A DNA stretch of 64,000 nucleotides, from contig JAHHIF010000008.1 in assembly GCA_019358875.1 (NCBI GenBank), forward strand, positions 124,001-188,000, read 5' to 3'. This stretch comes from Symplocastrum torsivum CPER-KK1. Its GTDB lineage: Bacteria; Cyanobacteriota; Cyanobacteriia; Cyanobacteriales; Coleofasciculaceae. Numbering within the stretch: position 1 is the stretch's first letter; each line of letters starts with the position of its first letter. Both the position numbers and the translations under genes were made by a program. A model generated the notes under the pieces. That model was not told the DNA's origin. It saw only the letters and a list, made by a program, of their open reading frames with translations, and searched no databases. Shown piece after piece: positions 1 to 64,000 of this stretch.

Positions 1-2320
1 CGGCTCCACTAGTTTCTGCTGCTGTAGCGGCAGTATGAGCGACGGCAGCAGCTTTGTGGGCATTTTCTGCCACGACTTGAACGGAATACATCATCTGCTC
101 TACAGAGTTCAGGATGTGGGTAACCTCTGAACTCTGCTTGAATGCTGCAAGGGAGAGTTGCTCGACTGCCTGTTGATCTTCTTCAAGTGAGGTGTTGACT
201 TGAGCCGAGGCTTGTTTTACCTGCACCACAATCTCCCGCAGATTCTCAATCAACAGGTTGAAAAAGTCAGCGACTGTACCAAGTTGACTTTCGCTTACAT
301 CAGCCCGAACTGTAAGGTCACCTTGAGCTGTTGCTTCAATATCATCAAGGAGAGCAAGTACTTGGTGCTCAAGTGCTTCTTTTTGCTGGCGTTGCTCAAG
401 TGAATTTAACTCTGCAAGTTGACGTGCTTGTTCGACTTGTTTGGAGACTGATTCCGCTTCCTGACGTGCTAATTCTGCTTCCTGACGCGATCGCTCTAGC
501 TGTTCAAGCAGACTTGCATGGTTGAGGGCAAGCCCAATTTGAGCTGCCAATTGCTTTAATAAAGCAGTTTCCTCATACGTCCAGTTTCGAGGGGCAGAGC
601 ATTGATGAGCGCACAACAAAGCCACGAGTTCGCCGCCTTGCAAAATTGGCGCAACCATATTGGCTTTGACTTCTAAGCTTTCTAGAATTTCACAATGACA
701 CTGTGAGAAGCCTACTTCATAAATGTTATTGCAAACGGAGACACGCTGATTTTTGTACCTGTCAATCGATTCTTTTGTGAGTGGGTCATAAATGACTTGC
801 CCAATCGCTGAACGCCAGCCAAGTACGACTGATTCTGCCGAGACTATCCCAGTGTGTCTATCTTCATAGAAGCGATAGATAACTACACGATCTGTTTGCA
901 AAACCTTTCGGATTTCGTCAACCGCGATGCTGAAGATAGCCTCTGTATTCAAAGATTTATAAATACGGCTGGTAAATTCTGCAAGTACCAAGGAACGCTC
1001 AGCTTGGGCTTTTTGGAATTGGCTCTGTTGTGCAAGAAATTTTTCAGAGGCAACGATACTCTCTGCCATTTCATTAAACGTTTGGGCTAGTTGTCCAAGT
1101 TCATCGTTGCACAGCGCTTCTGCACGGACTTGGCGATCGCCATTCGCAAATTCCTGAGTTGCTTGCTGTAGTTTTTTGATCGGTTGAGCAATTGTCTTAC
1201 TCAGCAACTTCACTAAGAGTATTTCTGCTACTAATGCCAAGGTAGCAATAACTACCTGTAGCAATAAACTTTTTTGGATCAGTGCATTAAGGGCAATTTC
1301 TGGAGTTCCTCTCACCAAAATACCAACAGGCTCACCCTTAAAATCAAGCAAGGCTTTGGCAGCCATCGTATAGGTTTGTTCTCCCGGTTGATGAACTCGT
1401 CTTGTGACTACCTGTCCGGAATCCGCTACAGCTTGCTTTAGCAGTGTAGCGTCGTGCAAGGGGTGATTGACTTGTACTTGTGTAGAGTTATTTTTCTTTT
1501 TTTGGTCTAAAGAGGTGGCTAGGACAAATTCCCCCGTCGGTTTACGCAGATAAATGCCACTGTAGCCGCTACCGAAAGCCTTTAATGATTCCTCGACAAT
1601 TGGCAACTTGTTGTTCACAATATCTCCGGAAACCAAAGCCCCAATAACAGTGCCATTCGCTGGTTCTTTTATGGGCGTAACTGTGTAACGAATGAGTGCA
1701 TCTTGTTTCACAAAACCTTGAGGTAAGGCTGGCGACTCTTTAGCTAAGTCATTCCAACTGACAAGACCACTTGCTTTAATTTGCTCTGGGTTCTTGAAAA
1801 TTTGACTGACTAAATTATTAGGATCGAACGTTTCGCCTGTTCTATTATCATTAGCATTAACAATAATACGTTTATCCTTGCCAACTAGAGTGGCATATTC
1901 AATATTACGAGCCTTAATCTCATTCTGAAGAATCTGTTTGACTTGTTCTTGTATCGCTGGTGTCAGGGATTTGCCTTCAGTATTGTAAGTTGCAGCAGCA
2001 ACAATAGCCGGATTATCAGATTGACCCCGAAAGCCAAAGCCCATTTGGTTGACTTTGATGTTGTAATTAATTTCAGTAACCGCTAGTTCTGCTTTCGCTT
2101 GGTTAACTAACTGAGTGCGTCCTGCTGTTATGACTATCACAGATCCTACACCCACAAGTCCAAAGATAGAAATAAATTGGGAGGTATACGATCTAGTAAT
2201 TTGCTTACTCTGAATCGGTAATTTGTAATACCATTGCAAGGGTGAGAATCGACGGTTCTTGGGACGAGGCATATAAGGTTGACTAATTGACTGTTCCTTT
2301 AGCAATTCGAGTCCGAGCAT
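1..2320 (-). CDS. Methyl-accepting chemotaxis protein with cyanobacteriochrome-like GAF domain (3' end outside window)
   Basis: Reading the minus strand from the ATG at 2320 gives an open frame to the window edge (773 residues, no stop). Visible in order: a first membrane segment (about residues 48-66), a periplasmic sensor region, a second membrane segment (about 346-368), a HAMP domain (about 368-420), a GAF domain (about 440-595), a second HAMP-like stretch (about 650-705) and the start of the Ala/Gln/Ser-rich signalling coiled coil. The GAF domain contains SQCHCEILESLEVKANMV with a Cys-His pair at 541-542, the position where phytochrome-type GAF domains hold the bilin, and a Tyr-rich lead-in like that of cyanobacteriochromes. 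The second, DXCF-type cysteine is absent (DPLT). The domain order resembles PixJ/TaxD1 phototaxis receptors, though PixJ has more GAF domains. An MCP role is clear; light sensing is inference. Confidence 0.88.
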   Translation of the reverse strand, partial: MLGLELLKEQSISQPYMPRPKNRRFSPLQWYYKLPIQSKQITRSYTSQFISIFGLVGVGSVIVITAGRTQLVNQAKAELAVTEINYNIKVNQMGFGFRGQSDNPAIVAAATYNTEGKSLTPAIQEQVKQILQNEIKARNIEYATLVGKDKRIIVNANDNRTGETFDPNNLVSQIFKNPEQIKASGLVSWNDLAKESPALPQGFVKQDALIRYTVTPIKEPANGTVIGALVSGDIVNNKLPIVEESLKAFGSGYSGIYLRKPTGEFVLATSLDQKKKNNSTQVQVNHPLHDATLLKQAVADSGQVVTRRVHQPGEQTYTMAAKALLDFKGEPVGILVRGTPEIALNALIQKSLLLQVVIATLALVAEILLVKLLSKTIAQPIKKLQQATQEFANGDRQVRAEALCNDELGQLAQTFNEMAESIVASEKFLAQQSQFQKAQAERSLVLAEFTSRIYKSLNTEAIFSIAVDEIRKVLQTDRVVIYRFYEDRHTGIVSAESVVLGWRSAIGQVIYDPLTKESIDRYKNQRVSVCNNIYEVGFSQCHCEILESLEVKANMVAPILQGGELVALLCAHQCSAPRNWTYEETALLKQLAAQIGLALNHASLLEQLERSRQEAELARQEAESVSKQVEQARQLAELNSLEQRQQKEALEHQVLALLDDIEATAQGDLTVRADVSESQLGTVADFFNLLIENLREIVVQVKQASAQVNTSLEEDQQAVEQLSLAAFKQSSEVTHILNSVEQMMYSVQVVAENAHKAAAVAHTAATAAETSGA

Positions 2321-3150
2321 TGAGTAAGTTCCTAAGACTAATTAATGAATTGATAATAGCTCCCACTACAATGGAAGCGCTTAATCCTAATTGAATAAGC
2401 GATCGCTCCTCCTAGCTCTTGATTTGAATCGTAGATTTCCCAAGACTCTAACCTCGGAAAATCCCCAGAGCGTCGAATTTATTGCCTTTGAACTTTAATG
2501 GAGTAATGGTCAGAATTACCTACCTCTTTACTGACCCTAAAGTTTTGCCGACTTAAGTAACAATTACCTTGAACAATGGGGAGATGCACTCAAGTTATAC
2601 TGCAAGTATTTGTCGGTTTACTCGATATCAAATTTTAGGTCACTCCTACTATATCTGAGTTATATCGAGTGCGGTGACATTACAGTTCTTTTATAAAGGA
2701 CTAGTAATTAACCGACTGGATACCAGAAATTTCACCTTGATGCCCCAATCCCTATTTAAAAGGGAACTAAAAAAACTCCAAGGAATGAAAAAAATATTTT
2801 TTCCTCAGCATCTTCTACAGTAGCTCAATATTTATAAAGATTAATTAGGTAAAATAGCTGGATAACCTACGCATAAAAGCTTAGAAGCCGCAATTTAATT
2901 TAAGTTTTGCTTTAAAATTATTCTTGGCTTCATTAACCTAAAAATTACGTAAATTCTAATTGAAAGTAGAATAATTCTTACAATCAAAAAAGTAAATATT
3001 CGTTTTAAAAAGATAATAGAGAAGGGTATCAGGATTACAACAAAAGCGATCGCATGCTAATTTCTGGCAGTACTTGGCAAGCTTGTCTTGACGGTTGCGA
3101 GAGAAGCCGGACGATAAAATGAAAGGTCTTGTCCTCTTTTGAATCGTTCT
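2321..3150. other. 830-bp AT-rich intergenic region between divergent genes
   Basis: The region separates the leftward chemotaxis receptor from the rightward PLP enzyme. It contains one HIP1-type site near 3048, but no convincing open frame, RNA gene or strong terminator. Promoters for both flanking genes are expected here; I cannot place them with confidence. Confidence 0.5.
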
Positions 3151-4350
3151 ATGACTGGCATCTATCCGGCAGCAACACAGCTTGAACGCCATCGGCAGCA
3201 ATTTCCGGCATTAGCCAACAAAGCTTATTTTAATTTTGGAGGTCAAGGCACATTGCCACAAGCCTCGCTGGAGGCAATCCAACAAGCCTATACCTATATC
3301 CAGCACAATGGACCCTTTTCAGTAGGGGTCAATGCTTGGATTATGGAGGAAGGGAACAAAACGCGACAAGCGATCGCATCAGAATTTGGCGCACCTGTAG
3401 AAACGATTACGCTTACTGAAGATGTCACAGTCGGCTGCAATATTCCCATGTGGGGAATTGATTGGCAAGCAGGTGACCATATACTTCTCACCGATTGTGA
3501 ACATCCCGGCGTTGTTGCCACGGCTCAAGAAATTGCACGTCGGTTTAAGGTAGAAGTCTCTACCTGCCCAATCATGGAAACCCTGAATGAGGGAAACCCG
3601 ACAGAGGTTATTGCTCAACACCTACAACCTCGCACAAGGTTAGTGATACTGAGTCATTTGCTTTGGAATACAGGTCAAGTCTTACCAGTTACCGAGATTG
3701 TTGAAGTTTGTCGCAACTATTCTGCGAGTACCCAATTAATCAGAGTTCTAGTTGATGCCGCACAGTCAGCGGGTTCCCTACCCTTGAATTTGACAGAACT
3801 AGGAGCAGACTTTTATGCCTTTACAGGTCACAAGTGGTTGTGCGGGCCAGAGGGCATTGGTGGTTTATATGTACGACCGGATGCCTTGGAAAGCATTAGC
3901 CCCACGTTTAGTGGTTGGCGGGGAATTGTTATAGATGAAGTAGGTAAACCCGTAGGCTGGAAGCCGGATGCACGGCGGTTTGAAGTCGCAACCTCAGCTT
4001 ACCCACTGTATGCAGGACTACGAGAAGCGATCGCAACTCATCAGCAATGGGGAACACCTCAAGAACGTTACGAGCAAATTTGCAAAAGAAGTGAGTACCT
4101 CTGGCAGCGCTTATCTGAGTTAGATAACGTTCGCACTCTTGCTACATCACCCCCAAAAGCGGGTTTGGTTTCCTTTGTCTTAACCAATGGACACTCCCAC
4201 AAACAACTGGTAAATTCTCTCGAACAGCAGGGTTTCATGCTCCGAACTATCCTTGACCCGGATTGTGTTCGCGCTTGTGTCCACTACTTTACCCAACCCG
4301 CAGAGATTGACCAGTTAATTGAGGCGATTAGGTTAGAGGCTAGGGACTAA
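3151..4350 (+). CDS. Class V PLP-dependent aminotransferase-fold enzyme, cysteine desulfurase / cysteine lyase-like
   Basis: A 399-residue protein of the class V aminotransferase family, which includes NifS/SufS cysteine desulfurases and the cyanobacterial L-cysteine/cystine lyase C-DES. Near the N-terminus is YFNFGGQGTLP, typical of the C-DES-like branch. VDAAQSAGSLPL supplies the Asp that contacts the pyridine nitrogen, and TGHKWLCGPEGIGGLYV holds the Schiff-base lysine (K228 from this start). I chose the ATG at 3151; a TTG lies four codons upstream. Expected activity is release of sulfur from cysteine or cystine, or a related PLP reaction. Substrate cannot be read from the sequence. It stands alone, next to an insertion element. 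Confidence 0.8.
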   Translation: MTGIYPAATQLERHRQQFPALANKAYFNFGGQGTLPQASLEAIQQAYTYIQHNGPFSVGVNAWIMEEGNKTRQAIASEFGAPVETITLTEDVTVGCNIPMWGIDWQAGDHILLTDCEHPGVVATAQEIARRFKVEVSTCPIMETLNEGNPTEVIAQHLQPRTRLVILSHLLWNTGQVLPVTEIVEVCRNYSASTQLIRVLVDAAQSAGSLPLNLTELGADFYAFTGHKWLCGPEGIGGLYVRPDALESISPTFSGWRGIVIDEVGKPVGWKPDARRFEVATSAYPLYAGLREAIATHQQWGTPQERYEQICKRSEYLWQRLSELDNVRTLATSPPKAGLVSFVLTNGHSHKQLVNSLEQQGFMLRTILDPDCVRACVHYFTQPAEIDQLIEAIRLEARD

Positions 4351-4379
4351 GGCGTGTTGTCTTGCCTTCCCCGTTAAAT

Positions 4380-4443
4380 TCAGATCCCCCTAAATCCCCC
4401 TTAAAAAGGGGGGACTTTGACTGAATTCTCCCCCCTTTTTAAG
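4380..4443. repeat. Dispersed C/G-rich palindromic repeat, left part, interrupted by the IS
   Basis: The stretch contains CCCCCTTAAAAAGGGGG followed by a second arm CCCCCCTTTTTAAG that stops exactly at the IS end. The right flank of the IS (6060-6077) continues with a G-run, CA and a second G-run. Joined together, the flanks form one continuous palindrome of the kind scattered through cyanobacterial genomes. Confidence 0.65.
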
Positions 4444-5868
4444 CTATGCATTAGTCGCATCTTTCTTAACAAAGGAAGACTTGACACAAGTAGAAGAAGT
4501 AGTGGAGACTAGCATCCAAGTTTGTGCAATGTCGTGCAGTCGTCGCAGACCTTGCCAAATCGTCTTTACCCCAGGTTCACCATCATGTTTGCGTCCTAAA
4601 AACCCACCAAGTTGGGAAATCCAACGCACACAGGTGTGTAAGCTGGGGGGGAATGGGGGTGGCTGTGGAGTTTTATGAATAGTGCAGTAGAGCGCTTGCC
4701 ACTCATGGGTGGCTAGTACGGTGTCAGCAGGGAGGTCTGGGTGATAACGCGCCAGATAGGTAATCCATAACAACCGCCAAGCGACAATCGTGTAAGTAGC
4801 CAAAGCCCTGTTTAGGCGTTCGCCAGTCTCCAGTTGCAGTTGTTCGAGGCGACAACCGCTCTTGAGGACATAGTGATAGCGCTCAATCAGCCAACGATAA
4901 CTGTACCAACGCAAGACTTGAACCACATCCTCGAAACAGGTAACAGGCAGAGTGGTCAACAACAACCAACTGACTGGTTTCACTCCAGGGGGCGGGTTTT
5001 CTTCGACAGCCAGAATCACCTGTAAGCTCACAGGTTCCAGATGCTCAGGCGGTGGATGTTGTTGCGGCGGTTGCAACTCCAGGGTGGTCGTTCGGAGGGT
5101 GAGGGTGGCACAGCGAGCTTCACGTTCTGGATGACGTCTGAGTTCTAAACTTAACTAACCACAAGCAGGCGTTTGCTCAATCACTTGATGCAAGCGCTCG
5201 ATTTGTTCCGCTTGAGCATCACGCTTGACACGACGGTTGTGAGTGGCACGAATGAGCAATTGTGAGCTGGGGTGACGCGGTAGCACCAATAAGTCATAGA
5301 TGTCAGCTTCCCGGTCAGCTACCGTTACCACAACGGTTTCGTGTGGAATCAAATTCTGGGTGGCATCTAAAGCGGTTAACCAACGCTGGCTCTCTTTTTC
5401 CTGGGTGGGTTTTTTGTGTCGCTGATATTTTTTACCGAGTTCGGCGGGGTCTCTCGCCCAGACTTGTTGATGTAATACGCCTAAAGGAACTCCGTTGGCA
5501 CTACTACAGAACACGGAGTGGAGTTTTAACCCTCGTGAACTAGTATTGTCCAAGTAACCCATGCCTCTCTTACTGGGATGATGGGTGAAGTTCAGTTCTG
5601 TAGTGTCCTGAATCGCAATCACGGTGGAGTGCTGTTTGACTCGTTCTACTGTGCTGCGTTGGTGGGCTTGGCGGATGGCTTCAGCTTTGATGCGTGGAGA
5701 ACTCCAAAAGTCATAAGCGGCTTGGGTTGCGGCTAAGTCTCCCGAGGCTTGCGGCACACTGGCATTCGGTTGGGCTGCCAAGTCTTCCACAAGCCGAACT
5801 AGTCGTTTGTTCCGGCGTGCATCGCCCAAGTCAGCAAATTGTAGTTCGCTATCTGCCCATCCTTTCAT
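4444..5868 (-). pseudogene. IS4-family transposase interrupted by one in-frame amber codon
   Basis: The N-terminal half (5868-5155, 237 codons) starts with WADSELQFADLGDARRNKR, a Tn5-type DNA-binding region. It contains the first catalytic Asp in DTTELNF and the second in VADREADIYDLL. A TAG at 5157-5155 then stops the frame. The same frame stays open to 4444 and contains the catalytic Glu in YSYRWLIERYHYVLK, which fits the Y-x2-R-x3-E-x6-K signature exactly. The halves are in one frame with no indel, so a single substitution at the TAG would restore about 474 residues. As written, the product lacks the third acidic residue and should be inactive unless the stop is read through. A sequencing error is also possible. 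Confidence 0.88.
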
Positions 5869-6059
5869 TGTTGCTCCTGTTTCCTCCGATCTTTTTGCCT
5901 AGAATACTCATGTCTTGCTCTGTAACTCGTTTGCCGAGTGATGATTTAAGCTTTTGGATGACCAAGCAGCAGCTAAAGTTAAGCAATTTGAAGCTTGGTC
6001 TCACAACCCAGACAGCGTAACCGTTGTGGATTGTTAAGAAAGATGCGACTAATGCATAG
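4444..6059. mobile_element. IS4-like insertion sequence, 1616 bp
   Basis: The ends are 29-bp perfect terminal inverted repeats: 4444-4472 begins CTATGCATTAGTCGCATCTT, and 6031-6059 is its exact reverse complement. The element holds one transposase reading frame on the minus strand, with about 190 bp of leader inside the right end. The transposase stop codon lies inside the left inverted repeat. No target-site duplication is visible: the left flank ends TTTTTAAG and the right flank begins with a G-run. The two flanks join into an uninterrupted dispersed palindrome. The transposase carries the IS4-family DDE and YREK signature. The element looks recent because its ends are intact, yet the transposase has a nonsense codon. 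Confidence 0.93.
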
Positions 6060-6132
6060 GGGGGGCAGGGGGGGATCGAAGGGTTTGAAAACACGCCTTA
6101 GGATAGACGAACAACTCTAAATTTTGAACCCA

Positions 6133-6948
6133 ATGATGCACAGCTTTATTCCACCCGATCGCTTTTTTCCTTATCTGACTTGGACTGATATTCAAGCAAT
6201 GCCGGATAAGGAAAATGTGGTGATTATTCAGCCTGTTGGGGCAATTGAGCAACATGGGCCACATTTACCGATTATTGTAGATAGTGCGATCGCAGTTTCT
6301 GTCCTTGGCAAGGCTTTAGCGAAGCTCGATTCATCTGTACCAGCTTATGCGTTGCCTCTTTTGTACTATGGGAAATCAAATGAGCATTGGCATTTTCCCG
6401 GCACGATTACCTTAAGCGCACAAACGCTTTTGACTGTACTCGTAGAAATGGCTGAAAGCATCTATCGCTCTGGGTTTCGGAAGTTGGTGCTGATGAACGC
6501 TCACGGCGGACAGCCTCAAGTGATGGAAATTGCTGCACGGGATATTCATCAGAAGTATGAGGATTTCCTGGTTTTCCCTTTATTTACTTGGCGAGTGCCG
6601 CACATTGCTAAGGAGTTACTGTCGCCGAAGGAGTTGGAATTTGGTATCCATGCTGGCGATGCAGAAACTAGCTTATTGCTCTCGATTTTGCCGGAACAGG
6701 TGAAGATGGAAAGAGCAGTAGCTGAGTATCCGCACGGCTTACCGGAAGACAGTTTGCTGAGTATGGAAGGTAAATTGCCCTTTGCTTGGGTGACGCGAGA
6801 CTTAACCCAGAGTGGGGTGTTGGGTGATGCGACAGTGGCGACGAAGGAAAAAGGCGATCGCCTTTTAGAATCTGTCTCTGATGGTTGGGTACAGGCGATT
6901 CAAGATATTTACAAATTCCGTCAGCCTCAAGCCTATAAATCTCAGTGA
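6133..6948 (+). CDS. Creatininase family protein
   Basis: A 271-residue member of the creatininase (creatinine amidohydrolase) superfamily, a group of metal-dependent amidohydrolases. Family motifs are visible: VGAIEQHGPHLP near the N-terminus (Glu and His metal ligands), NAHGGQPQV in the middle and GIHAGDAETSLLL towards the C-terminus. The start is one of two adjacent ATGs (6133, 6136); a TTG lies three codons upstream. Bacterial members act on varied cyclic amides, including riboflavin-pathway and mycofactocin substrates, so the substrate here is unknown. It lies just right of the IS element, and the pentapeptide gene follows 68 bp downstream on the same strand. Confidence 0.85.
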   Translation: MMHSFIPPDRFFPYLTWTDIQAMPDKENVVIIQPVGAIEQHGPHLPIIVDSAIAVSVLGKALAKLDSSVPAYALPLLYYGKSNEHWHFPGTITLSAQTLLTVLVEMAESIYRSGFRKLVLMNAHGGQPQVMEIAARDIHQKYEDFLVFPLFTWRVPHIAKELLSPKELEFGIHAGDAETSLLLSILPEQVKMERAVAEYPHGLPEDSLLSMEGKLPFAWVTRDLTQSGVLGDATVATKEKGDRLLESVSDGWVQAIQDIYKFRQPQAYKSQ

Positions 6949-7016
6949 TTTAGCGGATTTGGGAGAGAGTGCTATTCGCACAAAATGGGAATAACCTTCC
7001 CTGGATATCAAAGAAT

Positions 7017-8702
7017 ATGCCTGACACAGAACTAGATATAACGTCTCTGCTTGCGAGGATTTCACAACTCGAAGAGCGGCAAAATATCGTGTCGAAATAT
7101 ATGGTAGGGCTGAAACGCCAGTTTGACGGAATGACTGAAGCGTTGCAGCAGATAGAACCGTTGAGGGAACAGGTTTCGGAGTTACAACAGCGTTTCGATC
7201 AACTGCCGACTTTTAGCAACTGCTTGGACGATGTCCAGACTCCTAACGGTGTAGCTGAATCTGTAAGTGTTGACGATGCCGAGACGGTGAAGCAGTTTTT
7301 TGAACGGGTTGAACAGCAACAGCGTCAAGAATTGGTAGCTTCAACAGAATCAGTGGTACATCCTGCTGAAGTTGAAGTGAATGCTGAAACGACTGAAGCT
7401 GACAAAGATGAGGAGATTGATGCAGTTGTAGAAGAGCAAAATCCTACAGCTTTCAATGATGAGGAATTTAAGACAGAGAGAATAATGTGGCTGCTCAACA
7501 GAATTTATGTAGCTGAGGAAGAGAGTCACGAAACGCCTATCAGTGCTGAAGAATTTCTGGAGAGGTGTAAACAAGGAGAACGGGACTTTACTGAGATTTA
7601 TCTCGCTGGAGTAAATCTAAGTGGAAAGTCCTTAAATAATGGTCTTAATCTAAGTGGTGCCAATTTGAGAGGAGCTAAACTCTGCGAGGTAAATTTATCT
7701 AGCGCGAATCTTAGCGAAGCTAATTTAAGCAAGGCAAAGCTTCATAAGGCAAAGCTGGAGTCAGCAAATCTAGGAAAAGCAAAACTTATACAAACAGACC
7801 TTAGTAGTGCTAACTTGGGTTACGCAGACCTGAGTGGAGCTAATTTAAGTAAAGCCAACATAAGTAAAGCAATCCTTTCTAGAGTCAACCTGACTGAGGC
7901 TAACCTTAGTAGAGCTAACCTTAGCGGGGCTAACCTATCGCAGCAGGCAAATTTGAAAAGAGCAGACTTTAGTAATGCTAATTTGAGCAATGCAAACCTA
8001 TTAGGAGCAAATCTAGAAGAGGCAAATCTTCAAGGAATCAATCTCCAGCAAGCGCTTTGCAATGCAGCAACTATCTTCCCCGCAGGTTTTGACCCTGTTG
8101 AAGCTGGTGCTTACTTGATTGCTCCTAATGTGTCACTGATAAAGGCAAACCTAGCTAGTGTTGACCTAAGTAATGCCAAAGTAAATCTTAGTGGGGCAAA
8201 CTTGCAAAGGGCAAACCTAACCAAAGCAAATCTTACTAATGCAAGACTTATTCAGGCAAATCTAAGCGGAGCCAACTTGAGTGAGGCAATACTATCAGGA
8301 GAGCTAACGCCAGCAAACCTAAGTAGCGCTAACCTAACGAAAACAACACTAAGTGGGAATTTTACTGCGGTAGACCTGAGTAGTACAAACCTACAAAACA
8401 CTCAACTGCTTCAGGGAAATTTTAGCGGCGCTAATCTGAGTGGGGTCAATCTGGTTGGAGTGAATCTTCAGTACATGAACCTGAGTGGGGCAATCTTAAG
8501 TGGAGCTAATCTCTGTGGGGCTATCCTTGCTGGAGTTAACCTAAGTGGAGCAAATCTTGCTTCAGTAGATCTTCGTGGGGCAAACTTAGAGAGAGCAAAC
8601 TTAGAAAAAGCAAATCTCAAGGGAGCAAATATAAGTGGAGCTATCTTGACTAATGCAAAGCTTAGTGGCGCAATTATGCCTGATGGCACAACTCACGAGT
8701 AG
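7017..8702 (+). CDS. Large pentapeptide-repeat protein with coiled-coil N-terminus
   Basis: About 561 residues. The first 170 or so are charged and heptad-like (SQLEERQNIV, REQVSELQQRFDQ) and then strongly acidic, suggesting a coiled coil and a flexible linker. From about residue 190 the protein is nearly all A(N/D)LSX-type pentapeptides, which fold as a right-handed quadrilateral beta-helix. One interruption (LCNAATIFPAGFDPVEAGAY) splits the helix in two, a feature seen in other cyanobacterial members. There is no signal peptide. I chose the ATG at 7017 over the GTG at 6969 because the upstream codons lack the heptad character. The function of most such proteins is unknown. Confidence 0.85.
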   Translation: MPDTELDITSLLARISQLEERQNIVSKYMVGLKRQFDGMTEALQQIEPLREQVSELQQRFDQLPTFSNCLDDVQTPNGVAESVSVDDAETVKQFFERVEQQQRQELVASTESVVHPAEVEVNAETTEADKDEEIDAVVEEQNPTAFNDEEFKTERIMWLLNRIYVAEEESHETPISAEEFLERCKQGERDFTEIYLAGVNLSGKSLNNGLNLSGANLRGAKLCEVNLSSANLSEANLSKAKLHKAKLESANLGKAKLIQTDLSSANLGYADLSGANLSKANISKAILSRVNLTEANLSRANLSGANLSQQANLKRADFSNANLSNANLLGANLEEANLQGINLQQALCNAATIFPAGFDPVEAGAYLIAPNVSLIKANLASVDLSNAKVNLSGANLQRANLTKANLTNARLIQANLSGANLSEAILSGELTPANLSSANLTKTTLSGNFTAVDLSSTNLQNTQLLQGNFSGANLSGVNLVGVNLQYMNLSGAILSGANLCGAILAGVNLSGANLASVDLRGANLERANLEKANLKGANISGAILTNAKLSGAIMPDGTTHE

Positions 8703-8808
8703 ACTTTGCTGATGTTCTGAATTAGCTGAGTATGCAGAAGAGTGATGCTTTCGATAAGCTTCACCAACCTACTTTCGAGCTAAAGTGAAAGCGATACTTG
8801 GCACTTCG

Positions 8809-10326
8809 TCAATTCTTGCCGAGGTCTTCCAATAATTCCAATGTCTGCTGTGGCGTGACTAAAGTATTAGCGCAGAGGATGCCAGAAGCCGCCACAGCCG
8901 GAACTCCAATTCCTGGCATAGTGCTGTCACCAACACGGTATAAACCAGAAATCGGTGTTTGAGAACCAGGAAACATCCCTTTACCAGCCGCTATAGCAGG
9001 GCCATAGGTTCCTTGATAGCGGCGCAGATAATGGGAATGAGTTAAGGGAGTGCCAATGAGTTCGAGGACAATGCGATCGCGTATGTCTGGAATCACCCGT
9101 TCTAGAGCCTTGAATAAAGGTTGCGATCGCGTTTTTTTCTTCTCCTCATACCCCTCATCCCGATGCCAACCTTCGTAGGGTTCCAAGGTGTAAGCATGAA
9201 CAACATGATGCCCCTCTGGTGCGAGACTCGCATCCCATACAGAAGGAATGGAAATCATACAGGTATTACCAGGTTGTGTAATATCCTTATTCGCATCGTG
9301 AACCACCACATGATGCCCTGTTAGATTCTCTAACCCCTCTGCCCGGATACCCAGGTGTAAGTGCATAAAGCTTTCAACGGCTGGTGTTTTTAGAGAAGAT
9401 TCTCGATAAGACGGGGGTAAGTCTTCTTTGAGTAGCAACGTGTTATAGGTATCCCAAATCGTTGCATTAGAGATAACTACAGGCGCTTTGATAATTTCAC
9501 CTTGCCGCAACCGGACACCAACAGCTTTACCCGCTTCCACCAGAATTTGCTCGACATGAGCATTCAACCGTAATTCACCACCCCAGCGCTTCAATCCACG
9601 CACCAAAGCATCAACAATTGCACCACTTCCCCCCACTGGATACTCAACACCAGCACGAGTACGTTCGCCCAACATGAACGCTACCTCTGGGGCGATTGTG
9701 CCATGCGCTTTCAGTCCAGAAAGGAGAAAGCATTCTAAATCAATCAATCGCCGTACCCATGAGTCATGCACCTCTTTGTCCATGACATCACCAACAGAAC
9801 CCTGGATGACACCCAGTTGCGGCAACATTTTTAACAGCGAGGGAAAATAGCGTCCTAGTAAGACAGAAATAAGCTGCCAATCTGCTCTCAGGGCAATCGT
9901 CGGAACATCCCGTAAGGCTTCATAGAGCGGCAACAGGCGTTTTTCAAATCGTTCCAGTTCCCTCGCTCCAGTAGGAGTAATTTCTGCGACAGCTTCCCGG
10001 TAGCGTTCGGCGTTGCTGTAAACCGGAAACGTACCTTCTGGAAAATGGTAATGTCCCATGGGGTCATAGGGAACAACTTCGATCGATTCTCCCAGAACGT
10101 CTAGCACTTGTCGTAAAGGGTTGAGGCTGGGGCGTTGCTTACCCAAACCACAGTAGAACGAAGGGCCAGAATCAAACTCAAAGCCTCGTCTGTGAAAACT
10201 ATGAGCGGCACCACCTGCGATCGCATGACTCTCACACACCAGCACAGCTTTCCCATAACGAGCGAGCAAGGCACCTGCCGTTAACCCGCCAATGCCGCTA
10301 CCAATAACAATCACATCAAGGCTCAT
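8809..10326 (-). CDS. FAD-dependent oxidoreductase of the carotenoid isomerase/desaturase (CrtISO/CrtI-like) family
   Basis: A 505-residue flavoprotein. The N-terminal Rossmann motif VIVIGSGIGGLTAGALLARYG binds the FAD ADP moiety, followed by GGAAHSFHRRGFEFDSGPSF, where the GG and DSG patterns are typical of phytoene desaturase, CrtISO and retinol saturase relatives. Near the C-terminus GLYRVGDSTMPGIGVPAVAASG closes the FAD site. The length matches the family (about 500). It differs from the standard cyanobacterial prolycopene isomerase CrtH in its N-terminal signature, so I leave the symbol blank. Likely substrates are carotenoids or other isoprenoids at the membrane. It lies between two pentapeptide-repeat genes. 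Confidence 0.8.
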   Translation of the reverse strand: MSLDVIVIGSGIGGLTAGALLARYGKAVLVCESHAIAGGAAHSFHRRGFEFDSGPSFYCGLGKQRPSLNPLRQVLDVLGESIEVVPYDPMGHYHFPEGTFPVYSNAERYREAVAEITPTGARELERFEKRLLPLYEALRDVPTIALRADWQLISVLLGRYFPSLLKMLPQLGVIQGSVGDVMDKEVHDSWVRRLIDLECFLLSGLKAHGTIAPEVAFMLGERTRAGVEYPVGGSGAIVDALVRGLKRWGGELRLNAHVEQILVEAGKAVGVRLRQGEIIKAPVVISNATIWDTYNTLLLKEDLPPSYRESSLKTPAVESFMHLHLGIRAEGLENLTGHHVVVHDANKDITQPGNTCMISIPSVWDASLAPEGHHVVHAYTLEPYEGWHRDEGYEEKKKTRSQPLFKALERVIPDIRDRIVLELIGTPLTHSHYLRRYQGTYGPAIAAGKGMFPGSQTPISGLYRVGDSTMPGIGVPAVAASGILCANTLVTPQQTLELLEDLGKN

Positions 10327-10331
10327 ATTAA

Positions 10332-10370
10332 GTGTTGTTGGTTGTTTGTTGTTAGTTGTTTGTTGTTATA
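10332..10370. repeat. Low-complexity TTGTTG/TTGTTTGTTG repeat
   Basis: A short run of TTGTTG and TTGTTTG units directly upstream of the flavoprotein gene start. Such short tandem runs are common in cyanobacterial intergenic DNA and have no known function. Confidence 0.6.
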
Positions 10371-10439
10371 GCGGTTGTCTGTTGGATGAGGTACAGCTAA
10401 AAGCAGTGAAACTGCGCTACTAGTCAGGAAAACAAAAAA

Positions 10440-10465
10440 GCTGATAGCTGATAGCTGATAGCTGA
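10440..10465. repeat. Heptanucleotide tandem repeat (GCTGATA)n
   Basis: Three full copies of GCTGATA followed by a partial, diverged copy. It is a short tandemly repeated repetitive sequence of the type described from filamentous cyanobacteria. It lies just downstream of the pentapeptide gene that ends at 10474. Confidence 0.75.
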
Positions 10466-10473
10466 CTGCTATA

Positions 10474-11193
10474 TCACTCAGGCTTACCAGTTGGCGGAGT
10501 TGTCTGGTAGGTTCCTGCACCTTCTGTTCTAGTAGGTCGCCCAATGTCAGTGGGTGGTTGATACTCACTACCTCCCCTAGTCCCTCCCCGACGAGAAGGA
10601 CTACCAACAGGATTGGGCGAACTTTCTCCCGTAGTTGGTTCTGAGTCAGAGCCAAGTGTAGGGTTTATCGGCAAAAGCGGCAACGATAGCCCCAAAGCAC
10701 CGACTAAGTTAGCACCAAGTACCTTTGCACCTGTTAATTCTGCCGTACTTAAGTCAACTCCGGCAAGATTTGCTGCACTAAGGTCAGCACCGCTTAGCTT
10801 AGTACCGTCCAGATTAACGTTGACTAGATTGGTATATTTCAAATCAGCCTCACTCAAGTTGGTATTGCTGAGATTGGCTCCAACCAGATTGGCACCTGTG
10901 AGATTAGCGCGGCTCAAGTTCGTACTGCGGAAATTCACGCCAGCGAGGTTGCTACTCGATAGATTTGCCCCACTGAGATTGGCATTTTCTAAGTTAGCGC
11001 CAACTAAATTCGCTCCGAGCAAATCAGCACCCACTAGGTTAGCGTTCTTGAGGTCGGTACCACTCAAGTCACATCTTCGACAAGTATTTGTTGTTTGTAA
11101 TTGTCTAACGTGGTCAGGGTTTGCCGCCAACGCTGGTGCAGTCAAGCAAACTGATAGGAACAAAGTAGCGAGTGAATAAGGTTTGAGTTTCAT
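10474..11193 (-). CDS. Secreted/periplasmic pentapeptide-repeat protein with Pro-rich tail
   Basis: From the ATG at 11193 the 239-residue product begins MKLKPYSLATLFLSVCLTAP, a clear signal peptide with likely cleavage after ALA. A short segment with CRRC follows (two cysteines three apart, a possible disulfide or metal site), then about 25 pentapeptide units of A(N/D)L type. The tail of about 75 residues is rich in Pro, Gly, Ser and Thr and probably disordered. The frame extends upstream to 11322, but those codons would put the signal peptide internally, so I reject them. The combination is common in cyanobacteria and its role is unknown. Confidence 0.82.
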   Translation of the reverse strand: MKLKPYSLATLFLSVCLTAPALAANPDHVRQLQTTNTCRRCDLSGTDLKNANLVGADLLGANLVGANLENANLSGANLSSSNLAGVNFRSTNLSRANLTGANLVGANLSNTNLSEADLKYTNLVNVNLDGTKLSGADLSAANLAGVDLSTAELTGAKVLGANLVGALGLSLPLLPINPTLGSDSEPTTGESSPNPVGSPSRRGGTRGGSEYQPPTDIGRPTRTEGAGTYQTTPPTGKPE

Positions 11194-11559
11194 CTTTTTT
11201 ACAGAGAACAATGCCTGTGATGCAGGCTGTTTCGGTTTTGGCGTAGATGTGTCCCTGAGCGAAATTAAGAACTTAAGTGATCGCTTCCAGTCGTACACAA
11301 GCGCGATCGCAACTTGCAACATTTAGGAGAAAGTCAGACTAAAAGCATCAGCCATAAACGACAAAACCCTTGCCTTGGCTTTACTTCAGAGCCAAGGCAT
11401 CTGACTTTTAACTCCAAAGCTATCAAGTATACCAATCGGATGAGTAGTTGCTCGGCCTTCAGAAATGCGTCCCATGACATAAGCAGGTAGACAGAAGTAG
11501 TCATTCCTAAATTTTGCTTTCTTTTAGAAAGGATCGCATAGGATTTGGGGGAAGTTGAG
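11194..11559. other. 366-bp divergent intergenic region with a nested inverted repeat
   Basis: The region separates the leftward pentapeptide gene from the rightward small membrane protein gene. It holds the nested hairpin listed at 11330-11408 and a HIP1 site near 11305. An A/T-rich stretch just before 11560 includes AGAAAGGATC, a plausible ribosome binding site that is rather far from the ATG. I see no other gene. Confidence 0.5.
11330..11408. promoter_or_regulatory. Nested inverted repeat, possible structured RNA or terminator
   Basis: Inner stem: TGCCTTGGC (11371-11379) pairs perfectly with GCCAAGGCA (11391-11399). Outer stem: AAAGTCAGA (11330-11338) pairs perfectly with TCTGACTTT (11400-11408), directly abutting the inner stem on its right side and leaving a 32-nt bulge on the left. 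A T-run (CTTTT) closes the right edge. It lies between divergent genes, so it does not obviously terminate either of them. Confidence 0.5.
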
Positions 11560-11739
11560 ATGGCAAAAGAGGTACCAGACCAAGTAGCTTATGCTGCTGG
11601 AGGTTTTTTCAGTTTTGCGATTACTTGCATTTTGATGGCTTTTCTAATAGGGGTTGGCATGGGTATCGGCGCTCGGCAGTTTTATTCGACAATATACAGC
11701 CCAGATGCGGTTTTGCCACAAGCTAACGAAAATGAATAA
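11560..11739 (+). CDS. Small single-span membrane protein, unknown function
   Basis: A 59-residue product from the ATG at 11560. The N-terminus is short and polar (MAKEVPDQVAYAAGG). A hydrophobic helix rich in Gly, Ile and Met follows (about residues 15-38), and then a polar tail ends in QANENE. The tail and the Gly-rich helix look deliberate rather than random, and no other frame competes here. I do not recognise the family. A TTG five codons upstream is an alternative start. A GC-rich hairpin follows before the convergent ribBA gene. Candidates of this size in cyanobacteria are often accessory subunits of membrane complexes, but nothing here says which. Confidence 0.55.
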   Translation: MAKEVPDQVAYAAGGFFSFAITCILMAFLIGVGMGIGARQFYSTIYSPDAVLPQANENE

Positions 11740-11779
11740 TAAGTTGATCTAACAGTCAGAAAAGGGCAAAGTTGAAGAA

Positions 11780-11809
11780 GGCAGAGGGTTCGTTGCCATT
11801 CCCTCTGCC
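11780..11809. terminator. Hairpin between convergent genes
   Basis: GGCAGAGGG (11780-11788) and CCCTCTGCC (11801-11809) form a perfect 9-bp stem with a 12-nt loop. It lies between the end of the small membrane protein gene and the end of ribBA, which converge. Neither side has a strong T-run, so it is a weak terminator or part of a dispersed repeat. Confidence 0.45.
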
Positions 11810-11892
11810 TCCTGCCTTATGCCCTATGCCTTTTGCCTTTCTGGCTCAAAGAAAATCCTTTTCTCCTTGCCTTGCGATTTACCTGTAGTCGC

Positions 11893-13563
11893 TTAATTGG
11901 CAAAACTATAGATTTTTTGAGTTGTTAAATTGTTGCAGATCGAGGAAGGTCGCTCAGTTAAGGGGAAGGTTTGCCGATCTAGCTGTACTTGCAAGCTAAT
12001 GAGTGGGTCAGTACCGGAGGACACAAGAAATTCCATGCGTCCTAGTTGCTGCCATTCACTCAAATTATCCAAAATTTGAGCGATCGCTTGCACGTAGGGA
12101 TGGCGTTCTGATTTGAACCAATCTGGTGCAGCTAGATGGGCTTGGTCAAAGCCTAAGTGAACAATTAAGGACGGTTTGCTAAATAAAGCGATCGCAACAG
12201 GTCTTGCTTCCTCTTGCAATAACAGGTGTTGGCTATGGACTAAATGCCTTAATTTCTCCAAACGCTCGTAACGTTCGGTTATAGGTTGCGGTGCATCTTG
12301 CCACTGAATTGCGACGGTAACTAAATACGTCTGCAACAGCATATGACCCAATTTTTGAGCCTTAGTTGCTAAATAAGTTGTGTTGTAGTCGTTTGCTTCA
12401 ATCAACAGTGGCACGCGATCAATAACTTCAATCCCATAGCCTTTCAAACCAGCTATTTTTCGGGGATTATTTGTAATTAAGCGAATTTTTTTGACACCTA
12501 GGTCATTGAGCATTTGTGCTCCCATGCCATAGTCCCGCAGATCAGCTGGAAATCCCAAGCGTTCATTGGCTTCAACGGTATCTAGCCCCATATCCTGTAG
12601 CGAATATGCCTTTAACTTGTTGACTAGACCAATTCCTCGCCCTTCTTGTCGCAGATAGACAACGACACCTTGTCCAGCACTTTCAATCATTTTCAGCGCT
12701 GCTTGCAACTGCATTCGGCAATCACAGCGCAGCGAACCCAAAGCATCACCCGTTAAGCATTCAGAGTGCATCCGCACCATGACGGCAGTGTCTTCAAACT
12801 CAGCCGGGTTTCCCTTGACAATTGCGACATGTTCTGAGCTATCTAAGCTATTGCGATAAGCGTAAATCTGGAAACTACCAAAGTTACTAGGTAATTCGGC
12901 GATCGTCTCCCGATAGACAAAGCGATCGTACTTGAGGCGGTAACTAATTAAGTCAGCAATGCTGATAATTTTTAGTTGATGCTCTCTAGCGTACTGAATC
13001 AACTGGGGTAAACGCGCCATTGAGCCATCTGGATTTTGGATTTCACAGATGACACCTGCGGGATAGAGTCCGGCTAGCCTGGGGAGATCAACTGCGGCTT
13101 CTGTATGACCTGCCCGTTTTAAAACACCTCCCTCTCGTGCCCGGATCGGGAAAATGTGACCAGGACGGCGCAAATCATCCGGTTTTGTTTCTGGATTGAT
13201 AGTCACCTGGATTGTTCGTGCCCTGTCTTCTGCGGAGATGCCAGTTGTAACACCCAAGTGTGGAGACGCATCAATACTTACCGTAAAGGCAGTCTGGTTA
13301 CTATCGGTGTTTTTGGTAACCATTAAGGGGAGATCCAGGGCATCAAGGCGATCGCCCATCATGGCTAAACAAATCAGCCCCCGTGCTTCGACCGCCATAA
13401 AATTAATCATGTCGGGCGTTGCAAACTGCGCGGCGCAGATTAAGTCCCCTTCATTTTCACGGGATTCGTCATCAACCACCACCAAAGCACGACCTGCTTT
13501 CAGGTCTGCCAAAGCCGCATCAATCGAGTCAAATTCAAACGAAACAGTTTGAGACGCTTCCAC
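11893..13563 (-). CDS. ribBA: Bifunctional 3,4-dihydroxy-2-butanone 4-phosphate synthase / GTP cyclohydrolase II
   Basis: A 556-residue two-domain riboflavin biosynthesis enzyme. The N-terminal half (about 1-205) makes dihydroxybutanone phosphate from ribulose 5-phosphate; it shows DDESRENEGDLICAAQ and GHTEAAVDLPRLAG. The second half (about 215-410) opens the GTP ring; HSECLTGDALGSLRCDCR carries the three zinc cysteines, and RQEGRGIGL follows. A C-terminal extension of about 145 residues (from about 410) lies beyond the usual GTP cyclohydrolase II end, as is common in cyanobacterial RibBA. The likely start is the GTG at 13563. The gene is monocistronic and divergent from argC. Confidence 0.96.
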   Translation of the reverse strand: MEASQTVSFEFDSIDAALADLKAGRALVVVDDESRENEGDLICAAQFATPDMINFMAVEARGLICLAMMGDRLDALDLPLMVTKNTDSNQTAFTVSIDASPHLGVTTGISAEDRARTIQVTINPETKPDDLRRPGHIFPIRAREGGVLKRAGHTEAAVDLPRLAGLYPAGVICEIQNPDGSMARLPQLIQYAREHQLKIISIADLISYRLKYDRFVYRETIAELPSNFGSFQIYAYRNSLDSSEHVAIVKGNPAEFEDTAVMVRMHSECLTGDALGSLRCDCRMQLQAALKMIESAGQGVVVYLRQEGRGIGLVNKLKAYSLQDMGLDTVEANERLGFPADLRDYGMGAQMLNDLGVKKIRLITNNPRKIAGLKGYGIEVIDRVPLLIEANDYNTTYLATKAQKLGHMLLQTYLVTVAIQWQDAPQPITERYERLEKLRHLVHSQHLLLQEEARPVAIALFSKPSLIVHLGFDQAHLAAPDWFKSERHPYVQAIAQILDNLSEWQQLGRMEFLVSSGTDPLISLQVQLDRQTFPLTERPSSICNNLTTQKIYSFAN

Positions 13564-13773
13564 TGCAAGTGTACGAGTTGAGCAACCCGTAAAGATTTCT
13601 AAAGTTTGGTTCTAATTTGATTGTATCCCGTTTGTTTAAGCAAAGGCATTGAGGATGTTGCTCTTGAAAATTCTCGAAAAATTCCTCAAATTTATACCAC
13701 CAAAGTTCACTTTTGATACTAGAATGCAGCAAATGTTAAACCCTATTCAATCTCAGCTTCTTAGGAAAAAAAT

Positions 13774-14835
13774 ATGATGGGTGATTTAAAACGCCTACCC
13801 GTAGGAATCATTGGCGCTTCAGGTTATGGTGGCGTACAACTTGTGCGACTGTTGATGGATCACCCTGGAGTGGAAGTGGTTTATTTGGGAGGAGATAGTA
13901 GTGCTGGCAAGCCATTTGCTGAACTCTACCCCCACTTAGCCCATCGCGTTGATCTGATAATTGAGCCGATTGATCTCGATGAAATTGCTAGCCGTTGTCA
14001 AGCGGTATTTATCTCATTGCCAAATGGTTTAGCCTACCAGATGGCACCAACCCTAATCTCAAAGGGATGCAAGGTTCTCGATCTCTCCGCCGACTATCGG
14101 TTCAGTAACCTGGAGACTTATAAAAGCTGGTATGGTGGAGAGCGACAAGACCAGGAAATTGCAGCAACGGCAGTTTATGGATTACCGGAACTATACCGCG
14201 ATCGCATTACTGACGCTCAGTTAGTGGGTTGCCCTGGTTGCTATGTCACGACGAGTCTACTGGCGCTCGCACCACTTCTCAAGCAAGGCTTAATCATCCC
14301 AGAAACAGCAATTATTGACGGAAAATCTGGGACATCAGGTGGAGGACGAGCCGCAAAAACCAATCTTTTACTCTCAGAAGCCGACAACTCCCTAGCGGCA
14401 TACGGCGTTGCTCATCACCGCCATACCCCAGAAATTGAGCAAATTTGCAGTGATTTAGCAGGGCATGATGTCACGGTACAGTTTACGCCTCACCTAATTC
14501 CAATGGTGCGAGGCTTACATGCTACCGTTTATGCAACTATGCGCGATCCAGGACTAGTTAGAGAAGATTTACTAACAATTTATACAGCATTCTACCGAGC
14601 CTGTCCGTTCATTAAGGTGCTACCGGGTGGTATCTATCCCCAAACGAAGTGGGCTTGTGGTACCAACCTGTGTTATATCGGCGTTGAAGTCGATCGCCGG
14701 ACTGATCGAGTAATTGTTATGTCAGTCACTGACAACTTGATAAAAGGTCAAGCAGGACAAGCCATACAGTGTCTGAATGTGATGATGGGTTGGGAAGAAG
14801 CTATGGGATTACCGCAGTTGAGTTTTTATCCCTAG
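13774..14835 (+). CDS. argC: N-acetyl-gamma-glutamyl-phosphate reductase
   Basis: A 353-residue NADP-dependent reductase, third step of arginine biosynthesis, making N-acetylglutamate semialdehyde from the acyl phosphate. The Rossmann start is [32 protein letters not shown] holds the catalytic cysteine that forms the thioester, and HRHTPEIEQ supplies the catalytic histidine region. The length is the family norm. Two adjacent ATGs (13774, 13777) are possible starts. It faces away from ribBA across about 210 bp, and no other arg gene is nearby, as is usual in cyanobacteria. Confidence 0.97.
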
Positions 14836-14964
14836 ATATTCACAGCGAAATCCCACCAGTTCTGAAAGCAGGGGAAGCAGAGGGAGAGTTTTTGCTGGTG
14901 GGTTATTTCTACCAATCCTGTCTGGTAACCAACGCAATCCTTACCAACCAATAACTAATAAGTA

Positions 14965-14995
14965 ACAACAAAAAACCCTCAGCGTGAACTGAGGG
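14965..14995 (-). terminator. Rho-independent terminator for the 15.1-15.6 kb gene pair
   Basis: CCCTCAG (14976-14982) and CTGAGGG (14989-14995) form a perfect 7-bp stem with a 6-nt loop. On the minus strand the stem is followed by GTTTTTTGTTGTT, so it terminates leftward transcription coming from the genes ending at 15072. Confidence 0.75.
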
Positions 14996-15071
14996 CAGTC
15001 ATCAGGGTGCATCTACTGTTTCTTAATCCGGCATCACTCCTGCGGTGTCCGGAAAAATTAAAATCCTAATA

Positions 15072-15296
15072 TCAAATTTCTTCTGGCACTGAGCGATCAC
15101 TTATCTTACTGTTATCCTCCGGCTCTGGCATTGGATCAAAAACAATCGTGTAGGGGACTGAGGGGACAAGCCTGCCAACCACTTGCACAAGCGACTCCGC
15201 ATCACTGCGACGACGACAGCGTGCGACAACAAGTCGTTGCAAATTAGGTAAGGGGCGGATAACACACCACGGATGCAGTTTTTCAAAATAAGTCAT
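15072..15296 (-). CDS. Small conserved-looking protein, unknown function (overlaps upstream gene by 4 bp)
   Basis: A 74-residue product with a start codon that overlaps the stop of the upstream gene in an ATGA arrangement, a sign of translational coupling. The sequence has a basic patch (VVARCRRRSD) in the first half and an acidic C-terminus (MPEPEDNSKISD); the pattern LPNLQRLVVARC looks like a folded core. I do not recognise the family. A good leftward terminator follows 76 bp beyond its stop, which supports real transcription of the pair. Confidence 0.6.
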   Translation of the reverse strand: MTYFEKLHPWCVIRPLPNLQRLVVARCRRRSDAESLVQVVGRLVPSVPYTIVFDPMPEPEDNSKISDRSVPEEI

Positions 15297-15625
15297 GAAA
15301 CTCTCCCTGTAGATTGCTGAATTAAAGCGCGTTGAATGACAGTTTCAAGGCTATGGCGTTCAGTCTTGCCGTTCTCCTTAGAGCAATCACTATCCTCGTT
15401 TTGTGGGTGAAGTACCCAACTGCTGATTGGAGCAGGTTGATAGGTCAGCATATAAAAATTGTCATCAGTAACGTAGATGCTCCAAGAGGCTTGCTTCGGG
15501 CGCTTGCGAAGATGGTAGCCACGTTTCTTCAGTGCTGTACGAATGGCAGCAACCTCTTGGGCGACACGCAGAGCTTCGGTCGCTTTTGATTTCCTCATAC
15601 CTGGTTTAATTGAGACTGTCGCCAC
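15293..15625 (-). CDS. Small protein of unknown function, first gene of a coupled pair
   Basis: A 110-residue product. The first half is basic and helical (SKATEALRVAQEVAAIRTAL then KKRGYHLRKRPKQ). A short strand-rich segment follows with SWSIYVTDDNFYMLTY, and the tail is polar. The architecture suggests a small DNA- or RNA-associated protein, but this is only an impression from charge and pattern. It is coupled by a 4-bp overlap to the 74-residue gene and lies 91 bp beyond the end of the 375-residue HTH-like gene, also leftward, so the three may share a transcript. Confidence 0.6.
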   Translation of the reverse strand: MATVSIKPGMRKSKATEALRVAQEVAAIRTALKKRGYHLRKRPKQASWSIYVTDDNFYMLTYQPAPISSWVLHPQNEDSDCSKENGKTERHSLETVIQRALIQQSTGRVS

Positions 15626-15716
15626 ATTAGTAGAAGATAGCTAGCTAAAAAAGTGACAGGTGAATTTGACATCATGACGTTTATGTGATAGCTAAAATTA
15701 TGCCTCCTCGGCTTCT

Positions 15717-16844
15717 TCACTGACCCAAATTGGCACTACATAGTAAATTTCGTAAGTTAAAAGGAATCTCCTCAAAATGTTCTAGGAGAAAGTCCATAAG
15801 AGCGAGATGACGCAAATCAGTGCGAGTCGGACGGCGATGGTTGCTACCTTTCATAAACCAGCGTCGAACTGTCGAAATTGAGCGATCGCAAATTGAGGCA
15901 AGATGCTCGTAACTCACAAACCATTTGGAATAAAATCTCCTGGGTGCCATTCCCAATTGGCATTGGCTATAGAGTTCAATCAGATTTTGCTCTCGCTGAG
16001 TCAGCATCCTAGGATTGTTTCTATCCCGTCGTCCAGGGTTATAGGTTCCGGGGGGTAGACGTAGATGTAGGGATTTGGGGATTTGGGGATGGGCTAATGA
16101 GCGTAAAAGCGTTGTAGAACTCTCAGATTTAGGGGGATGTTGTTCAGGAAAGAGAGGTAAGACGAGTTGCTTGCCTTCGAGACTAGGTAAAGAATTCTCT
16201 CCTTTGGCAAAGTCAGTGTCGCTACTTGCGATCGCTTCTATATCGTCTTCCCAAGCTGTATCAGTAATAGTCCAAGTTGCACTAGGGGAATCTTTATCCA
16301 ACCGGATGAGATAGCATATTCCCCAATCACACCGATGTTGGGCGTATGTGTAATAGCGTCCAATTACAATTCCCCAATCTGTATTCTCACTCAGAGCTTG
16401 CCACCTAACGCGATCGCCTTCTTTGTAGCTCGGCGTAACGCCATTCGGAAAGTTCACTGGTAGCTCAATTGTTGGTAAAGGAAGTTCTAAATGGCTTGGG
16501 TCACACAGCACATCCGAGTCACCGTGGCGGATAGCATTTAAATAACTGGCAATCTGCTTACCTTTCAGGCTACTCATTAACCGTTGGATTAGAGTTGCAG
16601 CTAAGCAATCGAGTTCATGCTCATTCAGATTCATCAACGCTGCATCAAAATCTTCATCAACGTAGCTGCTCAAATGTGACAGCAACTGATTGATGCAAAA
16701 TGTCTCTAAAACTTGCTGTTCGGTTTGAGAGCGATAGCCTTTACAGGTCGCTGAGGCTAACGGTTCCTCCCCTTGCTGCATCGCTAACCTTACCTCCTCT
16801 GATGCAGTTTTGTTAACACTCTTTCCGCTTACGGGTTTCACCAT
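15717..16844 (-). CDS. Protein of unknown function with predicted C-terminal helix-turn-helix
   Basis: A 375-residue product from the ATG at 16844, which has GGAG about 9 bases upstream; the frame runs open 21 codons further back, but that part has no better start. The N-terminal third is helical. The middle (about 140-210) is strand-rich, with VRWQALSENTDWGIVIGRYY and a Cys/Trp-rich DWGICYLIRL segment that resembles a small beta-barrel. The C-terminus has SYEHLASICDRSISTVRRWF, a clear helix-turn-helix pattern, followed by basic residues. I do not recognise the family. It may be a regulator or recombination-associated DNA-binding protein. Confidence 0.6.
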   Translation of the reverse strand: MVKPVSGKSVNKTASEEVRLAMQQGEEPLASATCKGYRSQTEQQVLETFCINQLLSHLSSYVDEDFDAALMNLNEHELDCLAATLIQRLMSSLKGKQIASYLNAIRHGDSDVLCDPSHLELPLPTIELPVNFPNGVTPSYKEGDRVRWQALSENTDWGIVIGRYYTYAQHRCDWGICYLIRLDKDSPSATWTITDTAWEDDIEAIASSDTDFAKGENSLPSLEGKQLVLPLFPEQHPPKSESSTTLLRSLAHPQIPKSLHLRLPPGTYNPGRRDRNNPRMLTQREQNLIELYSQCQLGMAPRRFYSKWFVSYEHLASICDRSISTVRRWFMKGSNHRRPTRTDLRHLALMDFLLEHFEEIPFNLRNLLCSANLGQ

Positions 16845-16918
16845 GGTTAGAGTCTCCTGATACTGGGGAGTCAGGATAATGCATTCAGACCTTAAGATTT
16901 GCTTCAAAAATAACTACT

Positions 16919-16957
16919 AACCCCCTTTCCCTCGCTTTTTAAGGGGAAATGGGGGTT
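16919..16957 (-). terminator. Hairpin downstream of the FKBP gene
   Basis: AACCCCCTTTCCC and GGGGAAATGGGGGTT form a long stem with one mismatch. On the minus strand it is followed by AGTAGTTATTTTT. It sits 45 bp beyond the stop of the FKBP isomerase gene and probably terminates it. Confidence 0.6.
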
Positions 16958-17001
16958 AAGTTTATCTTCGGTTTATTTACGCTCTGTATTTAACAAAACT
17001 T

Positions 17002-17430
17002 TCAAGCAATTTCGACCAACTGAATATCAAACGTCAAGTCTTCTCCAGCCAGAGGATGATTAGCATCTAACGTCACTTTGGACTCCGTTACCTCTGTAAC
17101 AAACACTGGGATAGTTTGCCCATTCTCTTGCTGAACTTGTAATTGCTGACCAACTTCGGGTTCCAATTCTGGTGGGATCTGCTGTCTGCTAATCTCCAGA
17201 ACCATTTCATCACGATGCGGGCCATACGCTTGATCCATCGGAATCTTTTGGGTTTTTGATTCCCCAGGACTCATTCCTAGTACCGCTTCGTCAAAGCCAG
17301 GAATGACTTGTCCTCCACTGAGAGTAAATTCTAAAGGCTCACGGTTAACCGAGGAGTCAAATACTGTGCCATCGTCTAATTTGCCTGTGTAGTGAATTTT
17401 TACGATATCACCAGGTTTTGCTTGTACCAT
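17002..17430 (-). CDS. FKBP-type peptidyl-prolyl cis-trans isomerase, SlyD-like
   Basis: A 142-residue isomerase that speeds proline isomerisation during protein folding. The FKBP start (GDIVKIHYTGKLDDGTVFDS) and the core motif GGQVIPGFDEAVLGM, which lines the active site, are present. The segment after about residue 65 is the IF (insert-in-flap) chaperone domain typical of SlyD-type proteins. DANHPLAGEDLTFDIQLVEI returns to the FKBP fold. The His-rich metal-binding tail of E. coli SlyD is missing. It is cytosolic, as no signal peptide is present. A hairpin terminator follows. Confidence 0.93.
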   Translation of the reverse strand: MVQAKPGDIVKIHYTGKLDDGTVFDSSVNREPLEFTLSGGQVIPGFDEAVLGMSPGESKTQKIPMDQAYGPHRDEMVLEISRQQIPPELEPEVGQQLQVQQENGQTIPVFVTEVTESKVTLDANHPLAGEDLTFDIQLVEIA

Positions 17431-17560
17431 GCTTATTTCCCTTAAATTTTGTCAACACCTACTAGGTTACCAACTGCCTCCGAAATGGTTACTTCCAATC
17501 TGAAAATAGGTGTTAGGTGGTAGGGAACCCCATTCCCCATTCCCGACTTTCAAGATAGGT

Positions 17561-18607
17561 CTACTGATTATTGACACCAACAGGCTGCTTCGCTCCAGTT
17601 TGTAGTAATCCTGTTAACAGCGAGGTAGGACGCTGAGGATGGGGCCAAGCAAAGGCATGGTGGAATGCCGCATCTTGGCAAGCTTGCAACTGTTCAAAAC
17701 CAATAATGTCGTAAGTGAGTAAGTTTTCATACTCAAATTGCAGACGGACATTGTGCAACCCGGCATTGTCTGTACAGATTGCAATATCTACACCAGCATC
17801 AAAACAGCGGTCAAATACTACTTTTAACTGACGGATATCATCGAGAGTGCCTGTTTTTAAGTACGTTGTGGGACAAACTTCTAAACATTGCCCCAGCTCT
17901 CGCACTTCTTTTAATAACTCTGGATGCTTTAAGGGAATCTGAATTCCATGACCAATTCGCATCAGGTAAGGGAGGAGTTCCGGGTAACAGCCATCAGTAG
18001 TTTCGTAGAGATGACCTGTTGTTTTTAGACCTAGCGATCGCGCATATTTGTACAATCCAACAAACTCATCTAAACGCTCTGCATAATGAGCGTCTCCTCC
18101 AGCCAAATCTACTGCACAAACATATTCTTTCGAGCCAGCCGCGAGGTCAACAATTGCCTTGTTTACCTCATACGGTAATCGCGAGTGCATACACAATATT
18201 TGGCTGGTTACAATCGGATACTCATTGACTTGGCTTGCTTTACCAACAATCTCCACAATCTGCGCCATCTGGTCAATCCGTTCTGATTGACTCAACTCTT
18301 CAGATGTTCGTAGGTATGGGGTGTAACGCAATTCCAAATACGCCATATTTTCAAAAATATGAGCGCCACGAATTAGCCGATAGATGAAATAGGGTAATGT
18401 TTCTATTGTTTGAACGCTTTCTACCAGCGTGTGCAATTCTAGATACTCATCCAGAGTATTGCGCGATCGCGTGTAAAATTCCTCAAATTCTGGATATTCT
18501 GGAAACCGCTGGGCTAACTCAGGGTTTTGGCGATGGAAGTACCGCCAGAGAATCCGAGGAACGACTGAACCTCCCAAATGGCGGTGTAAATCAGCGTATA
18601 AAGTCAC
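17561..18607 (-). CDS. Adenosine deaminase family amidohydrolase with altered active-site Asp pair
   Basis: A 348-residue member of the adenosine/AMP deaminase family, usual length. Recognisable motifs: DLHRHLGGS (two zinc His), TTGHLYETTDG (zinc His and catalytic Glu, with the HxxE spacing of HAGE), RIGHGIQI (catalytic His) and CPTTYLKTG (family CP). The last motif reads ICTDNAGLH, whereas adenosine deaminases have TDDP: the zinc Asp is kept but the second Asp, which contacts the purine, is Asn, and the Pro is gone. So the catalytic centre is probably intact but the substrate may not be adenosine. The GNAT gene lies 58 bp upstream on the same strand. Confidence 0.82.
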   Translation of the reverse strand: MTLYADLHRHLGGSVVPRILWRYFHRQNPELAQRFPEYPEFEEFYTRSRNTLDEYLELHTLVESVQTIETLPYFIYRLIRGAHIFENMAYLELRYTPYLRTSEELSQSERIDQMAQIVEIVGKASQVNEYPIVTSQILCMHSRLPYEVNKAIVDLAAGSKEYVCAVDLAGGDAHYAERLDEFVGLYKYARSLGLKTTGHLYETTDGCYPELLPYLMRIGHGIQIPLKHPELLKEVRELGQCLEVCPTTYLKTGTLDDIRQLKVVFDRCFDAGVDIAICTDNAGLHNVRLQFEYENLLTYDIIGFEQLQACQDAAFHHAFAWPHPQRPTSLLTGLLQTGAKQPVGVNNQ

Positions 18608-18664
18608 AATAAATTCTCCAAATAAGTTTAGGTTTGTTAAAGGTATGCTGTTGTCGGCAATTGA

Positions 18665-19498
18665 TTAGATAAGAATAGGGGAGACAAGTTGTTCTGTGGC
18701 TCCATAAGTGTCAATGTAATTGAGTCGTGCATCGACTAAGTAAAAGCCGATACGCTCATAAATGGCTTGTGCGATCGCATCACCGGCTGCTAGCCAAACT
18801 AGCTCACCTCCTGTCTTAAAATGGTCTTTGATTAACGTGCTGCACAGCGTTGCGGCTACACCCCGGTGCCGTTGCGCGGGTAAGGTGGCAACACCAACAA
18901 GTTCACTAATTCCCAACATCGGCAGGGTGAAACCTACGCCAGCAGGTATCCCGTTAATGTAAGCTAGCGCCCCTTGCATCATCCCTTTATGAATCTGCTC
19001 TTTCAACTCAGTGATTTCCTGGTTTGTCGGAGCTTGGGCGGTATTATTCAAGCTAAAGCATTGCTTGGGAATCGCCACACAAGCGGACAGAATATCAGGA
19101 TGAGCGTCAGGGGTAAGCAGTTGGACTTGTACAGCAGAGGCTTGATAAGGGTGAAAGTCAGTTGGTGTACACAGCATCATCGGATGACGTGCCTCTGTTC
19201 TGAGTCCAGCATCCTCCAAAGCGGTTGGGAGTGTAGACCACAGGGATTCGGTAAACTCAAAGCGGAGAATGCGATCGCGTTCCCTAAAAATATGACGCAG
19301 TTCGACAAGTGCTTGCGCCACCTCAGCACTAGTTCCCAAAGGCGCAATTGGCACTGCGTAATTTAGCCACGTCAAATCTGTTGTTGGGTTAATCATTGCT
19401 TGAAATGACCCAACGATTATGACTTCCCGTTGTTTTGCCGTCACCTGAGTATTCGCCGCTTCAATACGACTTAACAGAGTTTTTAGTGATTCCTCCAC
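18665..19498 (-). CDS. GNAT-family N-acetyltransferase
   Basis: A 277-residue protein. The C-terminal half has the acetyl-CoA-binding motif A: ELVGVATLPAQRHRGVAATL, in which the R-x2-G-x-A pattern binds the pyrophosphate. Typical late residues are ERIGFYLVDARLNY. The N-terminal half (about 1-130) is a second, diverged GNAT-like region, so this may be a tandem GNAT with only one active half. The start is the GTG at 19498 with GGTGGAGG just upstream. The acceptor substrate is unknown. It is probably co-transcribed with the deaminase-like gene downstream. Confidence 0.8.
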   Translation of the reverse strand: MEESLKTLLSRIEAANTQVTAKQREVIIVGSFQAMINPTTDLTWLNYAVPIAPLGTSAEVAQALVELRHIFRERDRILRFEFTESLWSTLPTALEDAGLRTEARHPMMLCTPTDFHPYQASAVQVQLLTPDAHPDILSACVAIPKQCFSLNNTAQAPTNQEITELKEQIHKGMMQGALAYINGIPAGVGFTLPMLGISELVGVATLPAQRHRGVAATLCSTLIKDHFKTGGELVWLAAGDAIAQAIYERIGFYLVDARLNYIDTYGATEQLVSPILI

Positions 19499-19655
19499 AC
19501 CTCCACCTTTTATCTTCCAAATAACTACTCAGCCATTAGCGACAGATATAAGCCTCCAAACTAATTGTTTAGAAATGCTTTCCGGCTGAACGCTGGTTGA
19601 CATTGGTTAAACCTAATGCTAATAATTATAGTTTGTGAAAACTTAAACACTATAA

Positions 19656-21005
<1,350 letters not shown>

Positions 21006-21088
21006 GATTGAGATTTTAGATTTGAGATGTTGGATTTGAGTCCAACCAATCATCTTGGGTATCAGCAATCTAAAATCAAAGATCGGGA

Positions 21089-21120
21089 GATAGCCCTCTT
21101 CGCGCCCGCTAAGGGCTATC
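21089..21120 (+). promoter_or_regulatory. Perfect 9-bp inverted repeat in the rplY leader
   Basis: GATAGCCCT (21089-21097) and AGGGCTATC (21112-21120) form a perfect stem with a 14-nt loop, 33 bases before the rplY ATG. There is no T-run, so simple termination is unlikely. It may be an RNA structure in the leader or a dispersed palindrome. Confidence 0.45.
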
Positions 21121-21153
21121 GCTAAAACTTGAAAACCTATACAAGCTACTGAA

Positions 21154-21777
21154 ATGGAAGTTACAGTTGAATGTCAAAAGCGACCAGAAGGCAGCAAACC
21201 CAAAGCGCTGCGTCGGTCTGGTCTAATCCCTACTGTCCTCTACGGTCATAAAGGTACAGAATCTATTGCCCTGACCATAGGCGCTAAAGACGCAGAAACT
21301 TTACTTAAAAAAGCCACTATCAATAACACCCTGGTTCAGGTCAAAATTCCTGACCTTCCCTGGAGTGGTAAAGCCCTAATCCGGGAAGTGCAGACTCATC
21401 CCTGGAAGAGAAGTTCAATCTACCACCTCAGCTTTTTCTCCGTAGCCGCTCAAGAAAGCCTTGAGGTAGCGGTGCCATTGCACTTTGTCGGAGAAGCGGC
21501 AGGTGTTAAAGAAGGAGGAGTCCTCGACCCCGTATTTACGGAACTTCAGGTACAATGTGCGCCTGAGAACATCCCAGAGTCAATTGAGATTGATGTTTCT
21601 AATCTACAGGCTGGGGATAGTTTGCGTGTCCAAGACCTTGTTTTGCCACAGGGAGTCACGGCACTGAGTGAACCGGAGAATACAGTTGTTGCAATTACTG
21701 CACCGCTCTCAGTTACCCAGTCAGAGGACGACGAGGTAGAAGCTACGGCAGCCGGAGAAGCTACAGAATCTACCTAA
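21154..21777 (+). CDS. rplY: 50S ribosomal protein L25 (CTC-type, long form)
   Basis: A 207-residue protein binding 5S rRNA in the large subunit. The N-terminal L25 domain (about 1-92) shows RPEGSKPKALRRSGLIPTVL and LIREVQTHPWKRSSIYHLSF. The C-terminal TL5/CTC beta domain (about 95-185) shows VPLHFVGEAAGVKEGGVLD. The tail is acidic. This is the long form found in most cyanobacteria, rather than the 94-residue E. coli form. A strong terminator follows at 21803. Confidence 0.95.
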   Translation: MEVTVECQKRPEGSKPKALRRSGLIPTVLYGHKGTESIALTIGAKDAETLLKKATINNTLVQVKIPDLPWSGKALIREVQTHPWKRSSIYHLSFFSVAAQESLEVAVPLHFVGEAAGVKEGGVLDPVFTELQVQCAPENIPESIEIDVSNLQAGDSLRVQDLVLPQGVTALSEPENTVVAITAPLSVTQSEDDEVEATAAGEATEST

Positions 21778-21802
21778 GGTTTGCTCTCATGAGATAGTTA
21801 GA

Positions 21803-21830
21803 CCAGGGGCAATTGTCCCTGGCTTTTTTA
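21803..21830 (+). terminator. Rho-independent terminator of rplY
   Basis: CCAGGG (21803-21808) and CCCTGG (21817-21822) form the stem, followed by CTTTTTTA. It lies 25 bp after the rplY stop. Confidence 0.85.
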
Positions 21831-21896
21831 TAGGTATCTTTTGACACAAGTTAGTAACACAAGTTAGTAAGTCTAATTACGGACATTTGCACTGAG

Positions 21897-23468
21897 ATGA
21901 CTCAAACCGCTCTTCCTGCCTTGATTCAGCGAATGATGCAACCGGGATTTTATCCCCACCCTGTTAAAGAACCAATTGAGCTGAAGCAGACTCACGTTTC
22001 CTATGTATTTCTTACAGGTGATTATGCTTACAAAGTTAAAAAACCAGTAAACTTTGGCTTTTTGGATTTCTCCACCTTGGAGGCTCGCAAGCACTTCTGC
22101 TTAGAAGAAATCCGGATGAATCAACCAATTGCACCGGAGATTTACCTAGACGTGTTGCCAGTAACGGAAAATGGCGATCGCTTCGAGCTAAATGGGGCAG
22201 GTCAGCCAGTAGAATATGTGCTAAAAATGCGGGAGTTTCCCCAAGATGACTTGTTTATTTGCCTATTTGAGCAAGGCAAGCTCACGGAAGCTCATATGGA
22301 GGAGTTAGGGCGAATTGTTGCTCAATTCCATGCCAAAGCGGAAACAAGCGACTATATCCGCTCGTTCGGTGAAGTCTCCCAAGTCCGTCAGGCAATTGAT
22401 GAGAATTACGAGCAAACACAAAAATACGTGGGTGGCCCTCAGACTAGCCAGCAGTTTGAAGAAACTCAGCGGGCTACTGATGCTTTCTTTGCCACTAGGT
22501 CAGCGCTTTTTGAAAGCCGCATCCAAGATAATCAGATTCGAGAATGTCATGGGGATTTACACCTGAGAAATATTTGCCTATGGCAAGGCGAAATTCGGCT
22601 ATTTGACCGTATTGAATTTAATGAACCATTCCGCTTTGTCGATGTTATGTACGACATCGGGTTTGCGGTGATGGATTTGGAGGCACGGGGGCGTAAAGAC
22701 TTAGGGAACGCCTTTTTGAATACATACGTCGAGCAAACTGGCGATTGGGAAGGGCTAAGGGTGCTGCCCTTGTATTTAAGTCGGCAAGCGTATGTGCGAG
22801 CCAAGGTGACTTCTTTTTTGTTGGATGACCCTGGTGTGCCAGATGATGTCAAGCAAGAAGCAATGTTAACAGCCGCACAGTATTACCAGTTGGCTTGGGA
22901 GTATATGCACTTACCAAGCGTTGATGCTGTCTCTTCTCAACAAGGACGCTTAATTTTGATGTCTGGTTTGTCGGGTTCTGGTAAAACGACAGTAGCGCGA
23001 TATCTAGCACGACACTTAGGAGCAATTCACATCCGCTCTGATGCAGTACGCAAACACCTTGCTGGGATTCCTTTGGAACAGACAGGAGGCGCGGAACTCT
23101 ATACAGCAGCGATGAATGAAAAAACATATGATCGCTTGTTAGAGTTGGGCATTAAGCTCGCAAACGATGGATTTTCCGTGATTTTGGATGCGAAGTATGA
23201 CCGACAGGTGTTCAGAGAAAAAGCGATCGCTGGAGGTCAACACCACCAACTACCAATACAGATTCTTCACTGTATTGCTCCAGAATCCGTCTTACGCGAT
23301 CGGCTAACAGCACGAACGGATGATGTTTCTGATGCGACAGCTGAGCTACTGACTCAGCAACAAGCCACAGCCGAATTCTTCACGGATACAGAACAACCTC
23401 TCGTCACCACATTAGACACGACACAAGACTGGACATCACAGTTAACAGGATGGGCAAGTGTTTCTTAG
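21897..23468 (+). CDS. Two-domain kinase: aminoglycoside-phosphotransferase-like domain fused to a P-loop kinase
   Basis: A 523-residue fusion. Residues about 1-330 are an aminoglycoside-phosphotransferase-like (protein-kinase-fold) domain, with DYAYKVKKPVNFGFLDF carrying the ATP lysine, ECHGDLHLRNIC as the catalytic loop and LFDRIEFNEPFRFVDVMYD holding the metal-binding Asp region. Residues about 345-520 are an AAA_33-type kinase with Walker A GLSGSGKTT and the lid-associated HIRSDAVRKHLAG. The architecture occurs in many bacteria, but its substrate has not been settled as far as I know; a small molecule kinase is likely. It stands alone, 120 bp after rplY. Confidence 0.85.
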   Translation: MTQTALPALIQRMMQPGFYPHPVKEPIELKQTHVSYVFLTGDYAYKVKKPVNFGFLDFSTLEARKHFCLEEIRMNQPIAPEIYLDVLPVTENGDRFELNGAGQPVEYVLKMREFPQDDLFICLFEQGKLTEAHMEELGRIVAQFHAKAETSDYIRSFGEVSQVRQAIDENYEQTQKYVGGPQTSQQFEETQRATDAFFATRSALFESRIQDNQIRECHGDLHLRNICLWQGEIRLFDRIEFNEPFRFVDVMYDIGFAVMDLEARGRKDLGNAFLNTYVEQTGDWEGLRVLPLYLSRQAYVRAKVTSFLLDDPGVPDDVKQEAMLTAAQYYQLAWEYMHLPSVDAVSSQQGRLILMSGLSGSGKTTVARYLARHLGAIHIRSDAVRKHLAGIPLEQTGGAELYTAAMNEKTYDRLLELGIKLANDGFSVILDAKYDRQVFREKAIAGGQHHQLPIQILHCIAPESVLRDRLTARTDDVSDATAELLTQQQATAEFFTDTEQPLVTTLDTTQDWTSQLTGWASVS

Positions 23469-23579
23469 CCTCCTTGTACCAGTTCACGAAATGCTTGATA
23501 CAAATAGTTGATAAAGGAAAAGGAGAAGAGGGAAAGGCGAATTTTTCTTTAACCTTATAAGGCTACGATACACAAACCG

Positions 23580-24203
23580 ATGCCTCCTCATCAGGCTAAT
23601 GCTCATAAATTAGATGCCTCCCAGGTTGATGAAATTGCACAACTGCTGGTTCTTGCATTTGAGAATGGCTCTGGTCTTAGCCAGATTTGCAAGGCAGAAG
23701 GTGAAGAACTTCAGCGCCGACTGCACTTCTTGTTTCGGGCTGGACTCGCACTGCAAGCCGCTGCGAACCAACGGGTGTTGAGTGTCACGCAGGATGATCT
23801 CGTAACAGGTGTTGCTGTCATGCAGGAACCAGAGAGTTGCTTTCCTCTTTGGCTACAGATTCATTGGTTACTACAAGTAAGCTTTGGTATAAGCCCAGTT
23901 GTAGCTTGGCACCTATGGCAAAGCTTGAGGATTTTAGAACGGCACCATCCTCCAGAGCCTCATTACTACCTGATGCTCTTGGGCGTACACCCAAATTTTC
24001 AAAAGAAAGGATACGCTCGCGCTCTGCTTGAGGCACTTCATGCACGTTCAGAAGCACATCCTACTTCAATTGGTGTGTATCTCGAAACAGCGAAAGAGCA
24101 AAATGTAGCGTTTTACAAATACTTTGAATATCAGCAAATAACGAAAGTTAATATCAATGGGGTGGAAAACTTTATTATGTTCCGTCCAAATTTTAGAGAA
24201 TAA
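23580..24203 (+). CDS. GNAT-family N-acetyltransferase
   Basis: A 207-residue acetyltransferase. Acetyl-CoA motif A reads LLGVHPNFQKKGYARALLEA (Q-x2-G-x-A/G), followed by VYLETAKEQNVAFYKYFEYQ, the usual motif B with the Tyr that can act as general acid. The N-terminal half is helical and covers the acceptor site. The layout resembles GNATs seen near detoxification genes, but the substrate is unknown. It lies between the kinase fusion and ferredoxin genes with its own intergenic spaces on both sides. Confidence 0.82.
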   Translation: MPPHQANAHKLDASQVDEIAQLLVLAFENGSGLSQICKAEGEELQRRLHFLFRAGLALQAAANQRVLSVTQDDLVTGVAVMQEPESCFPLWLQIHWLLQVSFGISPVVAWHLWQSLRILERHHPPEPHYYLMLLGVHPNFQKKGYARALLEALHARSEAHPTSIGVYLETAKEQNVAFYKYFEYQQITKVNINGVENFIMFRPNFRE

Positions 24204-24451
24204 AAATAAAAGTCTAAAGCTGATTTGAGCTATTCCTACGCTCTAGAAGTTTGAGAGAAAGAACAACAGAAAAAATACCCTATTACTTCTACCTGAGGGA
24301 GGAGCGATAACCTGAGCTGACGTGTGCGATCGCTACCAATATCAAGATGCATCAGTGGCACCAATAGATTTTGTCTATTTATTAATGATTGACTAAGTAT
24401 ATTTACTTAGATTAAGCTATAACAGAATGTTAAGGAATTTAAGAAACGCTA

Positions 24452-24751
24452 ATGGCAACTTACAAGGTAAGGTTGGTCAACGAAGCCGAAGGGCTGGACA
24501 CCACAATTGAAGTTCCCGATGACGAGTATATTCTCGACGCGGCGGAGGAACAAGGCTTTGACTTACCCTATTCCTGTCGGGCAGGTGCTTGCTCAAGCTG
24601 CACTGGTAAAATTACTGCGGGTGAGATTGACCAGTCTGATCAGAGCTTCTTGGATGATGACCAAATCAATGATGGGTTTGTGCTGACCTGTGTTGCTTAT
24701 CCTAAATCTGATTGCACAATTCAAACTAACCAAGAGGATGCACTAGGTTGA
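24452..24751 (+). CDS. petF: Plant-type [2Fe-2S] ferredoxin
   Basis: A 99-residue ferredoxin that takes electrons from photosystem I and passes them to FNR and other reductases. The cluster cysteines are C42, C47 and C50 in [10 protein letters not shown], plus C80 in VLTCVAY, the exact spacing of photosynthetic ferredoxins. Strong acidity (EVPDDEY, FLDDDQ) fits the docking surface. The length is that of the main PetF. About 250 bp of intergenic DNA precedes it and a hairpin terminator follows, so it is monocistronic. Confidence 0.96.
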
Positions 24752-24819
24752 TGATGTCGATGCATCTGTAGTGATCGCACACTCAATCAATATCCTCTGC
24801 ATACTCTTTTAGATACAAG

Positions 24820-24847
24820 AAGCACCTATTTGTGGGTGCTTTCTGTA
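24820..24847 (+). terminator. Terminator of the ferredoxin gene
   Basis: AAGCACC (24820-24826) and GGTGCTT (24835-24841) form a 7-bp stem with an 8-nt loop, followed by TCTGTATT. It is the expected end of the petF transcript. Confidence 0.7.
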
Positions 24848-24878
24848 TTGGCTGCTAAGCTTGTCTCAATTCGTATGA

Positions 24879-25787
24879 TCAAAGTCTTTTTACTTTATCC
24901 ACAAGCGAATCCCAGAAACTTTTAGGAGTTTGTTGAAACGAATCATCATTTGGTAAGGGTTCATTCAAATAGCGGTAATATTTCCAGATATCCCAATAAG
25001 GACAACCGGGTTCAATGCGAATGCCTGCCCAATGTAGATATTGCAAAGGTTGATTAACGTTTGGGTCAATGAGTTGATTCCCTTGAATTCGGAAATGTTT
25101 GCTGCCTGCCCAACTTCCTGGCGCCCCACCAGGTCTACGAACAATGTTAAATCGGCGTGGTATGTGCTTTAAAACCATGTAATTAATAATTGGCTGGTCT
25201 GAAGTTTTTTGAGAGAAGTCAAAGTATTCAGGATAAGCCGCACACTCGGTAAAGGTATCGTATAGAGTTTTCTCAGAGATTAGATTTTTCTTGGAACCCC
25301 AAAATCCTCCATTAAAAATATCTTGAATTTCATAGCTACTAAAAACATCGTCTTCAATGACTGGAGATGTGAAAACATTCTTTATTCCACCTGCGTGTTG
25401 ATAATCGCAGCAGATGAAATCATAGTCATTTAGATAGTTCAGGCTATTGCTTAGCTTCTCAAAAACAACGATATCAGTATCGATATAAATGAATTTATCA
25501 AAAACGCCAAACCAGCAAGCTTGTTTCCTAAACTGATTAGGCCTAGCGAAAAAGTTCTCCCCAAAAATTTGGTGTAGCTGATTAGAGAGGCGGTCTATAA
25601 ATTGTAAATCTGGATAAAGCTGTACCCCATAGCGCTCTTGTAAGATTTTTGCGATCGCTTGATACTTGTCATCATAAGGAATCAGCACTACAGGAATATC
25701 AGAATCATGTAACCGAATGCTATTGAGTAATGCGATCGCTTGTTCGATCACCCGGTCATTAGCAGTAATATAGATACCACGGCTCAT
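24879..25787 (-). CDS. Putative GT8-like glycosyltransferase (third gene of operon)
   Basis: A 302-residue product. GIYITANDRVIEQAIALLNS at the N-terminus is the nucleotide-sugar-binding start of GT-A enzymes, and FDKFIYIDTDIVVF carries the DxD motif that binds the metal and nucleotide sugar. Near the C-terminus LQYLHWAGIRIEP resembles the closing His-x-x-G region of GT8-type enzymes. It is a paralogue of the upstream gene, with the same layout. It lies 10 bp behind it, in one operon. Such proteins recur in cyanobacterial surface-polysaccharide loci. Donor and acceptor sugars are unknown. Confidence 0.75.
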   Translation of the reverse strand: MSRGIYITANDRVIEQAIALLNSIRLHDSDIPVVLIPYDDKYQAIAKILQERYGVQLYPDLQFIDRLSNQLHQIFGENFFARPNQFRKQACWFGVFDKFIYIDTDIVVFEKLSNSLNYLNDYDFICCDYQHAGGIKNVFTSPVIEDDVFSSYEIQDIFNGGFWGSKKNLISEKTLYDTFTECAAYPEYFDFSQKTSDQPIINYMVLKHIPRRFNIVRRPGGAPGSWAGSKHFRIQGNQLIDPNVNQPLQYLHWAGIRIEPGCPYWDIWKYYRYLNEPLPNDDSFQQTPKSFWDSLVDKVKRL

Positions 25788-25797
25788 CCAAAAATCC

Positions 25798-26793
25798 TCA
25801 ACGGGTGAATCCTAGTTTTCCTAATGCTTTTGTAAGCAGAGTAGGAGTTTGCTTGTACGATACAGGTTTAGTTGTAAACTTAGGGCGCTTCTCTGGTTCA
25901 TGCAGATAGCGATAATATAAAAAAAGGTCACGGTAAGGAAAATCAATATTTTCTCCAGCACAAACTCTATTGAATAACTGGGATTTTATTCCGATGTAAT
26001 GAAGGTACGTTAGTTGCTTTCCTTTGTCGTATAGAGTACGATTTTGTTCTTGAAAGTGGAGTGATGTAACACAGCAGCCAGTTTTTTCATCCGCTGGTAA
26101 ATGCAAGGCAAAGTTATAAATAGAGAGGTTAGCTCTCATCATCATGTAATTGAGGAGAGTTTGGTCAGGTGCCATTGGATAAAGAACCTCGGCTTCTCCT
26201 TCTTTAAGCTTTGAGATTAGCCAATTCTTTCTTTCTTCATCAAATAACCCTTTCTTAGAAGCATAGAAGCCTGAGCAAAAAATTTCTGCTTGCAGACGTT
26301 CAATCGGAAATAATTCTGTAAGCTTAGCTGAGGAACAATTATAGACATGAGTGGGGTCAGTATACTGAAAGTCATAGACTACACAGTCGCCTTCCTCCAA
26401 CTGCATAAATAGAGGTGCAACTTGCCCTAGAAGTAAGGTATCAGCATCCATGTAGAGAAAGAGATCAAAGATACCATCAAAGGCACAGTAGCGTCGGTGA
26501 GTGCCGAAACGGTAATACGGTGCATTGCTTATCTGACTCCAACGTTGGCGGGCAGTCGGGTGAGTATCCCAGACACGTTGAGCAAATTCATCCCAGCGCT
26601 GTATCGAATCGTCATCGTTGTAAAGATGCACGTTGGGACGATGGGAAATTTCAGCAGCAATTTGTGTTGTGTTGTCATCGTAGGGATAGACACAGACAGG
26701 GATTTCTGTCCCTAAAATTGCCTCAATACTATTGAGCAAAGCAACGAGTTGATTGTAAACTTTGTCATTGGCTAAGGTACAAATTCCGTCCAT
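25798..26793 (-). CDS. Putative GT8-like glycosyltransferase (second gene of operon)
   Basis: A 331-residue paralogue of its downstream neighbour. GICTLANDKVYNQLVALLNS is the GT-A start and FDLFLYMDADTLLL the DxD motif (Asp-Ala-Asp). TYLHYIGIKSQLF matches the closing motif of the neighbour. It starts 3 bp after the stop of the fucosyltransferase-like gene, so the two are co-transcribed and probably coupled. Activity is inferred from fold motifs; there is no membrane segment, so it should act on the cytosolic face. Confidence 0.75.
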   Translation of the reverse strand: MDGICTLANDKVYNQLVALLNSIEAILGTEIPVCVYPYDDNTTQIAAEISHRPNVHLYNDDDSIQRWDEFAQRVWDTHPTARQRWSQISNAPYYRFGTHRRYCAFDGIFDLFLYMDADTLLLGQVAPLFMQLEEGDCVVYDFQYTDPTHVYNCSSAKLTELFPIERLQAEIFCSGFYASKKGLFDEERKNWLISKLKEGEAEVLYPMAPDQTLLNYMMMRANLSIYNFALHLPADEKTGCCVTSLHFQEQNRTLYDKGKQLTYLHYIGIKSQLFNRVCAGENIDFPYRDLFLYYRYLHEPEKRPKFTTKPVSYKQTPTLLTKALGKLGFTR

Positions 26794-26796
26794 ATT

Positions 26797-27762
26797 TTAA
26801 GAGAATTTATCAACAAAATCAGATAGCCAATTGAGGAGGTTAAGTTTGTGGAGGATAATTTCCCTAGCTTCTGCGATCGCAGATTTGGCTTCGTGCCAAG
26901 CATCCGGTGTAGCTGTTACCTCCTTTATATAAGATATGCCCTTTTCATCCAAGCTTGGCAAGCACAGAAAGCTACCGGGAGGTAGTAACTGATCAGCGGC
27001 ACTGCCACCATAATAAATTGGCAAACACCAAGCAAGTAGTGAATCCCATAGCTTCTCGCTCACATACCAACTATTCTCAGCATAGTTTTCGATCGCTAAA
27101 TTGTAATAATAAGGTGCCATCGCATACCATTTATTACTCAGTTCTCCAGATGTAGTTGCCCAATTTGGCAATTTTCGACCATACAAATCAAATGGGATTT
27201 CACTCAATTGCAGTTGTTTTAAAAAATCTAACCGTTGACGATGATTAGCCGTGCGGTTAACCCCTGATGTAATCCAACTTAAAGCCTTCTCTTTCTGAGG
27301 AGGATTCATTTCACTCAATTCTCGAAATGAGTTAGCATGATACCAAATTGCAGGCATATAATTTGGCGTAGGAGCAAAGTCATCCGGACCAGAAATATAG
27401 CTACAATACTTTTTGGCTTCCTCGTAGTTGGCTTTGTTCTTGCCAACAATCTCTTCTAAAGGTGGTTCTCTTAACAGATAAATAGTTCGTTCTTGAGGTA
27501 CCCCTCGTAACTTAGAGTGAACGTCTACTAGCCGAACCTGATCGGGTTTTGGCTTTTGTAAACGAGTCAACCATGATTTCTTCCTAGGCAGCTTTTCATA
27601 AAAATTAAACTGATACATCAGTAAAAAATCAGGCTTAGGAGCGTTTGCCAGCATTTGTATATTGCCCCAAACTCCAAAAGGATGTGGCGTTTGTTGCCAT
27701 AGCCAATCGCTTTGTGTCAAGCCTGAGTATCCAGTAATCATCCCAACAGTTTTTCTACTCAT
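26797..27762 (-). CDS. GT10-like (alpha-1,3-fucosyltransferase fold) glycosyltransferase (first gene of operon)
   Basis: A 321-residue product. The C-terminal half has NLAIENYAENSWYVSEKLWD followed by SLLAWCLPIYYGG, which matches the GT10 donor-binding motif (ENS-x-YVTEKL-x-D-PVYYG). The N-terminal half is the acceptor-binding domain and is diverged, as usual. Family members transfer fucose from GDP-fucose to glycans. It leads a three-gene operon with two GT8-like enzymes, so the products probably build one oligosaccharide or decorate one surface glycan. No export or polymerase gene is next to them in this window. Confidence 0.75.
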   Translation of the reverse strand: MSRKTVGMITGYSGLTQSDWLWQQTPHPFGVWGNIQMLANAPKPDFLLMYQFNFYEKLPRKKSWLTRLQKPKPDQVRLVDVHSKLRGVPQERTIYLLREPPLEEIVGKNKANYEEAKKYCSYISGPDDFAPTPNYMPAIWYHANSFRELSEMNPPQKEKALSWITSGVNRTANHRQRLDFLKQLQLSEIPFDLYGRKLPNWATTSGELSNKWYAMAPYYYNLAIENYAENSWYVSEKLWDSLLAWCLPIYYGGSAADQLLPPGSFLCLPSLDEKGISYIKEVTATPDAWHEAKSAIAEAREIILHKLNLLNWLSDFVDKFS

Positions 27763-28483
27763 CGCCTAGCTAACCATTAACTAACAAAGTAGAGGTGGAT
27801 GCATTGCCTCTTCTACGTGGCTTAGAATCAAGGGCGATCGCTTTTCTTCACGTATCGCTGAATCTTTAATACGTTGCCTAGGCGCTAGGTTAGCATGACA
27901 CAACAACTGCCAAGCGACTATCACCTCAGCAGGCTTGGCGGATAGTCACTCTTCAGGCTGATGTTGCTTTATTCTGTAGCTGAACTTACAAGCCTTCTTA
28001 ACTCAACATCCTCTTGTACAGCTTTCCATGTTGGGGACATTCTCATCCGTCAATCTAACTAACGACAGAGCTTAAAGTTTAAGCAAACATTAAAAATAGA
28101 AGAACAAGCTTTAAAAATTGGCACAATGAGTGTCTATTTTTCTAGCAAAAGTGATTTTCTCGCCAACGGCTTTGGTTGGTAGCCTGGGTTAGTGTTTTAG
28201 AGCAATAGCGGTGTAGATCAGCAGAAAACCCTAGTTTCACTAGTGGGGAGCGTTGATATATATCTTAGTTGCTACATTTGATTAGCCAACAATCTTACTA
28301 AGTTGTCTTGTCAATAAGTAAAAACACTGACATACTTAAAAATAAATAAGGGCGATTCATTTTTCCATTTTTGTCTGTATCAAACAGGCAGTTTATTAAT
28401 TTAGAGCAGCTAGAGCTTTTACTACAAAGTGTAAGTTTTTTGGGATTTCGTCTTTTTTAACTCACGAAATAAAAGGTTGTAAA
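27763..28483. other. 720-bp intergenic region between divergent genes
   Basis: It holds a HIP1 site near 27834 and an inverted repeat, GACTATC (27916) with GATAGTC (27941), within a segment that could fold. A/T-rich DNA follows towards the zinc-ribbon gene. I saw no open frame with a credible product and no recognisable RNA family. Confidence 0.45.
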
Positions 28484-28663
28484 ATGCGCGTAACACAAGA
28501 AGTTCGCTGCCCTAATTGTGGTAGCTATGCAGAAAGACATTATTGCGTCAAAACTGAAATAACTCAGACGCAGTGCCCAACCTGTGACTACTTAATGATT
28601 AACTGCTCTCGCACAGGTAAGGTAGTTGAGGCTTACGCTCCTGGACTCTATGCTCGTCGTTAA
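28484..28663 (+). CDS. Zinc-ribbon microprotein, 59 residues
   Basis: The frame from ATG 28484 to TAA 28663 encodes MRVTQEVRCPNCGS at the start and a second CPTCDYL 23 residues later, so it has two CPxC knuckles, the pattern of a four-cysteine zinc ribbon. The last 15 residues are AYAPGLYARR-like and basic. Close relatives occur in many cyanobacteria, where they have sometimes been mislabelled as replication helicase fragments. The gene is free-standing, with a long upstream region. The role is unknown; RNA or DNA contact is plausible for a ribbon of this size. Confidence 0.82.
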   Translation: MRVTQEVRCPNCGSYAERHYCVKTEITQTQCPTCDYLMINCSRTGKVVEAYAPGLYARR

Positions 28664-28874
28664 ATCATAGGATATAGAAGGATTTAGCATCCTTTATAGG
28701 CTATATAGCGTTTTCATTTGGGATGATGAAGCCTTCAATGTAAAACCATCCCTCCTTATTTCAACACTCACCGCATGGTTGAGGAGTATATCAAAAAGGT
28801 CTACCTGAACCCGTCAATACGCCTAACCTGTGGCGGTTTAAGCTGTTTTGAGTTGTAGAGTATTTGTCGTCGTC

Positions 28875-28894
28875 GGGTGCGTTACAACGCACCC
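28875..28894. repeat. Dispersed palindrome GGGTGCGTT-AC-AACGCACCC
   Basis: A perfect 9-bp inverted repeat with a 2-nt loop lies just beyond the cpcS stop. The motif is a widespread cyanobacterial dispersed repeat. It has no T-run, so termination is uncertain. Confidence 0.65.
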
Positions 28895-28921
28895 TACTAC
28901 TTTTCTTGAGGCTGAGTTCTC

Positions 28922-29485
28922 TTAAACACTGGCAGCATCTTCAGCTTTTTTCGGTGCTTGAGTGACACCTAGGCGAATTTCTGAGGAGAGAGATGCCATG
29001 CTAAACCCGCCAAACCGCTTGAGGATGCTGGTGCGGAGGCGCAAGTTAGGGCTGGCAAACCAAAGGCGTTCCTCAGAATACATCGTTTCGTAGTCTGTAA
29101 TTAGTGTCAGTGCTCCATCATCACCCATAATGTAGCGACCTGCAACGGGCGCTTTCTCTGCGTAACCCATTTCTCGTAATAGCTGACCTTCGTTAGGCTT
29201 GTCAGCGTCGGGAACAGGTACAAGTACCGTGGAACCCTTGTGCTGTTCTTTGTCTTCATCCCATTCCATCGTGCCGTCCCAGGCAACTCTCGCCCCACAC
29301 AGAGCAAGTTGTGGGTCAATGTTGTACTGTTGACAAAGTTTAATAACCTCTGGAGTATCGGCAGAGAGCATTTCAATCGTGATGTTCGACTTACCATTTT
29401 CCGCTTGCTTAAAGGCAAGATGATGGCTGCTACGTTGGGAAAACCATTTGCCAGCACTCTGCTCGAAAAACTCTTTAATATCCAT
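28922..29485 (-). CDS. cpcS: Phycobiliprotein lyase, CpcS/CpeS type
   Basis: A 187-residue lyase of the CpcS/CpeS family, which attaches phycocyanobilin to cysteine 84-type sites of phycobiliprotein subunits. Family features read straight from the sequence: [54 protein letters not shown] and [20 protein letters not shown]. These form the lipocalin-like ten-strand barrel of the family. The length is normal. It lies 109 bp behind a HEAT-repeat gene on the same strand, which may be functionally linked. Confidence 0.93.
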
Positions 29486-29593
29486 GAACGTAGATGAAGG
29501 GGTAGAAGGGTACTAAGGCTTTGTGAGTTTACTGTTTAGATCTTAAGCGATCGCTTTATCCTTGAAGGACACTGCTCCCAAGATGCGATCGCT

Positions 29594-30274
29594 TTATGCC
29601 TGGTTCGAGGCTTCTTCCAAACGCTTTAGCGAAATGGATGCCGATTCGGAAACTTGGCGATGGTTGTCTTTTTCCAAAAATTTTAATGCCGAAATGCTTT
29701 TACTGCTCTTGAGCTGACCAAGTGCTTCGGCTAAGCGTTGACGGATTAGCCAATCGTCTGACTGAGCGAAGCGTAGGATATCATCAACAGATTCTATCGC
29801 TTTAATTTCACCCAAAGCTGCGATTGCTGCTTGTTGCAGAACGACTTCATTGCTATTCAAAGCTTGGGTAAGAACTTCACGAGCGCGAGGGTCTTTAATA
29901 TTGCCTAATGATACTGCTGCACTGAAACGTACTAACCATTCTGTGTCTTCATAGAAAGCCCGAACCAGAGGTTCAAACGCTCTACCGTCACCTAAATAGC
30001 CCAAAGCACCTGCTGCATCAGCACGAATCCCATAATCTGGGTCAGTTTCGAGTAATTTCACCAGAATTGGATAACACTCTTCGGTTCCCTTAACCCCCAG
30101 AGCAAAGACTGCCATTGAGCGGATTTGTAAATTTTTGTCGTCTAAGACTTTTTTAATCAAAGGTACTGCCTCAACCGCTGACACATCGCGCAGTGAGGCA
30201 AGCGCCACCATGCGATCGCGTGAGTTAGGGCTTTCAAGCTGAGTAGAGAGTTGCTCGATGTTGGAACGATCCAT
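29594..30274 (-). CDS. HEAT-repeat protein, IaiH/CpcE-F-like
   Basis: About 226 residues forming five to six HEAT repeats, for example IRSMAVFALGVKGTEECYPI, IRADAAGALGYLGDGRAFEP, VRFSAAVSLGNIKDPRAREV and IRQRLAEALGQLKSSKSISA. The closest groups I know are the cyanobacterial CpcE/CpcF bilin lyase subunits, NblB, and IaiH, a partner of the iron-sulfur scaffold IscA. I cannot tell which applies, so no symbol. The ATG at 30274 is preferred to a TTG two codons upstream. Its position before cpcS suggests a role in phycobilin attachment or turnover. It is divergent from rlmN. Confidence 0.8.
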   Translation of the reverse strand: MDRSNIEQLSTQLESPNSRDRMVALASLRDVSAVEAVPLIKKVLDDKNLQIRSMAVFALGVKGTEECYPILVKLLETDPDYGIRADAAGALGYLGDGRAFEPLVRAFYEDTEWLVRFSAAVSLGNIKDPRAREVLTQALNSNEVVLQQAAIAALGEIKAIESVDDILRFAQSDDWLIRQRLAEALGQLKSSKSISALKFLEKDNHRQVSESASISLKRLEEASNQA

Positions 30275-30451
30275 GGGCAAATATTAGTGAGTGTAATCTT
30301 TCTTAATAATATCGAAGTACCCAACTAGAGTGATAGGGGAAAATCAACCTCTGTGAGTTCGGTGATTACTCAGGTGTGAAACGTTAGAAATTCCATCAGC
30401 CTTGCTGTGAAGTTCTAGGATAGAGATCTAAGGTAAATTTTTAATCTATAT

Positions 30452-31594
30452 ATGTCCGCTACGCCTTCTATTTCTCCAGTTCAAGCACACCGCAGCAGCA
30501 AAAGTCAGAATCCGCCAAGTGTGGCTCAGCCGCTTGAATCACAGTCGCCTTTAGCAACCGCTGTTCCTCCCCTTTTAGGCGCTTCTGAAACTGAGTTAAC
30601 GCAGTGGGTGCAGGAACAAGGGCAACCCGCGTATCGAGGGCGTCAGCTACATGGATGGATTTATCAGAAAGGAGCGCGATCGCTTTCTGAAATTACCGTA
30701 TTTCCCAAGCAGTGGCGTGAAGCCCTAAGCGATATTCCAATTGGTCGCTCTCAACTACACCATCGCTCCGAGGCACCGGATGGTACAGTGAAGTACCTCT
30801 TACGGTTGGCAGATGGTCAAATTATTGAAACAGTTGGCATTCCTACTGGCAATCGGCTGACGGTTTGTGTCTCTTCCCAAGTTGGTTGTCCAATGGCTTG
30901 TGACTTCTGTGCTACTGGTAAAGGGGGATTTACACGCAACCTTGCCCGTCATGAGATTGTCGATCAGGTTTTGACGGTTCAGGAAGACTTTCAAGAGCGT
31001 GTCAGCAATGTGGTGTTCATGGGTATGGGAGAACCCTTACTGAATCTGGATGCTGTTTTGGGGGCAGTGAAATCCCTGAATCAGGATGTTGGGATTGGCG
31101 TGCGATCGCTTACAATCTCAACCGTTGGCATACCTAATCGTATCCGCCAACTCGCTGAACACAAACTTCAAGTTACCTTAGCTGTCAGCCTCCACGCTTC
31201 AAATCAAGCACTGCGAGAAAAACTCATCCCTAGTGCCCGTCGCTATCCTCTAGAGGCGTTATTAGAAGAGTGCCGGGAATATGTACAACTAACGGGTCGT
31301 CGAGTAACCTTTGAATACATTGTCCTTGCTGGACTGAATGACCTACCGGAACACGCCATTGAATTAGCCAGACATCTGCGTGGATTTCAGAGTCACGTTA
31401 ATCTAATTCCTTATAACCCGATTAGCGAAGTCGATTATCAGCGTCCTAGCCCTCGTCGGATTCAAGCCTTCGTTGATGCTTTGGAAAAGCACAAGATTGC
31501 TGTCAGCGTGCGGCGTTCTCGCGGACTAGAAAAAGATGCTGCTTGTGGACAACTGCGAGCTTCTAAAGTTACTCTACCGGAGCAGCTTGTTTAG
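30452..31594 (+). CDS. rlmN: Dual-specificity 23S rRNA/tRNA adenine-C2 methyltransferase
   Basis: A 380-residue radical SAM enzyme that methylates A2503 of 23S rRNA and A37 of some tRNAs. [19 protein letters not shown] has the three cluster cysteines in C-x3-C-x2-[20 protein letters not shown] binds SAM. AACGQL near the C-terminus carries the methyl-carrying cysteine region. The N-terminus has about 40 extra Ser/Pro/Gln-rich residues, absent from E. coli RlmN; the later start would be less consistent with the spacing. It is divergent from the HEAT-repeat gene. Confidence 0.95.
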
Positions 31595-31607
31595 GGGGAT
31601 TGGGAAA

Positions 31608-32957
31608 TTAACGCCGACTTTGCATAATCAGCCTCACACCCGTACCTGGAGCCAAAGTTACCCCACGCCGTTGGGGACGTTCTGGCTCCTGCTGGGCTAA
31701 GGTCAGTTCATAGCGCGACACAATCGTCGCTAGGACTAACTTCATCTCAAATAGTGCCAAGGCTTCACCAATACATCGACGTATCCCACCCCCGAACGGC
31801 AAGAACTCATAGGGAGAGAACTGGCGTTGTAAAAACCGCTCTGGTTTAAACTTTTCCGGTTCTGGGTATAAGTCCTGGCGATGATGGGTCAGGTAAATGC
31901 AGCCATAGAGTCTTGTACCTGGTTGTAGCTGATAGCCCATCAGTTCGACAGGTTCTTTCACCGCCCTCGGCACTGTTAGCATAGCAACCGGGTAAATCCG
32001 CAAGGCTTCATTGCAAACCGCAGTCAGATAAGGTAGACGGACAATCTCCATCACAGAAGGAGCCTCGCCTAAGGAATTCAACTCTTGGAGCAGTTGGCTA
32101 TGAACGTTGGGTAATTGGTATACCCAATACAGTGCCCAAGCGATCGCTGTTGCTGTAGTTTCGTGTCCCGCCAACAACAGCGTCATCAACTCGTCCCGCA
32201 ATTGTTCATCTGTCATCGACTCCCCATCCTCATCCCGCGCCTCTAGGAGTAAAGAGAGTATGTCTGAACGAGAAGAGTCATGCTGTTGACGACGCTCACG
32301 AATTTCAGCCAGAAGGAGCCGATTGATTTGCTGCTGCTTCCGGAGAAAGGAACCCCAAGGACTCCAAGCCCCTAAATCCTTCTGGAGAGATGGAAAGAAG
32401 AGTAAGCCTGATGTATAGGGAGACTTAAATCCATTGGTTAGAGCAACAATGGACTTTTTCAGTTGATGAAAACGTTCTCCTTCGTGAAGACCAAAGACAA
32501 CATTCAGGATTACCTCCAGGGAGATTTCCTGCATCAGGGTACGGGCAGTAAAGACTTGTCCAGGGGACAACGGCTGCATCACCTTCTCGGTAAGTTCGCA
32601 AATGAGCTGTCCGTTGGAGAGCATCCCCTCACCATGGAACGGTGGCATTAGAAGTTTCCGTTCCTTCCGATGGCGATCGCCTTCCAGCACAAACACTGAA
32701 TGGTCTCCTACGAGGGGTTGCAAAAGCCGATTGGGAGGAGCTGTAAATTGATTGCTGGAAAAAATCTGCTGAAGTGCCTGGGGGTGGCTTACGAATAACA
32801 GGCAGGGATGGTTACCAATTACGGGTGCGTTGAAGATGTCACCATACCGTTGCCCAGCAGCATCCATGTAACTCAGAGGATTGGTAGTCCACTGAATCTT
32901 CTGCAACCACTGGGGGGATTGAGGTCCATCAGGAAGTTTTTCTTTCAATTGGGACAT
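31608..32957 (-). CDS. Cytochrome P450, CYP110-like
   Basis: A 449-residue P450 from the ATG at 32957. The N-terminus SQLKEKLPDGPQSPQWLQKI is typical of the cyanobacterial CYP110 family. The I-helix has AGHETTATAIAW, the K-helix ExxR lies in EALRIYP, and the haem loop FGGGIRRCIGEALALF holds the thiolate cysteine (residue 395). It is soluble, without a membrane anchor. CYP110 members hydroxylate terpenes, alkanes or fatty acids; the substrate here is unknown. Codons further upstream overlap a likely microprotein in another frame, so the long version is rejected. Confidence 0.92.
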   Translation of the reverse strand: MSQLKEKLPDGPQSPQWLQKIQWTTNPLSYMDAAGQRYGDIFNAPVIGNHPCLLFVSHPQALQQIFSSNQFTAPPNRLLQPLVGDHSVFVLEGDRHRKERKLLMPPFHGEGMLSNGQLICELTEKVMQPLSPGQVFTARTLMQEISLEVILNVVFGLHEGERFHQLKKSIVALTNGFKSPYTSGLLFFPSLQKDLGAWSPWGSFLRKQQQINRLLLAEIRERRQQHDSSRSDILSLLLEARDEDGESMTDEQLRDELMTLLLAGHETTATAIAWALYWVYQLPNVHSQLLQELNSLGEAPSVMEIVRLPYLTAVCNEALRIYPVAMLTVPRAVKEPVELMGYQLQPGTRLYGCIYLTHHRQDLYPEPEKFKPERFLQRQFSPYEFLPFGGGIRRCIGEALALFEMKLVLATIVSRYELTLAQQEPERPQRRGVTLAPGTGVRLIMQSRR

Positions 32958-32965
32958 TGCAGTAT

Positions 32966-33073
32966 TTACCTGGGAGCTAACACACGCCATGCAATGAAAA
33001 CAGCAAAGGCTAAATAGCCCAACACAGTTACCCAATCCTGCCAGTGATCAGGAAGCATCAAAACGTTGTCATC
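32966..33073 (-). CDS. Possible 35-residue single-span membrane microprotein upstream of the P450
   Basis: Reading leftward, ATG 33073 to TAA 32966 encodes MTTFLMLPDHWQDWVTV at the start, then a hydrophobic helix GYLAFAVFIAW and a basic end RVLAPR. GAGGG lies about 11 bases upstream of the ATG. The stop is 8 bp before the P450 ATG. A neat hydrophobic span with positive residues at one end is the usual look of real membrane microproteins in photosynthetic or respiratory complexes, but I recognise no family. Chance remains possible for so short a frame. Confidence 0.4.
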   Translation of the reverse strand, partial: DDNVLMLPDHWQDWVTVLGYLAFAVFIAWRVLAPR

Positions 33074-33143
33074 CACAAGCAACCCTCACATTAGCCATTT
33101 CATTACCGTTATTTTAATAGCCAACGTTTTTGTGCTTCAACTA

Positions 33144-33193
33144 CCCCAACTTACTCCGCTTCGCCTGATGGCTTCGCTTCGTTGAAGTTGGGG
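33144..33193. repeat. Inverted repeat with GC-rich loop upstream of the P450 operon
   Basis: CCCCAACTT (33144-33152) pairs with AAGTTGGGG (33185-33193), and CTTCAAC just before it can pair with GTTGAAG in the right arm. The loop itself contains CGCTTCGC copies. It looks like a dispersed palindrome between the SDR gene and the microprotein. Confidence 0.55.
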
Positions 33194-33299
33194 ATTGTAT
33201 CTTGGCTCCATCTGAGTCCTGAATACCTTAAGCGGTAGTCAGTTTCGATTTGAAAATGAGTATCTAACTGAGCCTATTGAGTCGTTCTCTAGGCGCAAA

Positions 33300-34109
33300 T
33301 TACTTGTTCGCAGAACCTGGCTCACTGAGTTGGCGGTGCGCTTCAGCAGTGACCGTATCAGGCAAAACTTTGCTCACGTTGCCTTGAATCTTCGTCATGA
33401 GCGAACCTGCGATGATGTGGTCTTTGCCTGCCATCAGTGCCTCAAAACCCTGCTTGGCAACTTCAGCCGGGTCATCCTTCTTGTTCGCACCCACATTGGT
33501 GTCGTCCATACCTGCACGGTGGAAGAAGTTGGTATCAGTTGGTCCTGGCATGAGCGCGGTAACGGTTACACCTGTGTCTTTCAATTCGTTGCGTAGTCCC
33601 TCTGCGAAAGAGTGTACAAACGCCTTGGAAGCTGCATAGACTGCCTCAAACGGCCCAGGCATGATGGCGGCGATGGACGAAGTGAAGAGAATTCGACCCT
33701 TACCGTGTTGAACCATGTCCTTCACGACTCGCTTGGCGAGATGTACAGATGACACGACGTTCAGATTGATGAGATTAAGCTCGTCCTTCAGATCAGTTTC
33801 GCGGGCAAAATCACCACCGACCCCGACCCCTGCGTTAATTGCGATCGCATCCACGGGTCGTCCAGATGCTTTAATCTGGTTGTAGAGCGTTTCGACACCG
33901 TCATAGGTGGCAAGATCAGCTTGTACTGTCTCAACCTTGGCACCTAGCCCCTCGCAGGATCGAGCCGCTTCGTTAATGCTCGATCCGGTAGCTGTTATTA
34001 AAAGATCGAAGCCGTTTTGGGCGAACTGTTTGGCGAGTTCGTAACCAATGCCGTTAGAGGCACCCGTCACGACAGCTAGGGGTCGAGTCAACGAACTGTT
34101 CATTACCAT
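33300..34109 (-). CDS. Short-chain dehydrogenase/reductase
   Basis: A 269-residue classical SDR. TGASNGIG is the NAD(P) glycine motif. NAGVGVGG follows, and the catalytic Ser is in LFTSSIAAI with the YAASK Tyr-Lys pair. The C-terminal extension of about 60 residues with DPAEVAKQGFEALMAGKDHI is typical of a YqjQ/DltE-like subgroup found in many bacteria. The substrate is unknown. It runs leftward and stops about 220 bp before the P450 microprotein, so it may or may not share a transcript. Confidence 0.85.
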   Translation of the reverse strand: MVMNSSLTRPLAVVTGASNGIGYELAKQFAQNGFDLLITATGSSINEAARSCEGLGAKVETVQADLATYDGVETLYNQIKASGRPVDAIAINAGVGVGGDFARETDLKDELNLINLNVVSSVHLAKRVVKDMVQHGKGRILFTSSIAAIMPGPFEAVYAASKAFVHSFAEGLRNELKDTGVTVTALMPGPTDTNFFHRAGMDDTNVGANKKDDPAEVAKQGFEALMAGKDHIIAGSLMTKIQGNVSKVLPDTVTAEAHRQLSEPGSANK

Positions 34110-34365
34110 CTAAACTCCTACGTAACTGCTCCACACTTGCTTGCCCAAGCTTGCTTCTGTTTGGCTACCAGACAAGTTTGGACTGTGGGCTTTCAACCCC
34201 TACAATCCTAGGGAGGCAGCCATTTGTTTACCTCTTTCCAACGACGTATCGCTTGTCTGAGTTGTAAGTAATTTTGGTTGAGAAATGTCTTGATTGCAGG
34301 TTGAGCTGAGGTGTTCGTTTAAAACAGGGGGCGCACAACAGGCGATGTGGATGCCATAAGAATGT

Positions 34366-34839
34366 TTAGAGGTGCTTATCCAACAACTTTTGAAACAAAC
34401 TGTCAGATGCCCAGAAGGATGTACTTTGAAGATTTTGGACAGCAGCAGGTAGATCGATAAGTTTCATAGTCGCTGCTTGATCTAGAATTCCGAGGATGCC
34501 CGTGATGGCAAGCCCTCTTTTTGTCGCAGTGCGCCGTGCCTTCATATCATCTAGCAAGAGTAAATCTGCATTGAGTTCTTGGGCTAGAAGGATGGCTGCA
34601 CGTTCTCCAGGATCGAGTAGATCGAGAATTGCATCTGAAGGTTGACTGACAGGCTGAATTTTGAGCCAATCGGGTGGTGTTGCAATCCAAGTTTGGACAG
34701 GTGAGGGGGCAGATGTATCGGAAAGTTCGCTGTAGACTGCCTGGGGAATAATGATTGCACCGAACAGTTCGGGTAAAAGGTTGATGTGACCAATCAGGAT
34801 TAGGTAGTTGATTGGGGAGGTATTGGAGACAATAATCAT
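34366..34839 (-). CDS. DUF3368 PIN-like toxin of a type II toxin-antitoxin pair
   Basis: A 157-residue protein. IIVSNTSPINYLILIGHINL has the Asn-Thr-Ser-Pro replacing the usual PIN Asp region but keeping the family start; LLDPGERAAILLAQELNADL holds the conserved Glu; LLLDDMKARRTATKRGL holds the Asp-Asp. DUF3368 proteins are PIN-related nucleases paired with UPF0175 antitoxins. Its start overlaps the antitoxin stop by 4 bp (ATGA), so translation is coupled. It is the last gene of an operon that begins with the NACHT-HEAT gene. Confidence 0.85.
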   Translation of the reverse strand: MIIVSNTSPINYLILIGHINLLPELFGAIIIPQAVYSELSDTSAPSPVQTWIATPPDWLKIQPVSQPSDAILDLLDPGERAAILLAQELNADLLLLDDMKARRTATKRGLAITGILGILDQAATMKLIDLPAAVQNLQSTSFWASDSLFQKLLDKHL

Positions 34840-35105
34840 TCCTTGGCTAAAACATTGCGAATTGCTTGTGCATCTTGCTCCAAGTCGTCTTCAGTATAGG
34901 GTAAGTAGGCTTTTTCACGCTTGAGGAATTCATAGGTTTCCCAACGAGATGAGAAGTTGAGCATTCGGCGGACTTGGGCGGCTCCAATGCGTCCTTGACG
35001 ATAGTTATCAGCCGCAATGAGTTCCAAAATTCGGCGGGAGATGTTGGCAGGTTGCAGTTGCAGTTGATTGGCGATCTCATCGGGGAGTTCGATCATGATT
35101 TGCAT
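34836..35105 (-). CDS. UPF0175 antitoxin
   Basis: An 89-residue protein of the UPF0175 family, which are antitoxins for DUF3368 PIN-like toxins. The helix-turn-helix-like segment is QGRIGAAQVRRMLNFSSRWE with YEFLKREKAYLPYTEDDLEQ following, a strong family signature. The N-terminus MIELPDEIANQL is a short strand-helix used for dimerisation. Its ATG is 3 bp after the stop of the NACHT-HEAT gene, and the ribosome binding site AAGGAG lies inside the end of that gene, so expression depends on it. Confidence 0.88.
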   Translation of the reverse strand: MQIMIELPDEIANQLQLQPANISRRILELIAADNYRQGRIGAAQVRRMLNFSSRWETYEFLKREKAYLPYTEDDLEQDAQAIRNVLAKE

Positions 35106-35108
35106 AAA

Positions 35109-38100
35109 TTATTCTCCTTGGTCAGTTTCAGCACTCAAGCTGTCGAGATAGGTAATAGCGGCTTTAGCCATGAGGCTGTCTTCGAGGTAATGTTTAGCGA
35201 CTTCAGCAAGGGTGGCTTTGGTGGCTTTAAGATGACTTTCGGGGTTGAGGAGTTGGCGCTTTAAAAGTTGTAGTTGTTTCCGGATTGTTTGCCATCGACT
35301 CGGATTCGTCTGTTGGATTTCGCGAAATTCGACATTAATGATTTCAGCAGCTTCGACTTCGGTGATTGGTTGGTAGGTTTGCTGAAGTTGATTCACCAAT
35401 TGGCGAAGTTCGGGAATTTGTTGTTTCAGAGCTTCATTGTTTGCATAATTGTGGGTGTGAGTATGAGTGCCTTTTTCAAAGTAGTTTTTAGTATTAATGA
35501 TGCGCTTGGGTACTTCTGACACTTTTTTGATCTCCTGGGTAAGGGTGTCTAGTTTATCGTGTAAAAAATCTTCTGCCCTCCTCTTTCCGTCTTCCGTTCT
35601 CTGAGGAGGCGGCAACTGGGCGATGTCGTAGTTGTAGAACAGGCAGCGTGATTGGATAGCAGTGATCGCAGCGGCAATATTATCATTTGGAAATTTGACT
35701 TGTAGTTGGAAAAGTTTAGGTAGTGCCTTAGAATTTCCAATCTTCTCTAATGCCTCAACAATTATGGCTCGCTCTTTGAAGCTTTCATTCTCCAACGGAC
35801 TCAATAGCCCTGAAATTGCGGTCTCAGTTCCTAATGCTGCTAAGTCATATGCTGCACCATTTTTAGAAAGAGGGTCTGCTTCCTCCAATGCCTTTACCAA
35901 AACGGAGATCGCTTCTTCTCTGCCTAATCGGGCTAGTACACGAGCTGCATGAAAACGTACCTCAATGTTCTGGTTCTCATGTCCAAGAATCGGTAACAGT
36001 TTTGATGCTACTTCCCTACTATCAACCTTCTCCAGTACAGAAATTGCCTGAATACAAACAAACGAATCTTGATTGATTAGGCTTCTACAAAGCAGTGGTA
36101 TTAAGGTTGCACTGAATATCTCTGATTTTCGCTGAATTCTATTTAATGCAGAAGCTGCGCCAGAATAAATATGCCTATCTTGATGTTCTAAAGCTTTCAT
36201 CAATACTGGAATTGCTGCCTCAACCTCTAGTTGATCCCATATAAAAAACATACTTGAAGGAAATGGATCATCTAGGGTCTTGATGAGCGCTGACGTTCCT
36301 ACTTCACTACCTAATCGTGATAGAGCGATGGCAATTTCTAATGAACCATAACAGTCCAAACATTCCAGTTTTTTACAATCTGAGCTTTCTAAAGCCTTGA
36401 TCAGGGCTGGAACCGCTTTTGCATTGCCGATTAGTCCTAACGCTCTAGCAGCACTCCCACGAATACTCAAATTTGAATGCTCTAAAGTTCGCTCTAACTC
36501 TGGAATCGCTGCTTCGCCACCAATTTGCCCCAATTCTTCAGTAGCACTTAAGCGAACAGAAAAGTCTCCATCATTTTTCAAAGTTTGGATTAAGTCTGGA
36601 ATCGCTGCTTCACTATGGATCTGACCTAGCGCTCTAGTTGCATTCAAACGAACGTGTCTGTCTGTGTCCGCTAGAGCTTCTACCAGATTTGAAACTGCTA
36701 CTTCATCTCCGATTTTCCCTAGTGCAAGAGCAACACTACCACGAACCGTAGAATCTTCATCCTTCTCTAAAATATCTAACAAGATTGGAATTGCTGACTT
36801 ATTACCTAGTTGTCCTAAAATTTCTATTACGCTTCTGCGAATATAACAATTATCATCTGTTGTTAGAATATCGAACATTGCTTTAGTTACTGCATCGCTA
36901 CCAATCTGCCCTAAAGCCTTAATTACGCTCTCTTTGACTTCAACAGTATTTCTATTTAGAGCTTTTAGTAGTATGGGAATAGCCGCATCATTACCAATTC
37001 TGCCTAACGCTTCAATAGCCTTTTGACGAACAGAAGATTTTGGATGTTTTTCTATAGCTTCAAATAAAGCCCAGACAGCTCTCTCACTATTTAACAGTTC
37101 CAAGGCAGAGATTGCTTTACCACAAATAGTAAATTCAGAGTTTTCCAGAGCATTTGAAAGTGCTGGAATCCCATTTGTATGTCCTAATTTTTCCAATTCA
37201 TAAGCTGCCCTTAGATAAACATCCCAATCTTTCTGTTGTTCTAGGGCTTTCAATAGTGCTGAAATCGCTGCTTTGCTACCTATTGCTCCTAATGCGGAAA
37301 CTGCTGCTAAACGGACAAAATAAGCTGTATCATCCAAGGCTTTCTTTAGTCCAGGAACTACAGTTTCGCTGCCAATTTTTCCTAGTGCAGTAACTGTAGC
37401 CCAGCGAACAGTGAAAACTGGATCATCGTCTAAGGCTTTCAGGAGTGCTGGAACTGCCGTTTCATTGCCGATTTCCCCCAAAGCTTCTGCTGCCTTCTCA
37501 CGAACATTAGGTGCTTGATCTTTTAGAAGTAGAAGATCGAGTAGTGTGGCGATCGCATATTCAGAACGAGTGATACCTAGAAGCTCTCCTTTAAGTAAGG
37601 GAGGTGGGTTTAAGCTAGTAATGAGTTCAATGGTTTGTGGCTGGCATACTGGTTTGACCTGCCCTGCCAACCTTGCACCCAAATACGAATCTACTTTTAG
37701 CGCCAGATCTATTAGCTGTTGTGCCAGATTTTCAGTTATTTCTGGCAGCCCAAGCATAATGGCGATCGGCTCTGTCCACTTCAAGTAGTTGAGATAATGA
37801 CACTTCAGTTTCGTCTCACCTTCGTCATCCCTCAGAAGTTCAGGTAAATATTGCAGCAAGTATTCCGCCGCATAGTATTCCTGAATTAGTTGATGGTGAA
37901 AACTAACTTCCCTATCAGAGACTCTTTCCAAAAGGTGATACTTGAGTAACTCTTCAATCCGGGATGAAGCACCATGAAGATCGCCAAACTTTTCAGCAAG
38001 CACTTTTTCTGCTCGGTCGTCAGAGATTACCAAGCCAGTTGCGGTTGCCTCCGGAGAGTTCAGCATTGTGAACGCCAGATGTTTCAACCAAGGATTCCAA

Positions 38101-38981
38101 GCTTTGCGACGCTCATCTGTAACGGGTGCGTCTTCCTTATATTTTTTGAAAGACGGGAAAAATTGACGGAATGCCTCTCCCAAAGTCTCTACAACAGCGT
38201 CTGCCTCCTGAAACAAGTGATACAGCATCCACAAAACAAAGGGCGTGCGGCTTAACTCTCGATTATCTCGGCTCAACAATTGCAACACCTGTTGCGCTTG
38301 ACCGGGCATACATTCTTGCAAAAAGCGATTGATTTCTGGAGGGCTAGGTGGTTGAACTTCCAGCCTTCTTTTGATGCCCAAATCGCCGCTGCCTAACTCT
38401 CGCGTTGTGCAGATGAGTGGTATTTCATCGCACTCCTCACGAAATGCTTTCAGTTGTGTACGAACTGTGTCTGCTGGCATCTCGTTCAAGCCATCCAAAA
38501 GCAGAATCAGCCGTTTCTGAAACAATAGTTCTTCAACTTCTGGAATTTTCAGTCGTAGTTGTGGCTTAAGGGCATCTCTAATCAGAGTCAACATCCCTGA
38601 AGGATCTTCAGAGCTAGAAAAACGGACGTTGTACCTTTTCAACGGAACCAGCACTGGAATTCGAGGTTCTGCTTTCCCAAGCTCTTCTTTTGCAAAACTA
38701 ACCAAACAACGCAAAAGGGCGGTTGATTTGCCGACACCTGGCGAACCTACCAGCAAAATATGCTCAGATTCGATGTAATTCTGGATTCCTTTGAGTATTG
38801 GCAGTGAGACTATCTGCGGCTTCTCCCCTGGCTTCTTCTCCTCAGTTTGCACCATCTGCTCAAATGAGAAGGTTGCCTGTCGATCCGCGATCATTTCAGT
38901 CAAAGCATCCACAGCCCACCACTTCTCATAGCGGCGGCAGATTTTTTGTAGATAGCGCTGAAACTCGCTAAGGGCAATCAT
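35109..38981 (-). CDS. NACHT NTPase with long HEAT-repeat array (STAND-type)
   Basis: A 1290-residue multidomain protein. Residues 1-60 form a short leader. NACHT NTPase: Walker A LLVGSPGVGKSTALLR (about 76-91), Walker B RLILLLDGLNEMP (about 157-169), sensor-like ICTTRE (190-195) and winged-helix remnants to about 400. From about 470 to 1110 there are some 20 HEAT repeats (for example VREKAAEALGEIGNETAVP). The last 160 residues (from about 1130) form a helical domain with a His-rich THTHTHNY segment and a coiled coil. NACHT STAND proteins act as signal-sensing switches, and several defend bacteria against phage. It leads an operon with a toxin-antitoxin pair. The triggering ligand is unknown. 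Confidence 0.88.
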   Translation of the reverse strand: MIALSEFQRYLQKICRRYEKWWAVDALTEMIADRQATFSFEQMVQTEEKKPGEKPQIVSLPILKGIQNYIESEHILLVGSPGVGKSTALLRCLVSFAKEELGKAEPRIPVLVPLKRYNVRFSSSEDPSGMLTLIRDALKPQLRLKIPEVEELLFQKRLILLLDGLNEMPADTVRTQLKAFREECDEIPLICTTRELGSGDLGIKRRLEVQPPSPPEINRFLQECMPGQAQQVLQLLSRDNRELSRTPFVLWMLYHLFQEADAVVETLGEAFRQFFPSFKKYKEDAPVTDERRKAWNPWLKHLAFTMLNSPEATATGLVISDDRAEKVLAEKFGDLHGASSRIEELLKYHLLERVSDREVSFHHQLIQEYYAAEYLLQYLPELLRDDEGETKLKCHYLNYLKWTEPIAIMLGLPEITENLAQQLIDLALKVDSYLGARLAGQVKPVCQPQTIELITSLNPPPLLKGELLGITRSEYAIATLLDLLLLKDQAPNVREKAAEALGEIGNETAVPALLKALDDDPVFTVRWATVTALGKIGSETVVPGLKKALDDTAYFVRLAAVSALGAIGSKAAISALLKALEQQKDWDVYLRAAYELEKLGHTNGIPALSNALENSEFTICGKAISALELLNSERAVWALFEAIEKHPKSSVRQKAIEALGRIGNDAAIPILLKALNRNTVEVKESVIKALGQIGSDAVTKAMFDILTTDDNCYIRRSVIEILGQLGNKSAIPILLDILEKDEDSTVRGSVALALGKIGDEVAVSNLVEALADTDRHVRLNATRALGQIHSEAAIPDLIQTLKNDGDFSVRLSATEELGQIGGEAAIPELERTLEHSNLSIRGSAARALGLIGNAKAVPALIKALESSDCKKLECLDCYGSLEIAIALSRLGSEVGTSALIKTLDDPFPSSMFFIWDQLEVEAAIPVLMKALEHQDRHIYSGAASALNRIQRKSEIFSATLIPLLCRSLINQDSFVCIQAISVLEKVDSREVASKLLPILGHENQNIEVRFHAARVLARLGREEAISVLVKALEEADPLSKNGAAYDLAALGTETAISGLLSPLENESFKERAIIVEALEKIGNSKALPKLFQLQVKFPNDNIAAAITAIQSRCLFYNYDIAQLPPPQRTEDGKRRAEDFLHDKLDTLTQEIKKVSEVPKRIINTKNYFEKGTHTHTHNYANNEALKQQIPELRQLVNQLQQTYQPITEVEAAEIINVEFREIQQTNPSRWQTIRKQLQLLKRQLLNPESHLKATKATLAEVAKHYLEDSLMAKAAITYLDSLSAETDQGE

Positions 38982-39176
38982 GCGAGAGTGAAGTTATATC
39001 CATCTCAAGAGAGTCTTCTCTATGATAGGCAGCTTATTCGGCATGATGCCCAGATGAAATGGGCACTGGGATTGAGGGCTGATAGCCTCTATTTCAGAAT
39101 CAAGAGATCAGTCAAGTGCGATCGCATTAGTGTACGCTGCTTTTTGAGAGGCAGTACCCATTGAGGAGAAAGTGTC

Positions 39177-40016
39177 ATGACTGCACAAGAAGCAAGAGCA
39201 AATGAGCGGGTGCTAGTCACAGGTGCTACAGGAGGCGTTGGGCAACTGACGGTGGCAAAGCTATTAGAGAAAGGTTATCTGGTGCGTGTTCTCACTCGTA
39301 GTGCCGAGAAAGCCCAAGCAATGTTTGATAACCAGGTAGAGATTGCCATTGGCGACATCCGCCAACCCGCAACTCTCCCTCCTGCTGTGCAGAACGTTAC
39401 CCAGATTATTTGTGCTACGGGAACCACAGCCTTTCCTTCCGCAAAATGGGATTTTGACAACGCTGACGAACTGACTGGACTCGGAAGTCTCATCGGCTGG
39501 AGCAAGATCTATCTCGACTCACAGTACCGTTTGGAAAAGGCGAGGAATAGTCCTGAGCAAGTCGATGCTCAAGGCGTCAGCAACCTGGTAGCTGCGGCAC
39601 CCAAAGATTTGAAGCGGTTTGTTTTTGTATCTTCCTGCGGCATTTTACGGAAAGATAAACCACCATTCAGTCTTCTCAATGCCTTTGGTGTACTTGATGC
39701 CAAACAGAAAGGTGAGGAAGCAATTATTCGTTCCGGCTTACCCTACACGATTATTCGCCCAGGACGGCTGATTGATGGTCCCTACACGTCCTACGACTTA
39801 AACACGTTGTTGAAGGCAAAAACAGGAGGGAAGTTGGATGTGGTCGTGGGAACAGGCGATACTCTATCTGGTGACACTAGCCGGGTTGATGTAGCAGCAG
39901 CTTGTGTAGAATGCCTCGGCAACCCAGCTACGCCAGGAAAAGTGTTTGAGCTGGTGAACCAAGGAGCAAGACCATCGGTGATTGACTGGGAATTACTCTT
40001 TTCTAGTCTGAGCTAG
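39177..40016 (+). CDS. NAD(P)-binding atypical SDR (NmrA/Ycf39/TIC62-like)
   Basis: A 279-residue Rossmann protein. The N-terminal motif VLVTGATGGVGQLTVAKLLE binds NAD(P), VRVLTRSAEKAQ follows, and the mid-region has RFVFVSSCGI and LPYTIIRPGRLIDGPY, a signature of the atypical SDR group that includes Ycf39, TIC62 and NmrA. Such proteins often bind cofactor as sensors or chaperones for photosynthetic assembly rather than as enzymes. It converges on the next gene with only 8 bp between stops. Confidence 0.82.
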   Translation: MTAQEARANERVLVTGATGGVGQLTVAKLLEKGYLVRVLTRSAEKAQAMFDNQVEIAIGDIRQPATLPPAVQNVTQIICATGTTAFPSAKWDFDNADELTGLGSLIGWSKIYLDSQYRLEKARNSPEQVDAQGVSNLVAAAPKDLKRFVFVSSCGILRKDKPPFSLLNAFGVLDAKQKGEEAIIRSGLPYTIIRPGRLIDGPYTSYDLNTLLKAKTGGKLDVVVGTGDTLSGDTSRVDVAAACVECLGNPATPGKVFELVNQGARPSVIDWELLFSSLS

Positions 40017-40024
40017 TAACGAAA

Positions 40025-40660
40025 TTAACTATCACTGACTCTTGTCCAAAGCGCCAACCCACCGCCCCGACCTCTAGCCGCAATACTTTGGTTCTCTACT
40101 AAAAAGTAAGTGAAAAATGCCTGCTCTTTCACGCCTTGCTCATAGAATCGGGCTTCCCGATCTTGACCCTTGCGAATATAGCCGTCATACAACTTCAATC
40201 CGGACAATGACACCCGCATCCGAGTGAAGTCGAAAGCTAGCATATTCGTCTTCGACCAGAATTGCGTCGGCCCTGTGAGAACCAACTGTAATAATCCAAA
40301 TGCAACGGAATTTTGAACCGTTCCTTGCTCTTGATTGGACTCTGTTTGCAAGTAGGACAGATGAATCTTGACCCAAGAAGGCAGAAACCGTCCGGCTCCT
40401 AGGATAACCCCTGCTCTTTTACGTGATCGCTTTGTCCCCGTAATAAATCCCAATCGCCAAGTACCTAGCAACTGCGGGTAGGTATGGCGCACTCGGCTCT
40501 GTTTAGCCGTCTTCTCTGCCTGAATCAGTGCTTCAACCACAGCCTCAGGCGCAGGTAGTTTTGCCGATGGGGTGGTTAAAAATGCGATCGCTTGATCTAG
40601 TGCTGGGTCGATTGAGGGTGTCGTCTGAAGTTGGTTGCTGCTCGTCTTATAGTTATCCAT
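40025..40660 (-). CDS. Conserved cyanobacterial protein, possibly fibrillin (PAP)-like
   Basis: A 211-residue product. The core YPQLLGTWRLGFITGTKRSR resembles the start of the plastid lipid-associated protein (fibrillin) fold, where L-x-G-x-W-R-L opens a lipocalin-like barrel. Later KTNMLAFDFTRMRVSLSGLK and FFTYFLVENQSIAARGRGGG are strand-rich. The first 50 residues are polar and helical. I am unsure of the family. Fibrillins bind lipids at thylakoids and plastoglobules. The gene converges with its neighbour at 40016. Confidence 0.6.
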   Translation of the reverse strand: MDNYKTSSNQLQTTPSIDPALDQAIAFLTTPSAKLPAPEAVVEALIQAEKTAKQSRVRHTYPQLLGTWRLGFITGTKRSRKRAGVILGAGRFLPSWVKIHLSYLQTESNQEQGTVQNSVAFGLLQLVLTGPTQFWSKTNMLAFDFTRMRVSLSGLKLYDGYIRKGQDREARFYEQGVKEQAFFTYFLVENQSIAARGRGGGLALWTRVSDS

Positions 40661-40801
40661 CGGACGTTGCCACTGAACCCTTAGAACAAAACTTTGGTTG
40701 TGTTCAGTATAAAGGACTGATGAAATGCTCCTCGTTCAGCGAATCAACGAGGGGTTTATAACGTTTCTATCCTCAATGGATACCATGCCTAGCCCTGCCT
40801 T

Positions 40802-42526
40802 CTATCTTTCTACAAGTGTTGGAGGTGAAACCCCTTCGTCAATCAATTGCACCAATCGCTGTCGTAAAGTATCTAAACCTAAGCGTTGAGTCGCTGAAAT
40901 AAATACAGATTCGGGATACTCTTGCTTAGCTAAAGCTAGGGTTTCACTATTGACCTGATCCACTTTGTTAAAGGCAATCAAAGCTTTCCCCGGAATAGTA
41001 GGCATTTCGTCTAACACCTCCATTACTGATCGGATGTGACTTTCCCAAGCTGGATGAGAAAGATCGACAACATGTAGCAAGGCATCCGCCTCTATCACTT
41101 CCTCTAGTGTGGCTCGGAACGCATCCATTAGCGGAGGCGGGAGTTCGTGAATAAACCCTACGGTATCTGTAAGAAGAATCGTTCTCCGCTCTTGGGTTTC
41201 AGGGTCTGTAATGACCAGCTTTCGTGTTGTTGGGTCGAGGGTCGCAAACAATTGATCGGCTGTATAGACCTCGGCATGAGTTAACACATTCAGTAGGGTG
41301 GATTTACCAGCATTGGTGTAACCCACAACAGCAATCGAGGGGACTGCTTGCTGTTGTCGCTGTTGCCGTAAGCGGGAACGATGCGCTTGTAATTGGTTGA
41401 CTTCCTGCTGGAGTTGAGCGATTCGCCGCTGAAGGGTTCGCCGCTCAGTTTCTAGTCTGGTTTCACCAGGACCTCTGGTGCCAATTCCGCCTCCTAGTCT
41501 GGACATTCCTTGACCCCGACCTCTCAACCGAGGCAGCATATATTCCAATTGCGCCAATTCCACTTGCAATTTACCGGCTTGGGATTGAGCGCGTTGAGCG
41601 AAGATATCTAGTATTACTTCAGTCCGGTCTACTACAGGAATACCAATCTCGGCTTCTAGGTTGCGAACTTGAGAGGCTGAGATGTCTCGGTCAAAGACAA
41701 TGAGATTGGCTCCATGCTTATGAGCGCGGAGGGCAATTTCTTCAACCTTTCCCTGACCAACGACTGTCTGAGGATGAGGACGCGATCGCTTTTGTTGCAC
41801 AATTTCTACGACTTCTCCTCCTGCACTCTCAACTAACCGAGCAAGTTCTTCGAGACTATCTTGAAACCTTTGGGGAGATAGATCCTCAGTCATCAAGCCA
41901 ACCAAGAGAACGCGATCGCCATCAGACTCACTCTCCTGGAATTGTGATGTTTCAAAGCCGGATTCTTGAAACTCGCTCTCCAATTCATCAACTAAGTCGT
42001 CAAAGTCCTTCTCACTTAGCTCATCCAGACTCAAGGGAGACGAAACGATCCAAGGCGTTTCTAAATCGGGTACAAGATGAGCGAGATAAGCTTCCTTAAC
42101 AGAACCACTGGGTGTGCCGCCTCGTTGTTCACCTCCGTTACCCGCTGGAATTAATACCACTAAAGCGTCTAATCGCTGCCGTGCCATTGCTGTCAGTGCC
42201 GCTGCATCTGGTGTATCTCCTTTGAGTTGAGTCGCAACGCAACGAATCCCACTCAAGCGTTGAGCGCTCTGGCGAGGCAGTTCTTGGGGAGGAATTTGAG
42301 TCTGACTCGGCGTACCTACCGCAACTCGGATTACCTGTCCGCGTCGATTGATGTAGCTGCACACAGGGTGATGGATTTGCGTGCTGATTGCTGCTAGCGC
42401 TTGAGCAAATTCAGGAGTCGTTAGGCGATCGCCTGGTTGCCGCTGCTCGTACAGATGCTCTAGTTGCTTGATGTGGCTCGATTTTAATCCTTTAAGGTTT
42501 CCGTAAATAGTCAAGGGTAAGACCAA
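40802..42526 (-). CDS. hflX: Ribosome-associated GTPase HflX
   Basis: A 574-residue HflX, a GTPase that rescues stalled ribosomes. GTP motifs: GYTNAGKSTLLNVLTHAEVY (G1), DQLFATLDPTTRKL (G2 region), LTDTVGFIHELPPPLMDAFR (G3) and FNKVDQV (G4). Upstream is the HflX-specific domain with GQGKVEEIALRAHKHGANLI and the Gly-rich RLGGGIGTRGPGETRLE. The N-terminal 200 residues form the extra domain found in cyanobacterial HflX. The TTG at 42526 is taken as start; a second TTG lies four codons later. Confidence 0.93.
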   Translation of the reverse strand: MVLPLTIYGNLKGLKSSHIKQLEHLYEQRQPGDRLTTPEFAQALAAISTQIHHPVCSYINRRGQVIRVAVGTPSQTQIPPQELPRQSAQRLSGIRCVATQLKGDTPDAAALTAMARQRLDALVVLIPAGNGGEQRGGTPSGSVKEAYLAHLVPDLETPWIVSSPLSLDELSEKDFDDLVDELESEFQESGFETSQFQESESDGDRVLLVGLMTEDLSPQRFQDSLEELARLVESAGGEVVEIVQQKRSRPHPQTVVGQGKVEEIALRAHKHGANLIVFDRDISASQVRNLEAEIGIPVVDRTEVILDIFAQRAQSQAGKLQVELAQLEYMLPRLRGRGQGMSRLGGGIGTRGPGETRLETERRTLQRRIAQLQQEVNQLQAHRSRLRQQRQQQAVPSIAVVGYTNAGKSTLLNVLTHAEVYTADQLFATLDPTTRKLVITDPETQERRTILLTDTVGFIHELPPPLMDAFRATLEEVIEADALLHVVDLSHPAWESHIRSVMEVLDEMPTIPGKALIAFNKVDQVNSETLALAKQEYPESVFISATQRLGLDTLRQRLVQLIDEGVSPPTLVER

Positions 42527-42734
42527 CCAGCAAACTGGTTTCTGAATTCGTTAACTCTATATCTAGCGATCTTTGTGTGTAACTTAAATCTTTCCTTTGG
42601 ACTAAGTAGGCTGAGCAAACAATTCCTACTAATAAATTGCTTATCTAGCTGGGTTTGTTGGTTAGGTGTAGTGAGTTTTGGAGTAGCTTTGTAGCACTGT
42701 ATACAGTCTGCTGAAAAAGGCGATCGCATTTCTC

Positions 42735-43466
42735 TCAATTTTTCTCAGAATCCGGCTGAGATAGCTCTGACTCAGGTTCATCAACCAGTGGTGTGCTAAC
42801 CTTAGCCGGGGCTTCTTCTTGCTGCTGAACAACTGCCTTAAGCTTGAGGAAAAAGCCTGAAGCATCAGGTGGAGGCGTAAATTGGTGAATTGGTTGTTTG
42901 AGTGGTTCACAGCGCGACCAATCGGCATCGTATGCCGGGTTGAAACCCATGGTAGTCAGTTCCTCTGATTGATCATCCAACAGGTCAGGTATCTCCATCT
43001 CCTCTTGAGGAGTAATTGTGTCAGTAGGTGGAGTATCCTGTTCTTCTATGGGTGCTAGGTTCTCAACAGTTGGCTCCAGCATCGCGCTCTCATCAATCAT
43101 GTCCTGAGAACTGGAAGTCACAGGTGGTAGACTAAATTCCTGACTCAGGTCAGTGGTTGCTGAGTTGAATCGCGCGGTCAAGCTTTGGGGAAGCTTGCGA
43201 GAAATCAGCCGCTCAAACTCATGGGTAAAGCGACAGATTGGCTGTCCCCGCCGTCCCCAAACTGCTAAGATTTGTTCAACTGAAACCGCTTTGTAGCGTC
43301 CCTGATACAGCGCCTCAATCACACCCAGACGCACCCAGCTTGCCTGATAATTTCTCAGCCACAGATTCACTAATTCTTGGGCAGTATAACCCCTTAGCTC
43401 AAACTTATAGTGACTGAGCAACGCAACGGCATAGGCAATGGCTGGGTCTACGGCTGATTCCCTCAT
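42735..43466 (-). CDS. Cyanobacterial protein of unknown function
   Basis: A 243-residue product. The first 115 residues are well ordered by pattern: YAVALLSHYKFELRGYTAQE then VNLWLRNYQASWVRLGVIEA and VEQILAVWGRRGQPICRFTH, suggesting a helical domain with conserved Trp and Cys. The last 130 residues are acidic and Pro-rich, probably disordered, with a short FFLKLKAVV helix near the end. I do not recognise the function. The start codon at 43466 has GAGATGAGGG upstream. The gene lies 209 bp before hflX on the same strand. Confidence 0.65.
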   Translation of the reverse strand: MRESAVDPAIAYAVALLSHYKFELRGYTAQELVNLWLRNYQASWVRLGVIEALYQGRYKAVSVEQILAVWGRRGQPICRFTHEFERLISRKLPQSLTARFNSATTDLSQEFSLPPVTSSSQDMIDESAMLEPTVENLAPIEEQDTPPTDTITPQEEMEIPDLLDDQSEELTTMGFNPAYDADWSRCEPLKQPIHQFTPPPDASGFFLKLKAVVQQQEEAPAKVSTPLVDEPESELSQPDSEKN

Positions 43467-43740
43467 CTCAAGTTTGGCTTTTGGTTTTTGGCTTTTGGAT
43501 TGGGGATGAATAGTTCTTGTATACCCACTCCTGGAGTTTTCTTATCATGATTCGCGTGAGGCAAAGATTTAGAACTGAGGTAAGACGCTACATCTAATTT
43601 TCTGAAGTATAGTTGGACACTTATGGCTAAGTCTACTAGCAAAGTCGTGATTCCTGTTGCTACCGATGTTGCTGTCAATTGTGGGTTAAGTGGATATATA
43701 ACTTAGTATTAATACCTTCTCATAAGATGAATATTCTTAC

Positions 43741-44358
43741 CTAATTTAGGTTTGACAAATAGGATTGAATAGGCTTCAAAATAATTGCCAATATTATCTC
43801 AACTTGATTGATATAATATTCTACTAAATCAATACAGACGGTGTTTTCATTAAGCGTCAAAAAACGCCAAGCCGTACCACTAGTTACAGCACCATAAATC
43901 ACGGGAAGATCAATTTCTTTCCGTTGATTAAAAATCTGAGCCGCCACCATTTCTGCTACACATTGCCCCAACCCTCCGATAATATTTTCATTTTTCGCTT
44001 CAACAATAGTAATAACAGGCGCACTAATAAAAAACTGCTCCCTAGATGCACTAAGCATAAAATCACAGTATCCTATAAGCCCCTTCTCAATATCTACATT
44101 AAAATCCGTGCCAGAGAACAAGCTAATTTGATAATTTAATTGCCGTCTGACCTCAGTTAAAATTGGCGCAATTAAAAACTCAGAACGTGCCTTTTCCGTA
44201 CCTATTGCAGTTGCTAAAGAAATATACTCCTGTAAAGTAACAGTTAAAATTTCCGATGGCTTAACTGCTTCAATGCCAGCAAACAAATCTTGCGTTTCAT
44301 CCACCGTTAAACCAAAATCTTCCTTGACTTTAGCCAGAGTAAAATTGCTATAAGCCAT
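43741..44358 (-). CDS. Possible PD-(D/E)XK-fold protein, unknown function
   Basis: A 205-residue product. KGLIGYCDFMLSASREQ followed by PVITIVEAKNENIIGGLGQC fits the D-x(n)-E-x-K pattern of the PD-(D/E)XK nuclease fold, with the catalytic Asp, Glu and Lys in the right order, and a helix with QCVAEMVAAQIFN after it. Relatives occur as single genes in cyanobacteria and have no settled role. It is free-standing, with about 150 bp of repeats and intergenic DNA before the SLH gene, so it is not an obvious part of a restriction system. Confidence 0.55.
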   Translation of the reverse strand: MAYSNFTLAKVKEDFGLTVDETQDLFAGIEAVKPSEILTVTLQEYISLATAIGTEKARSEFLIAPILTEVRRQLNYQISLFSGTDFNVDIEKGLIGYCDFMLSASREQFFISAPVITIVEAKNENIIGGLGQCVAEMVAAQIFNQRKEIDLPVIYGAVTSGTAWRFLTLNENTVCIDLVEYYINQVEIILAIILKPIQSYLSNLN

Positions 44359-44511
44359 CTGTAGAACTCCTTTTTGCTGCCGACCTACTTATAGCAATCA
44401 GCAATCAGCAGTCAGCTTTCAGCGGTCAGCTTTGGGTTAAATAGGCTCACTTCTAAGGAACACAAGCTCCCGTTAATGTTCTAACATTCGTGGCTACTGC
44501 TATAACAAACC

Positions 44512-46590
44512 TCAACTTGTTGGTATCGAAACAATATAGGGTGAGTTAATCACGCTAACACGTCCGCTTCTTGCTAAAGCTTGATACACAAAAGCCACTG
44601 CCTCAGCGCGTGTCGCTTCCTGCTTGGGTTGCAGGAGTGATAGTTTCGGGTAGTTAACAACTATTCCGGCAGCACTGGCAGCAGCGATCGCCGATTTAGC
44701 ATAAGCCGGAATCGTATCGCGATCTTCGTAAAATTCCAAGACCTTCGCATCAGCAGTAGGTAGAGAAAGCCCAGTTGCTAAAGAAGTAATTAGCTCCAGT
44801 CGCCGTAAATTCTGCTGAGGGTGGAACGTTTGGTCGGGGAATCCAGACAGGAAGCCACCTCGATAGGCACTGGTAATCACTGTTGATGCCCAGAAATTCG
44901 CTGGAACATCACTAAATTGAGCCGCAGGGCGTATGGGGTTGGGGTTAAAAATCTTCACGATCATGGCGGCATATTGCGCCCGATTTAGGGGTGCATCGGG
45001 CTTGAAGCTGCCATCAACAAAGCCAGTAACGAGGTTTAGGTTAGCCAGACGACGGATAAAATCAGTTGCCCAGTGGTTTTCAATATCAGTAAACGAGGGA
45101 CTAGTGGGGTCAGGGCTAACAATGTAGGGTGAAGCAATAACGTCTGCGCGTCCTGTTGCGACCAACGCTTGATAAATCAACGCTGCAACTTCAGCACGGG
45201 TAATACTAAGCATTGGTTCCAACTGATTGGTTTGAGGAAAATTCACCACCAGTCGTCGTTGCGTTGCTGTAGAAAGTGCCTCTGTGGCGTAGCTGGGAAT
45301 TTGAGCGCGATCGCTATAGAACTGTAACAAGTTAGGATTCCCCCCCGTTAACCCCAAACCACTAACCAGCGATACTATCGCTTGCACCCGCGTCAGATTT
45401 TGCTGAGGGCGAAACGTTTTATCGGGAAATCCGGAAATAAAACCCATCGCGGCGGCTTGGCTGATTGCTGTTGCTGCCCAAAAAGCAGTAGGAACATCGG
45501 CAAACATACCTGTACCCGTTCCCTCCTTTCGAGGCAAGTCAAACGTTTTCGCAATTATTGCCGCATACTCTGCCCTGGTAATGCTAGCTTCTGGCCTAAA
45601 GCTGCCATCAGGAAAGCCACGAATTAGTCCCCGCGTCACCAATCCCTGAATAAAGCCTGTTGCCCAATGAGTCGCAAGGTCACTAAACTGAGATGGGCCT
45701 GTTACAGGAGTTGGTACTTGTGCCACACCCAGCACAACCGACCCAGAAACTCGTGCTGGATTGAGTTGATTTCCCACTGAAACCAACGTCAACGATGTGT
45801 CATTTTGTAAATCAACCTGACCGTTATCCCTGATGATGTTGCCTGCTGGGTCTTGAGAACTTCCCAAATCAGGTCTAGCACTCCCTGTAACCACTAAACC
45901 GCTAGCCGTATTTTTCTCAATTAGATTGCGGCGCAGTACAGGTCGTGCCTCACGGGAGAGAAAAATCCCTGCGTTGTTACTAACTAGTGTGTTATCTGAT
46001 ATTAGAGGTGCCGCCGAGTCACTAAGCGCAATACCGTAACCCGTTTTCTGGCAAAGATTGCGCCGCACTTCTCCCTTGGCGTTGCGTACCAAGAAAATCC
46101 CACTAGAGGCATTTTCGCTAAAGACATTATCCAGAATTAGCGGTTTGCTGGTACCCGTGACAAAAATTCCCTCGCGGCGACTGCGGGTAAAGGTGTTGTT
46201 CGCGATTGTCGGTGACGTGGATTCTAGCCAAACGGCTGTCCCTTTTTCTACTGGATTCGTCACCGTTACGCCTCGCAATTGGGCGTTAGAATCCAACCGC
46301 ATTGTGACATTTTGATTACCAAAACTGGCACTAAGATAGGTTCCACTCCCCGATATCAAAATTCCCTTCCCCTTACTGGGTTCATCTCCCAGCACCATTA
46401 CCCCAGCCGGGACAACTAAGGGAAAGACTTCTCCCCCAGTTGCACTATACGTTCCAGAGGCTAGTTGAATTGTGGTTCCTGCTTTCGCTAAGGCGAGTGC
46501 CCTCGTTAGGGTTTTCAACGGGACTGTAGAGGAGCCAGCGCCGGAATCCTTACCAGTCGCTGGGTTAACGTAAAGAATGGATTGAACCAT
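44512..46590 (-). CDS. DUF1565 beta-helix protein with six SLH domains
   Basis: A 692-residue product. The first 265 residues are a DUF1565-type right-handed beta-helix, starting ILYVNPATGKDSGAG and rich in short repeats such as NNTFTRSRREGIFV. Then come six SLH repeats in two triplets (about 300-475 and 498-685), for example DLATHWATGFIQGLVTRGLI and DIENHWATDFIRRLANLNLV. SLH domains anchor proteins to cell-wall polymers. No signal peptide is visible at the N-terminus, so export is unexplained. The two triplets match each other position by position, pointing to an internal duplication. Confidence 0.85.
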   Translation of the reverse strand: MVQSILYVNPATGKDSGAGSSTVPLKTLTRALALAKAGTTIQLASGTYSATGGEVFPLVVPAGVMVLGDEPSKGKGILISGSGTYLSASFGNQNVTMRLDSNAQLRGVTVTNPVEKGTAVWLESTSPTIANNTFTRSRREGIFVTGTSKPLILDNVFSENASSGIFLVRNAKGEVRRNLCQKTGYGIALSDSAAPLISDNTLVSNNAGIFLSREARPVLRRNLIEKNTASGLVVTGSARPDLGSSQDPAGNIIRDNGQVDLQNDTSLTLVSVGNQLNPARVSGSVVLGVAQVPTPVTGPSQFSDLATHWATGFIQGLVTRGLIRGFPDGSFRPEASITRAEYAAIIAKTFDLPRKEGTGTGMFADVPTAFWAATAISQAAAMGFISGFPDKTFRPQQNLTRVQAIVSLVSGLGLTGGNPNLLQFYSDRAQIPSYATEALSTATQRRLVVNFPQTNQLEPMLSITRAEVAALIYQALVATGRADVIASPYIVSPDPTSPSFTDIENHWATDFIRRLANLNLVTGFVDGSFKPDAPLNRAQYAAMIVKIFNPNPIRPAAQFSDVPANFWASTVITSAYRGGFLSGFPDQTFHPQQNLRRLELITSLATGLSLPTADAKVLEFYEDRDTIPAYAKSAIAAASAAGIVVNYPKLSLLQPKQEATRAEAVAFVYQALARSGRVSVINSPYIVSIPTS

Positions 46591-47013
46591 GATTGGCGAT
46601 TTTACTAAAACAGTAACAATAGAGACGTCACAAATAAGAAGAAAATGCTGTTTCCATATCTTGATTCAACGGCAACATTTATGATCTCTCTACTATCCCC
46701 CAAGATGTAGGAGGGTTGGGGAAATCGATTGTCTTTGAGCAAAAAACCTGATCAAGGTCATTCTTAATGTTGCTTTACCAAGGCTGAAGATTCCTCGTAA
46801 CCGCACATAACTCTTGGCTTGAGAGCTGTTCAGCTTCATTCGCCTCTTGATTCATGGGCGAGGGGGTACGGCAGACAAGGCAGACCGTAGTCTAGTATTT
46901 TTGATAGTCCTATCCTGACCCTAAGCAGATCAAAGCGTAATGAAATCTCAGTAATACCCTGGCTTTTCCTTTAATGCAAGCGATTCAAACCTTTATAGTG
47001 AACGACCAGCACC
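46591..47013. other. 423-bp divergent intergenic region upstream of the ABC operon
   Basis: The region lies between the leftward SLH gene and the rightward ABC operon. Promoters for both are expected here. I see no open frame, strong hairpin or clear -10/-35 pair that I would trust. Confidence 0.4.
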
Positions 47014-48072
47014 ATGATTGAAGTTGAGCATCTCAGCAAAATCTACGGCTCTACCCCAGCGATTCAGGATGTTACCTTTAGCGTTGAGCCAGGGGAAATC
47101 TTGGGGTTTCTTGGGCCCAATGGGGCAGGGAAAACAACAACGATGCGGATTTTGGCTGGATATTTACCAGCAAGCAGCGGCAGCGCCCACATTGCTGGTT
47201 ACGATGTTCATGAAGATTCGATGGCGGTTCGACGCCGGATTGGCTACTTGCCGGAGACACCGCCGCTTTATCCCGAAATGACCGTTGAGGGATTTTTGCA
47301 CTTTGTCGCCCGAATCAAAGGTGTTCCCGCAGGCGATCGCACTCTCAAGGTAAAATCGGCAATGGAACGCTGCAACCTGACGGATAAGCGTAAAGTCCTC
47401 ATCCGTAAACTGTCCAAAGGTTTCCGGCAGCGCGTTGGCATTGCTCAGGCAATTGTTCACGACCCACCTGCAATCATTCTTGATGAACCGACTGTGGGGC
47501 TTGACCCTCGACAGATTATTGATGTCCGTAACTTAATTAAGAGCCTTGCCGGAGAACATACGATTATCCTCTCGACTCACATCCTGCCAGAAGTGAGTAT
47601 GACCTGTAGCCGTGTAGCAATTATCAACCGGGGTCGAATTGTCGCTACCAATAGTCCCCAAAACCTACTCGCGCAGTTAGTTGGGGGTTCAGGCTATGAG
47701 CTAGAGGTAGATGGCGACGCTGTAGAGTTACAGAAGCTTCTACAAATTTTGCCCGGAGTCTGCATGGTGGAAATCGTTCCTACTGATGATTTACCACTTG
47801 ATCGTTCCTTAATTCGTATAGTTTCAGCCCCTGGTGCTGAACCGGGACGCGATATTGCCGCTGTCACCATCGGAGCAGGTTTAGGCATACATGAACTGCG
47901 GCGCACTCGTGCCACCCTGGAAGATGTCTTCTTGGAACTGACAACCCAAGAACTACCACTTACTCAGACTGATGCAGTGCGGGAGATACAAGACACAGAA
48001 CAAGACCGGACTTCTTCCACTCCCCAATTCCCACTCCCCAATCCCGAATCCCCGACTGGAGGTGAATCTTAG
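47014..48072 (+). CDS. ABC transporter ATP-binding protein, GldA-like
   Basis: A 352-residue ATPase. Walker A GFLGPNGAGKTTTMRILAGY, signature KLSKGFRQRVGIAQAIVHDP, Walker B PAIILDEPTVGLDP and the switch His in LSTHILPEV are all present. The C-terminal 100 residues carry the extra domain of the multidrug/gliding exporter group. The next gene starts directly after its stop (adjacent codons, 48073), so the two are coupled. With the following three genes it forms an operon like gldA-gldF-gldG of Bacteroidetes, which in cyanobacteria has no proven role. Confidence 0.92.
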   Translation: MIEVEHLSKIYGSTPAIQDVTFSVEPGEILGFLGPNGAGKTTTMRILAGYLPASSGSAHIAGYDVHEDSMAVRRRIGYLPETPPLYPEMTVEGFLHFVARIKGVPAGDRTLKVKSAMERCNLTDKRKVLIRKLSKGFRQRVGIAQAIVHDPPAIILDEPTVGLDPRQIIDVRNLIKSLAGEHTIILSTHILPEVSMTCSRVAIINRGRIVATNSPQNLLAQLVGGSGYELEVDGDAVELQKLLQILPGVCMVEIVPTDDLPLDRSLIRIVSAPGAEPGRDIAAVTIGAGLGIHELRRTRATLEDVFLELTTQELPLTQTDAVREIQDTEQDRTSSTPQFPLPNPESPTGGES

Positions 48073-48873
48073 ATGGGTATGATCATTGGCAACATCTTGG
48101 CGATTTACCGCAAGGAATTGCAAGGCTATTTTGCCTCCCCCTTGGCTTATATCGTTGCAGGTGTCTTCTGGCTGCTGTCTGGCTTCTTTTTTGTAGCAAT
48201 TCTTTTGAGTCCAGAAGGGGTAATTAACCAAGTAGCGGCGCAAGACCAAATGGGTGTGCCGACACCACCCGTTGATGTCGCTTATGAATTTTTGCGCTAC
48301 TTCATGAGCGTTATGGGGTCTTTAGCGTTGTTTGTTTTACCAGTTCTCTCAATGGGGCTTTATGCGGAGGAACGCAAACGTGGGACGTTAGAACTATTGG
48401 CAACGTCGCCCCTCACCAACTGGACGGTGGCAGTGGGGAAGTTGTTGGGTGTACTGACATTTTTTACAGCAATGATTGTGCCATTACTTGCTTATGAAGC
48501 GATCGCACTTGGTGCGGCTAACCCGCCTGTACCCCCTGCGGTTCCCTTACTCGCTCACCTTGCCTTAATCTTACTCGCTGCTTCAATCCTCTCACTGGGG
48601 ATGTTTGTTTCCTCCCTCACTGACAGCACAATTTTGTCTGCCATCCTTACCTTCGGACTAGTGTTGTTTCTTTGGATTATTGATTTAGTCGCTAAAAGCA
48701 TCGGTGGTCCTGTAGGTGCCGCTTTAGGTCATTTATCCTTACTAGAGAATTACAACAACCTTGTACAAGGTGTCTTCGATACTAGCAACCTTGTGGTATT
48801 TGCAAGCTACATTATTTTGGGGTTGTTTCTCACTGCCCAGTCTATTGATGCCTTGCGTTTTCAGCGTTCTTGA
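48073..48873 (+). CDS. ABC transporter permease, GldF-like
   Basis: A 266-residue membrane permease. Six hydrophobic segments are visible, for example AYIVAGVFWLLSGFFFVAIL, GSLALFVLPVLSMGLYAEER and LALILLAASILSLGMFVSSL. The pattern RGTLELLATSPLTNW is the conserved loop of ABC-2 type permeases such as GldF. It partners with the upstream ATPase and downstream GldG-like protein. It has no signal peptide beyond its first membrane segment. Substrate unknown. Confidence 0.9.
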   Translation: MGMIIGNILAIYRKELQGYFASPLAYIVAGVFWLLSGFFFVAILLSPEGVINQVAAQDQMGVPTPPVDVAYEFLRYFMSVMGSLALFVLPVLSMGLYAEERKRGTLELLATSPLTNWTVAVGKLLGVLTFFTAMIVPLLAYEAIALGAANPPVPPAVPLLAHLALILLAASILSLGMFVSSLTDSTILSAILTFGLVLFLWIIDLVAKSIGGPVGAALGHLSLLENYNNLVQGVFDTSNLVVFASYIILGLFLTAQSIDALRFQRS

Positions 48874-48960
48874 GAAAGTTGTTAGTTGTTAGTTGCTAGA
48901 AGGTTATTGCTCTAACAATTTGCCAATCAATAGCTAATCACGCATCATCTTTCACCTAAA

Positions 48961-50781
48961 ATGAAATCTATCAAAAGTAAGACTTATTTAAGTTATCTGT
49001 TTTTGCTCGGACCCGTCCTGAGCATCATGGGCATATCAGCCAGGATTGTCTCTGGCAATTGGTCGCCAGTGGCTTTAGGGTTGCTGATTGCTGGTGCTGT
49101 AATTATTGGCTTGTGGCTGCTATTTCTAGGAAGTTTGGCACCCGGTTTTTGGGGACGCCGTTCGACACAAGCTGGGACGAATGCCTTGATCGCGACGTTA
49201 TCGGTGTTGGTAATTCTGGCATTGGTTAACTTTTTGGCAGTACGCTATCCACTGCGCGTAGACTTAACCGAAAATCAGCTATTTACGCTTTCTCCACTGT
49301 CGCAACAGGTGGTGAAAAATTTGCAGCAACCCGTGAAGGTCTGGGTATTTAACCCCAACCCCAACCCTGCTGACCGGGAATTACTGGAAAATTACAGCCG
49401 CTATGGCTCAAATTTGCAGTTTGAGTTTGTTGACCCGCAGCTAAAACCTGCGATCGCACAGAAATTTAATGTTCAGTCCGTTGGACAGGTTTATTTGGAA
49501 TATGGCGCTGAACGGCAGCCCTTGCAAACAGTGAGCGATGCTGAACGCCTTTCAGAAATTAAGCTAACGAATGGTATTGAACGAATCACCAACGCTCGTG
49601 CCGACCAGGTTTACTTCCTTCAAGGTCATGGAGAACGCCCTCTAGAACAGGTGGAAGGTGGACTTTCTCAAGCAATGAAGGCTCTAGAAGAGGAAAACTT
49701 TACTGTACAACCGCTCAACTTAGCTGAGCGCACAGAAGTTCCTGCTGATGCCTCACTGATTGTCATTGCTGGCCCCAAACGAAAGCTATTTGCACAAGAA
49801 GTGCAAGCATTGAAAAATTATCTTTCAAGTGGCGGCAGCTTGCTGGTGATGCTAGACCCAGATGCCGATCCAGGACTGAATAGCATACTGAATGACTGGG
49901 GCGTAACGCTAGATGGTGCGATCGCAATTGATGCTTCTGGTCAGGGGCGTGCTGTTGGTCTTGGTCCCGCAACGCCTATCGTGACCAACTATGGAAATCA
50001 TCCAATTACACAAGCCTTTAATAACGGATTTTCCGTGTATCCACTGGCACAACCTATAGTAACTAAGCCAGTACAGGGTATTGAAGAAACGCCTCTAGTA
50101 CAGACGAGTGACCAGAGTTGGGCAGAGAGTGACCCCGCCAAGCAACCCTTACAATTTGATGAAGGAAGCGATCGCCCTGGTCCGTTAACGCTTGGTGTGG
50201 CATTAAGCCGTAAAGCTCAACCTCCATCGACACCCACACCACAACCTCAACCTTCAGCGAGTCCTGGAGTGTCACCTACGGCTTCTCCCAGCCAATCCCC
50301 GACACCCAACACTCAAGCGTCACCAAGCCCTAGCCCATCACCTACGGCTTCTCCTAACCAATCTCCGACACCCAACGCTCAAGCGTCACCCAGTCCTAGC
50401 CCATCACCCACCGCTTCTCCAGAAGCGTCACCAGAAGCCTCAGCGTCTCCTAGCGGGCAACCGGACGCCTCACCTTTTTTAGGGAATCAGCAAAAGGCAG
50501 ATAACAAGCCCTCAGAGTCGCGGCTTGTTGTTTATGGAAACTCAAATTTCGCGACAGATGGTTGGTTTGAGCAACAGCTAAATAGTGATGTCTTTCTCAA
50601 CTCCATTAGTTGGTTAAGTAAGCGGGATGAGCAAGCTTTGTCCATCCGTCCCAAAGAGCCAAAAAACCGTCGTATAAACTTATCCGAAGTCCAAAGTGGA
50701 GCCTTGGGTTGGACAGCACTCTTGCTCATGCCTTTATTCGGGTTAACAACAGCAGCTTTAATGTGGTGGCGACGCCGTTAG
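48961..50781 (+). CDS. GldG-family ABC-associated membrane protein with Ser/Pro-rich insertion
   Basis: A 606-residue product. Two N-terminal membrane segments (LFLLGPVLSIMGISARIV and VALGLLIAGAVIIGLWLLFL), a third near 80-95, then a large extracytoplasmic region beginning DLTENQLFTLSPLSQQVV, a GldG/DUF4350 signature. Conserved patterns FLQGHGERPLEQVEGGLSQA and GGSLLVMLDPDADPGLN are GldG-like. A last membrane segment precedes the basic RRR end. Between about 420 and 505 it carries a tandem-repeat linker of Pro, Ser, Thr and Gln, unusual for the family. It follows the permease by 87 bp. Confidence 0.85.
   Translation: MKSIKSKTYLSYLFLLGPVLSIMGISARIVSGNWSPVALGLLIAGAVIIGLWLLFLGSLAPGFWGRRSTQAGTNALIATLSVLVILALVNFLAVRYPLRVDLTENQLFTLSPLSQQVVKNLQQPVKVWVFNPNPNPADRELLENYSRYGSNLQFEFVDPQLKPAIAQKFNVQSVGQVYLEYGAERQPLQTVSDAERLSEIKLTNGIERITNARADQVYFLQGHGERPLEQVEGGLSQAMKALEEENFTVQPLNLAERTEVPADASLIVIAGPKRKLFAQEVQALKNYLSSGGSLLVMLDPDADPGLNSILNDWGVTLDGAIAIDASGQGRAVGLGPATPIVTNYGNHPITQAFNNGFSVYPLAQPIVTKPVQGIEETPLVQTSDQSWAESDPAKQPLQFDEGSDRPGPLTLGVALSRKAQPPSTPTPQPQPSASPGVSPTASPSQSPTPNTQASPSPSPSPTASPNQSPTPNAQASPSPSPSPTASPEASPEASASPSGQPDASPFLGNQQKADNKPSESRLVVYGNSNFATDGWFEQQLNSDVFLNSISWLSKRDEQALSIRPKEPKNRRINLSEVQSGALGWTALLLMPLFGLTTAALMWWRRR
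50260..50440 (+). repeat. 66-bp tandem repeat inside the GldG-like gene
   Basis: Two full copies of a 66-bp unit encode TASPSQSPTPNTQASPSPSP and then TASPNQSPTPNAQASPSPSP, each followed by Ser-Pro, with a partial third copy. The linker is low in complexity and likely disordered. Length variation between strains is expected. Confidence 0.8.
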
Positions 50782-50791
50782 AGAGTGAACT

Positions 50792-51712
50792 ATGAAGCTA
50801 CAACGGACAACTTTAGTTTTGGTCGTCTCAGCCCTGTTATTAGGCGGTTTTGTATATTTCTATGAAATTCAAGGTGCCCCAAAGCGGGAAGCGATTAAGA
50901 CAACAAAGCAGCCGATCTTTGGGTTTAAAAATGACCAAATTCAAAGTTTGACAATTGATGGTAATCAGGAAACTTTGGAATTTGAGCGAGTCAGTGAACC
51001 AGTACCCGGTTGGCAGATGAAAAAACCCAAAGAAGCAGCCGCGAGTGATGCTGCTGTTTCCTTTTTGGTGAACTTGCTCGTAGAGGGAAAAAGCGATCGC
51101 TCTTTTCCCGTATCGGCTAACCAGCTTCAGGAGTATGGCTTAGATAAGCCCCAAGCAACTGTAGAAGTAAAGCTCAAAGACCAAAAAACTCATAAGCTCA
51201 TTTTGGGTAAGCCTGATTTTAATCGCAGTTTCTTATATGCTCAGGTAGACCCACCCTCTGGGGCATCTCAACCCTTGCAAGTGCTTTTAGTACCAGTGGA
51301 CTTTGAGTATGCTGTCAATCGTCCACTATCAGAATGGGAGAGCAAACCAGAAACCCCTGAACCCTCGCCATCCCCTTCTGCAAGTCCTCAACCCTCAGCG
51401 ACCTCTGAAAGCCCTACACCAACTCCATCGGCTTCTGTGAGTCCTAGCCCTACGCCATCTCCATCGGCTTCTGTGAGTCCTAGCCCTAAGCCAACCCCAT
51501 CGGCTTCTGCAAGTCCTAGTACTAAGCCAACCCCATCGGCTTCTGCAAGTCCTAGTCCTAATCCATCACCATCGGCTTCTGCAAGTCCTAGTCCTAATCC
51601 ATCACCATCGGCTTCTGTGAGTCCCAGTCCTAAGCCATCCCCATCCACTTCTACGAGTCCTAGCCCTAGTCCTAATCCATCACCATCTGCTTCTGGGGAT
51701 TCCAATCGATGA
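50792..51712 (+). CDS. DUF4340 membrane-anchored protein with long Ser/Pro tail
   Basis: A 306-residue product, last gene of the GldA/F/G-like operon, starting 10 bp after the GldG-like gene. It begins with a membrane segment (TTLVLVVSALLLGGFVYFYE). The DUF4340 core follows, with QIQSLTIDGNQETLEFERV and LQEYGLDKPQATVEVKLKD, to about residue 190. The last 115 residues are a 12-residue tandem repeat of SASxSPSPxPxP type. DUF4340 proteins commonly accompany GldG-like proteins, and their role is not known. The tail is probably extracytoplasmic. Confidence 0.85.
   Translation: MKLQRTTLVLVVSALLLGGFVYFYEIQGAPKREAIKTTKQPIFGFKNDQIQSLTIDGNQETLEFERVSEPVPGWQMKKPKEAAASDAAVSFLVNLLVEGKSDRSFPVSANQLQEYGLDKPQATVEVKLKDQKTHKLILGKPDFNRSFLYAQVDPPSGASQPLQVLLVPVDFEYAVNRPLSEWESKPETPEPSPSPSASPQPSATSESPTPTPSASVSPSPTPSPSASVSPSPKPTPSASASPSTKPTPSASASPSPNPSPSASASPSPNPSPSASVSPSPKPSPSTSTSPSPSPNPSPSASGDSNR
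51410..51700 (+). repeat. 36-bp tandem repeat in the DUF4340 gene
   Basis: About seven copies of a 36-bp unit with core TCGGCTTCTGTGAGTCCTAG and close variants encode SASVSPSP-type dodecapeptides. Third-position changes between copies are few, so the array is fairly young. It ends 12 bp before the stop. Confidence 0.85.
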
Positions 51713-51755
51713 AAAGATGTTGCCAGGACTAATGAAGTTGAGACGATTGCTTAAC

Positions 51756-51992
51756 CTATCTAGCACAAAAGACTGGTGCAGCAACGTTGTACATCTTGGC
51801 AATCAGTTGGTGAATCTCAAGTTGAGCCTCTAACTCGCGAATTTCTGCTTCAAGCCAAAGGATGTTATTCCCCAAGATTTGGCTATCCACTTTACAGAGG
51901 TGAGGATTTCTTAACGCTTTTTTATAGGTTCTCAGTTTGGTAGAAAGCCGCGAAATCTGCTGGCTTAATTCTTGTTCTTCAGTTTTTGCCAT
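51756..51992 (-). CDS. Small coiled-coil protein, unknown function
   Basis: A 78-residue product from the ATG at 51992. The sequence is helical with heptad features: EQELSQQISRLSTKLRTYKK and LGNNILWLEAEIRELEAQLE. It has one conserved-looking cysteine in NPHLCKVD and a hydrophobic end, VAAPVFCAR. I do not recognise it. It converges on the DUF4340 gene. Coding is supported by the heptads and the lack of a competing frame, but it remains tentative. Confidence 0.5.
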   Translation of the reverse strand: MAKTEEQELSQQISRLSTKLRTYKKALRNPHLCKVDSQILGNNILWLEAEIRELEAQLEIHQLIAKMYNVAAPVFCAR

Positions 51993-51998
51993 CTTCAA

Positions 51999-52482
51999 TT
52001 CTAGGTAGCGAGTTGGTCTGTTGTATTACCGCATTCTTTTTTCAGTCTCAAAGCCTCAGGAGTGCGATCGCGTTTGCCGAATGTCCAACTTCTGTATAAG
52101 TTAGTTTACAAGAACCAAACCTCAGCTAAGATGTTGTTTAGCCGGATGAGATGAGTAGAACATCTACCTCCAAAAGTCGATCTATGGAGTAGCTTGTTGT
52201 TTTTTATAAGGTTAAGGGTTAGCTCAAGAAAAACTTATTTAACTACAGCAAAATTAGCGAGAGTAAGTACGTATAAAAGCTGTCATTTCTCGCAATATTT
52301 AGCAAGTCTGGGAGTTATAAAACAACTTGGGACTAAATTCTCGGAAGCTTTACAGCAACTTTATGACTTCTTCAAGCATTTGTTTCTATGTTTGAAACTA
52401 AGGGGAGTTACCTTGTTTACTCAAGTGTGAAACTGCCCAACTTAAACTGAATTCTTATTAATTGAGGAGTGGTTAAATTATT
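51999..52482. other. 484-bp intergenic region
   Basis: The region holds an inverted repeat, AGATGTT (52129-52135) and AACATCT (52159-52165), and a HIP1 site near 52063. It also includes the promoter side of the SRPBCC gene, with TTGAGGAG 12 bases before its ATG. An open frame at 52194-52430 has no protein-like features. Confidence 0.45.
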
Positions 52483-53031
52483 ATGACTACACTTTCTTTC
52501 TCAAACTCGGATAATCCAACCCCAGACCAAGCGTCGAATCAGCAAAAGGCACTTTTACAAGGGGAGATTTTGGTAGAAACGCGATCGCATTCAGCTTGGG
52601 GTGGTGCTGTTACTGCAAAAATGTACTTACCCATAGCGCGATCGCACGTTTGGCAGCAACTAACCGATTACCCGCGCTGGGTACAATACTTCCCCGATAT
52701 CACTAAGAGCGAAGTTGTGCGCCGAGGCGAGGTAAAACGTCTATATCAAGTTGCCAAAAAAGCCTTTCTGTTTCTCAGCGTTCAAGTCGAAATTTGCCTG
52801 AACGTGTTTGAGGTGCTTGGACAGCACATTCAGTTCCGGCTAGAAAAAGGAACCTTTACCGATTTTACTGCCGACCTGAAACTAGAAGACTGCGGTAATG
52901 GTACTGTGCTCACCTACTCCGTGCAAGCAACGCCTAATATTCCAGTCCCAGGAGTTTTCATTCAACAGGCGATGCACATGGAATTGCCAGAAAATATGCG
53001 TAAAATGCGGCAAGTTCTGTGTGCGGTTTGA
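52483..53031 (+). CDS. SRPBCC (START/polyketide-cyclase-like) family protein
   Basis: A 182-residue product. After a polar leader of about 35 residues, VTAKMYLPIARSHVWQQLTD opens the SRPBCC helix-grip fold, followed by YPRWVQYFPDITKSEVVRRG. Mid-strands contain QHIQFRLEKGTFTDFTADLK. The end has the long C-terminal helix PENMRKMRQVL. SRPBCC proteins bind hydrophobic ligands in a deep cavity; ligand unknown. The gene precedes psbA by 222 bp on the same strand, but psbA has its own promoter region, so co-transcription is not assumed. Confidence 0.8.
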   Translation: MTTLSFSNSDNPTPDQASNQQKALLQGEILVETRSHSAWGGAVTAKMYLPIARSHVWQQLTDYPRWVQYFPDITKSEVVRRGEVKRLYQVAKKAFLFLSVQVEICLNVFEVLGQHIQFRLEKGTFTDFTADLKLEDCGNGTVLTYSVQATPNIPVPGVFIQQAMHMELPENMRKMRQVLCAV

Positions 53032-53110
53032 AGAATAGGCAGTTTTGGTTTCGACATCAATTCTTTATTCCTTGTGAGGTCGAACATTTTATCGGTTGTT
53101 CCTGATGTAC

Positions 53111-53125
53111 ATAAGGAAACCTTAT
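53111..53125 (+). promoter_or_regulatory. Palindrome ATAAGG-AAA-CCTTAT upstream of psbA
   Basis: A perfect 6-bp inverted repeat with a 3-nt spacer, 129 bp upstream of the psbA ATG. It could be an operator, or a weak end of the preceding transcript. The AT-rich DNA after it is where a psbA promoter is expected. Confidence 0.4.
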
Positions 53126-53169
53126 GAGATATATAGGAATAACTGACGGCACTCGGCTTGTTTTTGTAA

Positions 53170-54336
<1,167 letters not shown>

Positions 54337-54690
54337 TTCTTAAGAATCTCGCTCAATAAGAAGCGCCTCCTCAGGGGGCGCTTTTTGATCTGGTAGCCGT
54401 CTTGGTTATACTTACCTATCAAGTGTGATTAATCACTGTTCGTTGCGATATCTGGCTATAAGACAGCTATTCTCACCCTAATACTTGGTCATCACAAATT
54501 GTGGCCAAGTTAAGGGCGAAAACGGTTAAATTTGAAAGTAGTTGACACTTCGATGCTTGAAGGCGATCGCTCTTTCGCAAGTTTTCTGTAGAGACACTTG
54601 TATTGAGCCGCGCTAGGGTATATAGATATTTAGAAAATTCAAGCCGCGACGCCAGTTAATTCATTAACCTCCTTCTGGAGAACGTAAACT
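54337..54690. other. 354-bp intergenic region between psbA and the stomatin-like gene
   Basis: Apart from the psbA terminator and one HIP1-like site near 54563, I see nothing distinctive. A GGAG lies about 11 bases before the next ATG, as a normal ribosome binding site. Confidence 0.5.
54361..54387 (+). terminator. Rho-independent terminator of psbA
   Basis: AAGCGCC (54361-54367) and GGCGCTT (54377-54383) form the stem; a T-run follows at once. It is located 24 bp after the stop. Confidence 0.9.
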
Positions 54691-55551
54691 ATGGATTCGA
54701 TCCTTTCCATCCTTGCCCCAATGATTTTAGTAGTCATTGGCTATAGCGTCGGTTCAACAAAAGTTATCAACGAAGGAAACGAAGCTCTTGTAGAACGAGT
54801 GGGTCAATACCACAGAAAGCTCAGGCCCGGTCTGAACTTCATCATTCCTTTCGTTGACAAAGTTGCGGTGGAGGAAACAGTTCGTGAGCAAGTTTTGGAC
54901 ACTCCACCTCAACAGGCGATTACCAAAGACAGTATTCCTGTAGAAGTAGATGCTGTTGTATTTTGGAAAATTAAAGAACTAGAAAAAGCCTTCTACGCCG
55001 TTGAAGATCTAGAGAGGGCGATTGAAGATTTGGTTAAAACGACAATGCGCTCAATGATTGGTCAACTGGAACTCGATCAGACTTATTCTTCCAGGGCCGA
55101 TATCAACCGACATCTGTTACAGGAACTGAATGAAGCAACCGCTAACTGGGGTGTAGAAGTGCTTCGCGTTGAGGTGCAAGAGATTGCACCGCCACAGGAA
55201 GTTTTGGAATCCTTGGCGAAGGCACGGGCGGCTGAGAGTGCAAAACAAGCCTCGATTTCTGAGGCAGAAGGTGCAAAACAAGCCTCTATTGCTGAGGCGG
55301 AAGGTACGGTGAGGTCGATTGAAATCATCTCAAAGGCTTTACAGGATCAGCCTAATAGTCGGCAAGTTCTACAGTTTCTCGTTACTCAACGCTATGTAGA
55401 GGCAAACCAGAAATTAGGTGAAAGTGCCAACTCCAAAGTTGTCTTCATGGACCCGAAGGCTTTGACAGAAGCGATGACGAATTTGATGGATATTCCTGAA
55501 GCTGCCGATGGTGGTAGTGTAAGCCACTCGGCTTCGGCTCGTGATCACTAA
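54691..55551 (+). CDS. SPFH/stomatin (band 7) family membrane protein
   Basis: A 286-residue product with one N-terminal membrane segment (about 5-22, SILAPMILVVIGYSVGS). The band 7 domain follows, with EALVERVGQYHRKLRPGLNF and QQAITKDSIPVEVDAVVFWK, then a long helix with tandem AESAKQASISEAEGAKQASI. The C-terminal oligomerisation helix ends in a Ser-rich tail. Stomatins form ring-shaped membrane assemblies and partner with membrane proteases; a NfeD-type partner is not adjacent here. It converges on folP. Confidence 0.9.
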   Translation: MDSILSILAPMILVVIGYSVGSTKVINEGNEALVERVGQYHRKLRPGLNFIIPFVDKVAVEETVREQVLDTPPQQAITKDSIPVEVDAVVFWKIKELEKAFYAVEDLERAIEDLVKTTMRSMIGQLELDQTYSSRADINRHLLQELNEATANWGVEVLRVEVQEIAPPQEVLESLAKARAAESAKQASISEAEGAKQASIAEAEGTVRSIEIISKALQDQPNSRQVLQFLVTQRYVEANQKLGESANSKVVFMDPKALTEAMTNLMDIPEAADGGSVSHSASARDH

Positions 55552-55616
55552 CAGTTGGTTTTGGTTGACCGTTAACAACCCAACCAGTAAATTTCATCCC
55601 TGAACGTACATTTGCA

Positions 55617-56477
55617 TTAATTTCCCGATCGCCAGATCGCATCAGCAACGCGGCAGACATCGCGTAGTTCGAGAACATCGTGAACTCGGAGGATGTCTGC
55701 TGAACCCGCGATCGCACTACAGCAAGCGGCTGCTGTTCCCCAAACTCTGCTTTTGGGGTCAGGTTGATCGAGAATCCGACCAATGAAACTTTTGCGAGAT
55801 ACTCCCACTAAAATCGGTAGACCCAAGTAACGAAATTTTGGGAGTTGCCGCAATAGTTCTAAATTTTGCTCCAGTGTTTTGGCAAAACCGATGCCCGGAT
55901 CAATGATCAAATGCGATCGCTCAATTCCCGCCGCTACCGCTGCTGAAATTTGCTGTTTTAGAAACTCGTAGATTTCTCCAACTAAGTCTTCATAGTCCGT
56001 CAGTTTTTGCATGGTTTGAGGTGTTCCCCGAATATGCATCAACACCATCGGGACACGCAACTCGGCAATGACGGGTAACATCTCCGGGTCAAACGTACCA
56101 CCGGAAATATCGTTTACCATATCTGCACCTGCTTTAACCGCCTGCTGGGCTACAGAGGCTCGTGTTGTATCAACAGAAATTGGGACATCTAACACCGAGC
56201 GCAGGGCAGATACTACTGGCAGGACTCGATTCAGTTCTTCTTCAAGAGAAATCTGTGCTGCCCCTGGTCGAGTTGATTGACCACCAACGTCGATAATATC
56301 TGCCCCATGGTCTACTAAGCGTTGCGCTTGTTCCAAAGCTGCTGTTGGGGCATAGAATTCACCACCATCACTAAAACTATCCGGTGTCACATTTAAGACA
56401 CCCATGAGATAGGTTCGCTCTCCCCAGTTGAAAGAACGCTCTCGAATTGTGGTTTGTTCTACCTGATAGTCTGTCAT
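55617..56477 (-). CDS. folP: Dihydropteroate synthase
   Basis: A 286-residue TIM-barrel enzyme of folate biosynthesis that joins para-aminobenzoate to pterin pyrophosphate. Signatures are MGVLNVTPDSFSDGGEF, ADIIDVGGQSTRPGA, DMVNDISGGTFDPEML and the phosphate-binding LIDPGIGFAKTLEQN. KSFIG with a later R-V-H-D set ends the active site. Length is normal. It follows tpiA on the same strand, with about 190 bp of palindromic repeats between them, so the two are probably transcribed separately. Confidence 0.96.
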   Translation of the reverse strand: MTDYQVEQTTIRERSFNWGERTYLMGVLNVTPDSFSDGGEFYAPTAALEQAQRLVDHGADIIDVGGQSTRPGAAQISLEEELNRVLPVVSALRSVLDVPISVDTTRASVAQQAVKAGADMVNDISGGTFDPEMLPVIAELRVPMVLMHIRGTPQTMQKLTDYEDLVGEIYEFLKQQISAAVAAGIERSHLIIDPGIGFAKTLEQNLELLRQLPKFRYLGLPILVGVSRKSFIGRILDQPDPKSRVWGTAAACCSAIAGSADILRVHDVLELRDVCRVADAIWRSGN

Positions 56478-56531
56478 TTGTTGTAGCGGTTCTCACTCTT
56501 TGTGCGGTACCCAAGAGACCTAACCCCCTAG

Positions 56532-56594
56532 CCCCCTTCCCTACTAGGGAAGGGGGAACCGGAGTTTTGCTCCCCTCTCCGTATCGGGGAGGGG
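56532..56594. repeat. Two adjacent palindromes between folP and tpiA
   Basis: CCCCCTTCCCTA (56532-56543) and TAGGGAAGGGGG (56545-56556) form a perfect 12-bp stem. A second palindrome, CCCCTC...GAGGGG, lies at about 56572-56594. These are dispersed repeats common in cyanobacterial genomes. Confidence 0.75.
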
Positions 56595-56667
56595 TCGGGC
56601 TGTATCTCACTCGGATGAGAAACGCTATATCTGTTATTTGTAACAACCAACAACCAACAACCAACAA

Positions 56668-57393
56668 CTATTGATAATTGACAATCCGCGCAAAGCTAGC
56701 AGGTTCTAGGCTTGCTCCTCCCACCAATGCGCCATCAATTTCTGGTTGAGCCATAATTTCATCGATATTGTTGGGTTTGACAGAGCCGCCATATTGAATC
56801 GGAACATCAGGCACCTTGAGCTGACTCCGAATTAGACCAATCACTCGATTGGCTTCTGTTGCCTCGCAAGTATCACCCGTGCCAATTGCCCAAATTGGTT
56901 CGTAGGCGATAACGAGATTCTGCTGATCAACCTCCACAAGGTCTTTTTTTAGCTGAGTCGTAATCAGCAATTCTGTATCGCCAGCATCCCGTTGTTGCTT
57001 GGTTTCACCGACACAGAGAATTGGAGTTAAACCGTGACGTTGAGCAGCAAGCAGACGCTGGTTAACTGTTTCATCAGTTTCACCAAAGTATTGACGCCGT
57101 TCACTGTGACCAACAATGACGTAGCGAACCCCGACCTCAGTTAGCATAGAACCGGAAATTTCTCCAGTGTATGCTCCTTCGTCTTCCCAATGAACATTTT
57201 GGGCACCCAACTGTACACGGCTATTATGTAGACTTTTAGACAGAATGCCCAAGGCTGTAAAAGGAGCACATAGCAAAACCTCCCGTTCTTCAGGGGTGTT
57301 TTCCAGCTCAGGCATAAATTTTTGTAAAAACTCAGAGGCTTCCCTTTGAGTTTTGAACATTTTCCAGTTACCGGCAATGACTATTTTCCGCAC
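56668..57393 (-). CDS. tpiA: Triosephosphate isomerase
   Basis: A 241-residue enzyme that interconverts dihydroxyacetone phosphate and glyceraldehyde 3-phosphate in glycolysis and the Calvin cycle. Catalytic residues are visible: Lys in GNWKM, His in [14 protein letters not shown] and Glu in [11 protein letters not shown]. The phosphate loops [11 protein letters not shown] and GALVGGASL are complete. Length is normal. It is divergent from the WD40 gene across about 300 bp. Confidence 0.98.
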
Positions 57394-57690
57394 AGCTTAA
57401 TGAGAGTATCTCCAAACCATAACGCACCCTTTAGTTTAAAGCTTTCGGGGGTGTTTTACTGAGGGCATGGCAAGAGTTTCGAGTTATAACTACGGCATAA
57501 TAGTAAATTTCGTTTGCTCACTTCGTACAAAAATTGTCGTTTTTGGTTAGTAGTCCAGAATTTGCGCCGTCAGTACTCAGTTGAAACAGACAGCGGACAA
57601 CGCCCAAAAAAACTCAAGTCTGTAAACGAAGTAATTAACCGAACTTGATATGACATCCTTGTTTGATGGAACAACCTAGAGGTGCAGCTA

Positions 57691-60486
57691 ATGAGGCATA
57701 AGTTTCCAGAGTTTCGAGGCAAACTCCCCGAACGTCTTAGTCCATGGAAGTTGTCCCACTATTCATTACTTGCCTACTGGGTCTACTTTCGTCCTACAGC
57801 GTTTCACTGCTATCTCCATCAGGCATCCCCTGATGTCTATCGCTTGAGGGGTTACCAAAGATTGCTGGGGACGTGGCGGGTTGCGGCGTATCGCAATCTT
57901 TACTTAATGCTGCCACTTGCGATCGCATTACCTGTCATTCTTGCTGGGTTGGCAGTCTTTATGTACACGCAGGGCATTATCCAAAGTAATGTTGCCTGGA
58001 CGACTTCTATTTCAGTGACACCAGACGGGCAATTAGCTGTTTTAGCCTCTGGCGAACGCGATTTTGATATCAAAAGTCTCTCGGCGGATAGTACCGTCAA
58101 AGTTTGGGATTTGAAAAAAGGCTCACAACGGCATATTCTTTTGGGGCATCAAGAAGGGGTTACGGCTGTAGCTGTGACACCCGATGGACAGAAAGCGGTT
58201 TCTGGATCTCGCGATCGCACTCTAAAGGTCTGGGATATTCAGCGAGGTAAAGAACTGCAAACCCTCAAAGGTCATCAGGATTGGGTGAGTGGTGTTGCCA
58301 TCTCTCCAAACGGAAAGCGAGCCATCTCTACATCTGCTGACAAAACCCTTAGAGTTTGGGATATTGAGCAGGGGAAAGAACTGCATACCCTAACAGGTCA
58401 TACAGATATCATCTGGGCAGTAGCTGTTACTCCTGATAGTCAACGGGTAGTTTCTGCTTCAGCCGACCAAACTTTAAAAGTGTGGGACATTGAGCAGGGA
58501 AAAGAACTTTATACCCTTAAAGGGCATCGTGCTTGGGTTACAGGTGTCACCCTCACGCCAGATGGACGGCAGGCAATTTCAGCATCCATTGACCAAACAT
58601 TGAAAGTTTGGGACATTGAGCAAGGGCAAGAATTACGCACCCTTACGGGTCATAAGAACTGGGTAACGGGTGTAACGCTCTCCCCAGATGGGCAACGGTT
58701 AGTCTCCGCATCCGCTGACCAAACCTTAAAAGTTTGGGATCTTGAGCAAGGGCAAGAACTGTACACTCTTACAGGTCATAATGGTTGGGTAACAAATGTA
58801 GCCGTCACTCCTGATGGACAACAAGCCGTTTCTGCATCCAGTGACCACAGCCTAAAAGTTTGGGATTTACAAAAAGGCAAACTTGTGCATACCATGACAG
58901 GGCATCGTTCATGGATAACTGCGATCGCAATGTTGCCCAACACAGCGCAGATTGTTTCTGCCTCATTCGACCGCTATCCCAAGCTTTGGAACGTGCAGCG
59001 CGGCACCGAAGTGTTAATGACGGGAGAAATCACTAAGGCAGTTGGCTATAACCTAGGCTTCAGCACCGTCTTTACCGCCGCGTTAATTAGCACGGTAATT
59101 GGTGCCGGGATTATTTTAGCTGTCGGTGTCATGGTGTTCGGCGTAGCGGGCGGCATTCTTTCTAGCTTTATCATTAGCCTTGCTGCTAGTCCTGTGTGTG
59201 CGTTTGCATTTCTTGTCGTGGATCGGATTGCCTCTAATCCTTTATTCAAAAATGCCAGCAATGCTGCTCAACAAAGCGCCCTCCTCACAGCAATATTCGG
59301 TATCTTGTTTGGTCTGTTTGTCGGTGTGACCTTTGGATTAACCAATCGTAGGGCATTAAGTGTTTTTGCCAGTATCGTCTTCATTTTGGTCATTGGTGTA
59401 GCAGTTGGTATCGTTGTTGCCTGTTCGTTAACACCAACTATTAGTTTTAAGGGGCGCTTACTGCCTGGAATTCGAGCAGGTATGGCGGTTAGTATCGGCT
59501 TTAACTTGCTTGTTGCCATTGGTGCTTTGCGAATCCCGTTTTATCCAGTTCAACTGCTATTGGCATTGTTTAGTCGGTTTCGAGGAAAACAACATCCAGT
59601 GCGGTGGGATGAGTTACTGGTTTTACCTGTACCTGGAACACAAGCTTTAATGCGATCGCATTTACGGGCATCAGAACTTGAAGGGCTACAACTCATCGCC
59701 GATGTTGTTCGTAACCCGTTTCAGCGGATGTTTGCCCAACGGGCTTTGCATCAGCATCTACACTCAGTTGCTGCACCCTTAAATTTTCTCTACTACTTGC
59801 TTACATCATCTGATTTAAACACCTACGTCGCCGCACCGATTAATCAGCTTGATTGGCAAATCTTGCCAACTACTAAGCAAGTTTTACTAGGAGAATTGGC
59901 AAATCGGCGGGTGAATTTCAGCAGTGATGATGTCAATCAACTGGCAGAGAATGTCGTGTCGGGTTTAACTTGGTTTCGTCGTAACCGTAAGCAAACGCCG
60001 CTAACTCGCTTTGCCGGGATGCTCTATGAGTTGTCTTATACCAAACTCGTTGAGGCGGAGGATTTCAACCTATCTAGCTACGAAAAAATCTATGCTAGTT
60101 TGACTCAATATCCAGATGGGACAGAAATTGTTGATTCGTTTGAAGCCTTGGCGAAGTTCTTAATGTATAACAAGCTATCTGATCTAACCACTGCAAGTAA
60201 TGTTGTTTCAGGATTGTCTGTCAACGAAGTCTCAATCCGCCCAAACCTACTTGCTGCGCTGACTCGCTGTGGAGAAATTGGTAAGGAGGTTCGCCGTTAC
60301 CAGGCTGCAACGACAAGCGTTGAGCAACTAGCGACTCTCGCTCGGCTCACCAGTTCCTTAGATAGCTTAGAGGAGTATGTGGTTGAGCAAGTCATTTCCC
60401 CAGAGCAAGCCATTCTCAGGCGGATTATTCGCCAATGGCGGCGACTCGTCAACGAAGCTGTTGTATCGATAGATAAGTTAACGTAA
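57691..60486 (+). CDS. WD40-repeat protein fused to a multi-span membrane region and a C-terminal helical domain
   Basis: A 931-residue product from the ATG at 57691; a GTG lies three codons upstream. The first 85 residues contain WKLSHYSLLAYWVYFRPTAF, a motif shared by several cyanobacterial membrane-bound regulators. A membrane segment (about 75-92) follows. Eight WD40 repeats (about 105-450) are near-identical, with core TPDGQKAVSGSRDRTLKVWD; the later ones share DIEQGKEL. A run of membrane segments (about 455-610) and a helical, cytosolic-looking C-terminus of about 310 residues complete the protein. I do not know its role; such scaffolds often bring signalling partners to membranes. A copy of its last 81 bp lies at 62031. 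Confidence 0.85.
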   Translation: MRHKFPEFRGKLPERLSPWKLSHYSLLAYWVYFRPTAFHCYLHQASPDVYRLRGYQRLLGTWRVAAYRNLYLMLPLAIALPVILAGLAVFMYTQGIIQSNVAWTTSISVTPDGQLAVLASGERDFDIKSLSADSTVKVWDLKKGSQRHILLGHQEGVTAVAVTPDGQKAVSGSRDRTLKVWDIQRGKELQTLKGHQDWVSGVAISPNGKRAISTSADKTLRVWDIEQGKELHTLTGHTDIIWAVAVTPDSQRVVSASADQTLKVWDIEQGKELYTLKGHRAWVTGVTLTPDGRQAISASIDQTLKVWDIEQGQELRTLTGHKNWVTGVTLSPDGQRLVSASADQTLKVWDLEQGQELYTLTGHNGWVTNVAVTPDGQQAVSASSDHSLKVWDLQKGKLVHTMTGHRSWITAIAMLPNTAQIVSASFDRYPKLWNVQRGTEVLMTGEITKAVGYNLGFSTVFTAALISTVIGAGIILAVGVMVFGVAGGILSSFIISLAASPVCAFAFLVVDRIASNPLFKNASNAAQQSALLTAIFGILFGLFVGVTFGLTNRRALSVFASIVFILVIGVAVGIVVACSLTPTISFKGRLLPGIRAGMAVSIGFNLLVAIGALRIPFYPVQLLLALFSRFRGKQHPVRWDELLVLPVPGTQALMRSHLRASELEGLQLIADVVRNPFQRMFAQRALHQHLHSVAAPLNFLYYLLTSSDLNTYVAAPINQLDWQILPTTKQVLLGELANRRVNFSSDDVNQLAENVVSGLTWFRRNRKQTPLTRFAGMLYELSYTKLVEAEDFNLSSYEKIYASLTQYPDGTEIVDSFEALAKFLMYNKLSDLTTASNVVSGLSVNEVSIRPNLLAALTRCGEIGKEVRRYQAATTSVEQLATLARLTSSLDSLEEYVVEQVISPEQAILRRIIRQWRRLVNEAVVSIDKLT

Positions 60487-60499
60487 TTGCTTCTCTCGC
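60419..60499 (+). repeat. Left copy of an 81-bp direct repeat (3' end of the WD40 gene)
   Basis: It covers the last codons, stop and first 13 bases after the stop of the WD40 gene. It matches 62031-62111 with five mismatches in 81 bases. Weaker similarity continues for about 25 bases downstream in both copies. Confidence 0.9.
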
Positions 60500-60729
60500 T
60501 TTACTTGCATCAATCTACTCAGGATATCAGTCGAATTGTGAAGGTCAAAGATAGCCTCTCATTGAGAACGATTCCTAGGTTATTGCGAATCATTGAGAAG
60601 CTGACTTATCACCGATTAGAACACAATCCTCTTTGTGTCATCTTGATACAAAGCAAGACATCCTAGTCTGAATTTTCATGTCCAAACGCAACAACAAGCA
60701 ACAACTGATACGAGTGCTATGGGGGTGAA

Positions 60730-60766
60730 CATAGGAGTTCTATTACTTGGCATAGGAGTTCTATTA
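60730..60766. promoter_or_regulatory. Twin 16-bp direct repeat, possible operator pair
   Basis: CATAGGAGTTCTATTA occurs at 60730-60745 and 60751-60766, a 21-bp period (two helical turns) with a 5-bp spacer. The unit has imperfect dyad symmetry (ATAG...CTAT). It is not next to an obvious promoter. Confidence 0.6.
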
Positions 60767-60904
60767 GAGGATTTAGTTCGAGGTTGACATTTAGATAATC
60801 CATCGTTACGATTGATATATGTTGCGAGCATATAGCACACAAAAACAAGTGAGCTAAGGCGCAAACCAACGATCACCCATAGCAACTTGATGAACACACA
60901 CGCA

Positions 60905-60945
60905 AAAAAAGCTCAGTAATATCTGGGAAACCTTACCGAGCCAAG
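60905..60945 (-). terminator. Terminator of the 50-residue membrane protein gene
   Basis: On the minus strand CTCGGTAA and TTACTGAG form a stem with one G-T pair, followed by CTTTTTTTG. It lies just beyond the leftward microprotein stop at 60968, which supports that gene. Confidence 0.7.
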
Positions 60946-60967
60946 GGTGTTTTTGTCGGTAAACTTT

Positions 60968-61120
60968 TTACTTCGTCCAGGCAATGTACAAAGTAACAAG
61001 ATCGACTAATGGTTCAGCTAACTCAGGTTGCTTGATTTTTGGGTAATCAAAAACCGAAGCTGTCGTAAGGGCTACGATAGCCATCAGCAGCCAGATCCGT
61101 TGAGGATACTGGTCTTTCAT
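60968..61120 (-). CDS. Small single-span membrane protein, 50 residues
   Basis: Reading leftward from ATG 61120 to TAA 60968, the product begins MKDQYPQRIWLLMAIVALTT, a positively charged start and a membrane helix. It continues with a polar stretch (KIKQPELAEPLVD) and ends LVTLYIAWTK. A well-placed terminator follows 23 bp after the stop. I do not recognise the family, though the charge pattern and terminator favour a real gene. It sits inside the block bounded by the 81-bp direct repeats. Confidence 0.65.
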   Translation of the reverse strand: MKDQYPQRIWLLMAIVALTTASVFDYPKIKQPELAEPLVDLVTLYIAWTK

Positions 61121-61290
61121 GTTGTGTGTAAATTGCTAAACTACTCTACTATCTTAGACACAGTGATTATGTGCTGTCAATGCTGAGTTTAAAGTGGTTA
61201 GCGTCTTGCTTCATAACCAACAAATTGACTCTGAACAATTTGAGATTGCTCTAAAGCAAAACACCCTTTTGATCGTGAAGGTGAAAAGAA

Positions 61291-61590
61291 ATGGATAAAA
61301 TGCTCACCGACCGTCAAAATATTATCAACTCATCACGAAAAGATGAGATGGAAAAGTTATTGGTAAAAGTTTATATTTATCAAGTCTTTAAGAGCCTCCC
61401 CCGTAGGCTATTCAATTGGGAAGTTGTATTTGTTTATCCCAAAAACGATTTATATACTACTGAAAAGGACTGTAATTCTCCACAAGAGCAAAATATGAGT
61501 TCAGATTCTTTAACCATGAGAGCTATACAAGCTTTTATGGATACGGAAGATGAATGGGCAGGAGTTTACGCTAATCTTGCAGAATCCTAA
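61291..61590 (+). CDS. Antitoxin of a Doc-type pair (N-terminus uncertain)
   Basis: A 99-codon frame whose end, MRAIQAFMDTEDEWAGVYAN, matches the C-terminal toxin-binding tail of small antitoxins that accompany Fic/Doc toxins. The first 65 residues do not look like a typical antitoxin DNA-binding fold, so the true start may be later (an ATG at 61495), or the N-terminus may have been replaced or frame-shifted. It overlaps the toxin gene by about 40 bp in another frame, a normal arrangement for such pairs. It lies between the direct repeats at 60419 and 62031. Confidence 0.6.
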   Translation: MDKMLTDRQNIINSSRKDEMEKLLVKVYIYQVFKSLPRRLFNWEVVFVYPKNDLYTTEKDCNSPQEQNMSSDSLTMRAIQAFMDTEDEWAGVYANLAES

Positions 61591-61975
61591 TTTTGTTCCA
61601 GTAGATGCAGTTGTAGCTATCCATGAAAGACTAGTAAAAAGGTTTGGTGGAGCGCTTGGTTTAAGAGACAAAGGATTACTAGAATCAGCTCTTTCTCAGC
61701 CCCAACAAACTTTCTCTGGTGAATTACTACATTCAACAATTCATGAACAAGCGGCAGCTTATCTTTATCATTTAGCAAAGAATCATGCTTTTGTGGATGG
61801 TAATAAAAGAATTGCCTTAGCAACAGCAATTACTTTTCTTCAGCTTAACGGTTATAAACTGACTCTCTCTAAGATAGAAACTGAGCAGATGGTTTTAGAT
61901 GTAGTTGAATCAAAAATATCAAAAGAGGAACTTTTTATCATGTTTGAGAACTATATTCAAGCACTTAAATCTTAG
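61550..61975 (+). CDS. doc: Fic/Doc family toxin (death on curing)
   Basis: A 141-residue toxin. The Fic core is HAFVDGNKRIALATAITF (residues 79 onwards), matching HxFx(D/A)GNKR, the active site that transfers a phosphate or AMP to a target. The N-terminal AVVAIHERLVKRFGGALGLR and KGLLESALSQPQQ are the standard Doc beginning. Doc phosphorylates EF-Tu and stops translation. The start is taken at ATG 61550; a TTG at 61577 is possible. The partner antitoxin is the overlapping upstream gene. Confidence 0.9.
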   Translation: MNGQEFTLILQNPNFVPVDAVVAIHERLVKRFGGALGLRDKGLLESALSQPQQTFSGELLHSTIHEQAAAYLYHLAKNHAFVDGNKRIALATAITFLQLNGYKLTLSKIETEQMVLDVVESKISKEELFIMFENYIQALKS

Positions 61976-62030
61976 TTCGAGCAAACTCTTCTAGTTGCTC
62001 TTCAATCATTGCTGAATCCCTTCTGGTAGC

Positions 62031-62111
62031 GGCGGATTATTCGCCAATGGCAGCGTCTCGTCAACGAAGCTGTTGTATCAATAGACAAGTCAACGTAATT
62101 GCTTCTCTCGC
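62031..62111 (+). repeat. Right copy of the 81-bp direct repeat (remnant of a WD40-gene 3' end)
   Basis: It encodes IIRQWQRLVNEAVVSID and a stop in the same frame as the WD40 gene ending at 60486. Only the tail is present; the bases before 62031 do not match the gene. So it is a decayed second copy or the far edge of an insertion. Confidence 0.9.
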
Positions 62112-62145
62112 AGCAATAGATCAATCCACTCAGCATTCGTTGCGG

Positions 62146-62877
62146 CTAAGCTAAGGGAGGTACAGGTTCACGGCTATAGTCGATTGCAAAGGCTAAGCCT
62201 GCTCGGTCATAGATAAGATTAAGCAATCGGTGCAAATCGATACTCGGCTCTGTATCCTCGGTTCGCAGAGGCAAGGGGAAGGTAGGGATTAAATCTTGGA
62301 GGTTGAAGACGTACAAATCGGCACGAGGACGACTTAAGGATCGACTCACCAAAACTCTGTAATTTCCCTGGATATTACTGCCAGAAACAGGCATTGGCTC
62401 TCCACCTCGTAGGAGATCGATCTCGACTAGGTGCGTTCGACTTCCCAACACCTCGCGACGTTTTTCATAGGTTTCCCGTCCTTTGCCAGGACGCTTGTTA
62501 CTCGGAGAGAGAACCTCAATGACGGTTACCACTTCTTTAGTAGCGACTTCTCGAACCTCTAAATAGCCTTCTCTCAATTCCAGAGGGACTGGCACAGTAA
62601 CGCTGACTGGGGTGGAGGGAAGTATGGCAACAGCAACGTTAGATTGGCTTTCTTTTATTGCGGTGCGCTTTTTCTCCACTGTCACATCAGGAATACCCAC
62701 AAACAGCGCATCATCCCCATTCATCTGGTAAACCCGTTTCTCAATGGCAACTCGATATTTGGGTAGCACTTGAGGATTCAACGTCTCGGCAAGAATACTG
62801 ATTAGCAAGTGATGGACTTCTGACCAAAACTCTGGATTCTCTAGATAGGGGTTCATCCCTGGAAACGGGGAAGGCAT
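62146..62877 (-). CDS. DUF4058 family protein
   Basis: A 243-residue product. The start MPSPFPGMNPYLENPEFW is the DUF4058 signature. VVTVIEVLSPSNKRPGKGRE follows with E-x-L-S-P-x-N-K, and RTHLVEIDLLRGGEPMP is the second core motif. These resemble an altered PD-(D/E)XK active site (E and K in EVLSPSNK). DUF4058 genes are very frequent in cyanobacteria, often in many copies, with no established role. The gene is leftward and follows the xylanase gene by about 140 bp. Confidence 0.88.
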   Translation of the reverse strand: MPSPFPGMNPYLENPEFWSEVHHLLISILAETLNPQVLPKYRVAIEKRVYQMNGDDALFVGIPDVTVEKKRTAIKESQSNVAVAILPSTPVSVTVPVPLELREGYLEVREVATKEVVTVIEVLSPSNKRPGKGRETYEKRREVLGSRTHLVEIDLLRGGEPMPVSGSNIQGNYRVLVSRSLSRPRADLYVFNLQDLIPTFPLPLRTEDTEPSIDLHRLLNLIYDRAGLAFAIDYSREPVPPLA

Positions 62878-63019
62878 AAGGAGACTATGGCTGATATTGT
62901 TCTAATCTCTATGGTACTGACGATACTCAACGTGCTTGCTTCCATGCGCTTGACGATAATCGTTAGAGTATTTAGAGAGCGCAAAACTGTTGACGATCAT
63001 AGCCCTTGACCTCACCAGT

Positions 63020-64000
63020 TCATTTAGAACTCAAAACATCCTTGATCGCCTCATACGCAGGTTTGGGGCGATACTCTTCATCGAACAGTAAGGGTGCTTC
63101 TATCTGACCTGTCAAACTGCCAAGCCAAGTGTGGCGGTCTGTAAAGCCCCACGTAATAATTCCTGTACATTTGGGAATGCTTAAACAGGTTTTGAAGATA
63201 TCACCATAACCACGTCCTTGCTCTTCCAGTCGCTCTTCTTTGCTGCCAACACCTTGAGAAATTGCGATATCCAGCTCTGTAAACTGTACCTGCAAACCCA
63301 AGTCAGCGTGCCGCTTCATGTTCCCAGCAAGAGCTTTTGCGTCGGGTGGTTCCTGTACCAGTCGATGTGCTTGTAGTCCTACCCCATGAATGGGTACCCC
63401 ACGCTGTAGCATCCCTCTCACCATGTTGTACATTGCGTCTGGCTTTCGACCTTGTTCGTCATTCCCATAGTCGCTATAAAATAAGAGCGCGTCGGGGTCG
63501 GCTTCATGCGCCCACTGAAATGCCAGATCAATATATTCGGGTCCAATATTCCGCAGCCAAATTGTGTCTCGCAAAGAGCCATCCCGATTAATCGCTTCAT
63601 TTAGGACATCCCAAGCAAAAACCTGACCTCGATAGCGGCTGACGAGTGTTTGAACATGGTCTTTCAGGATAGCGATAAGTTCATCACGGGTGAATTTCTC
63701 TTCGTTGAGCCAGAGCCAGCGAGGGAGGGAGGAATGCCAAACAAGCGGGTGACCTCGTACTTTCATGTTATTGGCTTTGGCAAATTCCATTAAGACATCA
63801 ACCCGACTAAAATCGTAGCGATCGCGTGTTGGATGTACAGAAATAAATTTCCAGGCATTTTCTGGCACCAGGACATTAAACTCACTTGCCAAAACAGAAC
63901 GATATTTGGCATCGTTCAGTAACGGTTCCACTTCTACTGCTGCACCAATATTAAATCCTCGCTTTTGTGCTAAAGAACGCAAAGAAGTCTCTGATATCTC
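63020..64000 (-). CDS. GH10 endo-1,4-beta-xylanase (5' end outside window)
   Basis: At least 327 residues of a glycoside hydrolase family 10 enzyme, which cuts xylan chains. The frame stays open to the window edge, so the true start is beyond 64000. The TIM barrel shows RGHPLVWHSSLPRW (substrate loop), WDVLNEAINRDG (acid/base Glu) and FTELDIAIS (nucleophile Glu), with GIITWGFTDRHTWL near the end. All catalytic residues are present. A cyanobacterial xylanase may act on cell-wall or environmental polysaccharides; export cannot be judged without the N-terminus. Confidence 0.95.
   Translation of the reverse strand, partial: EISETSLRSLAQKRGFNIGAAVEVEPLLNDAKYRSVLASEFNVLVPENAWKFISVHPTRDRYDFSRVDVLMEFAKANNMKVRGHPLVWHSSLPRWLWLNEEKFTRDELIAILKDHVQTLVSRYRGQVFAWDVLNEAINRDGSLRDTIWLRNIGPEYIDLAFQWAHEADPDALLFYSDYGNDEQGRKPDAMYNMVRGMLQRGVPIHGVGLQAHRLVQEPPDAKALAGNMKRHADLGLQVQFTELDIAISQGVGSKEERLEEQGRGYGDIFKTCLSIPKCTGIITWGFTDRHTWLGSLTGQIEAPLLFDEEYRPKPAYEAIKDVLSSK

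Follow-up and report, generated by a model that had tools for sequence, protein, structure and literature searches.

Does a toxin-antitoxin pair that directly follows a NACHT-HEAT gene serve that gene, protect it, or merely lie next to it? The question is raised by a locus in the window, i.e., the whole stretch of 64,000 nucleotides analysed here, in which a gene for a NACHT-HEAT STAND NTPase is followed on the same strand by a UPF0175 gene and a DUF3368 gene (Table 1). We examined the anatomy of the three genes, their relatedness to counterparts in other genomes and the frequency with which NACHT genes and the pair adjoin.

Table 1 Features of the NACHT-HEAT locus, in positions of the window.
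Feature	Coordinates	Strand	Basis or remark
DUF3368 (PIN-like) toxin, 157 aa	34366..34839	-	ORF call, Pfam, PADLOC
Homology block 2, pair and leader	34372..35119	-	92% identity to Kastovskya, 84% to Coleofasciculus MAG
UPF0175 (COG2886) antitoxin, 89 aa	34836..35105	-	ORF call, Pfam
NACHT-HEAT STAND NTPase, 1290 aa	35109..38981	-	ORF call; Walker A GSPGVGKST and Walker B LILLLDGLNE in translation
Swappable adaptor-like C-terminal tail, aa 1120-1290	35112..35624	-	Alignment with relatives
Shine-Dalgarno AAGGAG of antitoxin	35114..35119	-	Within final NACHT codons
Replaced segment between blocks, HEAT array and tail	35120..37767	-	blastn
Conserved cap IQSRC-FYNYD closing HEAT array, aa 1109-1119	35625..35657	-	Alignment, pattern count, homology islands of 41-55 nt
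HEAT-repeat array, aa ~480-1100	35682..37544	-	Pfam HEAT_2, 4e-104; hypervariable among relatives
NACHT domain, aa 75-201	38379..38759	-	Pfam PF05729, E 5.8e-7, 29.9 bits vs cut-off 26.7
Leader/promoter region, 107 nt, conserved with Kastovskya	38982..39088	-	93% block, aligned leaders
Palindrome GGCATNATGCC, operator-like	39040..39050		59-69 nt before NACHT start

Anatomy of the locus

The layout described in the original prediction was recovered in full: a NACHT protein of 1290 aa, a gap of 3 bp between its gene and the UPF0175 gene, an antitoxin ribosome binding site inside the NACHT gene and an overlap of 4 bp between the UPF0175 and DUF3368 genes. Its count of about 20 HEAT repeats is likewise fair, as the units recur with a period of 93–96 nt (31–32 aa) and span about 620 aa. 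A strong promoter of the pair's own within the NACHT gene had been named as a sign of accidental linkage. On the antitoxin's strand, no promoter-like site lies immediately before its gene; the sole minus-strand match is at 35788–35761, and the total of promoter-like matches equalled that of shuffled sequence. As the junction measures 3 bp, the ribosome binding site falls within the NACHT gene and no promoter was seen nearby, the pair would be read from the NACHT promoter. With their single orientation and coupled junction, the three genes very probably share one transcript, as the proposal of one operon had implied. The cyanobacterial genome of 7.8 Mb contains seven UPF0175 genes, from which we estimate that such a gene would lie next downstream of a given gene by chance in about 1/1000 cases. 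Among the neighbours are short-chain dehydrogenase-type genes (identified by Pfam) and one gene that we take, from its sequence, to be hflX, and the surroundings therefore do not look like a defence island. A search of Rfam yielded no RNA family close to the locus. A second HEAT-repeat protein of 228 aa is encoded 5 kb away (29594–30280) and is, as far as seen, unrelated to the cassette.

Pfam detected no domain before aa 75 of the NACHT protein and no enzymatic domain in its tail, leaving the protein without a recognisable effector, and a PDB sequence search with the NACHT part gave no significant match. The HEAT superstructure repeats presumably act as the sensor. The tail, together with the cap, shares 82% DNA identity over 561 nt (window 35109–35667, L203:4718–5276) with the tail of an otherwise divergent NACHT-HEAT gene in genome G091, which belongs to another family. 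This match ends at the window's NACHT stop codon, abutting the antitoxin leader, and the tail thus appears to be a moving C-terminal module. A different tail type is common to Kastovskya, a Coleofasciculus MAG and Microcoleus. Across the family, the cap is followed by TIR_2 (L057), PNP_UDP (L060), Metallophos (L061, L079) or helical adaptor-like tails, and some members carry an N-terminal Trypsin domain (L072, L087). In its own genome the window's tail is single copy, i.e., no second copy that could act as adaptor partner was found at the sensitivity used. No named EAD or death-like domain was identified in the tail, and its AlphaFold model, from a single sequence, reached a pLDDT of 43, too poor for a fold search. 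Small detached tail-like genes follow the NACHT gene in four genomes, G056, G172, G186 and G198. Genes of this kind lie at L196:3219-3605, L211:11406-11810, L087:136-591 and L192:9278-9685. Several of them begin with a motif that recurs at the NACHT C-terminus, e.g., NNGTVIGQQ / NDGNVIGKQ, which suggests that detached genes and NACHT C-termini may form homotypic adaptor pairs.

The antitoxin matches Pfam UPF0175 (1.7e-19), and the toxin matches DUF3368 marginally (1.4e-6, 28.5 bits vs a cut-off of 27.3) and the PADLOC candidate models PDC-S70 strongly (3.7e-50). The UPF0175 gene directly precedes and overlaps the DUF3368 gene, the order of COG2886-PIN pairs, and the DUF3368 protein probably acts as a toxin. 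PIN nucleases usually carry Asp as the first metal-binding residue. At codon 6 of the toxin (34822–34824), Asn6 within the motif SNTSP replaces this usual first catalytic Asp, whereas the acidic positions E38, E79 and D97 are invariant. The Asn form occurs in most close free-standing copies of the toxin (L144–L183) and Asp in most copies of ~50% identity. PDB searches with the toxin and antitoxin sequences and with a toxin profile returned no significant relative, and the AlphaFold model of the toxin (pLDDT 49 from a 3-row alignment) was too poor for a fold search. The pair is under purifying selection, with dN/dS relative to Kastovskya of 0.09 for the antitoxin and 0.13 for the toxin.

Shared ends and a replaced middle

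Comparison with Kastovskya by blastn resolved the locus into two blocks. Block 1 begins 107 nt upstream of the NACHT start codon and extends to about aa 405, with 93% DNA identity; block 2 starts 14 nt before the antitoxin start and runs to the toxin end, and the antitoxin leader of Kastovskya matches that of the window. Between the blocks only short homology islands remain, chiefly the conserved cap; the DNA of the HEAT array has no homology to Kastovskya, and neither flank of the window locus gave a match. Values of dS are 0.24 for the NACHT part (aa 1–450), 0.35 for the antitoxin and 0.26 for the toxin, and saturated for the HEAT region, against about 2.3 for hflX, the one core gene that serves as yardstick; this single gene limits the comparison, as does the fact that both comparison genomes are MAGs. 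Because dS is so much lower at the ends of the locus than in hflX and all flanking homology is lost, it is evident that promoter, NACHT domain and pair were transferred together, and the NACHT end and the pair appear to have been acquired or exchanged jointly far later than the hosts diverged. It thus seems that the three genes passed from genus to genus as a single unit. The operon junction at the ribosome binding site was retained although HEAT array and tail were replaced. Both of these differ between the window and Kastovskya, yet the pair is kept in both; it thus tracks neither the HEAT sensor nor the tail.

For the copy in the Coleofasciculus MAG, dS relative to the window is about 0.7 for the pair and 0.31–0.46 for the NACHT part, so that the pair looks older than its neighbour, and either a second capture or an exchange of the pair may have occurred there. 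In the DNA tree of the pair, window and Kastovskya are grouped (85/73) with the Coleofasciculus copy outside. A single origin of the three NACHT-linked pairs is weakly disfavoured (AU p = 0.046, 0/200 bootstraps).

The palindrome GGCATNATGCC occurs once in the window (0.09 copies expected) and also precedes the NACHT genes of Kastovskya, Microcoleus and G227 (L011:7933-7943, L012:7932-7942, L210:10799-10809). As it stands before NACHT genes without a pair, it was ruled out as a part of the toxin-antitoxin module.

Distribution of NACHT genes and pairs

The survey from the NACHT side covered 54 distinct homologues for which no less than 600 nt could be read behind the gene, to which Microcoleus CAN_BIN18 (L012) and G227 (L210) were added. 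Among these 56 homologues with a readable 3′ end, the UPF0175-DUF3368 pair lies behind four: the window, Kastovskya adunca (gap of 18 bp), the Coleofasciculus MAG (111 bp) and G186 (231 bp), the first three being very close relatives. Kastovskya and the Coleofasciculus MAG keep the gene order and strand of the window, the NACHT gene of the latter apparently being divided between two contigs. G186 carries a trypsin-NACHT-HEAT gene with a NACHT part only about 45% identical; behind it stand UPF0175-DUF3368, a second pair resembling RHH/ParE and a detached tail-like gene. DUF4258/DUF2283-like genes were also recognised by eye in this toxin-antitoxin-like stack (L192:7786-10593). A RelE-type pair lies between the NACHT gene and the tail-like gene of G172, its RelE-like toxin being a weak match and its antitoxin assigned by eye. 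Because detached tails as well as the pairs of G172 and G186 are found at this position, the site behind these NACHT genes appears to receive adaptor-like genes and toxin-antitoxin pairs alike. The NACHT parts of G056, G227 and Microcoleus/G342 are 77–78% identical to that of the window, and their genes lack the pair; Microcoleus/G342 bears a tail of the Kastovskya type yet has no pair either. At L012 and L053, the two loci examined for relics of a pair, none was found downstream of the NACHT gene.

From the side of the pair, the toxin subfamily is present in 208 of 391 genomes of the order (E 1e-15). Around the 40 nearest other toxins, a few of them on contigs that end close by, the antitoxin was nearly always beside the toxin, usually overlapping. 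No NACHT gene lies upstream in any of these roughly 40 close pairs, from which the pair appears to be a normally free-standing module and, seen from the NACHT side, a rare add-on to the NACHT-HEAT family. A recurrent linkage was therefore not borne out (4/56, three of them close relatives), and the rarity that the original prediction had taken as a mark of accident is largely what we find. The locus is nevertheless not explained by pure accident, as its ends were co-transferred with those of Kastovskya.

Guard, effector or accident

To our preferred explanation we give an even chance: a NACHT-HEAT cassette moves horizontally, and the COG2886-PIN pair that it captured is its addiction or guard module. 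The mobile cassette would encode a STAND-type conflict protein whose HEAT sensor varies and whose adaptor-like tail can be exchanged, and it would have captured a complete UPF0175-DUF3368 type II pair directly behind the NACHT stop codon. The NACHT promoter would drive the pair, and the UPF0175 antitoxin would neutralise the PIN toxin. If the cassette were lost or its transcription shut down, e.g., by a phage, the more stable toxin would be left free. The pair would thus hinder loss of the NACHT gene and perhaps provide a second, NACHT-independent abortive response, while the NACHT protein, with its presumed defence function, would act through its own tail. The inheritance of NACHT end and pair as one unit, seen in dS and block structure between the window and Kastovskya, agrees with a guard, as do the retention of the junction through the replacement of HEAT array and tail and the low dN/dS of both pair genes. 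So does the lodging of other pairs behind the gene family, RelE-type in G172 and UPF0175-DUF3368 with RHH/ParE in G186, and guarding of a defence locus by a toxin-antitoxin module has a precedent in CreTA (PMC9458426). UPF0175-PIN has been catalogued as a pair found mostly in archaea and cyanobacteria (PMC2701414) and is free-standing elsewhere, so it should work without NACHT. Against this explanation stands the handful of linked cases, three of which are close relatives. The tree that does not group the three NACHT-linked pairs, the greater age of the pair in the comparison with the Coleofasciculus MAG, the reliance of the co-transfer yardstick on one core gene and on MAGs, and Asn6 of the toxin also weigh against it. 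The rarity of linked cases may also be read as an accidental neighbourhood, in which a promiscuous pair landed once behind a NACHT gene and was passed on by descent and transfer without joint function. This account, which we hold to be quite possible though tentative, describes the data nearly as well: it agrees with the few linked homologues, the many close pairs elsewhere without NACHT, the close NACHT relatives without the pair, and the wide gap and several toxin-antitoxin pairs of G186. However, dS values that are alike for the NACHT end and the pair, together with the loss of all flanking homology, show co-transfer, the junction outlasted replacement of HEAT array and tail, and similar junctions occur in three genera.

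The original prediction had the NACHT-HEAT protein as sensor and the pair as killing or guarding arm. With the pair as killing arm, the protein would detect an invader and free or activate the PIN toxin, e.g., by removing UPF0175. The tight operon is consistent with this, as is the match of the DUF3368 group to a PADLOC defence candidate, and an effector acting in trans is plausible for a protein that lacks the recognisable fused effectors of its relatives (TIR, PNP_UDP, Metallophos or Trypsin). However, the proposal gained no positive support. Exchange of the sensor and tail left the pair as it was, the pair is complete and free-standing elsewhere, and relatives with a NACHT part 77–78% identical, one of them with the Kastovskya tail type, do without it. 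The fused tail, with its detached counterparts in four genomes, is the likelier recruiting part. As a rare add-on, the pair more likely stabilises the cassette than serves as its killing arm, and we consider the latter unlikely. A related account, in which an effector-less NLR-like NACHT-HEAT protein uses the captured pair as effector, the PIN toxin being freed from UPF0175 on triggering, while the cassette spreads among cyanobacterial genera with exchange of HEAT array and tail, appears rather unlikely as well. Asn6 could further indicate a catalytically weak toxin, the pair being repurposed as an autoregulatory or binding module of the NACHT operon. SNTSP in the window and most close copies, with Asp in most of the ~50% identical ones, points this way, and purifying selection is strong nevertheless. 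However, the other acidic residues are invariant, free-standing pairs commonly have the same Asn and the operator-like palindrome also precedes NACHT genes without the pair, which makes this reading highly improbable.

The locus offers a small natural example in which to ask whether NLR-like immune genes are guarded or served by toxin-antitoxin pairs, and its conserved ends around a replaced HEAT array and tail show diversification of a bacterial sensor through module exchange. A full-text search of the open-access literature found no paper on the combination of NACHT-HEAT with UPF0175-DUF3368, whereas the NACHT-STAND class, the COG2886-PIN pair and guarding toxin-antitoxin pairs are known separately. 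Like the anti-phage bNACHT/STAND proteins, which are bacterial and NLR-related (bNACHT25, PMC12169576), the window protein has a NACHT NTPase before a presumed C-terminal sensor; unlike them it lacks a fused N-terminal effector and has a long HEAT array, an exchangeable tail and a pair behind it. The NTPase/adaptor conflict systems of multicellular bacteria (Kaur et al. 2020, 2021; PMC7159879, PMC8195603) likewise include STAND NTPases of cyanobacteria that carry superstructure repeats and in which effector or adaptor parts have been swapped, and PIN RNases have been noted among their effectors, whereas the PIN protein of the window is the unfused toxin of a separate, antitoxin-paired gene. 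The window agrees with the COG2886 (UPF0175)-PIN type II pair (Makarova 2009, PMC2701414) in the order and sizes of the genes, their short overlap, the families matched and the host phylum; that pair is usually free-standing, whereas here it follows a NACHT gene without a visible promoter of its own. CreTA and other guards of defence loci (PMC9458426, PMC12737573) have the role proposed here, making a locus costly to lose or shut down; CreTA differs in being RNA-based and directly repressed by Cascade.
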